40,276 bases of DNA from Candidatus Gastranaerophilales bacterium. GTDB lineage: Bacteria > Cyanobacteriota > Vampirovibrionia > Gastranaerophilales > Gastranaerophilaceae. The DNA is taken from the NCBI GenBank assembly GCA_944325655.1, contig CALVAW010000017.1, positions 1 through 40,276 on the forward strand, read 5' to 3'. A program made the position numbers and the translations under genes. Below are positions 1 to 40,276 of the stretch, piece after piece; the stretch's first letter is position 1; every line of letters begins with the position of its first letter. The notes beneath the pieces are model-generated. The model did no database searches. It was given only the letters and a program-made list of their open reading frames with translations, and was not told where the DNA came from.

Positions 1-175
1 TTCCTGCCATAGTCGGCATTTTCTTGAGGAATTTCTGCCGTAATTTATACATTACTACATCAAGAGATGTTGTCAAGGATGAATTAATAATAATCTAATT
101 CTTGATTTTAGTAACACATATTATGGAATAATTTATCCCATATAATTATATAGTATTACATAAAAATATATTTTC

Positions 176-205
176 AACTTTGTAAAATTATTATTTACAA
201 AAGTT
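176..205 (-). terminator. Weak stem-loop after serC
   Basis: An imperfect inverted repeat lies just past the serC stop on the minus strand. The arms AACTTTGTAAA and TTTACAAAAGTT pair with one bulged base and a loop of about seven. It is followed on the minus strand by AT-rich rather than purely T-rich sequence, so it may be a weak terminator or only a 3' stabilising stem. The remaining bases 1-175 hold nothing that I can assign. Confidence 0.35.
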
Positions 206-211
206 TATATT

Positions 212-1309
212 TTATTTTGTGTTTTCTTTTTCAAATTTTTCCATAAACTCAACAAGTTTTTTAACTCCGTCGATTGGCATTGCATTGTATAATGAAGCAC
301 GCATTCCGCCGACGGTTCTATGTCCCTTGAGCTGCAATAATCCGTTTTTGGCAGATTCTTCAATAAATTTCTTATCAAGTTCTTCCGAGCCGGTAATAAA
401 AGGTATATTCATTAAAGATCTTGAGTTTTTCTCAACAGTACCTTTAAAAAGATTAGATTTATCAAGAAAATCATATAGAATTGCTGCTTTTTTCAGATTT
501 ATTTCTTTCATTTTTTCCAGTCCGCCAATATTTTTGAGCCATTTGAAAACTAAGCCGCAAATATATATTCCGTATGCAGGCGGAGTATTATATAAGCTGT
601 TATTATCGGCATGGATTTTATAGTTTAGCATTGTAGGACACCATGACGGTAAATCATCTCTGAGTAAATCATCTTTTATAATTACTATTTGAACTCCTGC
701 GGGTCCCACATTTTTTTGTACCCCTGCAAAAATTAAACCGTATTTTGCAATATCTACAGGTTCTGATAAAAAACAAGATGACATATCCGAGACCAATGTT
801 TTTCCTTTGGTGTTAGGTAATGTTTTAAATTTAGTTCCGTATATTGTATTATTTTCGCAAATATATACATAATCTGCGTTTGATGAAATATTTAAGTCGG
901 AGCAATCGGGAATGTATGAGAAATTTTTATCTTCAGAAGATGCTATTTTATTAATTTTTCCATATTTTTGAGCTTCTATATAGGCTTTTTTTGCCCATTG
1001 ACCTGTTACAATGTAATCTGCAATTCCGTTTTTAAGTAAATTTATGGGCACCATTGAAAATTGAAGATGTGCACCACCCTGTAAAAAGAGGACTTTATAG
1101 CTTTCCGGAATGTTTAAAAGTTCTCTAAGGTCTTTTTCTGCTGTTTTTATTATATTGTCATATACTTTACTGCGGTGAGACATTTCCATGACAGACATGC
1201 CTGAACTTTGATAATTCAGCATTTCGTCTCTTGCTGTTTCAAGAACTTCTACCGGTAAAACAGCAGGGCCTGCCGAGAAATTATAGACCCTATTATAATT
1301 GTTTGCCAT
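212..1309 (-). CDS. serC: Phosphoserine aminotransferase
   Basis: PLP-dependent class V aminotransferase that converts 3-phosphohydroxypyruvate and glutamate to O-phosphoserine and 2-oxoglutarate, the second step of serine synthesis (and 4-phosphohydroxythreonine in B6 synthesis); cytosolic homodimer. The 365-residue length is normal for SerC. The N-terminal YNFSAGPAVLP, the phosphate-binding LFLQGGAHLQF (about 74-84) and the Schiff-base lysine in FAGVQKNVGPAG (Lys199) are all present, with the family ending GGMRASLYNAMP. The start is supported by a strong GGGGAGA ribosome site upstream and a good promoter. It appears monocistronic; serA and serB are not in the window. Confidence 0.96.
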   Translation of the reverse strand: MANNYNRVYNFSAGPAVLPVEVLETARDEMLNYQSSGMSVMEMSHRSKVYDNIIKTAEKDLRELLNIPESYKVLFLQGGAHLQFSMVPINLLKNGIADYIVTGQWAKKAYIEAQKYGKINKIASSEDKNFSYIPDCSDLNISSNADYVYICENNTIYGTKFKTLPNTKGKTLVSDMSSCFLSEPVDIAKYGLIFAGVQKNVGPAGVQIVIIKDDLLRDDLPSWCPTMLNYKIHADNNSLYNTPPAYGIYICGLVFKWLKNIGGLEKMKEINLKKAAILYDFLDKSNLFKGTVEKNSRSLMNIPFITGSEELDKKFIEESAKNGLLQLKGHRTVGGMRASLYNAMPIDGVKKLVEFMEKFEKENTK

Positions 1310-1337
1310 TTTGTATCTCCCCTTATTTACTAGGGTT

Positions 1338-1366
1338 ATTATATTTTAAAATTTATTATCTGGCAA
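1338..1366 (-). promoter_or_regulatory. serC promoter
   Basis: On the minus strand TTGCCA, 17 bases, then TATAAT: one mismatch to the sigma-70-type consensus. The predicted start lies about 20 bases before the serC ATG, leaving room for the GGGGAG ribosome site. Confidence 0.7.
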
Positions 1367-1382
1367 ACAATTTAAGTTAAAA

Positions 1383-2165
1383 TTAATATATTTCTTCTTC
1401 CCCGAATTGATTTGCTGTTGTGTATCTGTCTTCAAGTTTTCCGTTAATATATTCATTTACTCGGTATATGTTGTCTTCTTCGTCATAACTCCATTTTTTT
1501 GAATATGTGTCACAAGTTCCTAATAATAATCCAAAGATGTTGTCAGCCGTTATTTTTTCCCAAGAATCTCCGCATATTACTTTTCCGCCGGGCTTTAATG
1601 CCACTTCTTCATATACATCAATAGTTCCATCCAGTCTGTAGTCGCCTTCATAAGTTATTTTTGATAAAACATCAAATTCATCGTAATAAAATTTTTCCGT
1701 GCCGCCGTTTTTGATATCTACGTTGGAATTTTCGTTTTGGCTTGTTGTGTTTAATTGAATTAATTTTCCTTCTTCGTCATATATATATTCATAATATTCT
1801 GTTTTATCTATAAGATTATCTCCATTTATATCTATTCTGTGCAATTCACTTGCAAGTCTGTCTTGTTCATCGTATGCAAAGGACATTTCCGTATAACTTA
1901 CATTTCTTCCGTTTTTAAAAGCGTCTTCGCATATTGCGGCATTTATTAATTTGCCTTCTTCATCATAGAAATATTTAAGACTTTTGCCAATTAAATCATT
2001 TTCATTGCTTTTTGCCTCGATTACATTTCCGTTTTCATCATATGTTAAAATTGTATTTGACCTTGACCAGAAGTATGTTCCCAAGGAATTATCTTCTATT
2101 GGATCTGGTCTGTCTAAATTTGGAAAATAATAAGAACTTTTAAAGCTTAATTCTATATTATTCAT
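1383..2165 (-). CDS. YD-repeat protein with EF-hand-like loops
   Basis: Unassigned 260-residue protein. It contains six spaced YDE motifs of the YDEEGKLI / YDENGNVI type (residues 42, 67, 98, 129, 161, 227), resembling the YD/RHS-like beta repeat that forms extended beta structures. Between repeats sit two loops matching the calcium-binding EF-hand pattern: DINGDNLIDKTE (112-123, with D/N at 1, 3, 5, D at 9 and E at 12) and DYRLDGTIDVYE (175-186, Arg at position 3). There is no signal peptide and no transmembrane segment, so by sequence it is cytosolic or exported by a non-Sec route. An AAGGAG ribosome site precedes the ATG. Downstream is the serC promoter. Function unknown; calcium binding is inference only. 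Confidence 0.8.
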   Translation of the reverse strand: MNNIELSFKSSYYFPNLDRPDPIEDNSLGTYFWSRSNTILTYDENGNVIEAKSNENDLIGKSLKYFYDEEGKLINAAICEDAFKNGRNVSYTEMSFAYDEQDRLASELHRIDINGDNLIDKTEYYEYIYDEEGKLIQLNTTSQNENSNVDIKNGGTEKFYYDEFDVLSKITYEGDYRLDGTIDVYEEVALKPGGKVICGDSWEKITADNIFGLLLGTCDTYSKKWSYDEEDNIYRVNEYINGKLEDRYTTANQFGEEEIY

Positions 2166-2261
2166 TTTATTTCTCCTTAAATATCCATGTTAAATTTTTT
2201 ATAATTAAATAAAGTATTTTGAGAAATAAAAATTGCCTAAAAATTATATATTTTTTATATA

Positions 2262-2283
2262 ATGTTATAAAATTTTATAACAT
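2262..2283. promoter_or_regulatory. 22-bp perfect palindrome
   Basis: A perfect 11+11 palindrome, half-site ATGTTATAAAA, lies between miaB (ending at 2298) and the YD-repeat gene (starting at 2165). On the minus strand it is followed closely by a TATATAAT-like box, so it could be an operator for the YD-repeat gene. It could also fold as an AT-rich stem with an AATT loop behind miaB, but there is no clean T-tract. Confidence 0.4.
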
Positions 2284-2297
2284 TTTTGTTGCTTATT

Positions 2298-3596
2298 TTA
2301 TTCGCTTTTTCCAAAACAACACCATGTTGAAACACGTTCAATTTTTACATTTACAAACTGACCTATTTCGTAATTTTTATTGTCTGTGATGTGCACTACT
2401 TTATTGTTTCTTGTTCTTCCTTGATATACACCATCTTTTATATTATCAATTAATACTTCCATGGTTTTATTTATATATTTTTTGTTTGATTTCAAATGCG
2501 CTTCTTTGACTTTGTCATTTAATATTGCGAGTCTTCTTTTCTTTTCATTTTCTTCAATAAATAAATCGGTCATTTTGCCCGCTTTTGTAATGGGACGGGG
2601 AGAATATGCGGCAGTATTTGAATAATCAAGTTGTAATTCATCAATAGCTCTTATTGTATCCATAAATTCTTTTTCGGTTTCTCCCGGGAAGCCTGCTATA
2701 AAATCTGAAGTTATAGTAACATTTTTAATATTTTTTCTTATTTTTTCAACTATTTCTTTATATTGTTCAACATTGTAACGCCTGTTCATAGCTTTTAAAA
2801 TTCTATCATTACCGGATTGCATTGGTATATGAAAACATTCGCAAATTTTATCTGCGTTTTTCACCGTTTCTATTACTTCATCCGTAATGTCGGTCGGATA
2901 TGAACTTGTAAATCTTATTCTGAATTTTCCTTCAAGTTTATCTAGTTCTTGTAATAATTTAGCGAAATTTGGCTTGCCTTCTAAATTTTTTCCATAACTG
3001 TCAACATTTTGACCAAGTAAAGTTATTTCTTTATAGCCTTGAGAAAGAATATTTTCTGCTTCTTTAACAATTGCTCCGATTTCTCTTGAACGTTCGCGTC
3101 CTCTGGTATATGGTACAACGCAATATGAACAAAAATTATTGCAGCCTTCCATTATTGATAACCAAGCATTTACGCCTTTCTCTCTTTTTATATTATAGTT
3201 TTTATCTTCGCAAAAATAATCTTTTGTTGCGCAAATTCTTTCATTTTCAATTTTTTTCAGTAAATCAGGAAGTTCGTAAATATTTTGCGGACCTACCACC
3301 AAATCTAAATACGGGAATTTTTTTAACAGTTTTTCGCCTTCTAATTGTGCAACGCAGCCGGCGATAACTATTTTTGCCTGTTTGTTTTCTTTTTTTATTC
3401 TTCCCCAATTGCCGAGGCGAGAATATGCTTTATCGGCTGATAGTTGTCTTATGGCACATGTGTTTACAATGTATAAATCAGCATTTGATTCTTCTTTTGT
3501 TTGTATGTAATCAAAATGAGTTAGCATGCCCAAAATACGCTCTGTATCATATTTGTTCATTTGACAGCCGAGAGTATCAATATATACTTTTTTCAT
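2298..3596 (-). CDS. miaB: tRNA-2-methylthio-N6-dimethylallyladenosine synthase MiaB
   Basis: Radical SAM methylthiotransferase that adds the 2-methylthio group to i6A37 of tRNAs reading UNN codons. The 432 residues show the full layout: an N-terminal UPF0004 domain with the three cluster cysteines C11 (DTLGCQMNKYD), C47 (NTCAIR) and C81 (AGCVAQ); the radical SAM CxxxCxxC at C152/C156/C159 (EGCNNFCSYCVVPYTRGRE); and a C-terminal TRAM-like region (MEVLIDNIKDGVYQGRTRN). The NTCAIR and VVPYTRG signatures favour MiaB over MtaB or RimO. Its ATG overlaps the TGA of the upstream synthase gene (ATGA), indicating translational coupling. Confidence 0.96.
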   Translation of the reverse strand: MKKVYIDTLGCQMNKYDTERILGMLTHFDYIQTKEESNADLYIVNTCAIRQLSADKAYSRLGNWGRIKKENKQAKIVIAGCVAQLEGEKLLKKFPYLDLVVGPQNIYELPDLLKKIENERICATKDYFCEDKNYNIKREKGVNAWLSIMEGCNNFCSYCVVPYTRGRERSREIGAIVKEAENILSQGYKEITLLGQNVDSYGKNLEGKPNFAKLLQELDKLEGKFRIRFTSSYPTDITDEVIETVKNADKICECFHIPMQSGNDRILKAMNRRYNVEQYKEIVEKIRKNIKNVTITSDFIAGFPGETEKEFMDTIRAIDELQLDYSNTAAYSPRPITKAGKMTDLFIEENEKKRRLAILNDKVKEAHLKSNKKYINKTMEVLIDNIKDGVYQGRTRNNKVVHITDNKNYEIGQFVNVKIERVSTWCCFGKSE

Positions 3597-4897
3597 ATTA
3601 TATGTGCTCCGGGGACATGTTCCAGTCTCTCCATTCTTTCTTTGAGAGCTCCGGATGGAGAATAATACGGATCTACAGTCATTATTTTTGCTGCTATATC
3701 GGGATAAAAATATATAAATCTTAATTCACTGTCGGTTAGAGGTTTTTGAGTATGAACATTAGCGTATCTGGCAAGTTCCAAGATGTTTCTTGCTTCGTTT
3801 TCGTCATGAAATTCTAATTCAAGCCCTTGATATACGTTTCTAAAACCCTTTATTCCTCCGTATTCGCCGATTGTAATCATTCTTCCGGTTTCAATTATTT
3901 CCGGTTCGCCTCTTCCTAATTCTTCAAAGTCATAAAGCTCATAGTTTCTTCTGTCTTTTAGAGCACCATCTGCATGAATTCCAGATTCATGTGCAAAAGC
4001 ATTCGCACCGACTGCAACCTGATTAATCGGTATGGGAACACCAAAAGCATAACTTGTATATTTTGCAAGCTTCCAAGCTTTTGAAATATCAATTTGAGGA
4101 TCTATTTTATATTTGTTTTTAAAACCACTTGATTTTGTGATTGCAAGCAAGCATGATACTAAATCGGCATTACCCGCTCTTTCTCCCATGCCGTTTATAG
4201 CTGTATTTATCCAAGCGTCAACTCCTGCATCTATAGCTGCTTTTGCTCCCATAACAGAACATGCTGTTGCCATACCTAAATCGTTATGAAAATGAAGCTC
4301 GATATCCATTTTTGTTTCTTTAGCTATTGCATATATTCTGTCATAGGCATTTGTCGGGTCGTCATATCCCAGCGTGTCGCAGTATCTAAATCTTGCGGCA
4401 CCGTATTTTTTGCATTCCTTTGCGTATTCAATTAAATATTCCAAATCCGATCTTGAGGCATCTTCTGCGTTTACCCCGATTATTTTTGCATTTTGACTGA
4501 CAGCTTCATTTATAGCTTCCAGTGTATCGTTTAATATATCTTTTTGATTTTTTTTGCCTTGATATTTGCCGGCTATCATTTGATTTGAGGTTGATTGACT
4601 TAAATTTATATATTTAAGTTTAGGAACATTATTGAACGATTCCTTAACATCACTTTTAATTGCTCTCATCCATCCTGAAAGTTTTGTTTTGTTTATAACA
4701 CCTCTTTCCACAAGTTCGAGATTGCCGTTTAAATAGTTGATTTCGTGTTGTGTTGTAGGAAATCCAAATTCGGATTGATTGATTCCCATTTCGTTCAACA
4801 TAAGATTAATAATTGTTTTTTCAAGCTTAGCAAGTCCCAATCTTGAAGTCTGTACGCCGTCTCTGTTTGTTACATCTACAAATTTTATATAGTTCAT
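3593..4897 (-). CDS. Homocitrate / 2-isopropylmalate synthase family protein
   Basis: DRE-TIM metallolyase that would condense acetyl-CoA with a 2-oxo acid. The N-terminal TIM barrel carries R12-D13 (VTNRDGVQ), E145 (VNAEDASRSDL) and the metal-binding H202xH204 (ELHFHNDLG), followed by GMGERAGNADL and AHESGIHADG, the linker that covers the active site in isopropylmalate and homocitrate synthases. At 434 residues it is longer than a bare NifV type (about 380) and shorter than LeuA (about 510), so it lacks a full LeuA regulatory domain. The catalytic loop reads TNRDGVQ rather than the usual TLRDGEQ. Substrate cannot be assigned: homocitrate, isopropylmalate and citramalate are all possible. First gene of a two-gene operon with miaB; GAGG ribosome site before ATG. 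Confidence 0.85.
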   Translation of the reverse strand: MNYIKFVDVTNRDGVQTSRLGLAKLEKTIINLMLNEMGINQSEFGFPTTQHEINYLNGNLELVERGVINKTKLSGWMRAIKSDVKESFNNVPKLKYINLSQSTSNQMIAGKYQGKKNQKDILNDTLEAINEAVSQNAKIIGVNAEDASRSDLEYLIEYAKECKKYGAARFRYCDTLGYDDPTNAYDRIYAIAKETKMDIELHFHNDLGMATACSVMGAKAAIDAGVDAWINTAINGMGERAGNADLVSCLLAITKSSGFKNKYKIDPQIDISKAWKLAKYTSYAFGVPIPINQVAVGANAFAHESGIHADGALKDRRNYELYDFEELGRGEPEIIETGRMITIGEYGGIKGFRNVYQGLELEFHDENEARNILELARYANVHTQKPLTDSELRFIYFYPDIAAKIMTVDPYYSPSGALKERMERLEHVPGAHII

Positions 4898-4925
4898 ATA
4901 GTCCTCAATAAAATATTTTAAAAAA

Positions 4926-4934
4926 ATTATATCA
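4926..4934 (-). promoter_or_regulatory. Extended -10 promoter of the synthase-miaB operon
   Basis: On the minus strand TGA followed by TATAAT, an extended -10 (TGnTATAAT), about 30 bases before the ATG. There is no convincing -35, as is common with extended -10 elements. Confidence 0.5.
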
Positions 4935-5005
4935 CAATGAAAAAATAACTTTATGTTTAATTTATGTTACAAATAATTCATATTGAGGGTTGCATTATTT
5001 TTAAA

Positions 5006-5035
5006 TTGTATTAGAATAATCGTATAGATTATAAT
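5006..5035 (+). promoter_or_regulatory. Promoter of the 271-aa membrane protein gene
   Basis: TTGTAT, an 18-base spacer and TATAAT, with a predicted start near 5042 and a GAGG ribosome site at 5057-5060 ahead of the GTG. Confidence 0.6.
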
Positions 5036-5065
5036 TATGGTTTTTAGTCATCTTTTGAGGTAAAA

Positions 5066-5881
5066 GTGCAAATAAATAATCTTTTAAATTGTTGCAAACC
5101 AAGACACTTTGGTAATAGTGCAACTGAAAGTTGTCCAGAGGGGAAAAGATTGCGATATAAGCATTACGAGGAGATGGACAACGATACTTTAAGTAAATTA
5201 TGTCTTAAAAAAGCATACGATACGGCGCAAAACAGCAAAAAAATGCGAATTCGAAATTTAATACCTGCATTAGCAGTGGGCGCAATAGGAACAAGTGTAG
5301 CAATAACCCAACCCGGAAAACTGGCAAATAAACTTGCTTATGGGTTGGGTTTTTTAGCCATTACAGGCGGAGTCGGTGCTCTTTCTAAAAAAGTAACTTC
5401 TTTAGCGGATGAAATCGGCTCTGTTAAAAAAGGCAATGGCAAGGATGATTCAGCAAATAAAAAAGCGGCAAGATTTGGTTTTACCGCAGGTTTTTTAGCT
5501 ATGGGTGCAGCACTTTTAGCTTTATGCTCTGCACCTAAGCTTATGGCTAGCATGGCAACAAAGCATCCGCAAAATAAATTGATTAGATTTATAGCTTCAG
5601 AGAAAGATAAATTGGCTGCTGAAATTAACGATTCAAAATTAGGAAAATTTGTTGAAAATAAATTAAATCCCTTCTTAAAGAAGAATCCAAAAACAGAAAA
5701 AGCTTTGGATATTTTTGCTCCGATAGCTGCTGTTTTGGGTTTTGTTCCTATTTATTCAAAATTAACTAAAAGTATCTCTGATGATATAAGAAAAAATGCA
5801 ACCGATAATTTCTTTAAAGCTAAGTTAATTCAAAAAAAAGCAAAAGAACATTTTGATAAAATCGAAGCTCAGGAAGTTTAA
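5066..5881 (+). CDS. Four-helix membrane protein, lineage-type unknown
   Basis: Not recognised as a named family. GTG start, chosen because TTTTGAGG stands five bases before it. The 271 residues begin with a polar, Cys-containing N-terminus (NLLNCCKPRHFGNS) without a signal peptide. Four hydrophobic segments follow near 64-82, 88-106, 136-156 and 214-231, joined by lysine-rich loops, with a basic amphipathic C-terminal tail (about 240-265). The alternation of helix pairs and charged coils resembles each half of the 587-residue protein at 19674-21437, though I see no long identity. Single gene with its own promoter and terminator. Likely an inner-membrane protein; role unknown. Confidence 0.8.
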   Translation: MQINNLLNCCKPRHFGNSATESCPEGKRLRYKHYEEMDNDTLSKLCLKKAYDTAQNSKKMRIRNLIPALAVGAIGTSVAITQPGKLANKLAYGLGFLAITGGVGALSKKVTSLADEIGSVKKGNGKDDSANKKAARFGFTAGFLAMGAALLALCSAPKLMASMATKHPQNKLIRFIASEKDKLAAEINDSKLGKFVENKLNPFLKKNPKTEKALDIFAPIAAVLGFVPIYSKLTKSISDDIRKNATDNFFKAKLIQKKAKEHFDKIEAQEV

Positions 5882-5898
5882 TATAAAAATATGTTTTT

Positions 5899-5931
5899 AA
5901 AAAATGAGCTCTTTTAAAGAGCTCATTTTTT
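5899..5931. terminator. Bidirectional terminator
   Basis: Stem ATGAGCTC / GAGCTCAT with a seven-base TTTTAAA loop, flanked by an A-run on the left and a T-run on the right. It can terminate the plus-strand membrane-protein gene and, read the other way, the minus-strand glycosyltransferase gene that ends three bases further on. Confidence 0.9.
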
Positions 5932-5933
5932 AC

Positions 5934-7628
5934 TTAGTGTAATGTGTCTTTATATATTTTGTATACTTTACCGGATTTAATTTCTTTAAATTCTTTCTTA
6001 TCATCCAGATCTGTTATTTTTGTTCTTGTCAGAATATAGACATTTTTGCGTTTATTTTTCTCAATGTAGTCTATAAGTTCATCATAGTTATCTTTGTTGC
6101 TTGTTACTATATATTTTATTTTTTTCTTCGGATTTAAAATAGAATATTTTGCACTAAAACCGTAGGTTACGGTTTGGGAATTTTTTTGTTTGTTTATAAA
6201 AGCCGCATATTCTTCAAGTTCATCTTGTGCGAAACTTGTGTAGTACGGTATACCAAAGTCGCATGTTACATATACTGCACCAATCATTAGCGCAAGATGA
6301 AAAACAAAGGTTTGCAAAAGCCTTTCTTTTTTAATTGAATCAAATGTATATAACGAAATTATAAATATGTATATTAATGACGGAAAAGCAAATGTTGTAG
6401 CATTGTCTATATAGAATTCTATATTTTCGGGTAATACCGCTTTATATACAAGTGCAAAAATAAGTCCTAAAAAGGAAATTGTTGCAAATAAGATTGAATT
6501 AATATAATTAGATATCTTTAATTCTTTTTTGTTTTCTCCGTATTGAATGGCTCTATACCATAAATTTCCAATTATAAGCGAAAGAGCCGGAAACATTGTT
6601 AAAATATAAGGCGGAAGTTTTGTGCTTGCACATGAGAAAAACAAAAAGACACAAATTGCATAAGTATACGCAAATATCATAGCCTTTTTGTCCGGAGTAT
6701 CTATATAGAAATGTTTTTTAAATTTGATTTTAGCTATAAGTTTTTTTATGTCCTTTATTACTACTACTATAAAATTAAAAGTCCAAGGAATGAGTCCGGC
6801 AAGCACAATGGGGACATAAAATAAAAACGGTTGTTTTCTTCCGAGACCTTCTGAATTTAGTAGTCTTGCAAAATGATGTTTTAAAATATACATATTTATC
6901 CAATCGGCACCGTATGCTTTGTAAATCATAATATGCCATGGCAGCGAAATTATAAGAAACAGTGCTAATCCCGGTAGAATATATATTGGTTTAAATATTT
7001 CTTTAAGTTTTCCAAAGGTCAAATATGTGAAAAATACTACTAAAGAAGGTACGGCCAGTCCTATAAAACCTTTTGCAAGTATAGATATTGCCATGAAAAT
7101 ATAGCCTAAATACCAGTATATTTTTTTTCTTTTTTCTTTTTCTTCAAATAAAGGCAGAACTGCAAAATAAATTGCACACATGGAAAATACCATAAAATTA
7201 AGATCAAGAATTGCAACATGGGTAAAAACTAAAAACCAAGCAGATGCCAATAAAACGCTTGCGCTTAAAAATCCATATAATTTATCATTAAGAATTTTTT
7301 TAGCAAAGAAATATGTAAATAATACTCCGAAGCTTCCAACAAAGCCCGTTGCAAAACGGCTTGCAAAAATACTTTGTGCATTAAAAAACTTAAAAGACAG
7401 CACATTTAGCCAGAAATACAGAGGAGGTTTTTCTAAAAACGGTTCAAAGTTTAATATCGGTGTTAAGTATTCTTTTGTTAAATACATATACTTGCTCATA
7501 TTTACATATCGTGTTTCATCGATATCTATGAGGGGGTATATTCCTATGTTTGAAAATATAAAAAGAATGCAACCTAATATTAGTACTAAAATATAGCAAG
7601 GTTCTATATCTATTTTTTTGTCTTTCAT
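5934..7628 (-). CDS. ArnT/PMT-type (GT39/GT83) membrane glycosyltransferase
   Basis: Polytopic C-type glycosyltransferase of 564 residues with about a dozen hydrophobic segments. The first extracytoplasmic loop holds the acidic catalytic motif IDIDETRY and the family block PFLEKPPLYFWLN. Later come ILAKGFIGLAVP and SCASTKLPPYILTMFPAL, both typical of the ArnT / 4-amino-arabinose transferase and YycA-like group. The C-terminus (about 460-564) is a soluble domain, as in ArnT. It would transfer a sugar from a polyprenyl-phosphate donor to lipid A, a glycan or protein; the substrate cannot be read from sequence. It starts directly after the mazG stop (TAAATG) and ends against the shared terminator. 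Confidence 0.85.
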   Translation of the reverse strand: MKDKKIDIEPCYILVLILGCILFIFSNIGIYPLIDIDETRYVNMSKYMYLTKEYLTPILNFEPFLEKPPLYFWLNVLSFKFFNAQSIFASRFATGFVGSFGVLFTYFFAKKILNDKLYGFLSASVLLASAWFLVFTHVAILDLNFMVFSMCAIYFAVLPLFEEKEKRKKIYWYLGYIFMAISILAKGFIGLAVPSLVVFFTYLTFGKLKEIFKPIYILPGLALFLIISLPWHIMIYKAYGADWINMYILKHHFARLLNSEGLGRKQPFLFYVPIVLAGLIPWTFNFIVVVIKDIKKLIAKIKFKKHFYIDTPDKKAMIFAYTYAICVFLFFSCASTKLPPYILTMFPALSLIIGNLWYRAIQYGENKKELKISNYINSILFATISFLGLIFALVYKAVLPENIEFYIDNATTFAFPSLIYIFIISLYTFDSIKKERLLQTFVFHLALMIGAVYVTCDFGIPYYTSFAQDELEEYAAFINKQKNSQTVTYGFSAKYSILNPKKKIKYIVTSNKDNYDELIDYIEKNKRKNVYILTRTKITDLDDKKEFKEIKSGKVYKIYKDTLH

Positions 7629-8390
7629 TTATTCCTCTTTTTCTGTAAGATTTTTTGCTTTTGTCCAAAGATTGTTATATTCTTCAAAACTAAGTTCACA
7701 TAATTTTTTTTCAGATAATTCTTCCAATTTATTGAATCTTTTTATAAATTTTTTGTTTGCTTTACAAAGTGCAAGTTCAGGATCTATATCATTCCATCTT
7801 GCAAGATTGACAAGCGAAAATAGAATATCGTCCATTTCTTCTTCTTTTTCATCTTTTGTTTTTGCGTTTTTAAATTCTTGAATTTCACTTAAAAAACACT
7901 GTTCTACCTGTTCTTTATTTTTCCATTCAAACCCTGCCCTTGCAGCTTTTTTTGATATTTTCATGCAATATAAAAGAGCAGGAAGTGTTGATGGGATGCC
8001 GTCAAGTATTTTTTTTCTTTCCTTTTTTTCTTTTGCTTTAAGTTTTTCCCAATTTTGGAGTATTTTTTTTGTGTCTGTTGTTTTTTCGCCACCAAATACA
8101 TGAGGATGTCGGTGTATAAGTTTTTCATTTAAAGTTTTAGCCACGTCTTCAATTGTGAATTCCTTATTGTCATCTGCTATTTGACAGTGTAGTACGACCT
8201 GTAAAAGAACATCGCCAAGTTCTTCTTTTAGATGTTCCGTATTATTTTCATCTATTGCTTCTGCTGCTTCGTATGCTTCTTCCAACATGTTTTGTCTTAT
8301 TGTTTTGTGGGTTTGCGCTCTATCCCATTCACATCCTTCCGGAGAACGAAGCATTTTTACAGTTTCAATTAATTTTTTAAGATAACTCAT
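7629..8390 (-). CDS. mazG: Nucleoside triphosphate pyrophosphohydrolase MazG
   Basis: Hydrolyses (d)NTPs to NMP and pyrophosphate, a housecleaning enzyme. At 253 residues it matches the two-domain MazG. The first domain has the Mg-binding pattern EEAYEAAEAID followed by EELGDVLLQVVLHCQIAD and HPHVFGG. The second repeats the logic more weakly (IQEFKNAKTKDEKEEEMDDILFSLVNLARW). The opening GCEWDRAQTHKTI matches the conserved CPWDxxQTHxSL block. First gene of a two-gene minus-strand operon with the glycosyltransferase, which is probably a coincidental pairing. Confidence 0.95.
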   Translation of the reverse strand: MSYLKKLIETVKMLRSPEGCEWDRAQTHKTIRQNMLEEAYEAAEAIDENNTEHLKEELGDVLLQVVLHCQIADDNKEFTIEDVAKTLNEKLIHRHPHVFGGEKTTDTKKILQNWEKLKAKEKKERKKILDGIPSTLPALLYCMKISKKAARAGFEWKNKEQVEQCFLSEIQEFKNAKTKDEKEEEMDDILFSLVNLARWNDIDPELALCKANKKFIKRFNKLEELSEKKLCELSFEEYNNLWTKAKNLTEKEE

Positions 8391-8417
8391 TATTCACCGT
8401 TAAATAAGATATATTTT

Positions 8418-8426
8418 AATATACCA
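8418..8426 (-). promoter_or_regulatory. Candidate mazG promoter
   Basis: On the minus strand TGG followed by TATATT, an extended -10-like element placed about 30 bases before the mazG ATG. No clear -35 box. Confidence 0.4.
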
Positions 8427-8509
8427 TAGATATAATTTTTTATACTTTACTAAACTGATTTTTAAGTTAGAATTAACTAATGATTGTTTTAGACTATTAG
8501 AGGAGGATT

Positions 8510-9832
8510 ATGGAACATTTACATCAATTTGTTATGAATAATGCAATTTTAACTTCAGCATTAATTTTGCTGGTGGCATATATTTTTATAGCATGGGAAA
8601 AAATACCAAAAGTTGTAATAGCTCTTTTGGGAGCATCTTTAACTTTGTTTTTGGGATTACTTGCAGTAGAAAAAACAAAAGATAATATTGCTTCTTATTT
8701 TGTTTCTTTTATAGATTTTAATGTAATATTCTTGCTTGTTTCAATGATGATAATAGTGCATATTGCGTCTAAATCAGGCATGTTTACTTGGCTTGCAAAT
8801 GAAATTTTAAAGAAAACAAAGGGTAAACCAAAGTTAGTACTCGCAGCATTAGCTGTTTTTACTGCAGTTGCATCGGCGTTTTTGGATAATGTAACTACGG
8901 TTATTTTGGTTATGCCGATAACTTTTGCTGCGTGTAAGCTGCTTGATATAAATCCTATACCTTTTTTGATTAGCGAAATTTTTTGCTCAAATATAGGCGG
9001 TACTGCTACTTTGATTGGCGATCCTCCTAATATTATAATAGGCTCTGCTGCTAATTTAAGTTTTATGGATTTTGTAAGAGAATTAACCGGAGTTGTGACA
9101 GTCATTATGATTGTTGTAATTGCTATGTTGATTTTTATTTACAGAAAGGATTTAAAATCTTCACCTGAAAAAATGGAGCTTGTTTCAAAGATTGATAATT
9201 CGAAGTCTATTACCGATATGAAGCTTGCAATACGCTCAGGAGTTATACTTTTGCTTGTAATATTAGGCTTTATATCTCATGATGTTACTCATATACCCAC
9301 ATTTTTAATTGCTATGATTGGCGCAAGTGTTCTTTTAATTTTTGAAAAACCGGCAGAAGTTTTGGTTGAAGTAGAATGGAACACCATATTTTTCTTTGTG
9401 GGTCTATTTATAATTATAGGTGGTTTGGAAGAATCCGGCGGAATTGCATTGATGGCAAAATGGCTTCTTGATGTTACGCAAGGTTCGCAGACTGCAACCT
9501 CGATGATTATATTGTGGGCATCGGGAATATTGTCGGGTATTATAGATAACATACCTTATACTGCAACAATGGCTCCGATGATTGCGGCAATTGAAGATAC
9601 TATGGGACATGCTTATGCTCATCCTCTTTGGTGGTCTCTTGCATTGGGAGCTTGTCTTGGCGGAAACATGACGATAATTGGGGCTGCTGCTAACGTAATT
9701 GTTTCGGAAAATGCCAACAAAGCCGGTTATCCCATATCATTTATGAAATTTTTAAAATATGGTATAATTGTTACCATGATATCATTGTTGATATCTGCGG
9801 TTTATATTTATTTTAGATTTTTAGTTCATTAA
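8510..9832 (+). CDS. ArsB/NhaD-family ion permease (SLC13-like)
   Basis: Inner-membrane transporter of 440 residues with ten to twelve hydrophobic segments. Two inverted-repeat hairpin motifs are visible: [20 protein letters not shown] with [20 protein letters not shown] in the first half, and [15 protein letters not shown] with [20 protein letters not shown] in the second. The paired D-N-(V/I)-(T/P) and GDPPN / GAAAN signatures define the ion transporter superfamily containing ArsB, NhaD and the P-protein. NhaD-type Na+/H+ antiport or anion efflux both fit; no ars genes are nearby. A strong AGGAGG ribosome site precedes the ATG. Its TAA shares one base with the ruvB ATG (TAATG). Confidence 0.85.
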
Positions 9833-10899
9833 TGATTATTTCAGATAACGAAGATAATAAAACAAAAAAAGCACTCAAGCATATTAATTCTGACTTGAGT
9901 GCTTGTTGTAATAAAAATGAGGACGGATATGAAAAAAATATCCGCCCTTTGAATTTTGATGATTATATAGGACAAAATTCAATCAAAGAAACATTGAAAA
10001 TATCTATAGAGGCAAGTAAAAAAAGAAAAGTAAATCTTGACCATTTATTGTTTTACGGGCCTCCGGGGCTTGGAAAAACAACTCTTGCCAATATAATAGC
10101 AAATGAATTAAATACCGGAATAAAAATAACTTCCGCTCCTTCTATTGAACGTCCAAGAGATATTATAGGTATATTGATGCAGATAAAAGAAGGAGAAGTT
10201 CTTTTTATTGATGAAATACACAGGTTAAATAAAATTGCCGAGGAAATTTTATATCCTGCAATGGAAGATTTTGTTATAGATTTAACAACAGGAAAAAATC
10301 AAAGTGTTAAAACAGTCAGAATTCCCATACAGAAATTTACTTTAATTGGCGCAACAACTAAAGCGGGAGCTTTATCAGGACCATTGAGAGATAGATTCGG
10401 AATAATTCACAGGCTCGAATTTTATACTGCAGAAGAACTTAGCAAAATAGTTAAAAGGACGGCGAAAATTTTAAATTTTAAGATTGACGATGGTGGCGCC
10501 ATGGAAATTGCCAAGCGTTCAAGATGCACGCCGCGCATTGCGAACAGACTTGTTAAAAGGAGCGCCGATTGGGCAATTGTCAAAGGTGATGGAGTAATAA
10601 CAAAAGATGTTGCAAAAGCTGCACTTTTAGCTCTTGATATTGATGAAATAGGACTTGATACAACAGATAGAGCTTTGCTTAATTTAATGATAAAATCATT
10701 CAACGGAGGGCCTGTAGGAATAGAAACATTGGCGGTGGCTCTCGGTGAAGATATAAGAACCATAGAAGATGTTTATGAGCCTTATTTAATACAAAAAGGC
10801 TTAATTGCAAGAACGCCGAGAGGAAGAAAAGCAACCTCGTTTGCTTATGAACATTTAGGCTATAAATCTGATATTTCGCAGCTTGGTTTGTTTAGCTAA
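9832..10899 (+). CDS. ruvB: Holliday junction branch migration DNA helicase RuvB
   Basis: AAA+ motor that drives branch migration with RuvA at Holliday junctions. It has Walker [10 protein letters not shown] (76-84), Walker [10 protein letters not shown] (124-132), the sensor-1/arginine-finger block [19 protein letters not shown], and the C-terminal winged helix ending [21 protein letters not shown]. It is 355 residues, with an unusual polar extension of about 35 residues before the family start ([11 protein letters not shown]). The ATG is used because it overlaps the transporter stop and no better in-frame start exists before the conserved core. No ribosome site is visible, so translation is probably coupled. 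The first codons contain a strong hairpin (see 9869-9904). Confidence 0.96.
9869..9904 (+). promoter_or_regulatory. Hairpin inside the ruvB 5' coding region
   Basis: An 11-bp perfect stem (AAGCACTCAAG / CTTGAGTGCTT) with a 14-base loop, preceded by an A-run and followed by TTGTTG, lies 37 bases into ruvB. A second, shorter stem (CGGATAT / ATATCCG) follows at about 9924-9945. The first looks like the terminator of the upstream transporter gene engulfed by the ruvB reading frame, or an attenuator. Confidence 0.55.
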
Positions 10900-11252
10900 A
10901 AAGGAATTTTTTTAAAAGCATTGATAATTTCTTTAGGAGCTGCAGTTTTTGGTTTTATACCGAATTTTGCACACAGATACAACAAGATTTGTTCAATGAT
11001 TTTATATTGTGTGATTTCACCTTTTGATTTTATTTGGATTTTTTCTTTTCCGACATTAATTAAAACACCGTCTCCTCTTGGGTTTTTAAGGGGAGATAGT
11101 ATAATTTCATCTTTATCTAAAAGCTTTGAAATTTTTGGACTTTGAACAAATGATTCAACTTCTGTAATTATTTTTTCAGGATTGCTTCTTTTTAAAGTTC
11201 TGTTTAAATTAGGGTCTATTTTAAGTTTTGCTCTAAAAGTGATTTCATTCAT
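10896..11252 (-). CDS. Small conserved-looking unknown protein
   Basis: Unrecognised 118-residue protein, soluble, with no signal peptide or membrane segment. The middle has a beta-rich pattern ([37 protein letters not shown]), followed by two predicted helices ([30 protein letters not shown]). Last gene of the csaB-hisAIE-acyltransferase run, 21 bases after the acyltransferase gene. Its TAG interlocks with the ruvB TAA on the other strand through the shared bases CTAA, so the two coding regions overlap by four bases tail to tail. Confidence 0.75.
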
Positions 11253-11273
11253 AATTTATTTAAAACAAAACAT

Positions 11274-11957
11274 TTATTTTTTTTGCTCTAAATATTTTTT
11301 ATAATTTTCTTTTAAGTCTTTGTATAAATTTTGTAATGTTTTTTCGATTTTTAAGCGAATATCTTCTATTTCTTCATCGGATGGATTTTTGGGTACGGGT
11401 ATCGGATCTGCAAATAACATCACCAGATTAGTTCCGAATAATGGAAATCTAAATTCATCCCAAGATTTAAATTTTAAAAATCTTTTTTCAGGACTCCAAT
11501 ATACAGCCGGTACAATTGGTACTTCAGCCATTTTTGCGATTTCTATAATTCCTTTTTTTACTATTCTGTTTGGTCCCTTGGGACCATCAATCGTAAGTGC
11601 GCCGTTTATATTTTCGTTTTGAATTCTTTTAATTAATTCTAAACTTGCTTTTGTTCCGCCTCTTGTTTTTGAACCTCTTACTGTTTCAACCCCGACTGCA
11701 TTCGCTGCTCTTGAAATTATTTCTCCATCTTGTGAGCTTGAAACCATAATGCAGGTTTTTCTATATTGATTACATGAAAATACACCGCATTGATGAGCAT
11801 GCCACAGCGCAAACATACATTTTTCTTTAGGGTAATTTATGCATTTGCATTTATAAAAAATTCTCTCCAGTCTGAATAAATTAACTACAAAAAAACACAT
11901 TATCTCGGTGCCGTATCTCTTTTTTATTTGTTTGAATTTATTTGATAAATTAAGCAC
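11274..11957 (-). CDS. DUF374 lysophospholipid acyltransferase family protein
   Basis: Membrane-associated acyltransferase-like protein of 227 residues. The DUF374 landmarks are present: FALWHAHQCGVF in place of the classical HX4D site, IMVSSSQDGEIISRAANAVG, the diagnostic ETVRGSKTRGGTKAS, then ALTIDGPKGPNRIVKKGI and VPIVPAVYW. Members of this family resemble lipid A or phospholipid acyltransferases; the acyl acceptor is not known from sequence. It follows the hisA-IE fusion by 16 bases in the same operon and sits with csaB, which together suggest envelope lipid or glycan work. Confidence 0.87.
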   Translation of the reverse strand: MLNLSNKFKQIKKRYGTEIMCFFVVNLFRLERIFYKCKCINYPKEKCMFALWHAHQCGVFSCNQYRKTCIMVSSSQDGEIISRAANAVGVETVRGSKTRGGTKASLELIKRIQNENINGALTIDGPKGPNRIVKKGIIEIAKMAEVPIVPAVYWSPEKRFLKFKSWDEFRFPLFGTNLVMLFADPIPVPKNPSDEEIEDIRLKIEKTLQNLYKDLKENYKKYLEQKK

Positions 11958-11973
11958 TTTTCAAATGACCTTT

Positions 11974-13206
11974 CTATTTTTTTGTTCTTGAAGTTAAATT
12001 GTTCCTTATATCATCAATAGTTACATTATTCTTAGACATAAACACAAATAAATGATATAAAAGTTCGGCACCTTCCCAGGCAAGCCCTTCAGTTTGTTCA
12101 AAATTGACAGCTTCAAATGCTTCTTCCATAATTTTTTTCTTTAAAAGAAAATCATCTCTAAATAAAGTTGATGTATAGCTGTTTTGAGGCATTTTTTCTT
12201 TTCTGTCTTCAATTAATTCATACAATTCTTCAAATGTGAAATCTTTATCTTGAAAACAGCTAAACCGGTTTAGATGACAAGAATTGCCTTTTTGTCTTAC
12301 CGTAAATAAAATTGCATCTCTGTCGCAGTCAAATTTTGCGTTTAATAATTCTTGGTAATTTCCGTGTTTTTCGCCTTTTGTTCTCAAAGCATTTCTTTTT
12401 CTTGAAAAATATGTGCAAATACCTTCTTTGAAGGATTTTTTAAGTGATTCGACGTTGCTATATGCAAGCATGACAACTTGTCTTGTCATTTTATCCTGTA
12501 CAATAGTGGGTATTAAGCCGCCTTGTTTTTCAAAGTCTAAACAAGCGCAAAAAGCATCTTCAAGCGTGATTTTTCCAGTGTATATACACATTCCTAATTG
12601 AGAACTTATATTGTTTTTTTCAAGTTCGACAATTTCTTCTATTGATGAAATTCCGCCTGCTGCTGTTATCGGTTTTGACGTAGATGAAGCAATTTGCTTG
12701 ATAAAATTAATATCAGCTCCCTGCATCATTCCTTCTCTTTCAACTACCGTAAATACAAAACCCGAGCAATAGTCTTCAAATCTTTTAACATAATCTAATG
12801 TGGAGAATTCGCTAACTTCCATCCAGCCTTTTGTAGTTATTTTGCCGTCCCTTGAATCTATTGCAACCAGTACTTTAGATTTCGGAAGTTTAGACAAAAA
12901 ATCTTCGCTTGCAGCTGTCCCGATTATAATTTTTTTAGCACCCCAAGAGAGGACTTTTTTTGCTTTTTCTATTGTTCTAATGCCTCCGCCGACTCTTGCA
13001 GAACCTATTTTGCATATTTTTTTAATTAATTCTTCATTATTTTTACCGGTATTCATTGCACAATCAAGGTCAATTACTGCTATTTCTCCAAAACGTGAAT
13101 AATATTTTGCAAGTTCTAAGACATCTTCACGCTCTAAAACTTTGTTTTTTCCTTGTTGCAGTTGAACTGCCTTTCCGTCCATTAAATCAATACTTGCTAC
13201 AATCAT
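11974..13206 (-). CDS. HisA-HisI-HisE trifunctional histidine biosynthesis fusion
   Basis: One 410-residue chain carrying three consecutive steps of histidine synthesis. Residues 1 to about 222 are HisA, the ProFAR isomerase barrel: Asp7 in ASIDLMDGKAVQL, GGGIRT, catalytic Asp117 in VAIDSRDGKITTKGW, AAGGISS. Residues about 228-322 are HisI, the PR-AMP cyclohydrolase: GGLIPTIVQD, YFSRKRNALRTKGEKHG, Zn-type CDRDAI and CHLNRFSCF. Residues about 326-410 are HisE, the PR-ATP pyrophosphohydrolase: ELIEDRKEKMPQNSYTSTLF, KIMEEAFEAV, GAELLYHLFVF. HisIE fusions are common; attachment to HisA is not. The catalytic order along the chain is the reverse of the pathway. The ATG overlaps the csaB stop (ATGA). 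No other his genes lie nearby. Confidence 0.94.
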   Translation of the reverse strand: MIVASIDLMDGKAVQLQQGKNKVLEREDVLELAKYYSRFGEIAVIDLDCAMNTGKNNEELIKKICKIGSARVGGGIRTIEKAKKVLSWGAKKIIIGTAASEDFLSKLPKSKVLVAIDSRDGKITTKGWMEVSEFSTLDYVKRFEDYCSGFVFTVVEREGMMQGADINFIKQIASSTSKPITAAGGISSIEEIVELEKNNISSQLGMCIYTGKITLEDAFCACLDFEKQGGLIPTIVQDKMTRQVVMLAYSNVESLKKSFKEGICTYFSRKRNALRTKGEKHGNYQELLNAKFDCDRDAILFTVRQKGNSCHLNRFSCFQDKDFTFEELYELIEDRKEKMPQNSYTSTLFRDDFLLKKKIMEEAFEAVNFEQTEGLAWEGAELLYHLFVFMSKNNVTIDDIRNNLTSRTKK

Positions 13207-14228
13207 TTCATGCTCCTAAATTCTAACACATTATCAATGCATTTCCAGTTGAATTTTCTGTAATTAATAATTTCCTTTTCTTTTGTGAAAAAGTTTGTCA
13301 ATTTTGTTTCAAGTTCTTTTGGCTCATAATTATTGATATCAATATTTTCAATATTAAGTTCATTTGCAATGGTTTCGATTTTTTTGTCATAAATAAGGGC
13401 AAAGGTTTTTGTTTTGAGCGCATGAGATATTAATACCCCATGGAGCCTCGTTGATATCATATATTTTGCTCTGTTTACAATTTCTATTGTTTCATTTATT
13501 GATTTATTAGATATATATTCTGCTTTTATATTGTATTTCTTTAAAATTTCAATAAATTTTTTACAAATTTTTTCATCAATTTCATCCTGAAATGAAAAAA
13601 CATTTATTTTTTCGTTGTTTTGGTTTGCTTTTTTAATTGCATTTGCCAGATTTTCAAGAAAAATATCATCCATTCCTTTAAAATCTCTTAATTGCACAAT
13701 TATGTCTTTTTTCTCATTGCAAATTTCTATATTTTGTACAATTGAATATACGGGATCCGAAACCAGCATTGGTGATAATCCCCAATTTTTCAGGAGATTA
13801 AAACTGTTTTTATCTCTTACGGATATAAAATCCGTTGTTTTAAGAATGTTTTTTGTTATTAGTGTTTGAACTTTTCCTTTAATTGGTTCAATTCCTTGTG
13901 CAAATATAATTGTTTTTTTAAAAAATAATTTAGCGATGAGTATTATAAAAAGGTAATAAAAAAGGCTCAAATTGCTTGTTTTATTTTGTAAAAGACTTCC
14001 GCCGCCCGAAATTAAAATATCGCAATTCATTATTGCTTTTAGTATTTGTGCGGGTTTTTTATAATTATATGTTTTTACGTTATATTTCTTTTTTACTTCT
14101 TTTTTATTGTTGCAAAGTACGCTAATTTCATATCCCAATTGTTTCAGGTGGGTTGAAAGAGCAAGAAATATTGCTTCATCTCCGAAATTATTAAAACCAA
14201 TATAACCCGAAACTAACACCTTTTTCAT
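13203..14228 (-). CDS. csaB: Polysaccharide pyruvyl transferase, CsaB type
   Basis: Transfers pyruvate from phosphoenolpyruvate to a cell-wall polymer; in bacteria and cyanobacteria CsaB ketalises the glycan that anchors S-layer-homology proteins. The 341 residues show the glycosyltransferase-B-like fold signatures: GYIGFNNFGDEAIFLAL (7-23), DILISGGGSLLQNKTS, the FAQGIEPIKG turn, SVRDKNSFNLL and a late STRLHGVLISHALKTK. All match CsaB. It heads a minus-strand operon with hisA-IE, the DUF374 gene and a small unknown. No ribosome site is visible before its ATG. Confidence 0.88.
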   Translation of the reverse strand: MKKVLVSGYIGFNNFGDEAIFLALSTHLKQLGYEISVLCNNKKEVKKKYNVKTYNYKKPAQILKAIMNCDILISGGGSLLQNKTSNLSLFYYLFIILIAKLFFKKTIIFAQGIEPIKGKVQTLITKNILKTTDFISVRDKNSFNLLKNWGLSPMLVSDPVYSIVQNIEICNEKKDIIVQLRDFKGMDDIFLENLANAIKKANQNNEKINVFSFQDEIDEKICKKFIEILKKYNIKAEYISNKSINETIEIVNRAKYMISTRLHGVLISHALKTKTFALIYDKKIETIANELNIENIDINNYEPKELETKLTNFFTKEKEIINYRKFNWKCIDNVLEFRSMK

Positions 14229-14277
14229 ATATATGTTTTATCATAAAAAGCGATATTTTAAAAGTTTTTAATCTTTG

Positions 14278-14306
14278 TTGTACATTTTTTTTCTTTAAAA
14301 TAAAAT
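14278..14306 (+). promoter_or_regulatory. Promoter of the SDR-radical SAM pair, leaderless layout
   Basis: TTGTAC, 17 bases, TAAAAT, then only seven bases before the ATG of the SDR gene, with no ribosome site. The predicted transcript begins at or next to the start codon. Confidence 0.65.
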
Positions 14307-14313
14307 AGTTTTT

Positions 14314-15117
14314 ATGGATAAGAATATTTTAATAATTGGTTCGAACTCTGAATTGGCGCAAGAGACAATTAAGGAGTTGAAAAATAAAAACTATAATATA
14401 TATGCGACATCAAGAAGAGCAGAGCTGATTGATGAAAAAGTGCATGAATTTCATTTGGATGTTACAAAAGAGATTGATTTTATCCATCTAAAAGAAAAAT
14501 TTCATAATGTTAAATTTGATACAATTATTAATTTTGCAGGAATTGCTATAGCAGGAGCGGTTGAAAGCTTGAGTGAAACAGAGCTTAAAAAACAATTTGA
14601 AGTTAATATTTTTGGTCTTTTAAGAATTATAAAATATTTTTCACCATATCTTCAAGAGAATGGAAAACTTATAAATATTAGTTCCATGGCAAGTTATGGC
14701 ATTTTTCCATTCTTGAGTCCTTACTGCATTTCAAAAGCTGCAGGGGATATTTTGTTAAATTTATATTCTATAGAAAGTAATGTAAAAACAGTTTCAATAC
14801 GTCCCGGAGCAGTTGCTACAAAATTTTGGGAATCTTCCATAGAACTAAATAAGGAAGTGCTTGAAACTTCGGATAAAAAATTTGAAGCAGAAAGAGAGTT
14901 TTTGGTAAAAAATGCGGAAAAAAATTCTCTTAAATCTTTAAATCCTATTTATGCAGGAAAGAAAATCGCCGAAATTGCTCAATTAAAAAATCCCAAGTCG
15001 GTGTATAATATTGGTTTGGATTCTAAGGTTGTAAAATTGACAAGGTTTTTGTCCCAAGATTTAGTTAATTTTATAATTAAATTTGTTTTAAAAATGAGAA
15101 TATCTAATAAAAAATGA
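14314..15117 (+). CDS. Short-chain dehydrogenase/reductase
   Basis: Classical SDR of 267 residues with a Rossmann fold: the dinucleotide-binding turn GSNSELA (9-15, a variant of TGxxxGxG), DV at 49-50, the structural NFAG (73-76), catalytic Ser at ISS (122-124) and YxxxK at Tyr137/Lys141 (SPYCISKAA), then the nicotinamide-side RPGAVATKFW. The substrate is unknown. The ATGA overlap with the following B12-type radical SAM gene implies a dedicated partnership, perhaps reducing or preparing the same metabolite. Start confirmed by the promoter lying directly upstream. Confidence 0.9.
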   Translation: MDKNILIIGSNSELAQETIKELKNKNYNIYATSRRAELIDEKVHEFHLDVTKEIDFIHLKEKFHNVKFDTIINFAGIAIAGAVESLSETELKKQFEVNIFGLLRIIKYFSPYLQENGKLINISSMASYGIFPFLSPYCISKAAGDILLNLYSIESNVKTVSIRPGAVATKFWESSIELNKEVLETSDKKFEAEREFLVKNAEKNSLKSLNPIYAGKKIAEIAQLKNPKSVYNIGLDSKVVKLTRFLSQDLVNFIIKFVLKMRISNKK

Positions 15118-16520
15118 AAAATAATCAAAAAATATTTTTTATATACCCTCCTTCTGCAATCATGAACAGAGAGGACAGGTGTCAGCAGCCGACATCTGAT
15201 TTGGTGATAGTTCCGCCTTTGCCTCCTGTTGATATGATGAGTTTGTCAGCAATTGCTAAAAAAAGAGGATATGAAACAAAATTTAAAGACTATAGCTTAA
15301 AAAATGAAAATGTATATGATTTTTTGCGAGATTTAAGAGTATATAAACCTGACTTTTTGGTTTTAAATGTTGCATCTACGACTCTTGAAAAGGATTTATC
15401 CATATTGACTCAAGCGAGAGATTTACTTGAAGATACAGTTGTAATTGTAAAGGGTGCGGTTTTTAATTTTAATTCTTATGCTATATTACAGCAATATCCT
15501 GAAATAGATATTGCTTTAAGAGGTGAGATAGAACCGGCTTTTGATGAAATTATACAGTATAAGAATTTGAAAGATATAAAAGGTGTAACATATCAAATAG
15601 ATGAAAAAATAGTTTCTACCTCCGATAGAAAATTGAGCGAAAATTTAGATTATCTGCCTTTTTTAGACAGAGATTTAATTGATAATTCAATTTATGTCAG
15701 ACCTGATATAAAAAAGCCTCAGACAATAATCAGAGTTTCAAAGGGATGTCCGAATCATTGTTTTTTCTGTCTTGCTACTCCTTTAAACGGGAAGAATGTT
15801 CGCTATAGAAGTGCTGAGCTTGTTGTTGAGGAGATAAGGGAGTGTGTTTTAAAATATAATATTAAAAATTTTATTTTCTGGTCGGATTTATTTAATTTTG
15901 ATAAAGGCTGGGTGCAAAGGTTATGCAATTTGATAATTGAGACGGGTCTTAAGATTAATTTTTCTGCAAATACCAGAGTTGATACTCTTGATGTTGAGAC
16001 ATTAAAATTGTTAAAGAAGGCGGGATGTACATTGCTTTCTGTCGGTATTGAAAGCGGTTGTCAGGATATTTTGGATAAGATGGGCAAAAGAACGACAATA
16101 GAACAGATTGAAAATGCCGTATCCATGATAAATAAAACAGGAATTCAAATATATGCATATTATGTTATAGGTTTACCTTGGGAGACTAAAGAGACAATTG
16201 AAGAAACCTATAAATTTGCAAAAAAATTAAATACGCAATTTGCAAGTTTTTATACCGCAACTGCTCTTTTGGGAACAAAATTTTACGATTATGTTAAGAA
16301 AAACAGGCTTGGTGATATAAATTATGAAAAGCCATATTTTATTCCTACGGTTAAATCATATTCTTTGTCTAACGAGGAGATATATGAATATAATAAAAAA
16401 ATGAACAGAGGTTATTATCTAAGACCAAGGTATATATTAAAAATGGCGGGTGAAATCAATTCAATTACTAAGTTTAAGACTTATTATGATACTTTTATTA
16501 AGTTTATGAAAAAATACTAA
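15114..16520 (+). CDS. B12-binding-type radical SAM protein
   Basis: A 468-residue class B-like radical SAM enzyme. Residues about 1-150 form a cobalamin-binding-like Rossmann domain (PPLPPVDMMSLSAIAKKRGY, then a beta strand ending FLVLNVAST and LRGEIEPAFDEI); the usual DxHxxG histidine is not visible (DYSLKN stands at that place), so B12 binding is uncertain. The cluster motif is C212xxxC216xxC219 (SKGCPNHCFFC), followed by SVGIESGCQDIL and YYVIGLPWETKETI. Such proteins methylate unactivated carbons or do other difficult radical chemistry. Translationally coupled to the SDR. Its TAA interlocks with the TAG of the convergent ZIP gene. Confidence 0.88.
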   Translation: MKNNQKIFFIYPPSAIMNREDRCQQPTSDLVIVPPLPPVDMMSLSAIAKKRGYETKFKDYSLKNENVYDFLRDLRVYKPDFLVLNVASTTLEKDLSILTQARDLLEDTVVIVKGAVFNFNSYAILQQYPEIDIALRGEIEPAFDEIIQYKNLKDIKGVTYQIDEKIVSTSDRKLSENLDYLPFLDRDLIDNSIYVRPDIKKPQTIIRVSKGCPNHCFFCLATPLNGKNVRYRSAELVVEEIRECVLKYNIKNFIFWSDLFNFDKGWVQRLCNLIIETGLKINFSANTRVDTLDVETLKLLKKAGCTLLSVGIESGCQDILDKMGKRTTIEQIENAVSMINKTGIQIYAYYVIGLPWETKETIEETYKFAKKLNTQFASFYTATALLGTKFYDYVKKNRLGDINYEKPYFIPTVKSYSLSNEEIYEYNKKMNRGYYLRPRYILKMAGEINSITKFKTYYDTFIKFMKKY

Positions 16521-17362
16521 TTAATTTCTAATAAAACTAATGCAAACCCCATGATTAAAAGACCTAAAACAACTCCGGATATTGAATAGTGTCCCGTATC
16601 ATAGTCTTTTGATAAAGGAAGCAAGGTGTCAAGTGAAATATATGTCATAATTCCTGCTACCATTGAAAACAAAATGCCGACACATAAGGTTGGAAACAAA
16701 GTTTTTATTATTACAAAACCTATGACACCGCCTACAGGTTCTGCCATGCCTGATAAAAAGGAATATAAAAAAGCTTTTCTTTTTGAGTGTGTTGCTTGAT
16801 ATACGGGAATAGAAATAGCCATACCTTCCGGAATATTGTGTATTGCAATTGCAATAACTATTCCGATACCCAGCATAACATTTTGAGCAGTTAAAAAGAA
16901 TGTCGCAAGACCTTCGGGTAAATTGTGAACAGCTACAACTATTGCCGTTAAAATACCTGCTTTTTTTATTTTTCCAATTGATATAACCGCATTTTCATCT
17001 TCTTTGCAGTCAGTACTGTCTTCATGTTTTTCATTTGCTCCTAATTGTTTGGTGAACATCTGACTTTGCAAATGGTCCGGAATGAAATAGTCTATCAGAA
17101 CAGCAGTTAAAATTCCTATTGCAAAAAATATAACAGTAAGAAAAAGATAATTTTCACCCATTTGATTTTTAATCATTTCGCAAGATTCGGGATATAAATC
17201 CACAAGCGATATAAATAACATGACCCCTGCAGAAAGCCCAAGTCCAAAGGATAAAAATTTTAGAGAATTTTCTTTTATAAAAAAGGTTACAAAACCGCCA
17301 AGGACTGTAGAAAGCCCTGCAAGCGTAGAAAGTATTAATGCTGTTAAATAAGTTTGTTCCAT
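16517..17362 (-). CDS. zupT: ZIP family divalent metal transporter (ZupT-like)
   Basis: Inner-membrane importer of zinc and other divalent cations, 281 residues with eight hydrophobic segments. The signature helices IV and V carry VHNLPEGLATFFLTA and AIHNIPEGMAISIPV, the metal-binding H-N-x-P-E-G pairs. The loop between helices III and IV is acidic and polar (HEDSTDCKEDENA), a likely cytosolic metal-sensing loop. The length and double HNxPEG place it in the ZupT/GufA group. It is a single gene with a leaderless-type start: TATAAT six bases from the ATG. Confidence 0.93.
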   Translation of the reverse strand: MEQTYLTALILSTLAGLSTVLGGFVTFFIKENSLKFLSFGLGLSAGVMLFISLVDLYPESCEMIKNQMGENYLFLTVIFFAIGILTAVLIDYFIPDHLQSQMFTKQLGANEKHEDSTDCKEDENAVISIGKIKKAGILTAIVVAVHNLPEGLATFFLTAQNVMLGIGIVIAIAIHNIPEGMAISIPVYQATHSKRKAFLYSFLSGMAEPVGGVIGFVIIKTLFPTLCVGILFSMVAGIMTYISLDTLLPLSKDYDTGHYSISGVVLGLLIMGFALVLLEIN

Positions 17363-17368
17363 AAAAGA

Positions 17369-17377
17369 ATTATAGCA
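17369..17377 (-). promoter_or_regulatory. ZIP gene promoter, leaderless layout
   Basis: On the minus strand TGC followed by TATAAT (extended -10), then six bases (TCTTTT) and the ATG. No ribosome site fits in the gap. Confidence 0.65.
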
Positions 17378-17422
17378 TTAAAAAATTAAATCAAATAAAA
17401 AGAGTAATTATTCAAATATTAT

Positions 17423-17451
17423 TTGACCGTAATCTTTTGCTTAAGTAAAAT
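17423..17451 (+). promoter_or_regulatory. Promoter of the exported coiled-coil gene
   Basis: TTGACC, 17 bases, TAAAAT, a strong sigma-70-type element. The predicted start is near 17458, with a TTTGGAG ribosome site before the ATG at 17486. It may also drive fliA. Confidence 0.7.
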
Positions 17452-17485
17452 AAAATTAAGGTTAGAATTATTTGGAGTTTGATTA

Positions 17486-17893
17486 ATGAAAAAAGTATTA
17501 TATTTATTTTCAATAATTTGTATTGCTCAATGCGTTTTTGCACAAGATACGGTTTTTGATTCTATGGATAAAGCGACAGAAGTCAAACTTGCTCCTGCAA
17601 TCAATACGACCACAAATACTTCAACAACAAATGTAAATTCAATTTATCGTTCGACTTCAATTAAAGAAGAAAAATTTAACAGCGCACTTGTTAATCTTGA
17701 TGACGCTCAGGTTGAATTAAGACAAGAATTGGCTGTTTTAACTTCTAAATACAACGAAGCTTTGAATGAAAAAGCAAAAGTTATTGCTAATTGCAAAGCT
17801 TTGAAAAAAGAAATTAATGAAATAAATAAAAAAATGAAAAATGTTGATAAATCAAAAAAAATGATAAATAAAAATTTGCAAAGCGCAAAATAA
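17486..17893 (+). CDS. Exported coiled-coil protein
   Basis: Unnamed 135-residue protein. The N-terminus is a clear Sec signal peptide (MKKVLYLFSIICIAQCVFA, cleavage likely before QD). A Thr/Asn-rich linker (about 40-60) leads to a continuous charged helix from about 63 to the end, with heptad-like spacing (DAQVELRQELAVLTSKYNEA, KALKKEINEINKKM), so a periplasmic coiled coil is expected. The loose resemblance to Skp/OmpH is in character only. It lies 92 bases before fliA and is separated from it by a hairpin, so the two may be partly co-transcribed. Confidence 0.82.
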   Translation: MKKVLYLFSIICIAQCVFAQDTVFDSMDKATEVKLAPAINTTTNTSTTNVNSIYRSTSIKEEKFNSALVNLDDAQVELRQELAVLTSKYNEALNEKAKVIANCKALKKEINEINKKMKNVDKSKKMINKNLQSAK

Positions 17894-17923
17894 TGTCATC
17901 ATGTAAATAGATGATGACATTAT
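17890..17923 (+). terminator. Hairpin overlapping the stop codon
   Basis: A 13-bp perfect stem (including TAATGTCATCAT / ATGATGACATTA) with an eight-base GTAAATAG loop. The left arm contains the TAA stop of the exported coiled-coil gene. A T-run appears only about eight bases after the stem, so it may act as a partial terminator or a 3' stabiliser limiting readthrough into fliA. Confidence 0.55.
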
Positions 17924-17985
17924 AGTCTGCTTTTTAGACAATATATTCATAGACTTTTTGACACTGGGGAACACAAGAACTAACA

Positions 17986-18810
17986 ATGAGTCATACAACA
18001 GACATTGATTCATATAAAAAAATAGTAAGACTTACAGACGAGCAAATATCTAAACTTTGGGAACAATATCTTGAAGATAAAGGTAACAAATCCGTTAGGG
18101 ACAAACTTATCGTTCAATATATATATCTTGCAAGATATGTTGTGGGAAGAATAAAAGTAAATTTACCTCCGAGTTTTTCTTTTGATGACGTTGTTTCTTT
18201 TGGAATTGAAGGTTTGATAGATGCAATTGAAAAATATCATCCTTCAAAGGGTGCTAAGTTTGAATCTTATGCTCTTATGAGAATTAGAGGTTCAATTATT
18301 GATAAAATTCGTTCTTCTGATTGGCTTCCAAGAACTTTAAGAAGAAAAATTAAAGAAATTAAAATTGCAACAGAAAGACTAAAACAACAAATAGGAAGAG
18401 CACCGACAACAAAAGAAATAGCAGATGTTATGGGTTTAAGCGAGGATAAAGTTGTAGAAATTTTATCTTGTGATGTTACGGTTAATTCAATTTATGATAA
18501 AAAAGGAAACGGAGAAGATAGTGTTGAGATAATTGATACTATTGAAGATGAAAATTCGCAACGTCCGGAAGAGAAAATTGAAAAAACCGATGCTAAAAAG
18601 GAATTGCAACAAGCGTTGAAAAAATTGCCGGAAAGAGAAAGAACTTTACTTGTATTCTATTATCATGAAAATATGACTTTAAAAGAAATCGGCGAAGCTA
18701 TTAATGTATCGGAATCACGAGTTTGTCAACTTCACGCGCAAGCTATCATGAAATTAAGAAATATTTTGTCTGCTAATCGTTCGGAAAGACTTAATAAAAG
18801 TATTATTTAA
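17986..18810 (+). CDS. fliA: FliA/WhiG-family RNA polymerase sigma factor
   Basis: Alternative sigma factor of 274 residues. Region 2 is IVQYIYLARYVVGRI followed by FSFDDVVSFGIEGLIDAIEKYHPSKGAKFESYALMRIRGSIID, with the FliA-type DWLPRTLRRK just after; region 3 is GRAPTTKEIADVMGLSEDKV; region 4 is LPERERTLLVFYYHENMTLKEIGEAINVSESRVCQLHAQAI. The FxSYAxxRIRGxIxDxxRxxDW(L/V)PR pattern is diagnostic of sigma-28/WhiG. It probably controls motility genes, consistent with the fliO-like gene at 24191. No anti-sigma gene is adjacent. No ribosome site is obvious, and no other in-frame start exists nearby. The usual name is fliA, but whiG-type roles cannot be excluded. Confidence 0.92.
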   Translation: MSHTTDIDSYKKIVRLTDEQISKLWEQYLEDKGNKSVRDKLIVQYIYLARYVVGRIKVNLPPSFSFDDVVSFGIEGLIDAIEKYHPSKGAKFESYALMRIRGSIIDKIRSSDWLPRTLRRKIKEIKIATERLKQQIGRAPTTKEIADVMGLSEDKVVEILSCDVTVNSIYDKKGNGEDSVEIIDTIEDENSQRPEEKIEKTDAKKELQQALKKLPERERTLLVFYYHENMTLKEIGEAINVSESRVCQLHAQAIMKLRNILSANRSERLNKSII

Positions 18811-18822
18811 TTTTTTTTCTTG

Positions 18823-18831
18823 TGATAAAAT
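18823..18831 (+). promoter_or_regulatory. tpiA promoter
   Basis: TGA followed by TAAAAT, an extended -10, with a predicted start about 30 bases before the tpiA ATG and an AAGGAG ribosome site at 18853-18858. Confidence 0.5.
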
Positions 18832-18867
18832 AACTTTTGTAAGTATTTTTAATAAGGAGTTATTATT

Positions 18868-19638
18868 ATGGCAAGAAGACCAATTATTGCTGGCAATTGG
18901 AAAATGAATAACAATAAAGCTCAAGCAAAAGAATTGACCGATGGTATTATGTATGGAGTTAGTCAATTGGACGCTGCAAAGATGCCGGAAGTTATTTTAG
19001 CGCCGACTTATACTGCTTTATGGCAAGTATATGATTTGATTAAAAATGAACCAAAACTTTCTCTTGCTGCTCAAAATGTTAACCCTAATCCTTCAGGTGC
19101 ATACACGGGCGAAATTTCTCTTGATATGTTAGAAGATTTTAAAGTTAAGTATGTAATTATAGGTCATTCGGAACGTCGTCAAATGTTTGGTGAAACCGAT
19201 GAATTTATTAACGAAAAAGCACTTGCTATTCTTGAAAAGGGCTTAATACCTATTATTTGTTGCGGAGAAACTTTAGAACAAAGAGAGCAAGGTGTTACGG
19301 ATGCTCATTTGAAAAAACAAATTACACTTGCTTTTAAAGGTATCTCAGCTCAAGATGCAAAGAAATCTGTTATAGCCTATGAACCCATTTGGGCAATAGG
19401 TACAGGAAAGTCTTGTGACGCTATTGAAGCAAACAGAACAATAGGAGAAATCAGAAAAGTAATTAAAGATTTATATGATAGCAGTGTATCTGATGAAATA
19501 AGGATTTTATACGGCGGGTCTGTTAAACCTTCAACAATTGTTGAACAAATGGCTCAACCTGAAATTGATGGCGGTTTGATAGGCGGAGCTTCTTTAAAAG
19601 CAGATAGTTTTCTGGATTTAATCAAGGGAGCTATGTAA
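18868..19638 (+). CDS. tpiA: Triosephosphate isomerase
   Basis: Interconverts dihydroxyacetone phosphate and glyceraldehyde 3-phosphate in glycolysis; cytosolic homodimer. The 256-residue barrel has the N-terminal GNWKMN (catalytic Lys), the electrophilic His in IIGHSERRQMFGE, the catalytic Glu in AYEPIWAIGTGK with loop 6 immediately after, and the phosphate-binding ILYGGSVKPS and GGLIGGASLK. Strong AAGGAG ribosome site, extended -10 promoter and its own terminator, so it can be expressed separately from fliA. Confidence 0.98.
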   Translation: MARRPIIAGNWKMNNNKAQAKELTDGIMYGVSQLDAAKMPEVILAPTYTALWQVYDLIKNEPKLSLAAQNVNPNPSGAYTGEISLDMLEDFKVKYVIIGHSERRQMFGETDEFINEKALAILEKGLIPIICCGETLEQREQGVTDAHLKKQITLAFKGISAQDAKKSVIAYEPIWAIGTGKSCDAIEANRTIGEIRKVIKDLYDSSVSDEIRILYGGSVKPSTIVEQMAQPEIDGGLIGGASLKADSFLDLIKGAM

Positions 19639-19645
19639 ATAGGTA

Positions 19646-19678
19646 TTTAAAAAAGGAGGTCATGCCTCCTTTTTTAAA
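19646..19678. terminator. Bidirectional terminator
   Basis: Stem AAAAAAGGAGG / CCTCCTTTTTT with loop TCATG, extendable by three A-T pairs. It ends tpiA on the plus strand. On the minus strand it serves the convergent 587-residue gene, whose TAA stop (19674-19676) lies within the arm. Confidence 0.92.
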
Positions 19679-21437
19679 TCTTTTGATTTTTTGTTTCTTC
19701 TTGTAATTTTTTAATATTTTGTTCTTTTTTCTCTTTATATAATTTGATTTTTTGTTTTATTTTACCTGCAGGTTTAACCATTAGTACAGGGACAAGAAAA
19801 CGTACAACTAGTGTGAATATTGTCAGGGATTTGAATTTGCTTAGTTTTTTACCGTATGAACCGGCAAGTTTTTTTGCTATTTCTTTTACTTGTTGAGAAT
19901 TATTTATATCCGCTCCATTTTTGAGGAATGTTTTTGCGATATTTTCCGCATCATTAAGTTTTTTACAGCTTTCTTTTATCGCTTTTTGAAGGTTGCTTAT
20001 TTCTTTTCCTTGTGAGATTTCATTTGCAAGATTTTTAATATTATTTTCTATTGTTTGTGCGTAATTCTTTTTGCCCTTTTCAATCAAACCATCTAAAAGA
20101 AGGTCGATTAAAAATGCTGAAGCTGAGGATACAATTGTTACGAGTATTGATTGTACATTTAAACCGAGTTTTTGGTCGGGAGCTATTTTTTTAGAACGTG
20201 AAGTATTTTGCACCCACCATGCCGTTAATAATACAGACTCTAAATCCGACATTCTGGCGCTTGGTTTAGGAAGTTTTGTTAATCCTCTTACAAATTTATC
20301 GCCTGCATTTGAAACTGATGCGTGTTCAATTATTTTTGATAATGTTTCTATTGCGTTATTGCTTATAGAACCTTTGAATGCTATCGGTGTTTTTTTGTTT
20401 AGATAACTGTCAAATTCTTTTTTCGTGTCTTTAAATCCGGATGAAGCTGTAAGTGGAGTTATAATTTGGTTTTCGTTTTGATTTTGTTGAGCTTCAAAGC
20501 TTTTCTTTGCAAAAATAAATGCGACAACGGTTGGCAGTAAAAGACTTGCAATTTTTGCTTTTGCTATTGCAACAGGTGCCCCTGCAAAGTTTTTCCATAA
20601 TGAATCATACGCTTCATTTAAAGCTGTTCCGCTTTTTTTATCGGTTACTTTGTCGAGTATATCTTTTAATAACTTTGGATTTTTTTCAAAAATTTTCTTA
20701 TGCTCTTTACATGTTTCAACAAGTTCCGCTGCTTTTTGTTCTATTGCTTCTTTTGTTGGTATAAATTCTATTTTTTTAAAAAGTGTTTTGAAGAAGGCTG
20801 CTATTTTTCTTATTCCCGTATTTTCTTTTACGGCATTTTTGATAATTTCTTTCTTTTCTTTAAATGTATTGCCTTCTTTTTTAAGTATTTCTTCTGCAAG
20901 TTCCAGAACTTCTTTGCTTTCCTTGCCTTTTACGTTAATTTTAAGATTGTTTGATACTTCAAGAAGAGATATATTATTTTTTGTTATATCAACTGCTTTT
21001 TTAATTATTTTTCCGCTTATTGTGAAGCTTAGAAAACTTCCTAAAAAGGCTTGCAGGAAGTTTTTTGTTGCTATCATTTGCTTATCTTTTTCATCTGCAT
21101 CTTTTGTTTTTAATACCAGAAGCGGTTTCAAAAGTCCGGCTATAAGCATTGAATATACCGCAGTGTAGGCAGCTTCGTTATCTGCTACAAAGTTTATGAT
21201 TCTGTTTAAAAATTTATTTTCAAGAAATATTTTTCCTGCTTTGCTTATTTTATTATCCGCACCTATGCTTTGTGCTGCAGAAATTACAGACCCGCTGAAG
21301 CTTATTGCCTTTGCGGGTCCGGTTGTATTATATTTTTTTATATCAATTCTATGCTCGTCAAATTCATATTGTCTGGAGTTCAGACCTTTGTTTGTTGCTT
21401 GCTTATTGGTAAGCGAATTTTTGAAATAAACTTTCAT
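19674..21437 (-). CDS. Membrane protein with internal tandem duplication
   Basis: Unrecognised 587-residue protein. After a polar N-terminus, two copies of one arrangement follow. Copy 1 (about 47-310) starts FSGS, continues ISKAGKIF, a hydrophobic pair at 91-108 and 123-140, a long charged coiled region, then a single hydrophobic segment at 296-310. Copy 2 (about 354-560) starts FKGS, continues VSNAGDKF, a pair at 400-410 and 428-450, a charged coiled region, then a segment at 538-554. No signal peptide. The lysine-rich coils suggest cytosolic helical bundles between membrane anchors. It may be related to the 271-residue protein at 5066. The upstream bases (TATATA six bases before ATG, no ribosome site) again look leaderless, less convincingly than elsewhere. 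Confidence 0.78.
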   Translation of the reverse strand: MKVYFKNSLTNKQATNKGLNSRQYEFDEHRIDIKKYNTTGPAKAISFSGSVISAAQSIGADNKISKAGKIFLENKFLNRIINFVADNEAAYTAVYSMLIAGLLKPLLVLKTKDADEKDKQMIATKNFLQAFLGSFLSFTISGKIIKKAVDITKNNISLLEVSNNLKINVKGKESKEVLELAEEILKKEGNTFKEKKEIIKNAVKENTGIRKIAAFFKTLFKKIEFIPTKEAIEQKAAELVETCKEHKKIFEKNPKLLKDILDKVTDKKSGTALNEAYDSLWKNFAGAPVAIAKAKIASLLLPTVVAFIFAKKSFEAQQNQNENQIITPLTASSGFKDTKKEFDSYLNKKTPIAFKGSISNNAIETLSKIIEHASVSNAGDKFVRGLTKLPKPSARMSDLESVLLTAWWVQNTSRSKKIAPDQKLGLNVQSILVTIVSSASAFLIDLLLDGLIEKGKKNYAQTIENNIKNLANEISQGKEISNLQKAIKESCKKLNDAENIAKTFLKNGADINNSQQVKEIAKKLAGSYGKKLSKFKSLTIFTLVVRFLVPVLMVKPAGKIKQKIKLYKEKKEQNIKKLQEETKNQKI

Positions 21438-21501
21438 AGTACTTATATAAAACCACTAAATTTTTAAATTTGCTATTATTTTATTTTTTGTAACAAAAAA
21501 A

Positions 21502-22479
21502 TTATACACTTAAAACGCTTTCATATCTTGTTTTTACATATTGTTCAATTTTGTCTAATATTATTTTTTCAAATTGAATATTAAAAATATCATTTATTTC
21601 ATTAATAAAAAAGCATGGACTTGTAATATTTATTTCTATTATTTTTCCGTCTATTACATCCAAACCTGCCATGTATATGCCGTCTTGTTCGAATTTATTT
21701 TTTACAATACCTTCAATTTGTTTCTCTTTTTGAGTTAAATGAGCTAATCTTAGAGTATTTTCATTATGCTCATTAAATTTAAAATCATTATTGGTAGCAA
21801 TTTTGCTTACACAGTATTCAAAAATTTCTCCGCATATATATATTAATCTTTTGTCTCCGTCTTTAATTTCAGGGAGATATTCCTGAATCATAACGGTGGT
21901 TTGGTAATTATTTGTTGCTGTTTTTATAATAGCGTTAATGTTTTTATCATTTTCATTTAAATAAAATACTCCCGATCCGAAACATCTGTTTAGGGGTTTG
22001 ATTATGATTTCGTGTTTTTTGAAGAGAAATTCTTTTATTATTTTTTCATCGGATGCAACAATATTTTCCGGAATAATACCTTGAAATTCATTGATGTACA
22101 GTTTTTCGTTTTTTTCTCTTATTGCTTTGGGGCTGTTCATGATTATTGTATTTTTGTTTTTAACATTTGAGAGAATGTAGCTTGCGTTTATATAATCCAC
22201 ATCAACAGGCGGGTCGGGTCTGAAAAAGATAATATCAAAATTATTTAAGTTCTTTTCTTCTGCAAGTGATTGTTTTTTGATATTATTATTTTCTGCAAAA
22301 GTCTTATAGCACAAACAAAAAGGGGTATCGTTTTTTTGAAAAAGTTTGTTTTTGGTACAGATAAAAACACTGTAATTACGGTTTAAAAATTCCCAAATGA
22401 GCCAAAAATTTGTAACTAATTTATTAAATTCAAAATATTTAAATTCTATATCATCTATAACAATTAGTATATTTTTCAT
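21502..22479 (-). CDS. gshB: Glutathione synthetase-like ATP-grasp protein
   Basis: ATP-grasp ligase resembling bacterial GshB, which joins glycine to gamma-glutamylcysteine. The start is placed at MKNILIVIDD rather than at an upstream in-frame ATG, because the family begins there, the extra 78 residues look like non-coding antisense, and a TATAAT box lies six bases upstream. That gives 325 residues, near the GshB norm of 310-320. Visible motifs: FFRPDPPVDVDYINASYIL (RxDPPxDxxY), NSPKAIREKNEKLY, EIIIKPLNRCFGSGVF, IQEYLPEIKDGDKRLIYI, and AGLDVIDGKIIEINITSP with the Mg-binding E-x-N. No gshA is present in the window, so the true substrate could differ. Confidence 0.85.
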   Translation of the reverse strand: MKNILIVIDDIEFKYFEFNKLVTNFWLIWEFLNRNYSVFICTKNKLFQKNDTPFCLCYKTFAENNNIKKQSLAEEKNLNNFDIIFFRPDPPVDVDYINASYILSNVKNKNTIIMNSPKAIREKNEKLYINEFQGIIPENIVASDEKIIKEFLFKKHEIIIKPLNRCFGSGVFYLNENDKNINAIIKTATNNYQTTVMIQEYLPEIKDGDKRLIYICGEIFEYCVSKIATNNDFKFNEHNENTLRLAHLTQKEKQIEGIVKNKFEQDGIYMAGLDVIDGKIIEINITSPCFFINEINDIFNIQFEKIILDKIEQYVKTRYESVLSV

Positions 22480-22485
22480 AAATAG

Positions 22486-22516
22486 ATTATAACAAATAAA
22501 AAATTTAGTGTATAAT
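22486..22516. promoter_or_regulatory. Interleaved divergent promoters, both leaderless
   Basis: The 43-base gap between gshB and the Cys-rich gene holds two TATAAT boxes in opposite orientation: 22486-22491 (minus) and 22511-22516 (plus). Each is six bases from its ATG. The -35-like box of each promoter (ATAACA at 22489-22494 for plus, TATACA at 22514-22509 for minus) overlaps the -10 of the other, so only one polymerase should be able to bind at a time. Confidence 0.6.
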
Positions 22517-22522
22517 ATTTTT

Positions 22523-22729
22523 ATGAGAAATTGTCCTTTTAAAAATGATGTATGTGATGAAAGTTGTGCATTATTTATAAAATCAGATGAGTTAAATGAG
22601 TTAGTAGCGAACAGATTAAAATCCATAGGAGTAATTCCAAGCGGAGACAATGGTGTTTGTTCATTAAAAAATATGGCTTTAGCACAAAGCAGATTTATTT
22701 TTGAAAATACCAAAGTTTTTAAAAGTTAG
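22523..22729 (+). CDS. Cys-rich miniprotein
   Basis: Unnamed 68-residue protein. The ATG is preferred over a GTG 15 bases upstream because that GTG lies in the -10 box. The N-terminus holds CPF-x4-C-x3-C (Cys4, Cys11, Cys15: NCPFKNDVCDESCALFI) and a fourth Cys46 (DNGVCSLKN), enough for a Zn or Fe-S site. The middle is a short helix (SDELNELVANRLKSIG). Similar short CPF...C...CALY-type proteins occur in other gut bacteria as far as I recall, with no known function. First gene of a ten-gene same-strand run; it ends nine bases before the TPR gene. Confidence 0.75.
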   Translation: MRNCPFKNDVCDESCALFIKSDELNELVANRLKSIGVIPSGDNGVCSLKNMALAQSRFIFENTKVFKS

Positions 22730-22738
22730 TCGGAGAAT

Positions 22739-23791
22739 ATGTTGTTTAGAGAAAATATTATTTTTGAATTAAAGGAAAAAATTAAGCAAAATCCTTTAGA
22801 TATTGACGGTCATAAAAATCTTGCAAATTATTATATAGGAAGCGGAGATTTAAATAACGCAATGATTTGTTATAAAAATATATTGCAAATTGCTCCGGAT
22901 GACTATCAATCTTTGATAAATCTCGGAAGCATATACTTTTATAAGAAATTATATTTGGAAGCAATTCAATGTTACAATAAAGCTTCTTTGAAAGAGCCTG
23001 ATAATTACGCATCTTATTATAATCTAGGTAATATATATGCGGAAATCGAAAATTTTGAATTGGCACTTGTAAATTATGAAAAAGCAGTTAAAATTTCTCC
23101 GGAAAGAGCAGAGATATACAATGCTTTAGGATATTTGTATCAGGATTTAGATAATTTAGATGAAGCTCGCAAGTTTTATCTTAAAGCAATAGAATTGGAT
23201 TCTGTTAATTATGAGTATTATATAAACATTGCGAATATGGAACAATTATTGGGAAATAATGTAGATGCTCTTATGTATTATGAAAAGGCTCTAAATTTAA
23301 ATCCTACAGATGAAAAAGTTGTTTTGTGTCTTGCAAATACATATTCTTCTTTAAAGAATTTTGATGTGGCCCGTAAGTACTATGATAAAGCTCTTGATAT
23401 TAATCCTGCTTATTATTCCGCATGGGTATGTAAGGCTATAGCATATTGCGATAATAATTGTTCTCAAGAAGCTGTTGTTTTTTTGAAACAAGCTATTGAA
23501 ACAAATCCCGAAAAGCCTAATGCATATATATTGCTTGCAAATATATTGGTGGATGAAAAAAGATTTGAAGAGGCATTATTGCTATATAAGACGGTTGCAA
23601 AAATATTGACAAAAGATCCGAAAATTTCTGCTTTCATTGCTAATACATATATAATGCTGGATGATTATGAACAAGCAGTCAGGTATTATAAAAAAGCAAT
23701 GAAGCAAGCACCCAAGGATAATGAAATAAAATTAATATATATAGAAATGGCAAACAGTTATATTAACCAAAAAATGAAAGGTAAAAAATGA
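22739..23791 (+). CDS. TPR repeat protein (350 aa)
   Basis: About nine tetratricopeptide repeats cover almost the whole chain, starting near residue 18. Each has the 34-residue pattern W/Y-x2-L/I-x2-Y then A-x3-P-x10 (for example YYNLGNIYAEIENFELALVNY, IYNALGYLYQDLDNLDEARKFY). No catalytic domain, signal peptide or membrane helix, so it is a cytosolic scaffold or adaptor. CGGAGA ribosome site. It overlaps the next gene by ATGA. Its neighbours (membrane protein, fliO-like, neuB-like) hint at an envelope or flagellar assembly role, but this is inference. Confidence 0.88.
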   Translation: MLFRENIIFELKEKIKQNPLDIDGHKNLANYYIGSGDLNNAMICYKNILQIAPDDYQSLINLGSIYFYKKLYLEAIQCYNKASLKEPDNYASYYNLGNIYAEIENFELALVNYEKAVKISPERAEIYNALGYLYQDLDNLDEARKFYLKAIELDSVNYEYYINIANMEQLLGNNVDALMYYEKALNLNPTDEKVVLCLANTYSSLKNFDVARKYYDKALDINPAYYSAWVCKAIAYCDNNCSQEAVVFLKQAIETNPEKPNAYILLANILVDEKRFEEALLLYKTVAKILTKDPKISAFIANTYIMLDDYEQAVRYYKKAMKQAPKDNEIKLIYIEMANSYINQKMKGKK

Positions 23792-24189
23792 AACCGACAT
23801 TTCAAGACAGAATAATTTCAGTACTGGCATATTTTACATTCGGAATATTTAGTATTATATGGATAGTATTTGCGAATATGACAAGAAAAACAATGAGCTC
23901 TTTTTTGGTATTTAATTTATATCAGGCGGTTTTTATAGCTGTGGTCTTGGCCGTTATTTCATTGGTGTATAGTATTGCAGTTAATCTTTTAAGCGTTATT
24001 CCTTTTATCGGCAATTTTTCAAGATGGCTTGATATAATTTTAAATCAGACTCCTATGTATTTTACTTTTACTATAACTGGTTTTTTTGTGACATTATTGG
24101 TAATTTATTTGTCGGTTTTATCTTTATTGGGCAGAAAACCTTATATACCTTTTGTTTCTGATATTATAGCTTCAAATTTCGGAGGGTAG
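23788..24189 (+). CDS. Small polytopic membrane protein
   Basis: A 133-residue protein with three or four hydrophobic segments (about 12-28, 42-68, 90-113) and a short polar N-terminus (MKPTFQDRIISVLAYFTFG). Opening with a basic/polar motif and a helix pair of the RxxSxLAYxxFGIxSI type recalls the Tic20/DUF4870 group of small membrane proteins, but I am not certain. Coupled by ATGA to the TPR gene and followed by the fliO-like gene after one base. Confidence 0.75.
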   Translation: MKPTFQDRIISVLAYFTFGIFSIIWIVFANMTRKTMSSFLVFNLYQAVFIAVVLAVISLVYSIAVNLLSVIPFIGNFSRWLDIILNQTPMYFTFTITGFFVTLLVIYLSVLSLLGRKPYIPFVSDIIASNFGG

Positions 24190-24190
24190 T

Positions 24191-24598
24191 TTGTTTAGAT
24201 ATGTTTTGATTTTTAATATTTTAATGACTTGCTGCTATGCGGCTTCCGAATTGTATTCGGAAAATGAGGAAATTAAAAGTGCATTAAATCAAAATATGTA
24301 CGAACCTAATTATTTGAGTTTATTTTTGGGGTTATTTTTAGTAATAGGTCTAATATATTTTACGGGTTTTATATATCAAAAATTGACAAAAGTTAAGATT
24401 AACAATTATGATGAAATTTTAAACAAAGCAGAAATTATATCAACAACTCCTTTGGGGCAAGGAAAGAATTTGCATGTAATCAAGGTGAATGATGAATTTA
24501 TGTTAATTGCCTCTGTGCAAAATAATGTTGTATTTTTAAAAGAATTAAATTGTGTCGGCGATAGGGAAGAAATAGGGAAAGATTATGAAAACGGTTAA
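24191..24598 (+). CDS. fliO: FliO-like flagellar biosynthesis protein
   Basis: A 135-residue protein with a short hydrophobic N-terminus (MFRYVLIFNILMTCCYA, signal-like), an acidic extracytoplasmic stretch, one membrane segment (about 42-64) and a cytosolic beta domain IISTTPLGQGKNLHVIKV...LIASVQNNVVFLKEL, which matches the PLGxGKxLxVV...LLGV...LLxEL pattern of FliO, the assembly factor for the FliPQR export gate. The TTG start is chosen because GGAGGG stands four bases before it. The usual partners fliP, fliQ and fliR are not adjacent. The end overlaps the next gene by 14 bases. Together with fliA it suggests a motile or formerly motile organism. Confidence 0.75.
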   Translation: MFRYVLIFNILMTCCYAASELYSENEEIKSALNQNMYEPNYLSLFLGLFLVIGLIYFTGFIYQKLTKVKINNYDEILNKAEIISTTPLGQGKNLHVIKVNDEFMLIASVQNNVVFLKELNCVGDREEIGKDYENG

Positions 24599-25445
24599 AA
24601 TTGCAAATAAGAAAATAGGCGAGGGTGAACCCGTTTTTATTATTGCGGAAATCGGTATTAATCATAACGGTTCTATTAAGAATGCTAAAAAATTAATAAA
24701 TATTGCTCACCTTTTTGGTTGTGATGCGGTTAAATTTCAAAAAAGAACTGTAGAAAAGGTATATACAAAAGAAGAGCTTTCTATGCCGCGCAGTAGTGTT
24801 TTTGGGGATACAAACGGAGATTTGAAGAGAGGACTCGAGTTCGGCTATGAAGAATACAAGGAAATAGACCGATATTGCAAGGAATTGGGTATATTATGGT
24901 TTGCTTCCGCATGGGATACGGAAAGCGTTGATTTTCTTGAAAAATTTAATGTTTGCGCACATAAAATTCCTTCTGCGCTTATTACAAATATTGAACTGCT
25001 TGAGAGAGTTAAAAAAACGGGTAAACCGATTTTAATATCTACGGGCATGTCGGAAATGTCTGAAATTGAGAGGGCTATAGAAGTTGTCGGTTTGGATAAT
25101 ACTGTTATATTTCATTGCACTTCTACATATCCGACTCAGAATGACGAAATAAATTTAAGAGTTATTCCTGTTTTAAAACAGAAATTTGATTGCCCTATTG
25201 GCTATTCCGGGCATGAAAAGGGAATAGTTCCTTCGACTGTTGCCGTTGTTATGGGCGCTTGCGCAATTGAAAGGCATATAACACTGGATAGAACCATGTG
25301 GGGTTCTGATCAAGCTGCAAGTCTTGAACCTGAAGGTGTCAGAAAACTTGTGAGAGATATCAGAAACTTGAATGATTTTTTAGGCGACGGCATAAAAAAG
25401 GTTTACGAGTCTGAAATACCTATTAAAAAGAAACTCAGGAGATAA
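24585..25445 (+). CDS. neuB: NeuB-family nonulosonate synthase, short form
   Basis: Condenses phosphoenolpyruvate with a hexosamine-type sugar to make a nine-carbon (sialic-acid-like) acid. The 286-residue TIM barrel has IAEIGINHNGS, DAVKFQKRTVEKVYT, the SAL/CTSTYPT strand ends and GYSGHEKG (metal and PEP ligands), then AIERHITLDRTMWGSDQAASL. Full NeuB/SpsE/PseI proteins are about 335-350 residues; the C-terminal antifreeze-like SAF domain, which closes the active site of the partner subunit, is absent. The chain ends normally, so this is a short subfamily rather than a frameshift. The adjacent phosphatase suggests a phosphorylated product (KDN-9-P or Neu5Ac-9-P type route). Exact sugar unknown. 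Confidence 0.88.
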   Translation: MKTVKIANKKIGEGEPVFIIAEIGINHNGSIKNAKKLINIAHLFGCDAVKFQKRTVEKVYTKEELSMPRSSVFGDTNGDLKRGLEFGYEEYKEIDRYCKELGILWFASAWDTESVDFLEKFNVCAHKIPSALITNIELLERVKKTGKPILISTGMSEMSEIERAIEVVGLDNTVIFHCTSTYPTQNDEINLRVIPVLKQKFDCPIGYSGHEKGIVPSTVAVVMGACAIERHITLDRTMWGSDQAASLEPEGVRKLVRDIRNLNDFLGDGIKKVYESEIPIKKKLRR

Positions 25446-25447
25446 TA

Positions 25448-25933
25448 ATGCTGGAATTATCTAAAAATATAAAAATGGTAATAAGTGATTTTGATGGTGT
25501 TTTTACGGATGGTTCAATTTATATATCCGAAAAAAACGAAGTACAAAAAAAATTAAATTTTAAGGATATAATGGGTGTTTCGCTTTTGGTAAAAGCCGGA
25601 ATAAAATTTGGAATTATATCAGGTGAAAAGAGTGAAATTTTGAATTATTTCAAAGATAAATTTAATTTAGAAGAAATTCATGGCGGAATACGTCAAAAAG
25701 GCATTGTTTTAGACGAAATAATGAAAAAATATAATTTGAAATCAAGCGAAGTTTTGTATATCGGTGATGATATTAATGATATACCGGCTTTTGAATTGGT
25801 TGACTATAGGATTGCACCAAAAAATCTAAATCCGATTTTGAGTTTCAAAGTCGATAAATTGCAAATTACGCAAAACTATGGCGGATGTGGAGCAATTCGT
25901 GAAATTGCTGATATTTTGGTAAATTTAAAGTAA
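25448..25933 (+). CDS. KdsC-like HAD phosphatase
   Basis: Tetrameric C0-type haloacid dehalogenase phosphatase of 161 residues, without a cap domain. Motif I is DFDGVFTDGSIYI (nucleophile Asp), motif II ISGEKS, motif III with Lys before GIVLDEIMKKY, motif IV GDDINDIPAFELVDYRIAP; the tail YGGCGAIREIADILV is typical. KdsC removes phosphate from KDO-8-P, and close relatives act on KDN-9-P or Neu5Ac-9-P. Lying two bases after neuB, the latter role is favoured. A cytidylyltransferase, the expected third enzyme, is not in the window. Confidence 0.87.
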   Translation: MLELSKNIKMVISDFDGVFTDGSIYISEKNEVQKKLNFKDIMGVSLLVKAGIKFGIISGEKSEILNYFKDKFNLEEIHGGIRQKGIVLDEIMKKYNLKSSEVLYIGDDINDIPAFELVDYRIAPKNLNPILSFKVDKLQITQNYGGCGAIREIADILVNLK

Positions 25934-25934
25934 G

Positions 25935-27650
25935 ATGTTATTTAAGTTTTATAAATTTTTACATAATTTATTTTTGTCTGTTGAAACTTTTAACAGACAG
26001 ATTAATCAATATAAATTAATATCAAAAGAACCGGCGCTGCCTTCTTACGCATATATTAATTGGGGCTTGTATTTGATAAATTCCGGCAAAAAAGAGCGAG
26101 GTATTGAAAAATTAAAACAAAGTATATTGATGAATAAATCAAATCCTGAAACTTATTTGAATTTAGGGATTGCTTTTGCACAGGATGGCAATTTTGAAGA
26201 GGCATTAAAGAATTTTAGAAAAGCAGTAAGATTGGATAAAAATAATGCTCGTTCTTGGGGATATTTAGCGGGAATATATGCTGAATTAAATGAATTTTCC
26301 CTCGCTAAAACCGCTTTTGAAAAATCTTTAAAGCTGGATAGAACAAATCCGATAACATATTTTAATTACGGAGTTTTTTGTATTAAAAATAATCAAAAAG
26401 AAACCGCAAAATCTTTATTTAGAAAAGCATATATAATTGATTCCATGAATGTACAACCGCTTTTAATGTGGGGAATTATTCTTATTCAAGAGGAAGAATA
26501 TAAAGGTGCATTGTCAAAATTTGCAAAAATATTGCAACAAGAACCTTTTCATGTGGAAGCACTTTATTTAAGCGGGCTTGCTGCGCTTAAGCTCGGATAT
26601 TATAATGATTGTATTGAATTTTGCAAGAAATGCGCAGGAATAAAACCGGATAAAACTGATAATTACTTGTTAATTGCGGAAAGTTATCTTAATTTAAAAG
26701 ATAAAGATAATTGTTTGGATAGTTTTAAGAAATACGAGCAATATTGCTCAAAAGATTGGAAATATTATAATTCTTGGGGTATTGCTTTTCAGAATTTTAA
26801 TATGTGGGAAAAGTCTTTGGAAAAATTATATAAGTCTGTTGAACTGAAAGACAATGAATATGTTTCACATAATGCTCTTTCTTATTCCTTGCTTATGCTT
26901 GAAAGATATGACGAAGCAAAAAACGAGATTGATAAAGTATTAAGTCTTTGTCCTACATTTGCAAGCTCTCATTATAATTTAGCAAAAATATTATTCAAAG
27001 AGAAAAATTATAAAGCTGCAATTGATTCTTTTAAAAAAGCTCTTTCTTTGGATGCTTCTTTAAAACAGGTTTATTTCGATATTGCCCTTTGTTATAACTA
27101 TCTGGGTGATTTTAAAAATGCTGTTAAATATTGGTTGAAATCTGCAGATTATGATAAAACAAACCCTCAGGTATATGTTAATTTGGCTCTTTGCTATTTA
27201 AATCAATATAATGATAACTTGAAAGCATTGAGATATATAAGAACGGCTTATGAATTTGCAGACCATGATTGTGATGTAGTTTTTAAATATGGATTGATAC
27301 TTTTAAAAATTAATGAAATACATAGAGCTAAGGAGAAATTTGAAGAAGTCATAAAATTAAACCCTAATTTAGAATTGGCATATTTAGCTTTGGCTGAGTG
27401 CGAATTGAAATTAAACAAACCTGCTAATGCACTTGAACTGTTGGATAAATGCAGCGGTGAAACTTGCGAAAAAAGAGATTTTTTGAACGTAAAGTTATAT
27501 GCATTATCTGAAATTATTAAGAATGATACTGAAAATATTGAATTAAAGAATACAATTGTTTCGGTTTGTGATAAAATAATTAAAGTCTTTGGAGAAGACG
27601 AAACTGTAGTTGAAATTAAAAAACAGTATTCCTTCGATAATGAGGTATGA
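25935..27650 (+). CDS. Large TPR repeat protein (571 aa)
   Basis: About thirteen tetratricopeptide repeats from residue 35 to about 500 (for example [59 protein letters not shown]), with a less regular C-terminal part. No signal peptide, although the first 20 residues are hydrophobic-aromatic ([18 protein letters not shown]) and could lie on the membrane. Immediately follows the phosphatase gene. Such long TPR arrays act as protein interaction scaffolds, sometimes in O-GlcNAc-type or glycan systems; no transferase domain is present here. Confidence 0.9.
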
Positions 27651-27651
27651 A

Positions 27652-28914
27652 ATGGGAATAATAGTACAAAAATTTGGCGGAACATCAGTAGCAGACAGTG
27701 ATAAGATAAAAAATGTTGCAAATGCAGTCATAAAAGAAAGACTTAACGGAAATGATGTAGTGGTAGTTGTATCTGCTATGGGTCATACTACGGATAATTT
27801 AGTTAAGTTGTCAAACGAAATAACTAAAAATCCTGATCCTCGCGAAATGGATGTATTATTGTCTACCGGCGAATTGATATCAATGTCTCTTTTAGCTATG
27901 GCTATTGATGATTTAGGATATAAAGCGGTTAGTTTGACGGGCTTGCAAGCCGGAATTAAAACAGAAAATTGTCATTTACATGCAAGAATTTTGGACATAG
28001 ATACTTCCAGAGTTAAAAGACATCTTTTGGAAGGGAAGATTGTTGTGGTAGCAGGCTTTCAAGGGTTTTGTGAAGAAAGTGATATCACTACTCTTGGAAG
28101 GGGTGGTTCCGATACAACTGCTGTTGCGCTCGCTTGTGCATTAAATGCAGACAGATGCGATATTTATTCAGATGTAGAAGGGGTCTATACTGCAGATCCT
28201 CGTATAATACACACCGCTAAAAAACTAAAAGAAATTTCTTATGATGAGATGTTGGAGCTTGCCAGAGTCGGAGCAAATGTGTTGCATCCTCGTTCGGTTG
28301 AAGCCGCTAAGTTGAATAATATGAAAATGAGAGTAAGAAGCTCTTTCAAACTTGATGATTTAGGAACTTTAATAATAGGAGTTGATGAAATGGAATTGAA
28401 TAAACCGGTTACAGGATTTGCCTGTGATAGTTCGCAAGTAAGAATTGTTATATGTGATATTGAGGATAAACCGGGTAATGCTGCAAAATTGTTTAATTTA
28501 TTGGCAAGTGAGGAATTGAGCGTGGATATGATTATTCAATCTTATGCGAGAAATTCCAAAAATACTAATGATATTGCTTTTACAATTTCTAAAAGTGATA
28601 TGGCTAAGTTTGAATCCATTAAAAACAAAATTAATGAGATTGTAAATGCAAGCAATATATATATTGATGAAGACATAGTTAAAGTATCAATAGTCGGAGC
28701 CGGAATGATTGACAGACCCGGCATAGCCGCAAAAATGTTTGATACGCTTGCAAGTCAGAATATTAATATAAAAATGATTTCTACAAGTGAAATTAAAATC
28801 AGTTGTCTTATTGAAAAAAAATATGCTACACAAGCAGCTTGCGCTCTGTGCTCGATTTTTAATTTAGACGGGGCTGAGATGGCTGATGTTAAGGGTGATT
28901 TGCCTCCCGTATAA
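27652..28914 (+). CDS. lysC: Aspartate kinase
   Basis: Phosphorylates aspartate, the entry step to lysine, threonine, methionine and diaminopimelate. The start is placed at [14 protein letters not shown], one base after the TPR stop, because GAGG lies six bases upstream and the conserved KFGGTS follows at once; an upstream ATG would add 14 unrelated residues. The 420 residues show the kinase domain ([40 protein letters not shown]) and two C-terminal ACT domains ([20 protein letters not shown] and [20 protein letters not shown]), which bind lysine or threonine for feedback inhibition. This is the LysC type found in cyanobacteria and many others. Confidence 0.95.
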
Positions 28915-28919
28915 CATTT

Positions 28920-30242
28920 ATGATTGAAACGATTAAAAAGTTTTTAAAAAAATATAATATTATAAACGAAAGTATTATTGTTGGATTTTCCGCAGGTCCA
29001 GATAGTACCGCTTTGTCTTTAGCGTTGTTTTTTTTGAAAAATGAATTTAATTTAAAAATTATATTGGCGTATTTTAATCATAATTGGAGAGAAGAAGCTA
29101 AGCACGAGGAAGAGTTTACAGAAGAATTTGCTAAACAGTATGGTTATAGTTATGTTATAGGAAAAGCTCCTCTTTGCATTAAAAAAGACGAACAAACAGC
29201 GAGGGATTACAGGTATAAATTTTTTAACGAGTGCGCTGAAAAATTTAATTCTAAAGTTGTTATGCTGGCACATAATAAAAACGATAATGTTGAAACCCTT
29301 GTTTATAGAATAATTAAAGGAACTTCGATAAAAGGGTTGACTTCTATTCCGGAAAATCGTGAAATATATTATAGACCTCTTTTGGATATTACAAAAAAAG
29401 AAATTTTGGATTTTTTAAAAAATAACAACCAAAAATTTTTGTTTGATTCCTCTAATTTAGATACAAAATATAAAAGAAATTTTATCAGAAAAAAAATTCT
29501 TCCCATGTTCGAAGAAATTAATCCGAATTATATGAATTCAATCGATAATCTCATTAAAAATTCAATCGCATCAAAAAAAATAATTGATGATTTTCTTTCT
29601 ATGCAAAAAAAAGAAGTTTTTTTAAAGAAAAAAATAATCAGAAGTAAATTTTTACTTTTGAATATAGAGGTTAGATATGAGATTTTGAATGAGTTTTTAT
29701 GTAATTTCTTAAAAAATCGTGATTATAAAACAATAAAGAAAATAGATACTTTTATTTTAGATAATAAAAATTCACAAATTTCATTAAATTCCGAAGTATT
29801 TTTAAGGATAAGGAATGATTTTATTTATATCTATAAACAAAAAAGTAAATCGGATGAAAATATTATTATTAACGGCCCCGGTAATTATCTTTTTTCAAAT
29901 TTAATTTTTAGAATAGATAAAATTATTAATCCAAAAATTCCCTATCCGAATTCTAACGACAACAGTTGTTTTTTGTCAATCAAAGAAGATGTTTTTCCTT
30001 TGACTTTAAGATATAGAAGAAACGGAGATGTTTTTTCTCCGATTGGGTTAAAAGATGGTAAAATGAAACTTAAGGATTATTTTATTAATCAAAAAATTCC
30101 GCAAGAAAAAAGAGATGATTTTGCTCTTTTGTGTAAAGATAAGGAAGTTTTGTGGATTTTAGGAGAGAGAATTAGCGAAAAATATAAAGCAAATTATGAA
30201 AATTGTTTTGTATTGGAATATTACAAAAGGGATTTACAATGA
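28920..30242 (+). CDS. tilS: tRNA(Ile)-lysidine synthase
   Basis: N-type ATP pyrophosphatase that converts C34 of tRNA-Ile(CAU) to lysidine so that it reads AUA. The 440 residues include the PP-loop SAGPDS (24-29, usual SGGxDS), AYFNHNWR, AHNKNDNVET (117-126, usual HxxDDxxET), GTSIKGLTSIP, RPLLDITKKEI and the family TilS-type C-terminal domain with LRYRRNGDVFSPIG and KLKDYFINQKIPQEKRD. Both catalytic-site motifs carry one substitution each. tilS and hpt are adjacent in many bacteria, as here. The stop overlaps the hpt start (ATGA). Confidence 0.93.
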   Translation: MIETIKKFLKKYNIINESIIVGFSAGPDSTALSLALFFLKNEFNLKIILAYFNHNWREEAKHEEEFTEEFAKQYGYSYVIGKAPLCIKKDEQTARDYRYKFFNECAEKFNSKVVMLAHNKNDNVETLVYRIIKGTSIKGLTSIPENREIYYRPLLDITKKEILDFLKNNNQKFLFDSSNLDTKYKRNFIRKKILPMFEEINPNYMNSIDNLIKNSIASKKIIDDFLSMQKKEVFLKKKIIRSKFLLLNIEVRYEILNEFLCNFLKNRDYKTIKKIDTFILDNKNSQISLNSEVFLRIRNDFIYIYKQKSKSDENIIINGPGNYLFSNLIFRIDKIINPKIPYPNSNDNSCFLSIKEDVFPLTLRYRRNGDVFSPIGLKDGKMKLKDYFINQKIPQEKRDDFALLCKDKEVLWILGERISEKYKANYENCFVLEYYKRDLQ

Positions 30243-30769
30243 AAGATATTAAAGATTTAAAAGTTTTAATTGATACTGATACTTTACATAAAAGAATAAA
30301 AATACTTGCCGATGAAATTAATGCTTTTTACGGGGTCGAAAATCCTCTTACTTTGATTTGTATTTTAAGAGGTGCTGTAATGTTTTATACAGAGCTTGCA
30401 AAACATTTGAAGATGCCTGTAAAGATGGAGTTTGTTACATTATCGAGTTACGGAAATTCGGATAAATCATCCGGAAAAGTAAAAGCGGTCAATCTTGCCC
30501 TTCCTGATTTAGAAAATCAAAATGCTTTAATAGTTGAAGATATTATCGATACAGGGCTTACTTTAGATTTTCTCTTGAAATTTATAAAAACAAATTGTAA
30601 GGTTTATGATGTTAAATTAGCGGTTTTGTTTGATAAAAAATGTGCACGAAAATTTGATATAGAGCCGGATTTCTATGCTTTTGAGATGGATGACAAGTTT
30701 ATTGTTGGATTTGGTTTGGACTATAACGGATTTTATCGCAATTTAAATTATGTAGGATATTTTGAATAG
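30239..30769 (+). CDS. hpt: Hypoxanthine phosphoribosyltransferase
   Basis: Purine salvage: transfers phosphoribose from PRPP to hypoxanthine or guanine. The start is taken at MKDIKDLKVL, which forms an ATGA overlap with tilS and has AAAAGGGA upstream, rather than an earlier in-frame ATG. The 176 residues contain ICILRGAVMFYTELA, the flexible-loop region TLSSYGNS, the PRPP motif LIVEDIIDTGLTLDFLL and the base-specifying DFYAFEMDDKFIVGFGLDYN. In many genomes ftsH follows tilS-hpt; here hpt ends one base from the convergent spmB gene. Confidence 0.95.
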   Translation: MKDIKDLKVLIDTDTLHKRIKILADEINAFYGVENPLTLICILRGAVMFYTELAKHLKMPVKMEFVTLSSYGNSDKSSGKVKAVNLALPDLENQNALIVEDIIDTGLTLDFLLKFIKTNCKVYDVKLAVLFDKKCARKFDIEPDFYAFEMDDKFIVGFGLDYNGFYRNLNYVGYFE

Positions 30770-30770
30770 T

Positions 30771-31304
30771 TTATAAAAAGAAAATCGTGCATATCCATAT
30801 TGCAGCAATTATTCCAACTATATCTGCAAGAATGCCTGCAAGGAGAGCATGTCTGAATTTTTTAATTCCTACTGCACCGAAATAGACCGATGCCACATAG
30901 AATGTAGTTTCCGAGCTGCCTGTTATTACAGCTGCAAGTTTTGTTGCGTATGAGTTAACTCCGGTTTGATTTATTATATCTGATAAAACGCCCAAAGTTG
31001 CAGAACCGGAAAGCGAACGTGTAACCATTAGTATTGTTGTTTCTGCGGGAACGTGAAAATAATTTAAAACAGGTTTTAAAAAATTTTGCAATATTTCCAT
31101 AGCTCCGCTTGCTCTCAACATTGATGTGCAAACCATAATGGCTATTAAATAGGGTATTATTTTTACGGCAATAGTGAAACCTTCTTTTGCGCCTTCCACA
31201 AAACTTTCGTATGCTGGTGATTTTTTGTATAATGCCCAACATAAAATTATAGTAATTATTACAGGCAAAATATATATGGAAAGAGTATTTAAAAAATCAA
31301 TCAT
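30771..31304 (-). CDS. spmB: Spore maturation protein B homologue
   Basis: Polytopic 177-residue membrane protein of the nucleoside-recognition (gate) family. It matches SpmB through the opening helix, SFVEGAKEGFTIAVKIIPYLIAIMVC, AETTILMVTRSLSGSATLGVLSD and AAVITGSSETTFYVASVYFGAVGIKK. In Bacillus SpmA/SpmB are needed for spore core dehydration, but homologues are widespread in non-sporulating bacteria and their transport role there is unknown. Its start overlaps the spmA stop (ATGA). There is no terminator between it and the convergent hpt. Confidence 0.92.
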   Translation of the reverse strand: MIDFLNTLSIYILPVIITIILCWALYKKSPAYESFVEGAKEGFTIAVKIIPYLIAIMVCTSMLRASGAMEILQNFLKPVLNYFHVPAETTILMVTRSLSGSATLGVLSDIINQTGVNSYATKLAAVITGSSETTFYVASVYFGAVGIKKFRHALLAGILADIVGIIAAIWICTIFFL

Positions 31305-31876
31305 TTAAAAACCCTTTCTAATAACTTTACAAAAAATAATGCAGATATAAAGGCAATTGAAGTAACAATAAGAGTCGGCATTATTATTTGAGAGGGGTTA
31401 TTCATTCCGGCTGAGCTTAATATTGCAAGTACAACCGCAGGCACTATTTGAAAACCTGCTGTATTTATTGCAAGAAAAGTGCACATTGAATTTGTTGCGT
31501 GGGACTTATTTTCATTATTTTTTTGCATATCTTCCATTGCTTTAATACCGAAAGGTGTTGCCGCATTTGTTAGCCCGAGAGCATTTGCGCTTATATTTAA
31601 TGCTATATCCGATAATGCTTCGTCATTGCTTTTTAAATCAGGAAAAATTATTGTCAGAGGTTTTTTGATTATTTTTGAAAAAATTTCTATAAGACCTGAT
31701 TTTTTTGCTATATTAATAATCCCAATCCATAAACCCATTATGCCAATTAACCCAAAGGCTATTTCAACTGCTTTTTGTCCGGATTTTAGCATTGCATCCA
31801 TTACAACATCCGTTTTACCGTTTATTGCTGCACAAATAAATGAAATTAAAATTAAGAAGATGAATATATAATTCAA
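31301..31876 (-). CDS. spmA: Spore maturation protein A homologue
   Basis: Partner of SpmB, 191 residues, four or five hydrophobic segments. Diagnostic blocks are GQKAVEIAFGLIGIMGLWIGI, NISANALGLTNAATPFGIKAMEDMQ and MCTFLAINTAGFQIVP. The N-terminus could double as a signal anchor. It is transcribed with spmB and probably with the 448-residue gene just upstream (eight bases). No other sporulation genes are visible in the window. Confidence 0.93.
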   Translation of the reverse strand: MNYIFIFLILISFICAAINGKTDVVMDAMLKSGQKAVEIAFGLIGIMGLWIGIINIAKKSGLIEIFSKIIKKPLTIIFPDLKSNDEALSDIALNISANALGLTNAATPFGIKAMEDMQKNNENKSHATNSMCTFLAINTAGFQIVPAVVLAILSSAGMNNPSQIIMPTLIVTSIAFISALFFVKLLERVFK

Positions 31877-31884
31877 AAGCTACT

Positions 31885-33231
31885 TTATTCTCCAACTCTT
31901 AATGCTTGCGTATAATAATTTTCGCCTTCAGGCGTAATTGAATAAGTTACCGAATCGCCGTTATCAATTGATTTAATATATCCTTTTTCAATCAAAGCAG
32001 CAGTTATGGTCATGTCGGCAATTTTTCCCGTTGCAGGAAATAATTTTGAATTTAAAAATTTCATCGTGAAATCTTCTTTGTGAAGGATGTTTTTAATATA
32101 ATAAGCGCATATTAAAAATTCGTCAATAAGTTCTGTTGTAAAAAAGCCTGCAAGAAAAATATTAAACTCAATATAAGGGGCTTGTGTATTTTCTTCTTTA
32201 AGTTCAATTTCGGGTTTTGTGCCGATGTATTTGTCGTTATATCCTGTTTTAGACAAATTTATTTGGACTTCATCCAAAGAAATTTTGTCATTGTCATTTT
32301 TATCATTATTTGCAGTATTTTGAAGAATTGCTTGATTTTCTTCAGCTAGGGTGTTTGTATGGCTTTTTTCATCCTGCAATAAGGAATAGTTGTCTTCATT
32401 TTGTTTTATTGAAACAATGTTTTGTTTGTTGCACTCTTCAATCAGTTTTTCATTTTCTGATGCATTACTTATAGAGAATATATCATTTATTTTTGTTTGA
32501 TTTTTGTTTCTGTATAATTCTCTTTGTTCTATAAGTTCATTTTTGATTTTTGAAGCTCTTTCTTTATCAACTTCAAATCTTATAATTCCGTTGTTATAAT
32601 TTTCATCATATTGGCTGTGTCCGATATTTATTGTTTTACTTGTTTCGTTGTGAGACAAATCAATTAAACTTATTTCATTTTTAGCAAGCTTTAATATTTC
32701 ATCTATGGTGTTTTTAGAGGTTATATTTTGCTTTGCTTTTTCGCTTAATTCAATTGTTTTAAGCGGTTCTTTTTTTTCAATATTTTTAGATTCAATATAT
32801 GTTGAAGTATTTTTTGATTTATCTGGAGTTATTTGAGTATTATTTTGTGAAATGCTGTTTTTTGTATTTTTAAATTTATCGGATTCGCTGTTTATATAAG
32901 TATCTTTTTCATTGCGCTGGCTTATTTCAGCAATATTTTGTGATTGATGGTTCTCCGGGTTTAAAGTATTGCTTTTTGATTGTTCAATTATTTCGTTTTG
33001 GATAATATTTTCTTTTTTTATTCTTGCTTCTTTGGCTAATTTTTCAATATCTTCAATAGATTTTAGATTTTCATTGTTTAGTACTATTTTTTTAATTTTT
33101 GACTTAAAACTTTCGCTGGCATCAAAAATGTATGCAAAATAAATATCCATTTCTCTTTGCGTTACATTTTTATCATTGCTTTCTAAAGTAAATTCGCTTT
33201 GTTGCGATTTAATTTTAATGTTATAGTACAT
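31885..33231 (-). CDS. Unknown 448-aa protein with winged-helix-like C-terminus
   Basis: Not recognised. Residues 1 to about 60 form a small beta-then-helix module (MYYNIKIKSQQSEFTLES then a helix with MDIYFAYIFDAS). A long low-complexity middle, rich in Asn, Gln, Lys, Glu and Ser (about 75-350), looks disordered. The last 95 residues (from YIEFNIFLAGFFTTELID to ITPEGENYYTQALRVGE) are well ordered; the alternation of helices and the end SVTYSITPEGENYY suggest a winged helix. No signal peptide. Weak TAGGAA ribosome site. The N-terminal module resembles the whole of the neighbouring 42-residue protein. Confidence 0.75.
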   Translation of the reverse strand: MYYNIKIKSQQSEFTLESNDKNVTQREMDIYFAYIFDASESFKSKIKKIVLNNENLKSIEDIEKLAKEARIKKENIIQNEIIEQSKSNTLNPENHQSQNIAEISQRNEKDTYINSESDKFKNTKNSISQNNTQITPDKSKNTSTYIESKNIEKKEPLKTIELSEKAKQNITSKNTIDEILKLAKNEISLIDLSHNETSKTINIGHSQYDENYNNGIIRFEVDKERASKIKNELIEQRELYRNKNQTKINDIFSISNASENEKLIEECNKQNIVSIKQNEDNYSLLQDEKSHTNTLAEENQAILQNTANNDKNDNDKISLDEVQINLSKTGYNDKYIGTKPEIELKEENTQAPYIEFNIFLAGFFTTELIDEFLICAYYIKNILHKEDFTMKFLNSKLFPATGKIADMTITAALIEKGYIKSIDNGDSVTYSITPEGENYYTQALRVGE

Positions 33232-33243
33232 TTTTTCCTAATT

Positions 33244-33372
33244 CTATTGTGCTTGTTTTTTGAGAATTTCTTCTCTCCATTTTTCAAGCTGTTGTTCGAC
33301 AAATTCCGCATCATCGGAAGAAAATTCTATCTCTAATTCGCCTTTTTTCATTTTAAACACATATTGAGGCAT
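33244..33372 (-). CDS. 42-aa miniprotein
   Basis: Small protein beginning MPQYVFKMKKGELEIEF, that is a beta hairpin followed by one amphipathic helix (DDAEFVEQQLEKWREEIL). The start at this internal ATG is supported by TAGGAG at the right distance; the longer upstream reading frame has no such signal. Directly upstream of, and likely co-transcribed with, the 448-residue gene. Function unknown; possibly a standalone copy of that protein's first module. Confidence 0.7.
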   Translation of the reverse strand: MPQYVFKMKKGELEIEFSSDDAEFVEQQLEKWREEILKKQAQ

Positions 33373-33399
33373 GTTTAAACTCCTAAGTAATACAATAAT

Positions 33400-33405
33400 A
33401 TTATA
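33400..33405 (-). promoter_or_regulatory. -10 box for the 42-aa gene operon
   Basis: TATAAT on the minus strand about 28 bases before the ATG; the -35 is poor. Just upstream, an inverted repeat ACTTAAA / TTTAAGT (33418-33440, nine-base loop) might be an operator. Confidence 0.45.
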
Positions 33406-33573
33406 ATAAAAACCATGACTTAAATCTTCTTTTTTTAAGTATTGTAAAAAAATATATAATTTTTTAAAGTAGCGCCTCTGCAATTTGATTTTTTTATAAA
33501 AATTGTTAAATTATTGTTGTATAGCAGCCAATTTTTAATACAAATGTATGACTAAAGGGCATGTGTTTTTCTC

Positions 33574-33579
33574 TATAAT
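33574..33579 (+). promoter_or_regulatory. -10 box for the 503-aa TPR gene
   Basis: TATAAT, about 30 bases before the TTG start. The -35 region is not convincing. GAGG at 33599-33602 is the ribosome site. Confidence 0.45.
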
Positions 33580-33609
33580 ACTTATGGGGAAAAGTATCGA
33601 GGTTAAAGT

Positions 33610-35121
33610 TTGTACAATTCGATTTATCCTATAAATATAAATTATAGAAAGCATAACCAGTATAATTCCGGTAAATCTGAAGCAGAAAACACCGGAAGTA
33701 TTTCTGTGTCCGAAGATAGTAAAAAGCATAATACTTTTCCGAACGGAACAAAAGTTGCGATTGATTATACACGAGGACAAATAAATATTTCTCAGGTTTT
33801 GATGGATTTTAGAAATACAATCCTTGCAATAAATGCACCTGATGATGTAAAAGAAGAAGTGTCCGCTTATTTGCATCTTGTTGAAAAAGAATCATTAAAG
33901 GAGAACCCTTCAAAAGATATTATAGTTGCGAATTTAAAAAATGCTGCAAAAATATCGGATGCTTTTATTGCAAAAAGTTTAAATAAGCAATCGAATGTTG
34001 TAGAAGGTTGGATTGATGCACTTTTTTTACAAAAGATTAATTTAAAATCAAACCCTGATGAAATAAATCCTGATTTTTTATTAGACTTTCCTCAAAAAGC
34101 AAAAGATAAAATTCAGGCAAATTCAGATATAGACACAAATTTTGAAGTTAATACGGTTGAAAAAAATGCCGGTGAAAAAAATGTTGAAGAATTAGAGTCC
34201 GGTCGAAAGTTTTTAACAATTTCTTCAAAAGTTCCGGAAGCTGCTATTTTAGTCGAACCTAAGAGTGAAATTTTAGAGATTGAAAATGAATTTGAATTAA
34301 ACGAACAAGCAAATACTCAAATTTCCGACAATACGCAAGATAGGATTTCTTTATTTTCTCCAATTAACAGTGCCGATAAGAAGGCAAGAGAGTTATTCAT
34401 TTCAGCAAAAAAAATGCCGCAAACAAATCAGGGTGATACGGATGCGCTTAATCTTTTAAATGAAGCATTGGGAATACTTTCTCAAGCAGATGAATTTAAT
34501 GAGAATATAAGAGCAGCTATACATTTTGAAAGAGGTAAAATTTTTGATGATTATGATTATGTTGACCATGCGCTTCGTGATTATTGGGAAGCTGCAAAAG
34601 CAGGTGAATTTAATTTAAAATCTCAAGCTTTTTTCAGATCCGGTTCGATATATGATGAATTTGGTGAATTTTCGCCGGCTTTGGACAATTATCTGTCCGC
34701 AGTTGCTTATAGTGCGGAAGCAGAAAACCCAAACATACAATCACGCGCTTTAACAAGTATTGCGGGTTTGTATGCAAAACAATATGATAATAAGGGGGCT
34801 GCTGATTATTTTGATTTAGCGGTTGACGTTGCAAAAGATAGCAATAATGACGGATTAATCGGTAAAACATATTCTTCTAATGCTCAAAATTATGAATATA
34901 TGGGGGATAACGAGAGGGCTCTGGATAGCTATAAAAATGCTTTACAGGCTTTTTCCCGTACAGACGAAAGTTATGAGCAAATGGCTTATAATTATGAGCA
35001 GGCTTCAAGAGTAATGGAGAAACTTGGAAATTTTGCTAAAGCAAAGAAGCTTCAAGCGAAGGCAAATCTATATTATCAAAAAGCGCAACTTCAAGAGGGG
35101 CAACTGGAAGCAGCAAGTTAA
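33610..35121 (+). CDS. TPR protein with unique N-terminal domain (503 aa)
   Basis: TTG start, chosen because GAGG lies seven bases upstream, a -10 box sits at a normal distance, and no ATG in frame precedes the conserved-looking text. Residues 1-45 are polar (MYNSIYPININYRKHNQ). A helical domain (about 47-145: VAIDYTRGQINISQVLMDFR, then WIDALFLQKIN) follows, then an acidic linker, then TPR-type helices from about 275 to 495 with 38-40-residue spacing (AIHFERGKIFDDYDYVDHAL, TSIAGLYAKQYDNKGAADYF, SSNAQNYEYMGDNERALDSY). Cytosolic. The last 86 coding bases overlap aroB on the other strand. Confidence 0.85.
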   Translation: MYNSIYPININYRKHNQYNSGKSEAENTGSISVSEDSKKHNTFPNGTKVAIDYTRGQINISQVLMDFRNTILAINAPDDVKEEVSAYLHLVEKESLKENPSKDIIVANLKNAAKISDAFIAKSLNKQSNVVEGWIDALFLQKINLKSNPDEINPDFLLDFPQKAKDKIQANSDIDTNFEVNTVEKNAGEKNVEELESGRKFLTISSKVPEAAILVEPKSEILEIENEFELNEQANTQISDNTQDRISLFSPINSADKKARELFISAKKMPQTNQGDTDALNLLNEALGILSQADEFNENIRAAIHFERGKIFDDYDYVDHALRDYWEAAKAGEFNLKSQAFFRSGSIYDEFGEFSPALDNYLSAVAYSAEAENPNIQSRALTSIAGLYAKQYDNKGAADYFDLAVDVAKDSNNDGLIGKTYSSNAQNYEYMGDNERALDSYKNALQAFSRTDESYEQMAYNYEQASRVMEKLGNFAKAKKLQAKANLYYQKAQLQEGQLEAAS

Positions 35122-36097
35122 TTCTTCCGTTTTGCACTTTTTTGTCGTGCGTCATTAATTCTATTACTTTTTCTTTTTTTAATTTAAGTTTTTTATTTGT
35201 TAGAGAAAATTTATCTATAAGAAAATTTATTTTGTTGTAATATTCTTTGTCTATTTTACTTAAATTATACGATAATTGTGCTGCGTATTTTATTCCGTAG
35301 CTTACTGCTTCACCATGGGATATTTTTTTATATTTAAGATAAGTTTCAATAGCATGAGCATACGTGTGTCCAAGGTTTAATATTTTTCTCAGATTATTTT
35401 CTTTTTTATCCAAGGAGACAACATTAGCTTTTAGCGAAGCGCAGCAGGTTATTATATAAGGCATTTCGTTCTTTACGTCTTGTGTTTGGTTTATTGTGAG
35501 AAAATTTAAAAGATTGTATAGTTTTTTATTTTTGCAAGATTTTTCTATGAAAGCATATTTTAATATTTCTCCTAATCCGCATTTATAATTTGAATTATCC
35601 AGAGTATTTATAAATTGAGGATCAATAATGATTTTTTTTGCACAATAAAAAGTTCCGATTAAATTTTTGCCAAAAGGAGTATTGTATCCTGTTTTACCAC
35701 CTATAGAAGAGTCGCACATAGCAAGCAAGGTGGTGGGAATTTGAATAAGTTCGACCCCTCTTAGTATTGTGCTTGCGCAGTATGCGGCCATATCTCCGAC
35801 TACGCCACCGCCAAGGGCTACGATGCAATCTTTTCTTTCTATTTTTTCTTTCAACAGTTCATTTAGTATATAGTTGCAGGTTTTGAAATTTTTGTATTTT
35901 TCACCGTCTTTTATTATAATTATTCTTTTTTTATTAAATTTATATAAAATTTCAGGGTATAATTTTGCCAGAGTAGTATTGGTAATTAAGAAATATCTTT
36001 TATCTTCAAAAAAATCTTGAATTTTTTTAGAGATGTCATTTTCTATAAATATTTCGCTTTCTGTATTTTCATTGTTTTTTATCGTTATTTTATTCAT
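35036..36097 (-). CDS. aroB: 3-dehydroquinate synthase
   Basis: Second shikimate-pathway enzyme: NAD- and Zn-dependent conversion of DAHP to 3-dehydroquinate. The 353 residues include GGGVVGDMAAYCAST, RGVELIQIPTTLLAMCDSSIGGKTGYN, KNLIGTFYCAKKIIID, the Zn ligand Glu in CGLGEILKYAFI, and HTYAHAIETYLKYKKISHGEAVSYGI with two His ligands. The C-terminal strand (HDKKVQNGRINLLLPVAPLE) is as in other AroB proteins, which argues that the end is real even though it overlaps the convergent TPR gene by 86 bases. Start overlaps the aroK stop (ATGA). Last gene of the gmk-aroB run. Confidence 0.96.
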   Translation of the reverse strand: MNKITIKNNENTESEIFIENDISKKIQDFFEDKRYFLITNTTLAKLYPEILYKFNKKRIIIIKDGEKYKNFKTCNYILNELLKEKIERKDCIVALGGGVVGDMAAYCASTILRGVELIQIPTTLLAMCDSSIGGKTGYNTPFGKNLIGTFYCAKKIIIDPQFINTLDNSNYKCGLGEILKYAFIEKSCKNKKLYNLLNFLTINQTQDVKNEMPYIITCCASLKANVVSLDKKENNLRKILNLGHTYAHAIETYLKYKKISHGEAVSYGIKYAAQLSYNLSKIDKEYYNKINFLIDKFSLTNKKLKLKKEKVIELMTHDKKVQNGRINLLLPVAPLEVALFDNIDLPSLEASLL

Positions 36098-36600
36098 AAT
36101 GTTTTGTATATTTCCTCAACTATTTCTTTTGTTGTTTTGTTATCTGTTATTATTGTTTTGCTCGCATTTTCGTAAAATAACTCTCTTTTTTTGAGGATAT
36201 TTTCGATTTCTTTTTTGGGATTTTCAACTAACAATAAAGGTCTTTCGGTATCATTTTTTATTCTTTCAAATATAGTTTTAGTACTTGTTTTTAAATAAAA
36301 AGTGATTATATCAGTGCAAAATAAAATTTTTCTGTTTTCTGGTTCGAGAACCATTCCGCCGCCTGTTGAAATTATAAAATTATTTTTTGTTGTTATTTCT
36401 TTTAATATATTTGTTTCAAGTTGTCTGAATTTTTCTTCTCCGTATAATTTAAAGAAATCTTTAATTTTTGTTTTATATTTGATTTCAAAAATTTCATCAG
36501 TTTCAAAAAGTTCTATATTTATTTTTTTGCTGAGCTCTTTTGAAACGGTGGTTTTTCCGCTTCCCATCATGCCTATAAGCGCAATTTTTTTATATTTCAT
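36094..36600 (-). CDS. aroK: Shikimate kinase
   Basis: Fifth shikimate-pathway step: ATP-dependent phosphorylation of shikimate. The 168 residues contain Walker A GMMGSGKT (10-17), the shikimate-binding Asp in ELFETDEIFE, FRQLETNILKEI, the GGG turn ISTGGGMVL, and the lid with RPLL. Start overlaps the end of aroC by 11 bases; end overlaps aroB by ATGA. The aroC-aroK-aroB order is a common shikimate sub-cluster. Confidence 0.95.
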   Translation of the reverse strand: MKYKKIALIGMMGSGKTTVSKELSKKINIELFETDEIFEIKYKTKIKDFFKLYGEEKFRQLETNILKEITTKNNFIISTGGGMVLEPENRKILFCTDIITFYLKTSTKTIFERIKNDTERPLLLVENPKKEIENILKKRELFYENASKTIITDNKTTKEIVEEIYKTL

Positions 36601-37714
36601 TTGTCCTCTTTTGATAGTTTTTAAATGCTAAATCAATATCTTTCTTGCAATCTCTTCCAAATTTATCAAGAAATGCGTCTAAAATGATTATTGCGCTCAT
36701 ATTTTTTGCAACGACACCGCAAGCTTCTACGGCACAAATATCTGCTCTTTCAAAGTGTGCTTTTGTTTTTTTGTGCGTTTTTATTTCCACACTGTTGAGT
36801 GCTTTTTTCATAGTAGGGATGGGCTTCATTGCTATTGTTAAAACAATATCTTCGCCGTTGCTCATTCCGCCTTCAATACCCCCTGAGTTATTTGTCTTAT
36901 GATAGTATTTGCCATTTTCTTCGAATATTTCATCATGGGATTTAAAACCGCTGTATTTTGCATAATCCTTTCCAAGCCCGATTTCAACGGATTTGACTGC
37001 AGGAATTGACATCAATGCTTGCGCAAGTTTTCCGTCAAGCCTTCTGTCCCAATGAGTAAAACTGCCTAATCCTGCGGGAGAATTTTTAACTGTGATTTGT
37101 ACAACACCACCCAGTGATTCGCCTTTTTTCTTAAAACTTTCTATATATTCTTGAAATCTTTTTTCATCATCACACTCACCAATAGAAATTATTTTTGAGT
37201 TAAATGTTATATTGTAAAATTTTAAAATATTTTGACAAATTGCGCCGACTGCTACTCTGGTTGCTGTTTCTCTGGCGCTTGAGCGCTCAAGTATATATCT
37301 TATGTCATCAAATCCGTATTTTAAAATTCCGGCTAAGTCCGCATGCGCTGGGCGCAGTTTTGTTATTTTTTTTTCTTTTATTTTTTCTTTTATTGTATCT
37401 TGTAAATTTTTGTCAATTTCGAAAAAATTTATTTTTTCTATACTCATTGGATAAATCCAATTTTTCCAGTCTTTATTTTGAAGTTCAATAGCAATCGGAC
37501 TTGCTGTAGTTACTGAAAATCTGACGCCTGAGGTAATTTTTATTTTATCTTTTTCTATATTCATTCTGTTGCCTCGTCCGACACCTTTTTGTCTTGAAGC
37601 AAGCTCATTGTTTATGAAATCAAAATCCAGCTCGTAACCGTACGGTATTCCTTCGATTATAGCATTTAGTTTTTCTCCGTGTGATTCACCTGATGTTAGA
37701 AAACGAATTGTCAT
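36590..37714 (-). CDS. aroC: Chorismate synthase
   Basis: Final shikimate-pathway step: FMN-dependent elimination of phosphate from EPSP to form chorismate. The 374 residues carry the signature GESHG near the start, RRQKGVGRGNRMNIE (substrate-binding arginines), RPAHADLAGILKYG, the flavin-site RSSARETATRVAVGAI, and NSGGIEGGMSNGEDIVLTIAMKPIPT. The end AVEACGVVAKNMSAIIILDAFLDKFG is typical. Belongs to the six-gene minus-strand run and is followed directly by aroK. Confidence 0.97.
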   Translation of the reverse strand: MTIRFLTSGESHGEKLNAIIEGIPYGYELDFDFINNELASRQKGVGRGNRMNIEKDKIKITSGVRFSVTTASPIAIELQNKDWKNWIYPMSIEKINFFEIDKNLQDTIKEKIKEKKITKLRPAHADLAGILKYGFDDIRYILERSSARETATRVAVGAICQNILKFYNITFNSKIISIGECDDEKRFQEYIESFKKKGESLGGVVQITVKNSPAGLGSFTHWDRRLDGKLAQALMSIPAVKSVEIGLGKDYAKYSGFKSHDEIFEENGKYYHKTNNSGGIEGGMSNGEDIVLTIAMKPIPTMKKALNSVEIKTHKKTKAHFERADICAVEACGVVAKNMSAIIILDAFLDKFGRDCKKDIDLAFKNYQKRTNEI

Positions 37715-37721
37715 TTTGCCT

Positions 37722-38459
37722 CTATACGACTATCCAAGGTTTTTCTTCCTTGGCGATTAATACTTCTACTTTTGTTTTTGCAATTAAACCTTGGATTAGC
37801 GGTAAAACAGGTAATTCAGATTCAAAATGTCCTATGTCTACGACAGCAAAGCCTTCAACTTCAAGCGCTTTATGGAATTTAATATCTCCTGTAATATAAA
37901 GATCAATGTCGTATTCTTTAAGTTTATCGATAAAACTTCCGCCTGCGCCGGCGCAAATTGCTACATTTTTTACTATGTCTATATTATTCGGATTGATTAA
38001 TTTTATGTGTTCTAAATTGAGAGCTTGTTTTATATTTTTAATCATTTGCTCCAGTGCAAATTCATCTTTGAGATGGGCTATTTTAATATAGTCCTCAACT
38101 GTTATTAAATTTTGCAGTCCTAAAACTCCGCAAAGCGCATCTGTTGTGGAACCATAGGTTTTGTCTAAGTTGGTGTGTGCGCAATATACGCAAACGTTGT
38201 TTTTTATAGCTTCAGTTATAAGTGAATTATCAATTTTTTTTATAGAATTAAAAATAAGAGGATGATGGGTAATTATCAAATCACAATCGTTTGTGACGGC
38301 TTGTTCTAAAACATCTCTTGTAAAAGACAGCGCTACAAGGACTTTGTTTGTATAATCATGTTCCAGATTTATTTGCCATCCTGAATTATCCCATGGTTCT
38401 GCTAATTCCAAAGAGGCATATTTTTCAATTTTTGAAATAATGTAATCGGTTTTAATCAC
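37722..38459 (-). CDS. Nif3-like dinuclear metal protein
   Basis: NIF3/YbgI/YqfO-family hexameric protein with a dinuclear metal site, sometimes annotated as GTP cyclohydrolase I type 2; the true activity is unknown. The start is a GTG, because GGAGG lies exactly six bases upstream, whereas an earlier in-frame ATG lies inside coaBC and has no ribosome site. That gives 245 residues beginning VIKTDYIISKIEKYA. Metal ligands are visible in ITHHPLIF and CAHTNLDKT and late in DIGHFESE. No central PII-like insert, so this is the short form. Overlaps the coaBC end by eight bases. Confidence 0.92.
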   Translation of the reverse strand: MIKTDYIISKIEKYASLELAEPWDNSGWQINLEHDYTNKVLVALSFTRDVLEQAVTNDCDLIITHHPLIFNSIKKIDNSLITEAIKNNVCVYCAHTNLDKTYGSTTDALCGVLGLQNLITVEDYIKIAHLKDEFALEQMIKNIKQALNLEHIKLINPNNIDIVKNVAICAGAGGSFIDKLKEYDIDLYITGDIKFHKALEVEGFAVVDIGHFESELPVLPLIQGLIAKTKVEVLIAKEEKPWIVV

Positions 38460-39630
38460 AAACAACCTCCAAAATCTTTTTTGCAATGTTGTCTTTTGTA
38501 TCTAAATCTATATTTATAATTTTACCACTTTTTTCAATAATTGTAACCTTGTTTTTATCTGTATTTAGAGCCGTTTTTATTTCGTTTGCAACAATAAAGT
38601 CAAGATTTTTGTTTTGCAGTTTTTTCTTTGCGCAATTCACAGGATCATCATCTGCAAGACAAAAACCTGTAATTTTTTGATTTTCTTTTTTGTTTTCAGC
38701 TATGGTTTTTATTACGTCAGGGTTAAAGGTTAGTTTAAGTTCAAAATCATTTTTAATGTTTTCTTTTAATATTTTGTGTTCGGACTTATTTTCTACCTTA
38801 AAATCACATACTGCAGCTGCCATAATTAAGTAATCAAAATCATTTTCTTGTACAGCTTTTAACATTTCTTGTGCAGTAGATACGTTTATTGTTTTGTATG
38901 TTTCATTTTCTAAAGGAAGTGTTGAAATACAGCAGACTTCATAACCAAGTCTATACGCCCATTTACAAAGCGCTCTTCCCATCTTGCCTGATGAAAAATT
39001 AGTGATGCAACGCACATTATCGATTGCCTCTTTTGTTCCGCCCATAGTAATTATAATTTTTTTATTATTGTTTTTTTTGTTTTGAAAAAGATATTTTAGA
39101 GTTGTTTCATATATTATATTAATGTCGGCTAATCTTCCGCAACCGTTTGTTCCGCAGGCTAAAAACCCTTCTTGCGGATCTATAAAATTAATATTTTGTT
39201 TTTTTAGTTTTTCAACATTTTCTTTTATAAAGGGATTGTTCCACATATTGGTATTCATTGCAGGTGCAAAAAGTACAGGTTTTTCTGTGGACAAAAAGGC
39301 ACAAAATACGCTGCATAAAAGATTATCTGCAATTCCGTTTGCACATTTTGAAATTGTATTTGCGCTAATTGGTGCAATTATAAAAATATCAGCCCAATCA
39401 ACAAGGCCAATGTGTTCGACATTTGTTCTCGGAGTGAATTGCTTATAATAAATTTCATTTTCGCATAATGTTTCCAAAACAAGCGGTGATACAAAATTAA
39501 GCGCATTTTCACTTAAAATCACTTTAACATTGTAATTATTTTTTTTATATAATCGTATCAATTCATATACTTTATATGCTGCTATTGATGAAGTTATGCC
39601 AAGCAGTATATTTTTTTTCATATCTTTCAT
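38452..39630 (-). CDS. coaBC: Bifunctional phosphopantothenoylcysteine synthetase/decarboxylase
   Basis: Coenzyme A synthesis: CoaB joins cysteine to phosphopantothenate (CTP-dependent), CoaC decarboxylates the product (FMN-dependent). The 392 residues show CoaC first: GITSSIAAYKVYELIR, HIGLVDWADIFIIAPISANTI, APAMNTNMW and GFLACGTNGCGRLAD with the active cysteine. CoaB starts near 190: TMGGTKEAIDNVRCITNFSS and GRALCKWAYRLGYEVC, then MAAAVCDFKVENKSEHKI. The first ATG, which forms ATGA with gmk, is preferred because AAGGAA lies before it; a second ATG is three codons later. Confidence 0.96.
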   Translation of the reverse strand: MKDMKKNILLGITSSIAAYKVYELIRLYKKNNYNVKVILSENALNFVSPLVLETLCENEIYYKQFTPRTNVEHIGLVDWADIFIIAPISANTISKCANGIADNLLCSVFCAFLSTEKPVLFAPAMNTNMWNNPFIKENVEKLKKQNINFIDPQEGFLACGTNGCGRLADINIIYETTLKYLFQNKKNNNKKIIITMGGTKEAIDNVRCITNFSSGKMGRALCKWAYRLGYEVCCISTLPLENETYKTINVSTAQEMLKAVQENDFDYLIMAAAVCDFKVENKSEHKILKENIKNDFELKLTFNPDVIKTIAENKKENQKITGFCLADDDPVNCAKKKLQNKNLDFIVANEIKTALNTDKNKVTIIEKSGKIINIDLDTKDNIAKKILEVVCD

Positions 39631-40196
39631 TTTGTTTCCTTGTTATATATTTTTATTAATTCATCTACTGCTTCACCTACAATTTTGTTTTCAATTACGT
39701 AATGGAATTTATTTGCATTATTTAGTTCTTCTTTTGCAGCTTTAAGTCTTTTTTGTATTGTTTCTTCATTTTCGCTGTGCCTTCCTCTTAAACGATTTTC
39801 AAGCTCTTCAAAGCTTGGAGGCTTAATAAATATCGTAATTGCATCAGGGCATTTTTGCATAACTTGCAGTGCGCCTTGTAATTCAATTTCAAGTAAAACA
39901 CTTTTTCCTTCTTGCAATTTTTCTTCCACAAATTTTTTGCTTGTTCCGTAATAATTTCCGCTATAGCATGCGTATTCAAGAAAAGAATTTTCTTTAATTA
40001 GTTTTTCAAATTCTTCTTTTGAAATAAAGAAATAATGCATTCCGTTAATTTCGCCATCTCTGGGTTGTCTGGTTGTGTTTGAAATCGAATATACAATATT
40101 GTTATCTACTTTTTTAAAAAAATCAGATAATATTGTTCCTTTTCCGACCCCTGAGGGTCCTGTAAATATTATTAATTTTGCTTTATTTTTTGACAT
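39627..40196 (-). CDS. gmk: Guanylate kinase
   Basis: Phosphorylates GMP to GDP. The 189-residue chain has Walker A FTGPSGVGKGTIL, the GMP-binding SNTTRQPRDGEINGMHYFF, LEYACYSGNYYGTSK, LLEIELQGALQV (Walker B) and LRGRHSENEETIQKRL (lid). The ATG at 40196 is used; a GTG two codons upstream is equally possible, because AGGTGA is very close to the ATG. First gene of the gmk-coaBC-nif3-aroC-aroK-aroB run. In many bacteria gmk is followed by rpoZ; here coaBC follows directly. Confidence 0.96.
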   Translation of the reverse strand: MSKNKAKLIIFTGPSGVGKGTILSDFFKKVDNNIVYSISNTTRQPRDGEINGMHYFFISKEEFEKLIKENSFLEYACYSGNYYGTSKKFVEEKLQEGKSVLLEIELQGALQVMQKCPDAITIFIKPPSFEELENRLRGRHSENEETIQKRLKAAKEELNNANKFHYVIENKIVGEAVDELIKIYNKETK

Positions 40197-40222
40197 ATTC
40201 ACCTATAGTTTTTAGTTACCTA

Positions 40223-40228
40223 ATTATA
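40223..40228 (-). promoter_or_regulatory. -10 box for the gmk-aroB run
   Basis: TATAAT on the minus strand with a predicted start about 20 bases before the gmk ATG; no good -35. The 74 bases beyond gmk to the window edge hold nothing else that I can assign. Confidence 0.4.
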
Positions 40229-40276
40229 TAATAAAAAATTTTGATTTAAAGAAAAAAAAGGATGATAATTTTATCA

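Follow-up and report, generated by a model that had tools for sequence, protein, structure and literature searches.

The window, a stretch of 40,276 nucleotides from a Candidatus Gastranaerophilales bacterium, encodes HisA, HisI and HisE in a single gene on the minus strand (13206..11974) that starts with ATG and runs for 410 codons without an internal stop. The gene is supported by its open reading frame, by Pfam and NCBIfam matches and by the occurrence of the same fusion in ~60 related genomes. The HisA (ProFAR isomerase) barrel occupies residues 1–221 (12544..13206, minus strand), the HisI (PRA-CH) domain residues 222–320 (12247..12543, minus strand) and the HisE (PRA-PH) domain residues 321–410 (11974..12246, minus strand). 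The corresponding Pfam matches all exceed their cut-offs: His_biosynth (PF00977) at residues 1–214 (3.1e-48), PRA-CH at residues 246–319 (3.5e-26) and PRA-PH at residues 326–407 (8.2e-15). This domain order confirms the proposal of the initial annotation that one chain carries steps 4, 3 and 2 of histidine biosynthesis, i.e., in reverse of the pathway order. HisI starts right at the end of HisA (at about residue 221; LDFEKQGGLIPTIVQD), practically without a linker. A sequencing error masking a stop between residues 222 and 230 is excluded because ~60 genomes assembled separately, with identities as low as 45%, carry the frame through the junction, which likewise bears out its continuity. The NCBIfam HisIE profile PRK02759 is barely passed (187.4 bits vs. 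a cut-off of 187), and the HisA equivalog profile TIGR00007 is missed (169 vs. 228.95 bits), as it is in homologues from genomes that carry the histidine pathway (171.7 and 151.8 bits). In an AlphaFold2 model (mean pLDDT 82.5; residues 309–322 and 368–375 unreliable), the barrel finds its best Foldseek matches among HisA/PriA structures and the remainder matches HisIE structures.

Upstream of the fusion lies csaB (polysaccharide pyruvyl transferase; 13203..14228, minus strand), the stop codon of which overlaps the fusion start codon (ATGA; AAATGATT), with AGGAG just upstream. Downstream, and beginning 16 bases past the fusion stop, a DUF374 gene (11274..11957, minus strand) was identified by profile match and by gene order in relatives; its product is presumably acyltransferase-like. 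A PADLOC search with the fusion and three neighbours returned no defence-family match.

The closest named relatives of the window genome are Candidatus Gastranaerophilales metagenome-assembled genomes (Melainabacteria). A scan of 386 genomes from the phylum found full-length copies of the fusion in the window genome's own family, in families elsewhere in its order and, within the class, in one additional family (G373). Matches to photosynthetic cyanobacteria and to family f3, which is of this class too, were confined to separate HisIE and HisA. The fusion seems to be old within Melainabacteria because of this spread, which includes a copy from Candidatus Obscuribacter that is 45% identical and adjoins hisD. 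Within the genus of the window genome it is found in 20 of 28 genomes; seven genomes of the genus lack both fusion and pathway, as do many members of the family. One genome of the genus (G295, contig C9; L057, L085, L086, L098, L111 and L113) has a compact his cluster in the place of the fusion, with separate HisIE and HisA and the order G-IE-D-B-H-A-F, which may have been gained from outside or may result from faulty binning. A contig of G295 and locus L019 seemed identical, but on checking only their equal length proved to be shared by chance. In genus g6, one genome (L153; G345:C10, ~1–5200) matched hisD in part and the fusion at two further places, piecewise and in a frame with an in-frame TAA, which apparently reflects a separate his cluster and not the fusion.

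The initial annotation had called the HisA-HisIE architecture unfamiliar, and it is indeed little described. A survey of 2007 gives five his fusions, and HisA with HisIE is not among them (PMC1963479); the HIS4 (HisIE-HisD) and HisHF (HIS7) proteins covered there also join several histidine steps, but with other partners. A literature search on histidine in Gastranaerophilales or Melainabacteria yielded nothing relevant. However, HisA/F-HisIE fusions have been reported from four archaeal metagenome assemblies (PMC11237513), the likeness lying in the combination of domains described. Those cases are scattered and were not analysed further in that work, whereas the fusion studied here is fixed across a bacterial order and retained without the pathway.

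Thirteen of the 20 fusion-bearing genomes of the genus carry HisG and HisH. HisB was found in 12 of these 13 (missing in G306, 91% complete), and HisF also in 12 (missing in G294, 77% complete, and partial only in G303); HisD is present in every pathway-bearing fusion genome checked. Neither a second HisI nor a second HisA was detected in the 13 genomes, where the other barrel is HisF. Since the fusion is the sole copy of HisA, HisI and HisE and stands directly before hisD, it is very probably a trifunctional enzyme in these histidine-making relatives, as judged from gene content. In G306, the fusion (L076; G306:C117) contains one in-frame TAA and hisD an in-frame TGA; together with the missing HisB, these defects could represent early decay or an assembly error.

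The window genome itself (1.69 Mb, 98.8% complete) has no above-cut-off match to HisG, HisD, HisF, HisH or HisB, and the same five proteins are lacking in all seven orphan genomes of the genus, i.e., those that bear the fusion without the pathway. These fall into clade 1 (five species: the window genome G000, G164, G200, G292 and G307) and clade 2 (G246 and G296). Weak HisH matches in the seven genomes score far short of the cut-off and seem to resemble other glutamine amidotransferases. Two weak PF00977 matches elsewhere in the window genome were considered as hisF and rejected, as reading of their translations points to thiG-like and pyrD-like genes. In the fusion tree, pathway-bearing genomes separate the two clades at well-supported forks, and the pathway was therefore lost at least twice in the genus.

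Pathway-bearing relatives have hisD in front of the DUF374 gene, immediately following the fusion and, in L008, overlapping it; in the window only a short gap is left (11958..11973, minus strand). The order csaB-fusion-DUF374 without hisD recurs in clades 1 and 2, with a similar short junction in all five clade 1 genomes and a different, longer one in clade 2. The initial annotation had described the operon partners as envelope genes rather than his genes, which holds for the window, but this arrangement was produced by deletion of hisD from between the fusion and the DUF374 gene. Because gene order, junction and the residues R275, K280, H281, T347 and E381 are common to all five clade 1 genomes, we infer a single ancient pathway loss in their common ancestor; its age follows from shared derived characters and is undated, with dS near saturation.

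An ordinary trifunctional enzyme that channels three successive histidine intermediates, as first proposed for this gene, would agree with the presence of all three domains in one chain and with the status of the fusion as sole copy in pathway-bearing relatives. For the window organism this proposal is contradicted by the gene content. HisG, the supplier of the first substrate, is absent from the window genome and its six orphan relatives along with HisD, HisF, HisH and HisB, so that histidine channelling cannot be the role of the fusion here: PR-ATP is not formed by the known route without HisG, and PRFAR is not used without HisF and HisH. With hisD deleted from an otherwise conserved gene order and the HisI substrate loop altered (see below), we regard histidine channelling in this organism as very improbable. 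The case is also a warning for annotation, as automatic calls would credit three histidine enzymes to a genome that cannot make histidine by the known route.

The domains differ in how far their catalytic residues have been preserved. In HisA, D7, W128, T153 and the GG motifs are kept. The alignment puts Glu (E158) at the place of the second catalytic Asp (D176 in SeHisA, D175 in MtPriA) in every fusion it contains, also in those that serve as the sole HisA of pathway-bearing genomes; this conservative change is therefore ancestral and no part of the orphan story. In HisI, the metal ligands D293, C294, D295, D297, C310, H311 and C317 (the DxDxD and Cys/Cys-His/Cys sites) are all kept, but the adenylate/phosphate loop (residues 275–281; 12364..12384, minus strand) reads RTKGEKH instead of WTKGETS, a change fixed in all five clade 1 genomes by which the near-invariant W, T and S became R275, K280 and H281. 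AMP is held at its adenine and phosphate by W107, K109, T112 and S113 of WTKGETS in the structure of plant HisIE, where the metals are bound by three Cys, one His and three Asp (PMC8102479). HisIE enzymes (PDB 6j2l; 7bgm, HISN2) align end to end with the C-terminal 190 residues of the fusion and share its HisI metal-binding residues; unlike them, the window protein has a HisA barrel directly in front, an altered adenylate loop and no accompanying histidine pathway. In HisE, E361, E362, E365 and E378 of the EExxE...ExxD motif are kept, but the near-invariant D381 of this metal-binding motif is Glu, and D381E, K347T, Y354L and R357K are all fixed or nearly so in clade 1. The catalytic motifs had been described as complete, a description to be qualified in view of HisA E158, the HisI loop and HisE D381E.

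Counted over sites that are near-invariant across all other fusions, clade 1 has changed at 1 of 107 in HisA, 4 of 39 in HisI and 4 of 41 in HisE. Clade 2 has changed at none of the 107 HisA sites, at 11 of 39 in HisI and at 1 of 41 in HisE; its HisI has lost the Cys and His ligands, which destroys the zinc site, while HisA is retained. T280 has been replaced by K in both clades, and HisA is the conserved part common to them.

Decay is the expected fate of enzymes whose pathway has been lost, and one explanation for the orphan gene is that the pathway was lost recently and erosion of the fusion is still pending. The destroyed zinc site of clade 2 and the many family members lacking both pathway and fusion point in this direction. 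For the clade 2 pair, dN/dS is 0.065 and the fusion evolves no more slowly than its neighbours, which may reflect partly relaxed selection. Clade 1 behaves differently. Pairwise dN/dS is 0.026 at dS ~1.3 (HisA 0.018, HisI 0.028, HisE 0.036), compared with 0.025 for the fusion in close pathway-bearing pairs. The stem of clade 1 on the fusion tree is no longer than that of its pathway-bearing sister (0.116 vs. 0.129), with 22 vs. 36 fixed changes, and the mean difference of the fusion within the clade (4.6%) is the lowest of ten neighbourhood proteins, below any of eight neighbours (RuvB 8.5%, CsaB 28%). The clade 1 fusion is under purifying selection as strong as that in pathway-bearing relatives. 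Five species with near-saturated synonymous divergence, low dN/dS and an unaccelerated stem make slow decay unlikely, and we set it aside for clade 1.

Genus g14, with HisF in 10 of 14 fusion-bearing genomes, provides the contrast case, as here orphan fusions do erode. G180, G194 and G424 (80% complete) show no HisF but just a strongly diverged fusion, with catalytic residues gone in all three domains; G420 (85% complete) has a normal fusion, HisF not being found. Evolution of the three diverged fusions is accelerated by a factor of 4 to 20 or more (branch lengths of 0.51–2.08 vs. 0.01–0.12). True relaxation of this kind differs clearly from clade 1, and slow decay may apply to these three. 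Their frames are nevertheless open, compared with none of 1000 neutral simulations at the same divergence, which left out indels and ignored constraint predating pathway loss. Retention of a lone fusion is thus not always equivalent to enzyme activity. In G194 (L149; G194:C8, ~6679–7812), the HisA half lacks most motifs and the HisI half still scores as a cyclohydrolase; this could be a pseudoenzyme or a new protein with an open frame. In g14 the fusion belongs to another operon, where nadD- and yqeK-like genes (so named from reading of translations; L148 and L151) precede it. Enzymes of the nadD and yqeK types handle adenine dinucleotides, and the adenine-dinucleotide link may be due to chance.

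The open yet catalytically damaged g14 copies could also be taken to suggest that the protein serves as a non-enzymatic scaffold or is kept through operon coupling with csaB and the DUF374 gene, in line with the ATGA overlap and the conserved gene order. Coupling, however, leaves the amino-acid constraint unexplained; the catalytic and phosphate-binding residues of HisA are kept in both clades 1 and 2, and the g14 copies reside in an unrelated operon beside nadD and yqeK. We therefore consider a scaffold or coupling role quite improbable.

HisA homologues in Actinobacteria are known to have been retained as phosphoribosylanthranilate isomerases (PMC5404923), and a TrpF or PriA-like role of the HisA domain would agree with the absence of TrpF and with PriA among the best Foldseek matches. 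TrpC, too, is lacking from 27 of the 28 genomes in the genus, leaving no pathway to serve; the absence of TrpC and TrpF rules out this role, to which we assign practically no probability. The one exception among the 28 is G309 (L115 and L116, G309:C73), which has TrpC and TrpF; all other members of the genus appear incapable of tryptophan synthesis by the usual route. In Actinomycetaceae, PriA/subHisA/subTrpF are likewise HisA-family barrels kept as pathway genes vanish, but there the gene goes with one of the two pathways and comes under relaxed selection, with dN/dS of 0.06 to 0.15 (PMC5404923); in clade 1 neither the his nor the trp pathway is left and selection is unrelaxed.

We thus consider it probable, from comparative sequence evidence, that the fusion is a trifunctional histidine enzyme by origin that is kept in clade 1 by selection for a function outside histidine synthesis. 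It would have arisen in Melainabacteria as a combined PR-ATP pyrophosphohydrolase, PR-AMP cyclohydrolase and ProFAR isomerase, and its status as sole copy suggests that it still performs the three steps in relatives with the full pathway. The ancestor of clade 1 would then have lost hisD and the remaining pathway, and the fusion would have persisted through selection for another function. As the HisA barrel is almost unchanged, it probably still acts on a phosphoribosyl compound in the manner of an isomerase. The HisI pocket for the adenine and phosphate of PR-AMP appears rebuilt with basic residues around an intact metal site, which would fit a changed ligand. Any new role would be dispensable to some, since seven genomes of the genus lost the fusion too.

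As to the reaction, it is possible, though we put it forward tentatively, that the repurposed fusion acts on another N1-ribosylated purine or a related phosphoribosyl compound. Cyclic ADP-ribose is a chemically exact candidate substrate, for which there is no specific sequence evidence; a mammalian enzyme cleaves the pyrophosphate of cyclic ADP-ribose to N1-(5-phosphoribosyl)-AMP, the substrate of HisI (PMC5773619). A GTP-cyclohydrolase-like role, with ring opening and Amadori rearrangement, was also considered. HisA chemistry outside histidine synthesis has a counterpart in AdeK, a HisA homologue of nucleoside antibiotic clusters (PMC13055916), but AdeK is an extra copy in a biosynthetic cluster, whereas here a single ancestral copy is joined to HisIE with no such cluster in view.

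Here a complete three-step enzyme has outlasted its pathway in several species, fully constrained by purifying selection and with one substrate pocket rewritten, while decay or other outcomes are seen where the pathway was lost independently within the family. This amounts to a natural experiment in the acquisition of a second role by a pathway enzyme. Near the fusion, the window also encodes a 118-residue protein (10896–11252, minus strand) with no Pfam match, which is only 40–53% identical among clade 1 genomes, compared with 70–96% for their other genes, and is thus very fast evolving.

Follow-up and report, generated by a model that had tools for sequence, protein, structure and literature searches.

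What kind of protein is encoded by the long open reading frame (ORF) on the minus strand at positions 19674–21437 of the window, and how did it come to consist of two halves with the same layout? The window is the whole stretch of 40,276 nucleotides that we analysed; it is contig C17 of a genome of 1.69 Mb, to which the Candidatus Gastranaerophilales MAGs L031 and L032 are the closest relatives with a name. The ORF, which an earlier note had delimited from the sequence alone, was recovered with the same coordinates; it encodes 587 residues, and its description as a membrane protein agrees with the hydropathy windows reported below. Taken as a whole, the explanation that we consider reasonably probable is that this ORF is a fusion of two genes, A and B, whose products would form an obligate membrane unit; more tentatively, this unit may have an accessory role in the handling of a cofactor or small molecule.

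Layout and distribution of the protein

Half A (residues about 40–330, positions 20448–21320, on the minus strand like every other part of the ORF) is equivalent to a separate A gene, and half B (residues about 345–587, positions 19677–20405) to a separate B gene. Each half comprises an FxG element, two hydrophobic segments 14–15 residues apart, a Lys-rich coil and a single hydrophobic segment. In half A, these elements correspond to FSGS (residues 47–50, 21288–21299), segment A1 with an internal conserved [KR]P (residues 91–109, 21111–21167), segment A2 (residues 127–145, 21003–21059), the Lys-rich charged coil (residues 146–290, 20568–21002), which is longer than in the compact paralogs described below (about 43 columns), and segment A3 (residues 291–309, 20511–20567). 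In half B, they correspond to FKGS (residues 354–357, 20367–20378), a weak segment B1 (residues about 398–415, 20193–20246), segment B2 (residues 430–448, 20094–20150), the charged coil (residues 449–533, 19839–20093) and segment B3 (residues 537–555, 19773–19829). Hydropathy revealed five clear windows in this protein, namely A1, A2, A3, B2 and B3; the sixth and weaker one, B1, located before residue 430, was positioned from the family averages. In these averages every loop carries a net positive charge, and the positive-inside contrast is not clear.

The repeated order of elements that had been proposed for the two halves stands in part. The general layout is present in both, and the FxG element is kept in the genus alignment in 23 of the 23 rows with letters at this site of half A (the remaining 3 of the 26 rows start later, the input having been trimmed to the match) and in all 26 rows of half B. 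The second proposed motif, (I/V)S-x-AG-x-x-F, was found in 1 of the 26 rows of half A, with 21 rows gapped at the site, while half B keeps 'S..G' alone; its occurrence in half A is due to chance. The idea that FxG could be a sorting signal was dropped. A scan of 21 stretches of the same genome (440 kb and 366 genes, window included) found 5 hits at N-termini, a density of 0.195 per 1000 residues vs 0.220 elsewhere, and the loose form F.[GA] is common by chance, being present in the first 90 residues of 25 of 63 background genes (context genes of at least 150 aa, minus the ORFs already in the analysis). Two unrelated proteins of this genome carry an FxG-type segment near the N-terminus (INFNGK in L136:10351–11346, and ISFKGN in L138:9595–10149).

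No match above threshold was obtained for the window protein in Pfam, NCBIfam, PHROG or PDB, so the absence of a described family with this layout, noted previously, holds for these libraries; the sub-threshold matches were YtvI (18.1 bits, cut-off 198) and DUF7842 (14.9 bits, cut-off 27). A protein search of 116 related genomes detected relatives in 68 of them, and the profile of the compact paralog found the family in 181 of the 192 genomes of the order. Positive genomes amounted to 143 of 240 in a class-wide sample and 85 of 194 in a phylum-wide one, the matches listed all belonging to the same order. The initial protein search had a single hit beyond the order (G104, E 4.6e-4), for which the compact profile gave no confirmation. 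The A/B family is an orphan, confined to one order of gut Melainabacteria. The window protein matches the A-profile (5e-113) and the B-profile (3e-98), in that order along the chain, values that arise by construction given that it is a seed member; the independent compact profile matched its A part with 3e-10 and its B part with 1e-10. No catalytic-looking conserved residues were noticed, and for this reason a structural or regulatory role seems likelier than an enzymatic one.

Separate, compact and long versions of A and B

Three architectures were observed: long single chains of 415–696 aa, which occur in the window and in a further 26 genomes of the same genus; compact chains of about 330 aa, likewise single, which form one clade (SH-aLRT 99); and A and B as two separate genes. 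Among the single chains of the same family, two are unusually long (about 695 aa, L145:1579–3669 and L146:938–3019), and the one in L145 gave no Pfam match. Where the genes are separate, A comes first and B follows it on that strand in 26 of 26 pairs, with a spacing of −14 to +2 nt, and 17 of these pairs overlap by exactly 1 nt. The A-profiles match A and the B-profiles match B in all architectures, and the profile comparison gave 99.9% for split A vs compact A and 99.7% for split B vs compact B. From this specificity it follows that A and B were distinct before the architectures diverged.

Split and fused versions also occur at the same chromosomal place. In the context nadB-nadC-[A,B]-HEAT-queC, A and B are two genes in L148, L155, L156, L157 and L158 but a single chain in L150. 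At the place between aroF and gshB, L029/L147 and L033 have the split version, and L030 the fused one. The clade of the window protein itself has split members (L029, L033 and L034), and in families f3, f4 and f5 all the sampled pairs are split. A tree of 70 of the 117 pairs contains 10 changes between the split and the one-ORF state, at least four of which are forced by supported branches; the tree is unrooted and does not orient the direction of these changes. The earlier note had attributed the chain to a tandem duplication within the protein, and this was not its origin, given that A and B are separate adjacent genes in many relatives. The chain is therefore best read as a fusion of adjacent genes A and B, a reading that is favored by the split state of the sampled f3, f4 and f5 pairs.

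A fixed order, a spacing close to zero and recurrent fusion are typical of the subunits of one complex. A and B would accordingly constitute a single obligate unit in the membrane with 1:1 stoichiometry, a heterodimer of six segments that in the window would be made as one chain. Paired small membrane proteins encoded by adjacent genes or by one fused chain are known from DUF606 and from SMR pairs such as EbrAB. The A/B genes are likewise adjacent, touching and in fixed order in 26 of 26 pairs, and likewise have independent fused versions according to the unoriented changes in the tree; with three segments per half, the fused halves would be placed in opposite orientation. In contrast to this likeness, A/B matches neither of the two sequence models, nor any Pfam family.

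Relationship between the two halves

The fusion of A and B is compatible with a duplication in their older history, in which a three-segment membrane gene would have been duplicated in tandem, the copies would have diverged, and they would have been fused later in the lineage of the window. We judge this history somewhat probable. The similar layout and spacing of both halves (FxG, about 38 residues, segment, 14–15 residues, segment, coil, segment), together with the alignment register in overlapping data sets, suggest that A and B may derive from one duplicated gene. When profiles from deep alignments (about 97 A domains and 99 B domains) were compared with the FxG element included, a score of 45.5 (89.9%) was obtained over 163 collinear columns, and plain shuffles of the same set reached a maximum of 17.9 in 100 trials. 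After removal of FxG with clean cuts, the whole set scored 31.8 over 84 columns, a value reached in 0/60 plain shuffles, and the split-only sets scored 27.7 and 25.1 with a register similar to that of the whole set. In addition, three A genes were weakly matched by B profiles (E 2e-4, 3e-5 and 1e-4).

Other results weigh against a common ancestor. Of the remaining FxG-free subsets (21.3, 17.9 and 15.7), the non-genus-fused-only set (17.9) and the compact-only set (15.7) gave no A–B signal, and in some sets the reversed profiles were close to or above the real score (24.7 vs 27.7, and 23.5 vs 21.3). Moreover, shuffles that keep the hydropathy class of each column reached the real score in 6/100, 2/100, 11/100, 61/100, 9/60 and 1/60 trials, that is, in 2–61% of them depending on the set. 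This indicates that the A–B signal is largely shared hydropathy, and the score of 45.5 must be discounted for this reason. The same hydropathy-preserving controls support a second history, to which we assign a considerable though lesser than even chance, in which A and B began as two small membrane proteins without common ancestry but alike in hydropathy, came to depend on each other and were then fused. BLASTP found no match between the halves (best E 2.3), and the second motif is not common to them, as this history would have it; the matching spacing, the FxG at both starts and the consistency of the alignment register speak against it. The self-comparison of the halves proposed as a check on the duplication thus had a mixed outcome: the deep profiles are collinear, but BLASTP was negative, the genus-level half profiles scored 17.7, not above the shuffle maximum of 22.5 (40 shuffles), and the hydropathy-preserving shuffles reach the score. 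An AF2 model of the window protein, computed with L031 and L032 (3 rows), had a mean pLDDT of 38.7 and a pTM of 0.30, values too low for the model to be of use here.

Regarding the direction of change, a one-chain ancestor that was repeatedly split is unlikely: the unrooted tree is neutral on this point and the 1-nt overlaps could come from a frameshift-type split, but besides the sampled pairs of f3, f4 and f5, split pairs occupy three of the four places in f7 that do not belong to the compact clade, and separate B genes often have their own FxG-type start (F.[GA] in the first 50 residues of 19 of 28 split B genes vs 17 of 63 background genes). Fusion of A and B remains the reading that we prefer for the window chain.

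Gene neighborhoods and possible role

The clearest functional lead concerns the compact paralog and PnuC, a transporter for a form of vitamin B3 (nicotinamide riboside). Across 192 genomes, both genes are present in 134, the compact gene alone in 2, pnuC alone in 2 and neither in 54 (Fisher p 1e-42, a value that ignores phylogeny). The compact gene adjoins pnuC in 120 of these 134 genomes, in divergent orientation in 116 and in tandem in 4; the remaining 14 keep both genes, 12 of them on separate contigs and 2 at distant positions of a single contig. This co-occurrence spans families f1, f6 and f7. In f1, eight genera mix genomes with both genes and genomes with neither, and in all eight the two genes are lost or retained jointly except in G008 and G231; the other two exceptions are G056, the single sampled genome of its genus, and G085, of family f6. 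Linked loss by single deletions could have inflated the association. The PnuC identity (PF04973, NMN_transporter) was confirmed for two neighbors of the compact gene. Although PnuC is likewise a membrane protein, the window protein and 17 compact members have no PF04973 match, in contrast to the partner itself. The start codons of the divergent genes are about 17 nt apart in L151:8777–10493 and L152:9036–10755, about 48 nt in L157 and about 25 nt in L159; a gap of about 17 nt leaves too little room for two separate promoters of the ordinary kind.

In the common view, PnuC needs no companion other than a cytosolic kinase, and a PnuC partner, if true, would be unexpected. In the one literature library searched, Gastranaerophilales combined with PnuC yielded no paper. 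The compact paralog would serve PnuC in the uptake of nicotinamide riboside or NMN, for example by assembling, stabilizing or gating it. The window genome has neither the compact paralog nor PnuC; hence, this link can be carried over to the window protein by extrapolation alone, and any partner of the protein would be a different one. On the basis of these associations, we only tentatively propose that the A/B unit may be an accessory membrane component in cofactor or small-molecule handling.

In the window, a glutathione-synthase-like ATP-grasp gene, gshB (21502–22479, minus strand), is located upstream of the A–B ORF on the same strand with a gap of 64 nt, and both genes are probably co-transcribed. 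In the clade of the window protein, the pair lies downstream of gshB, on the same strand and at 25–72 nt, in 32 of the 32 loci with both genes, which correspond to 31 distinct places since L147 repeats L029; 33 loci were examined, and in the 33rd (L034, from G065) gshB is on another contig. The gshB gene is present in 94 of 116 genomes and is widespread elsewhere in the family without the pair alongside. GshB (PF02955, TIGR01380/NF003573) is a soluble ATP-grasp enzyme, related to the window protein by position and not by sequence. On the other side of the ORF, tpiA (18868–19638, plus strand) is convergent with it, and between them a GGAGG/CCTCC hairpin with flanking A and T runs was seen by eye (19649–19675), which looks like a bidirectional terminator.

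The long pair adjoins nadC in 37 of the 56 genomes for which both places are listed, with 5 further genomes without a listed nadC place, and these neighborhoods are confined to seven genera (g7, g11, g14, g15, g22, g35 and g38). Given that nadC is near-universal (188 of 192 genomes), its co-occurrence with the pair is uninformative, and the clade-bound adjacency may be inherited synteny. An Rfam search of the window and five neighborhood loci found tRNAs alone and no NAD riboswitch. Two adjacent 137-aa paralogs, each starting with 'NFNQP(S/A)FQAKF', were observed in L158:15710–16578.

The clade-bound character of both the nadC and the gshB neighborhoods would also fit an ordinary lineage-specific membrane protein surrounded by inherited neighbors and with no link to NAD or PnuC. 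We find this doubtful, since the compact gene and PnuC co-occur in three families, in divergent (116) as well as tandem (4) order, and both are kept in the 14 genomes where they are unlinked. The fused A–B unit, with an accessory role that we propose only tentatively, is still the account that we favor. A more ambitious version of it seems unlikely, in which the A/B units would make up a novel class of membrane partners, restricted to this order, for the handling of pyridine-nucleotide precursors, the compact form being the obligate partner of PnuC, the long nadB-nadC pair serving the de novo route, A and B being inverted-topology duplicates, and the window chain having been re-assigned to gshB in a genome that lacks both PnuC and the compact partner.

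Among the new leads, the association of the compact paralog with PnuC is the most useful one for the function of the family, and its co-occurrence pattern in gut Melainabacteria makes the question of a PnuC partner directly testable. With these results, an anonymous lineage-specific membrane protein becomes a family that has a functional lead and a testable structure, that of two subunits in contact with each other. In addition, nature provides in this family a range of split and fused forms of what would be a single membrane complex.

Elsewhere in the window, positions 24191–24598 encode a short FliO-like protein (Pfam PF04347, E 1e-6; TIGR03500, 40.8 bits, below the cut-off of 55.25). Its gene adjoins those of a Tic20-like small membrane protein (a weak, sub-cut-off match) and a NeuB-family protein, and the order TPR, small membrane protein, FliO-like is also found in the relatives L031 and L032.
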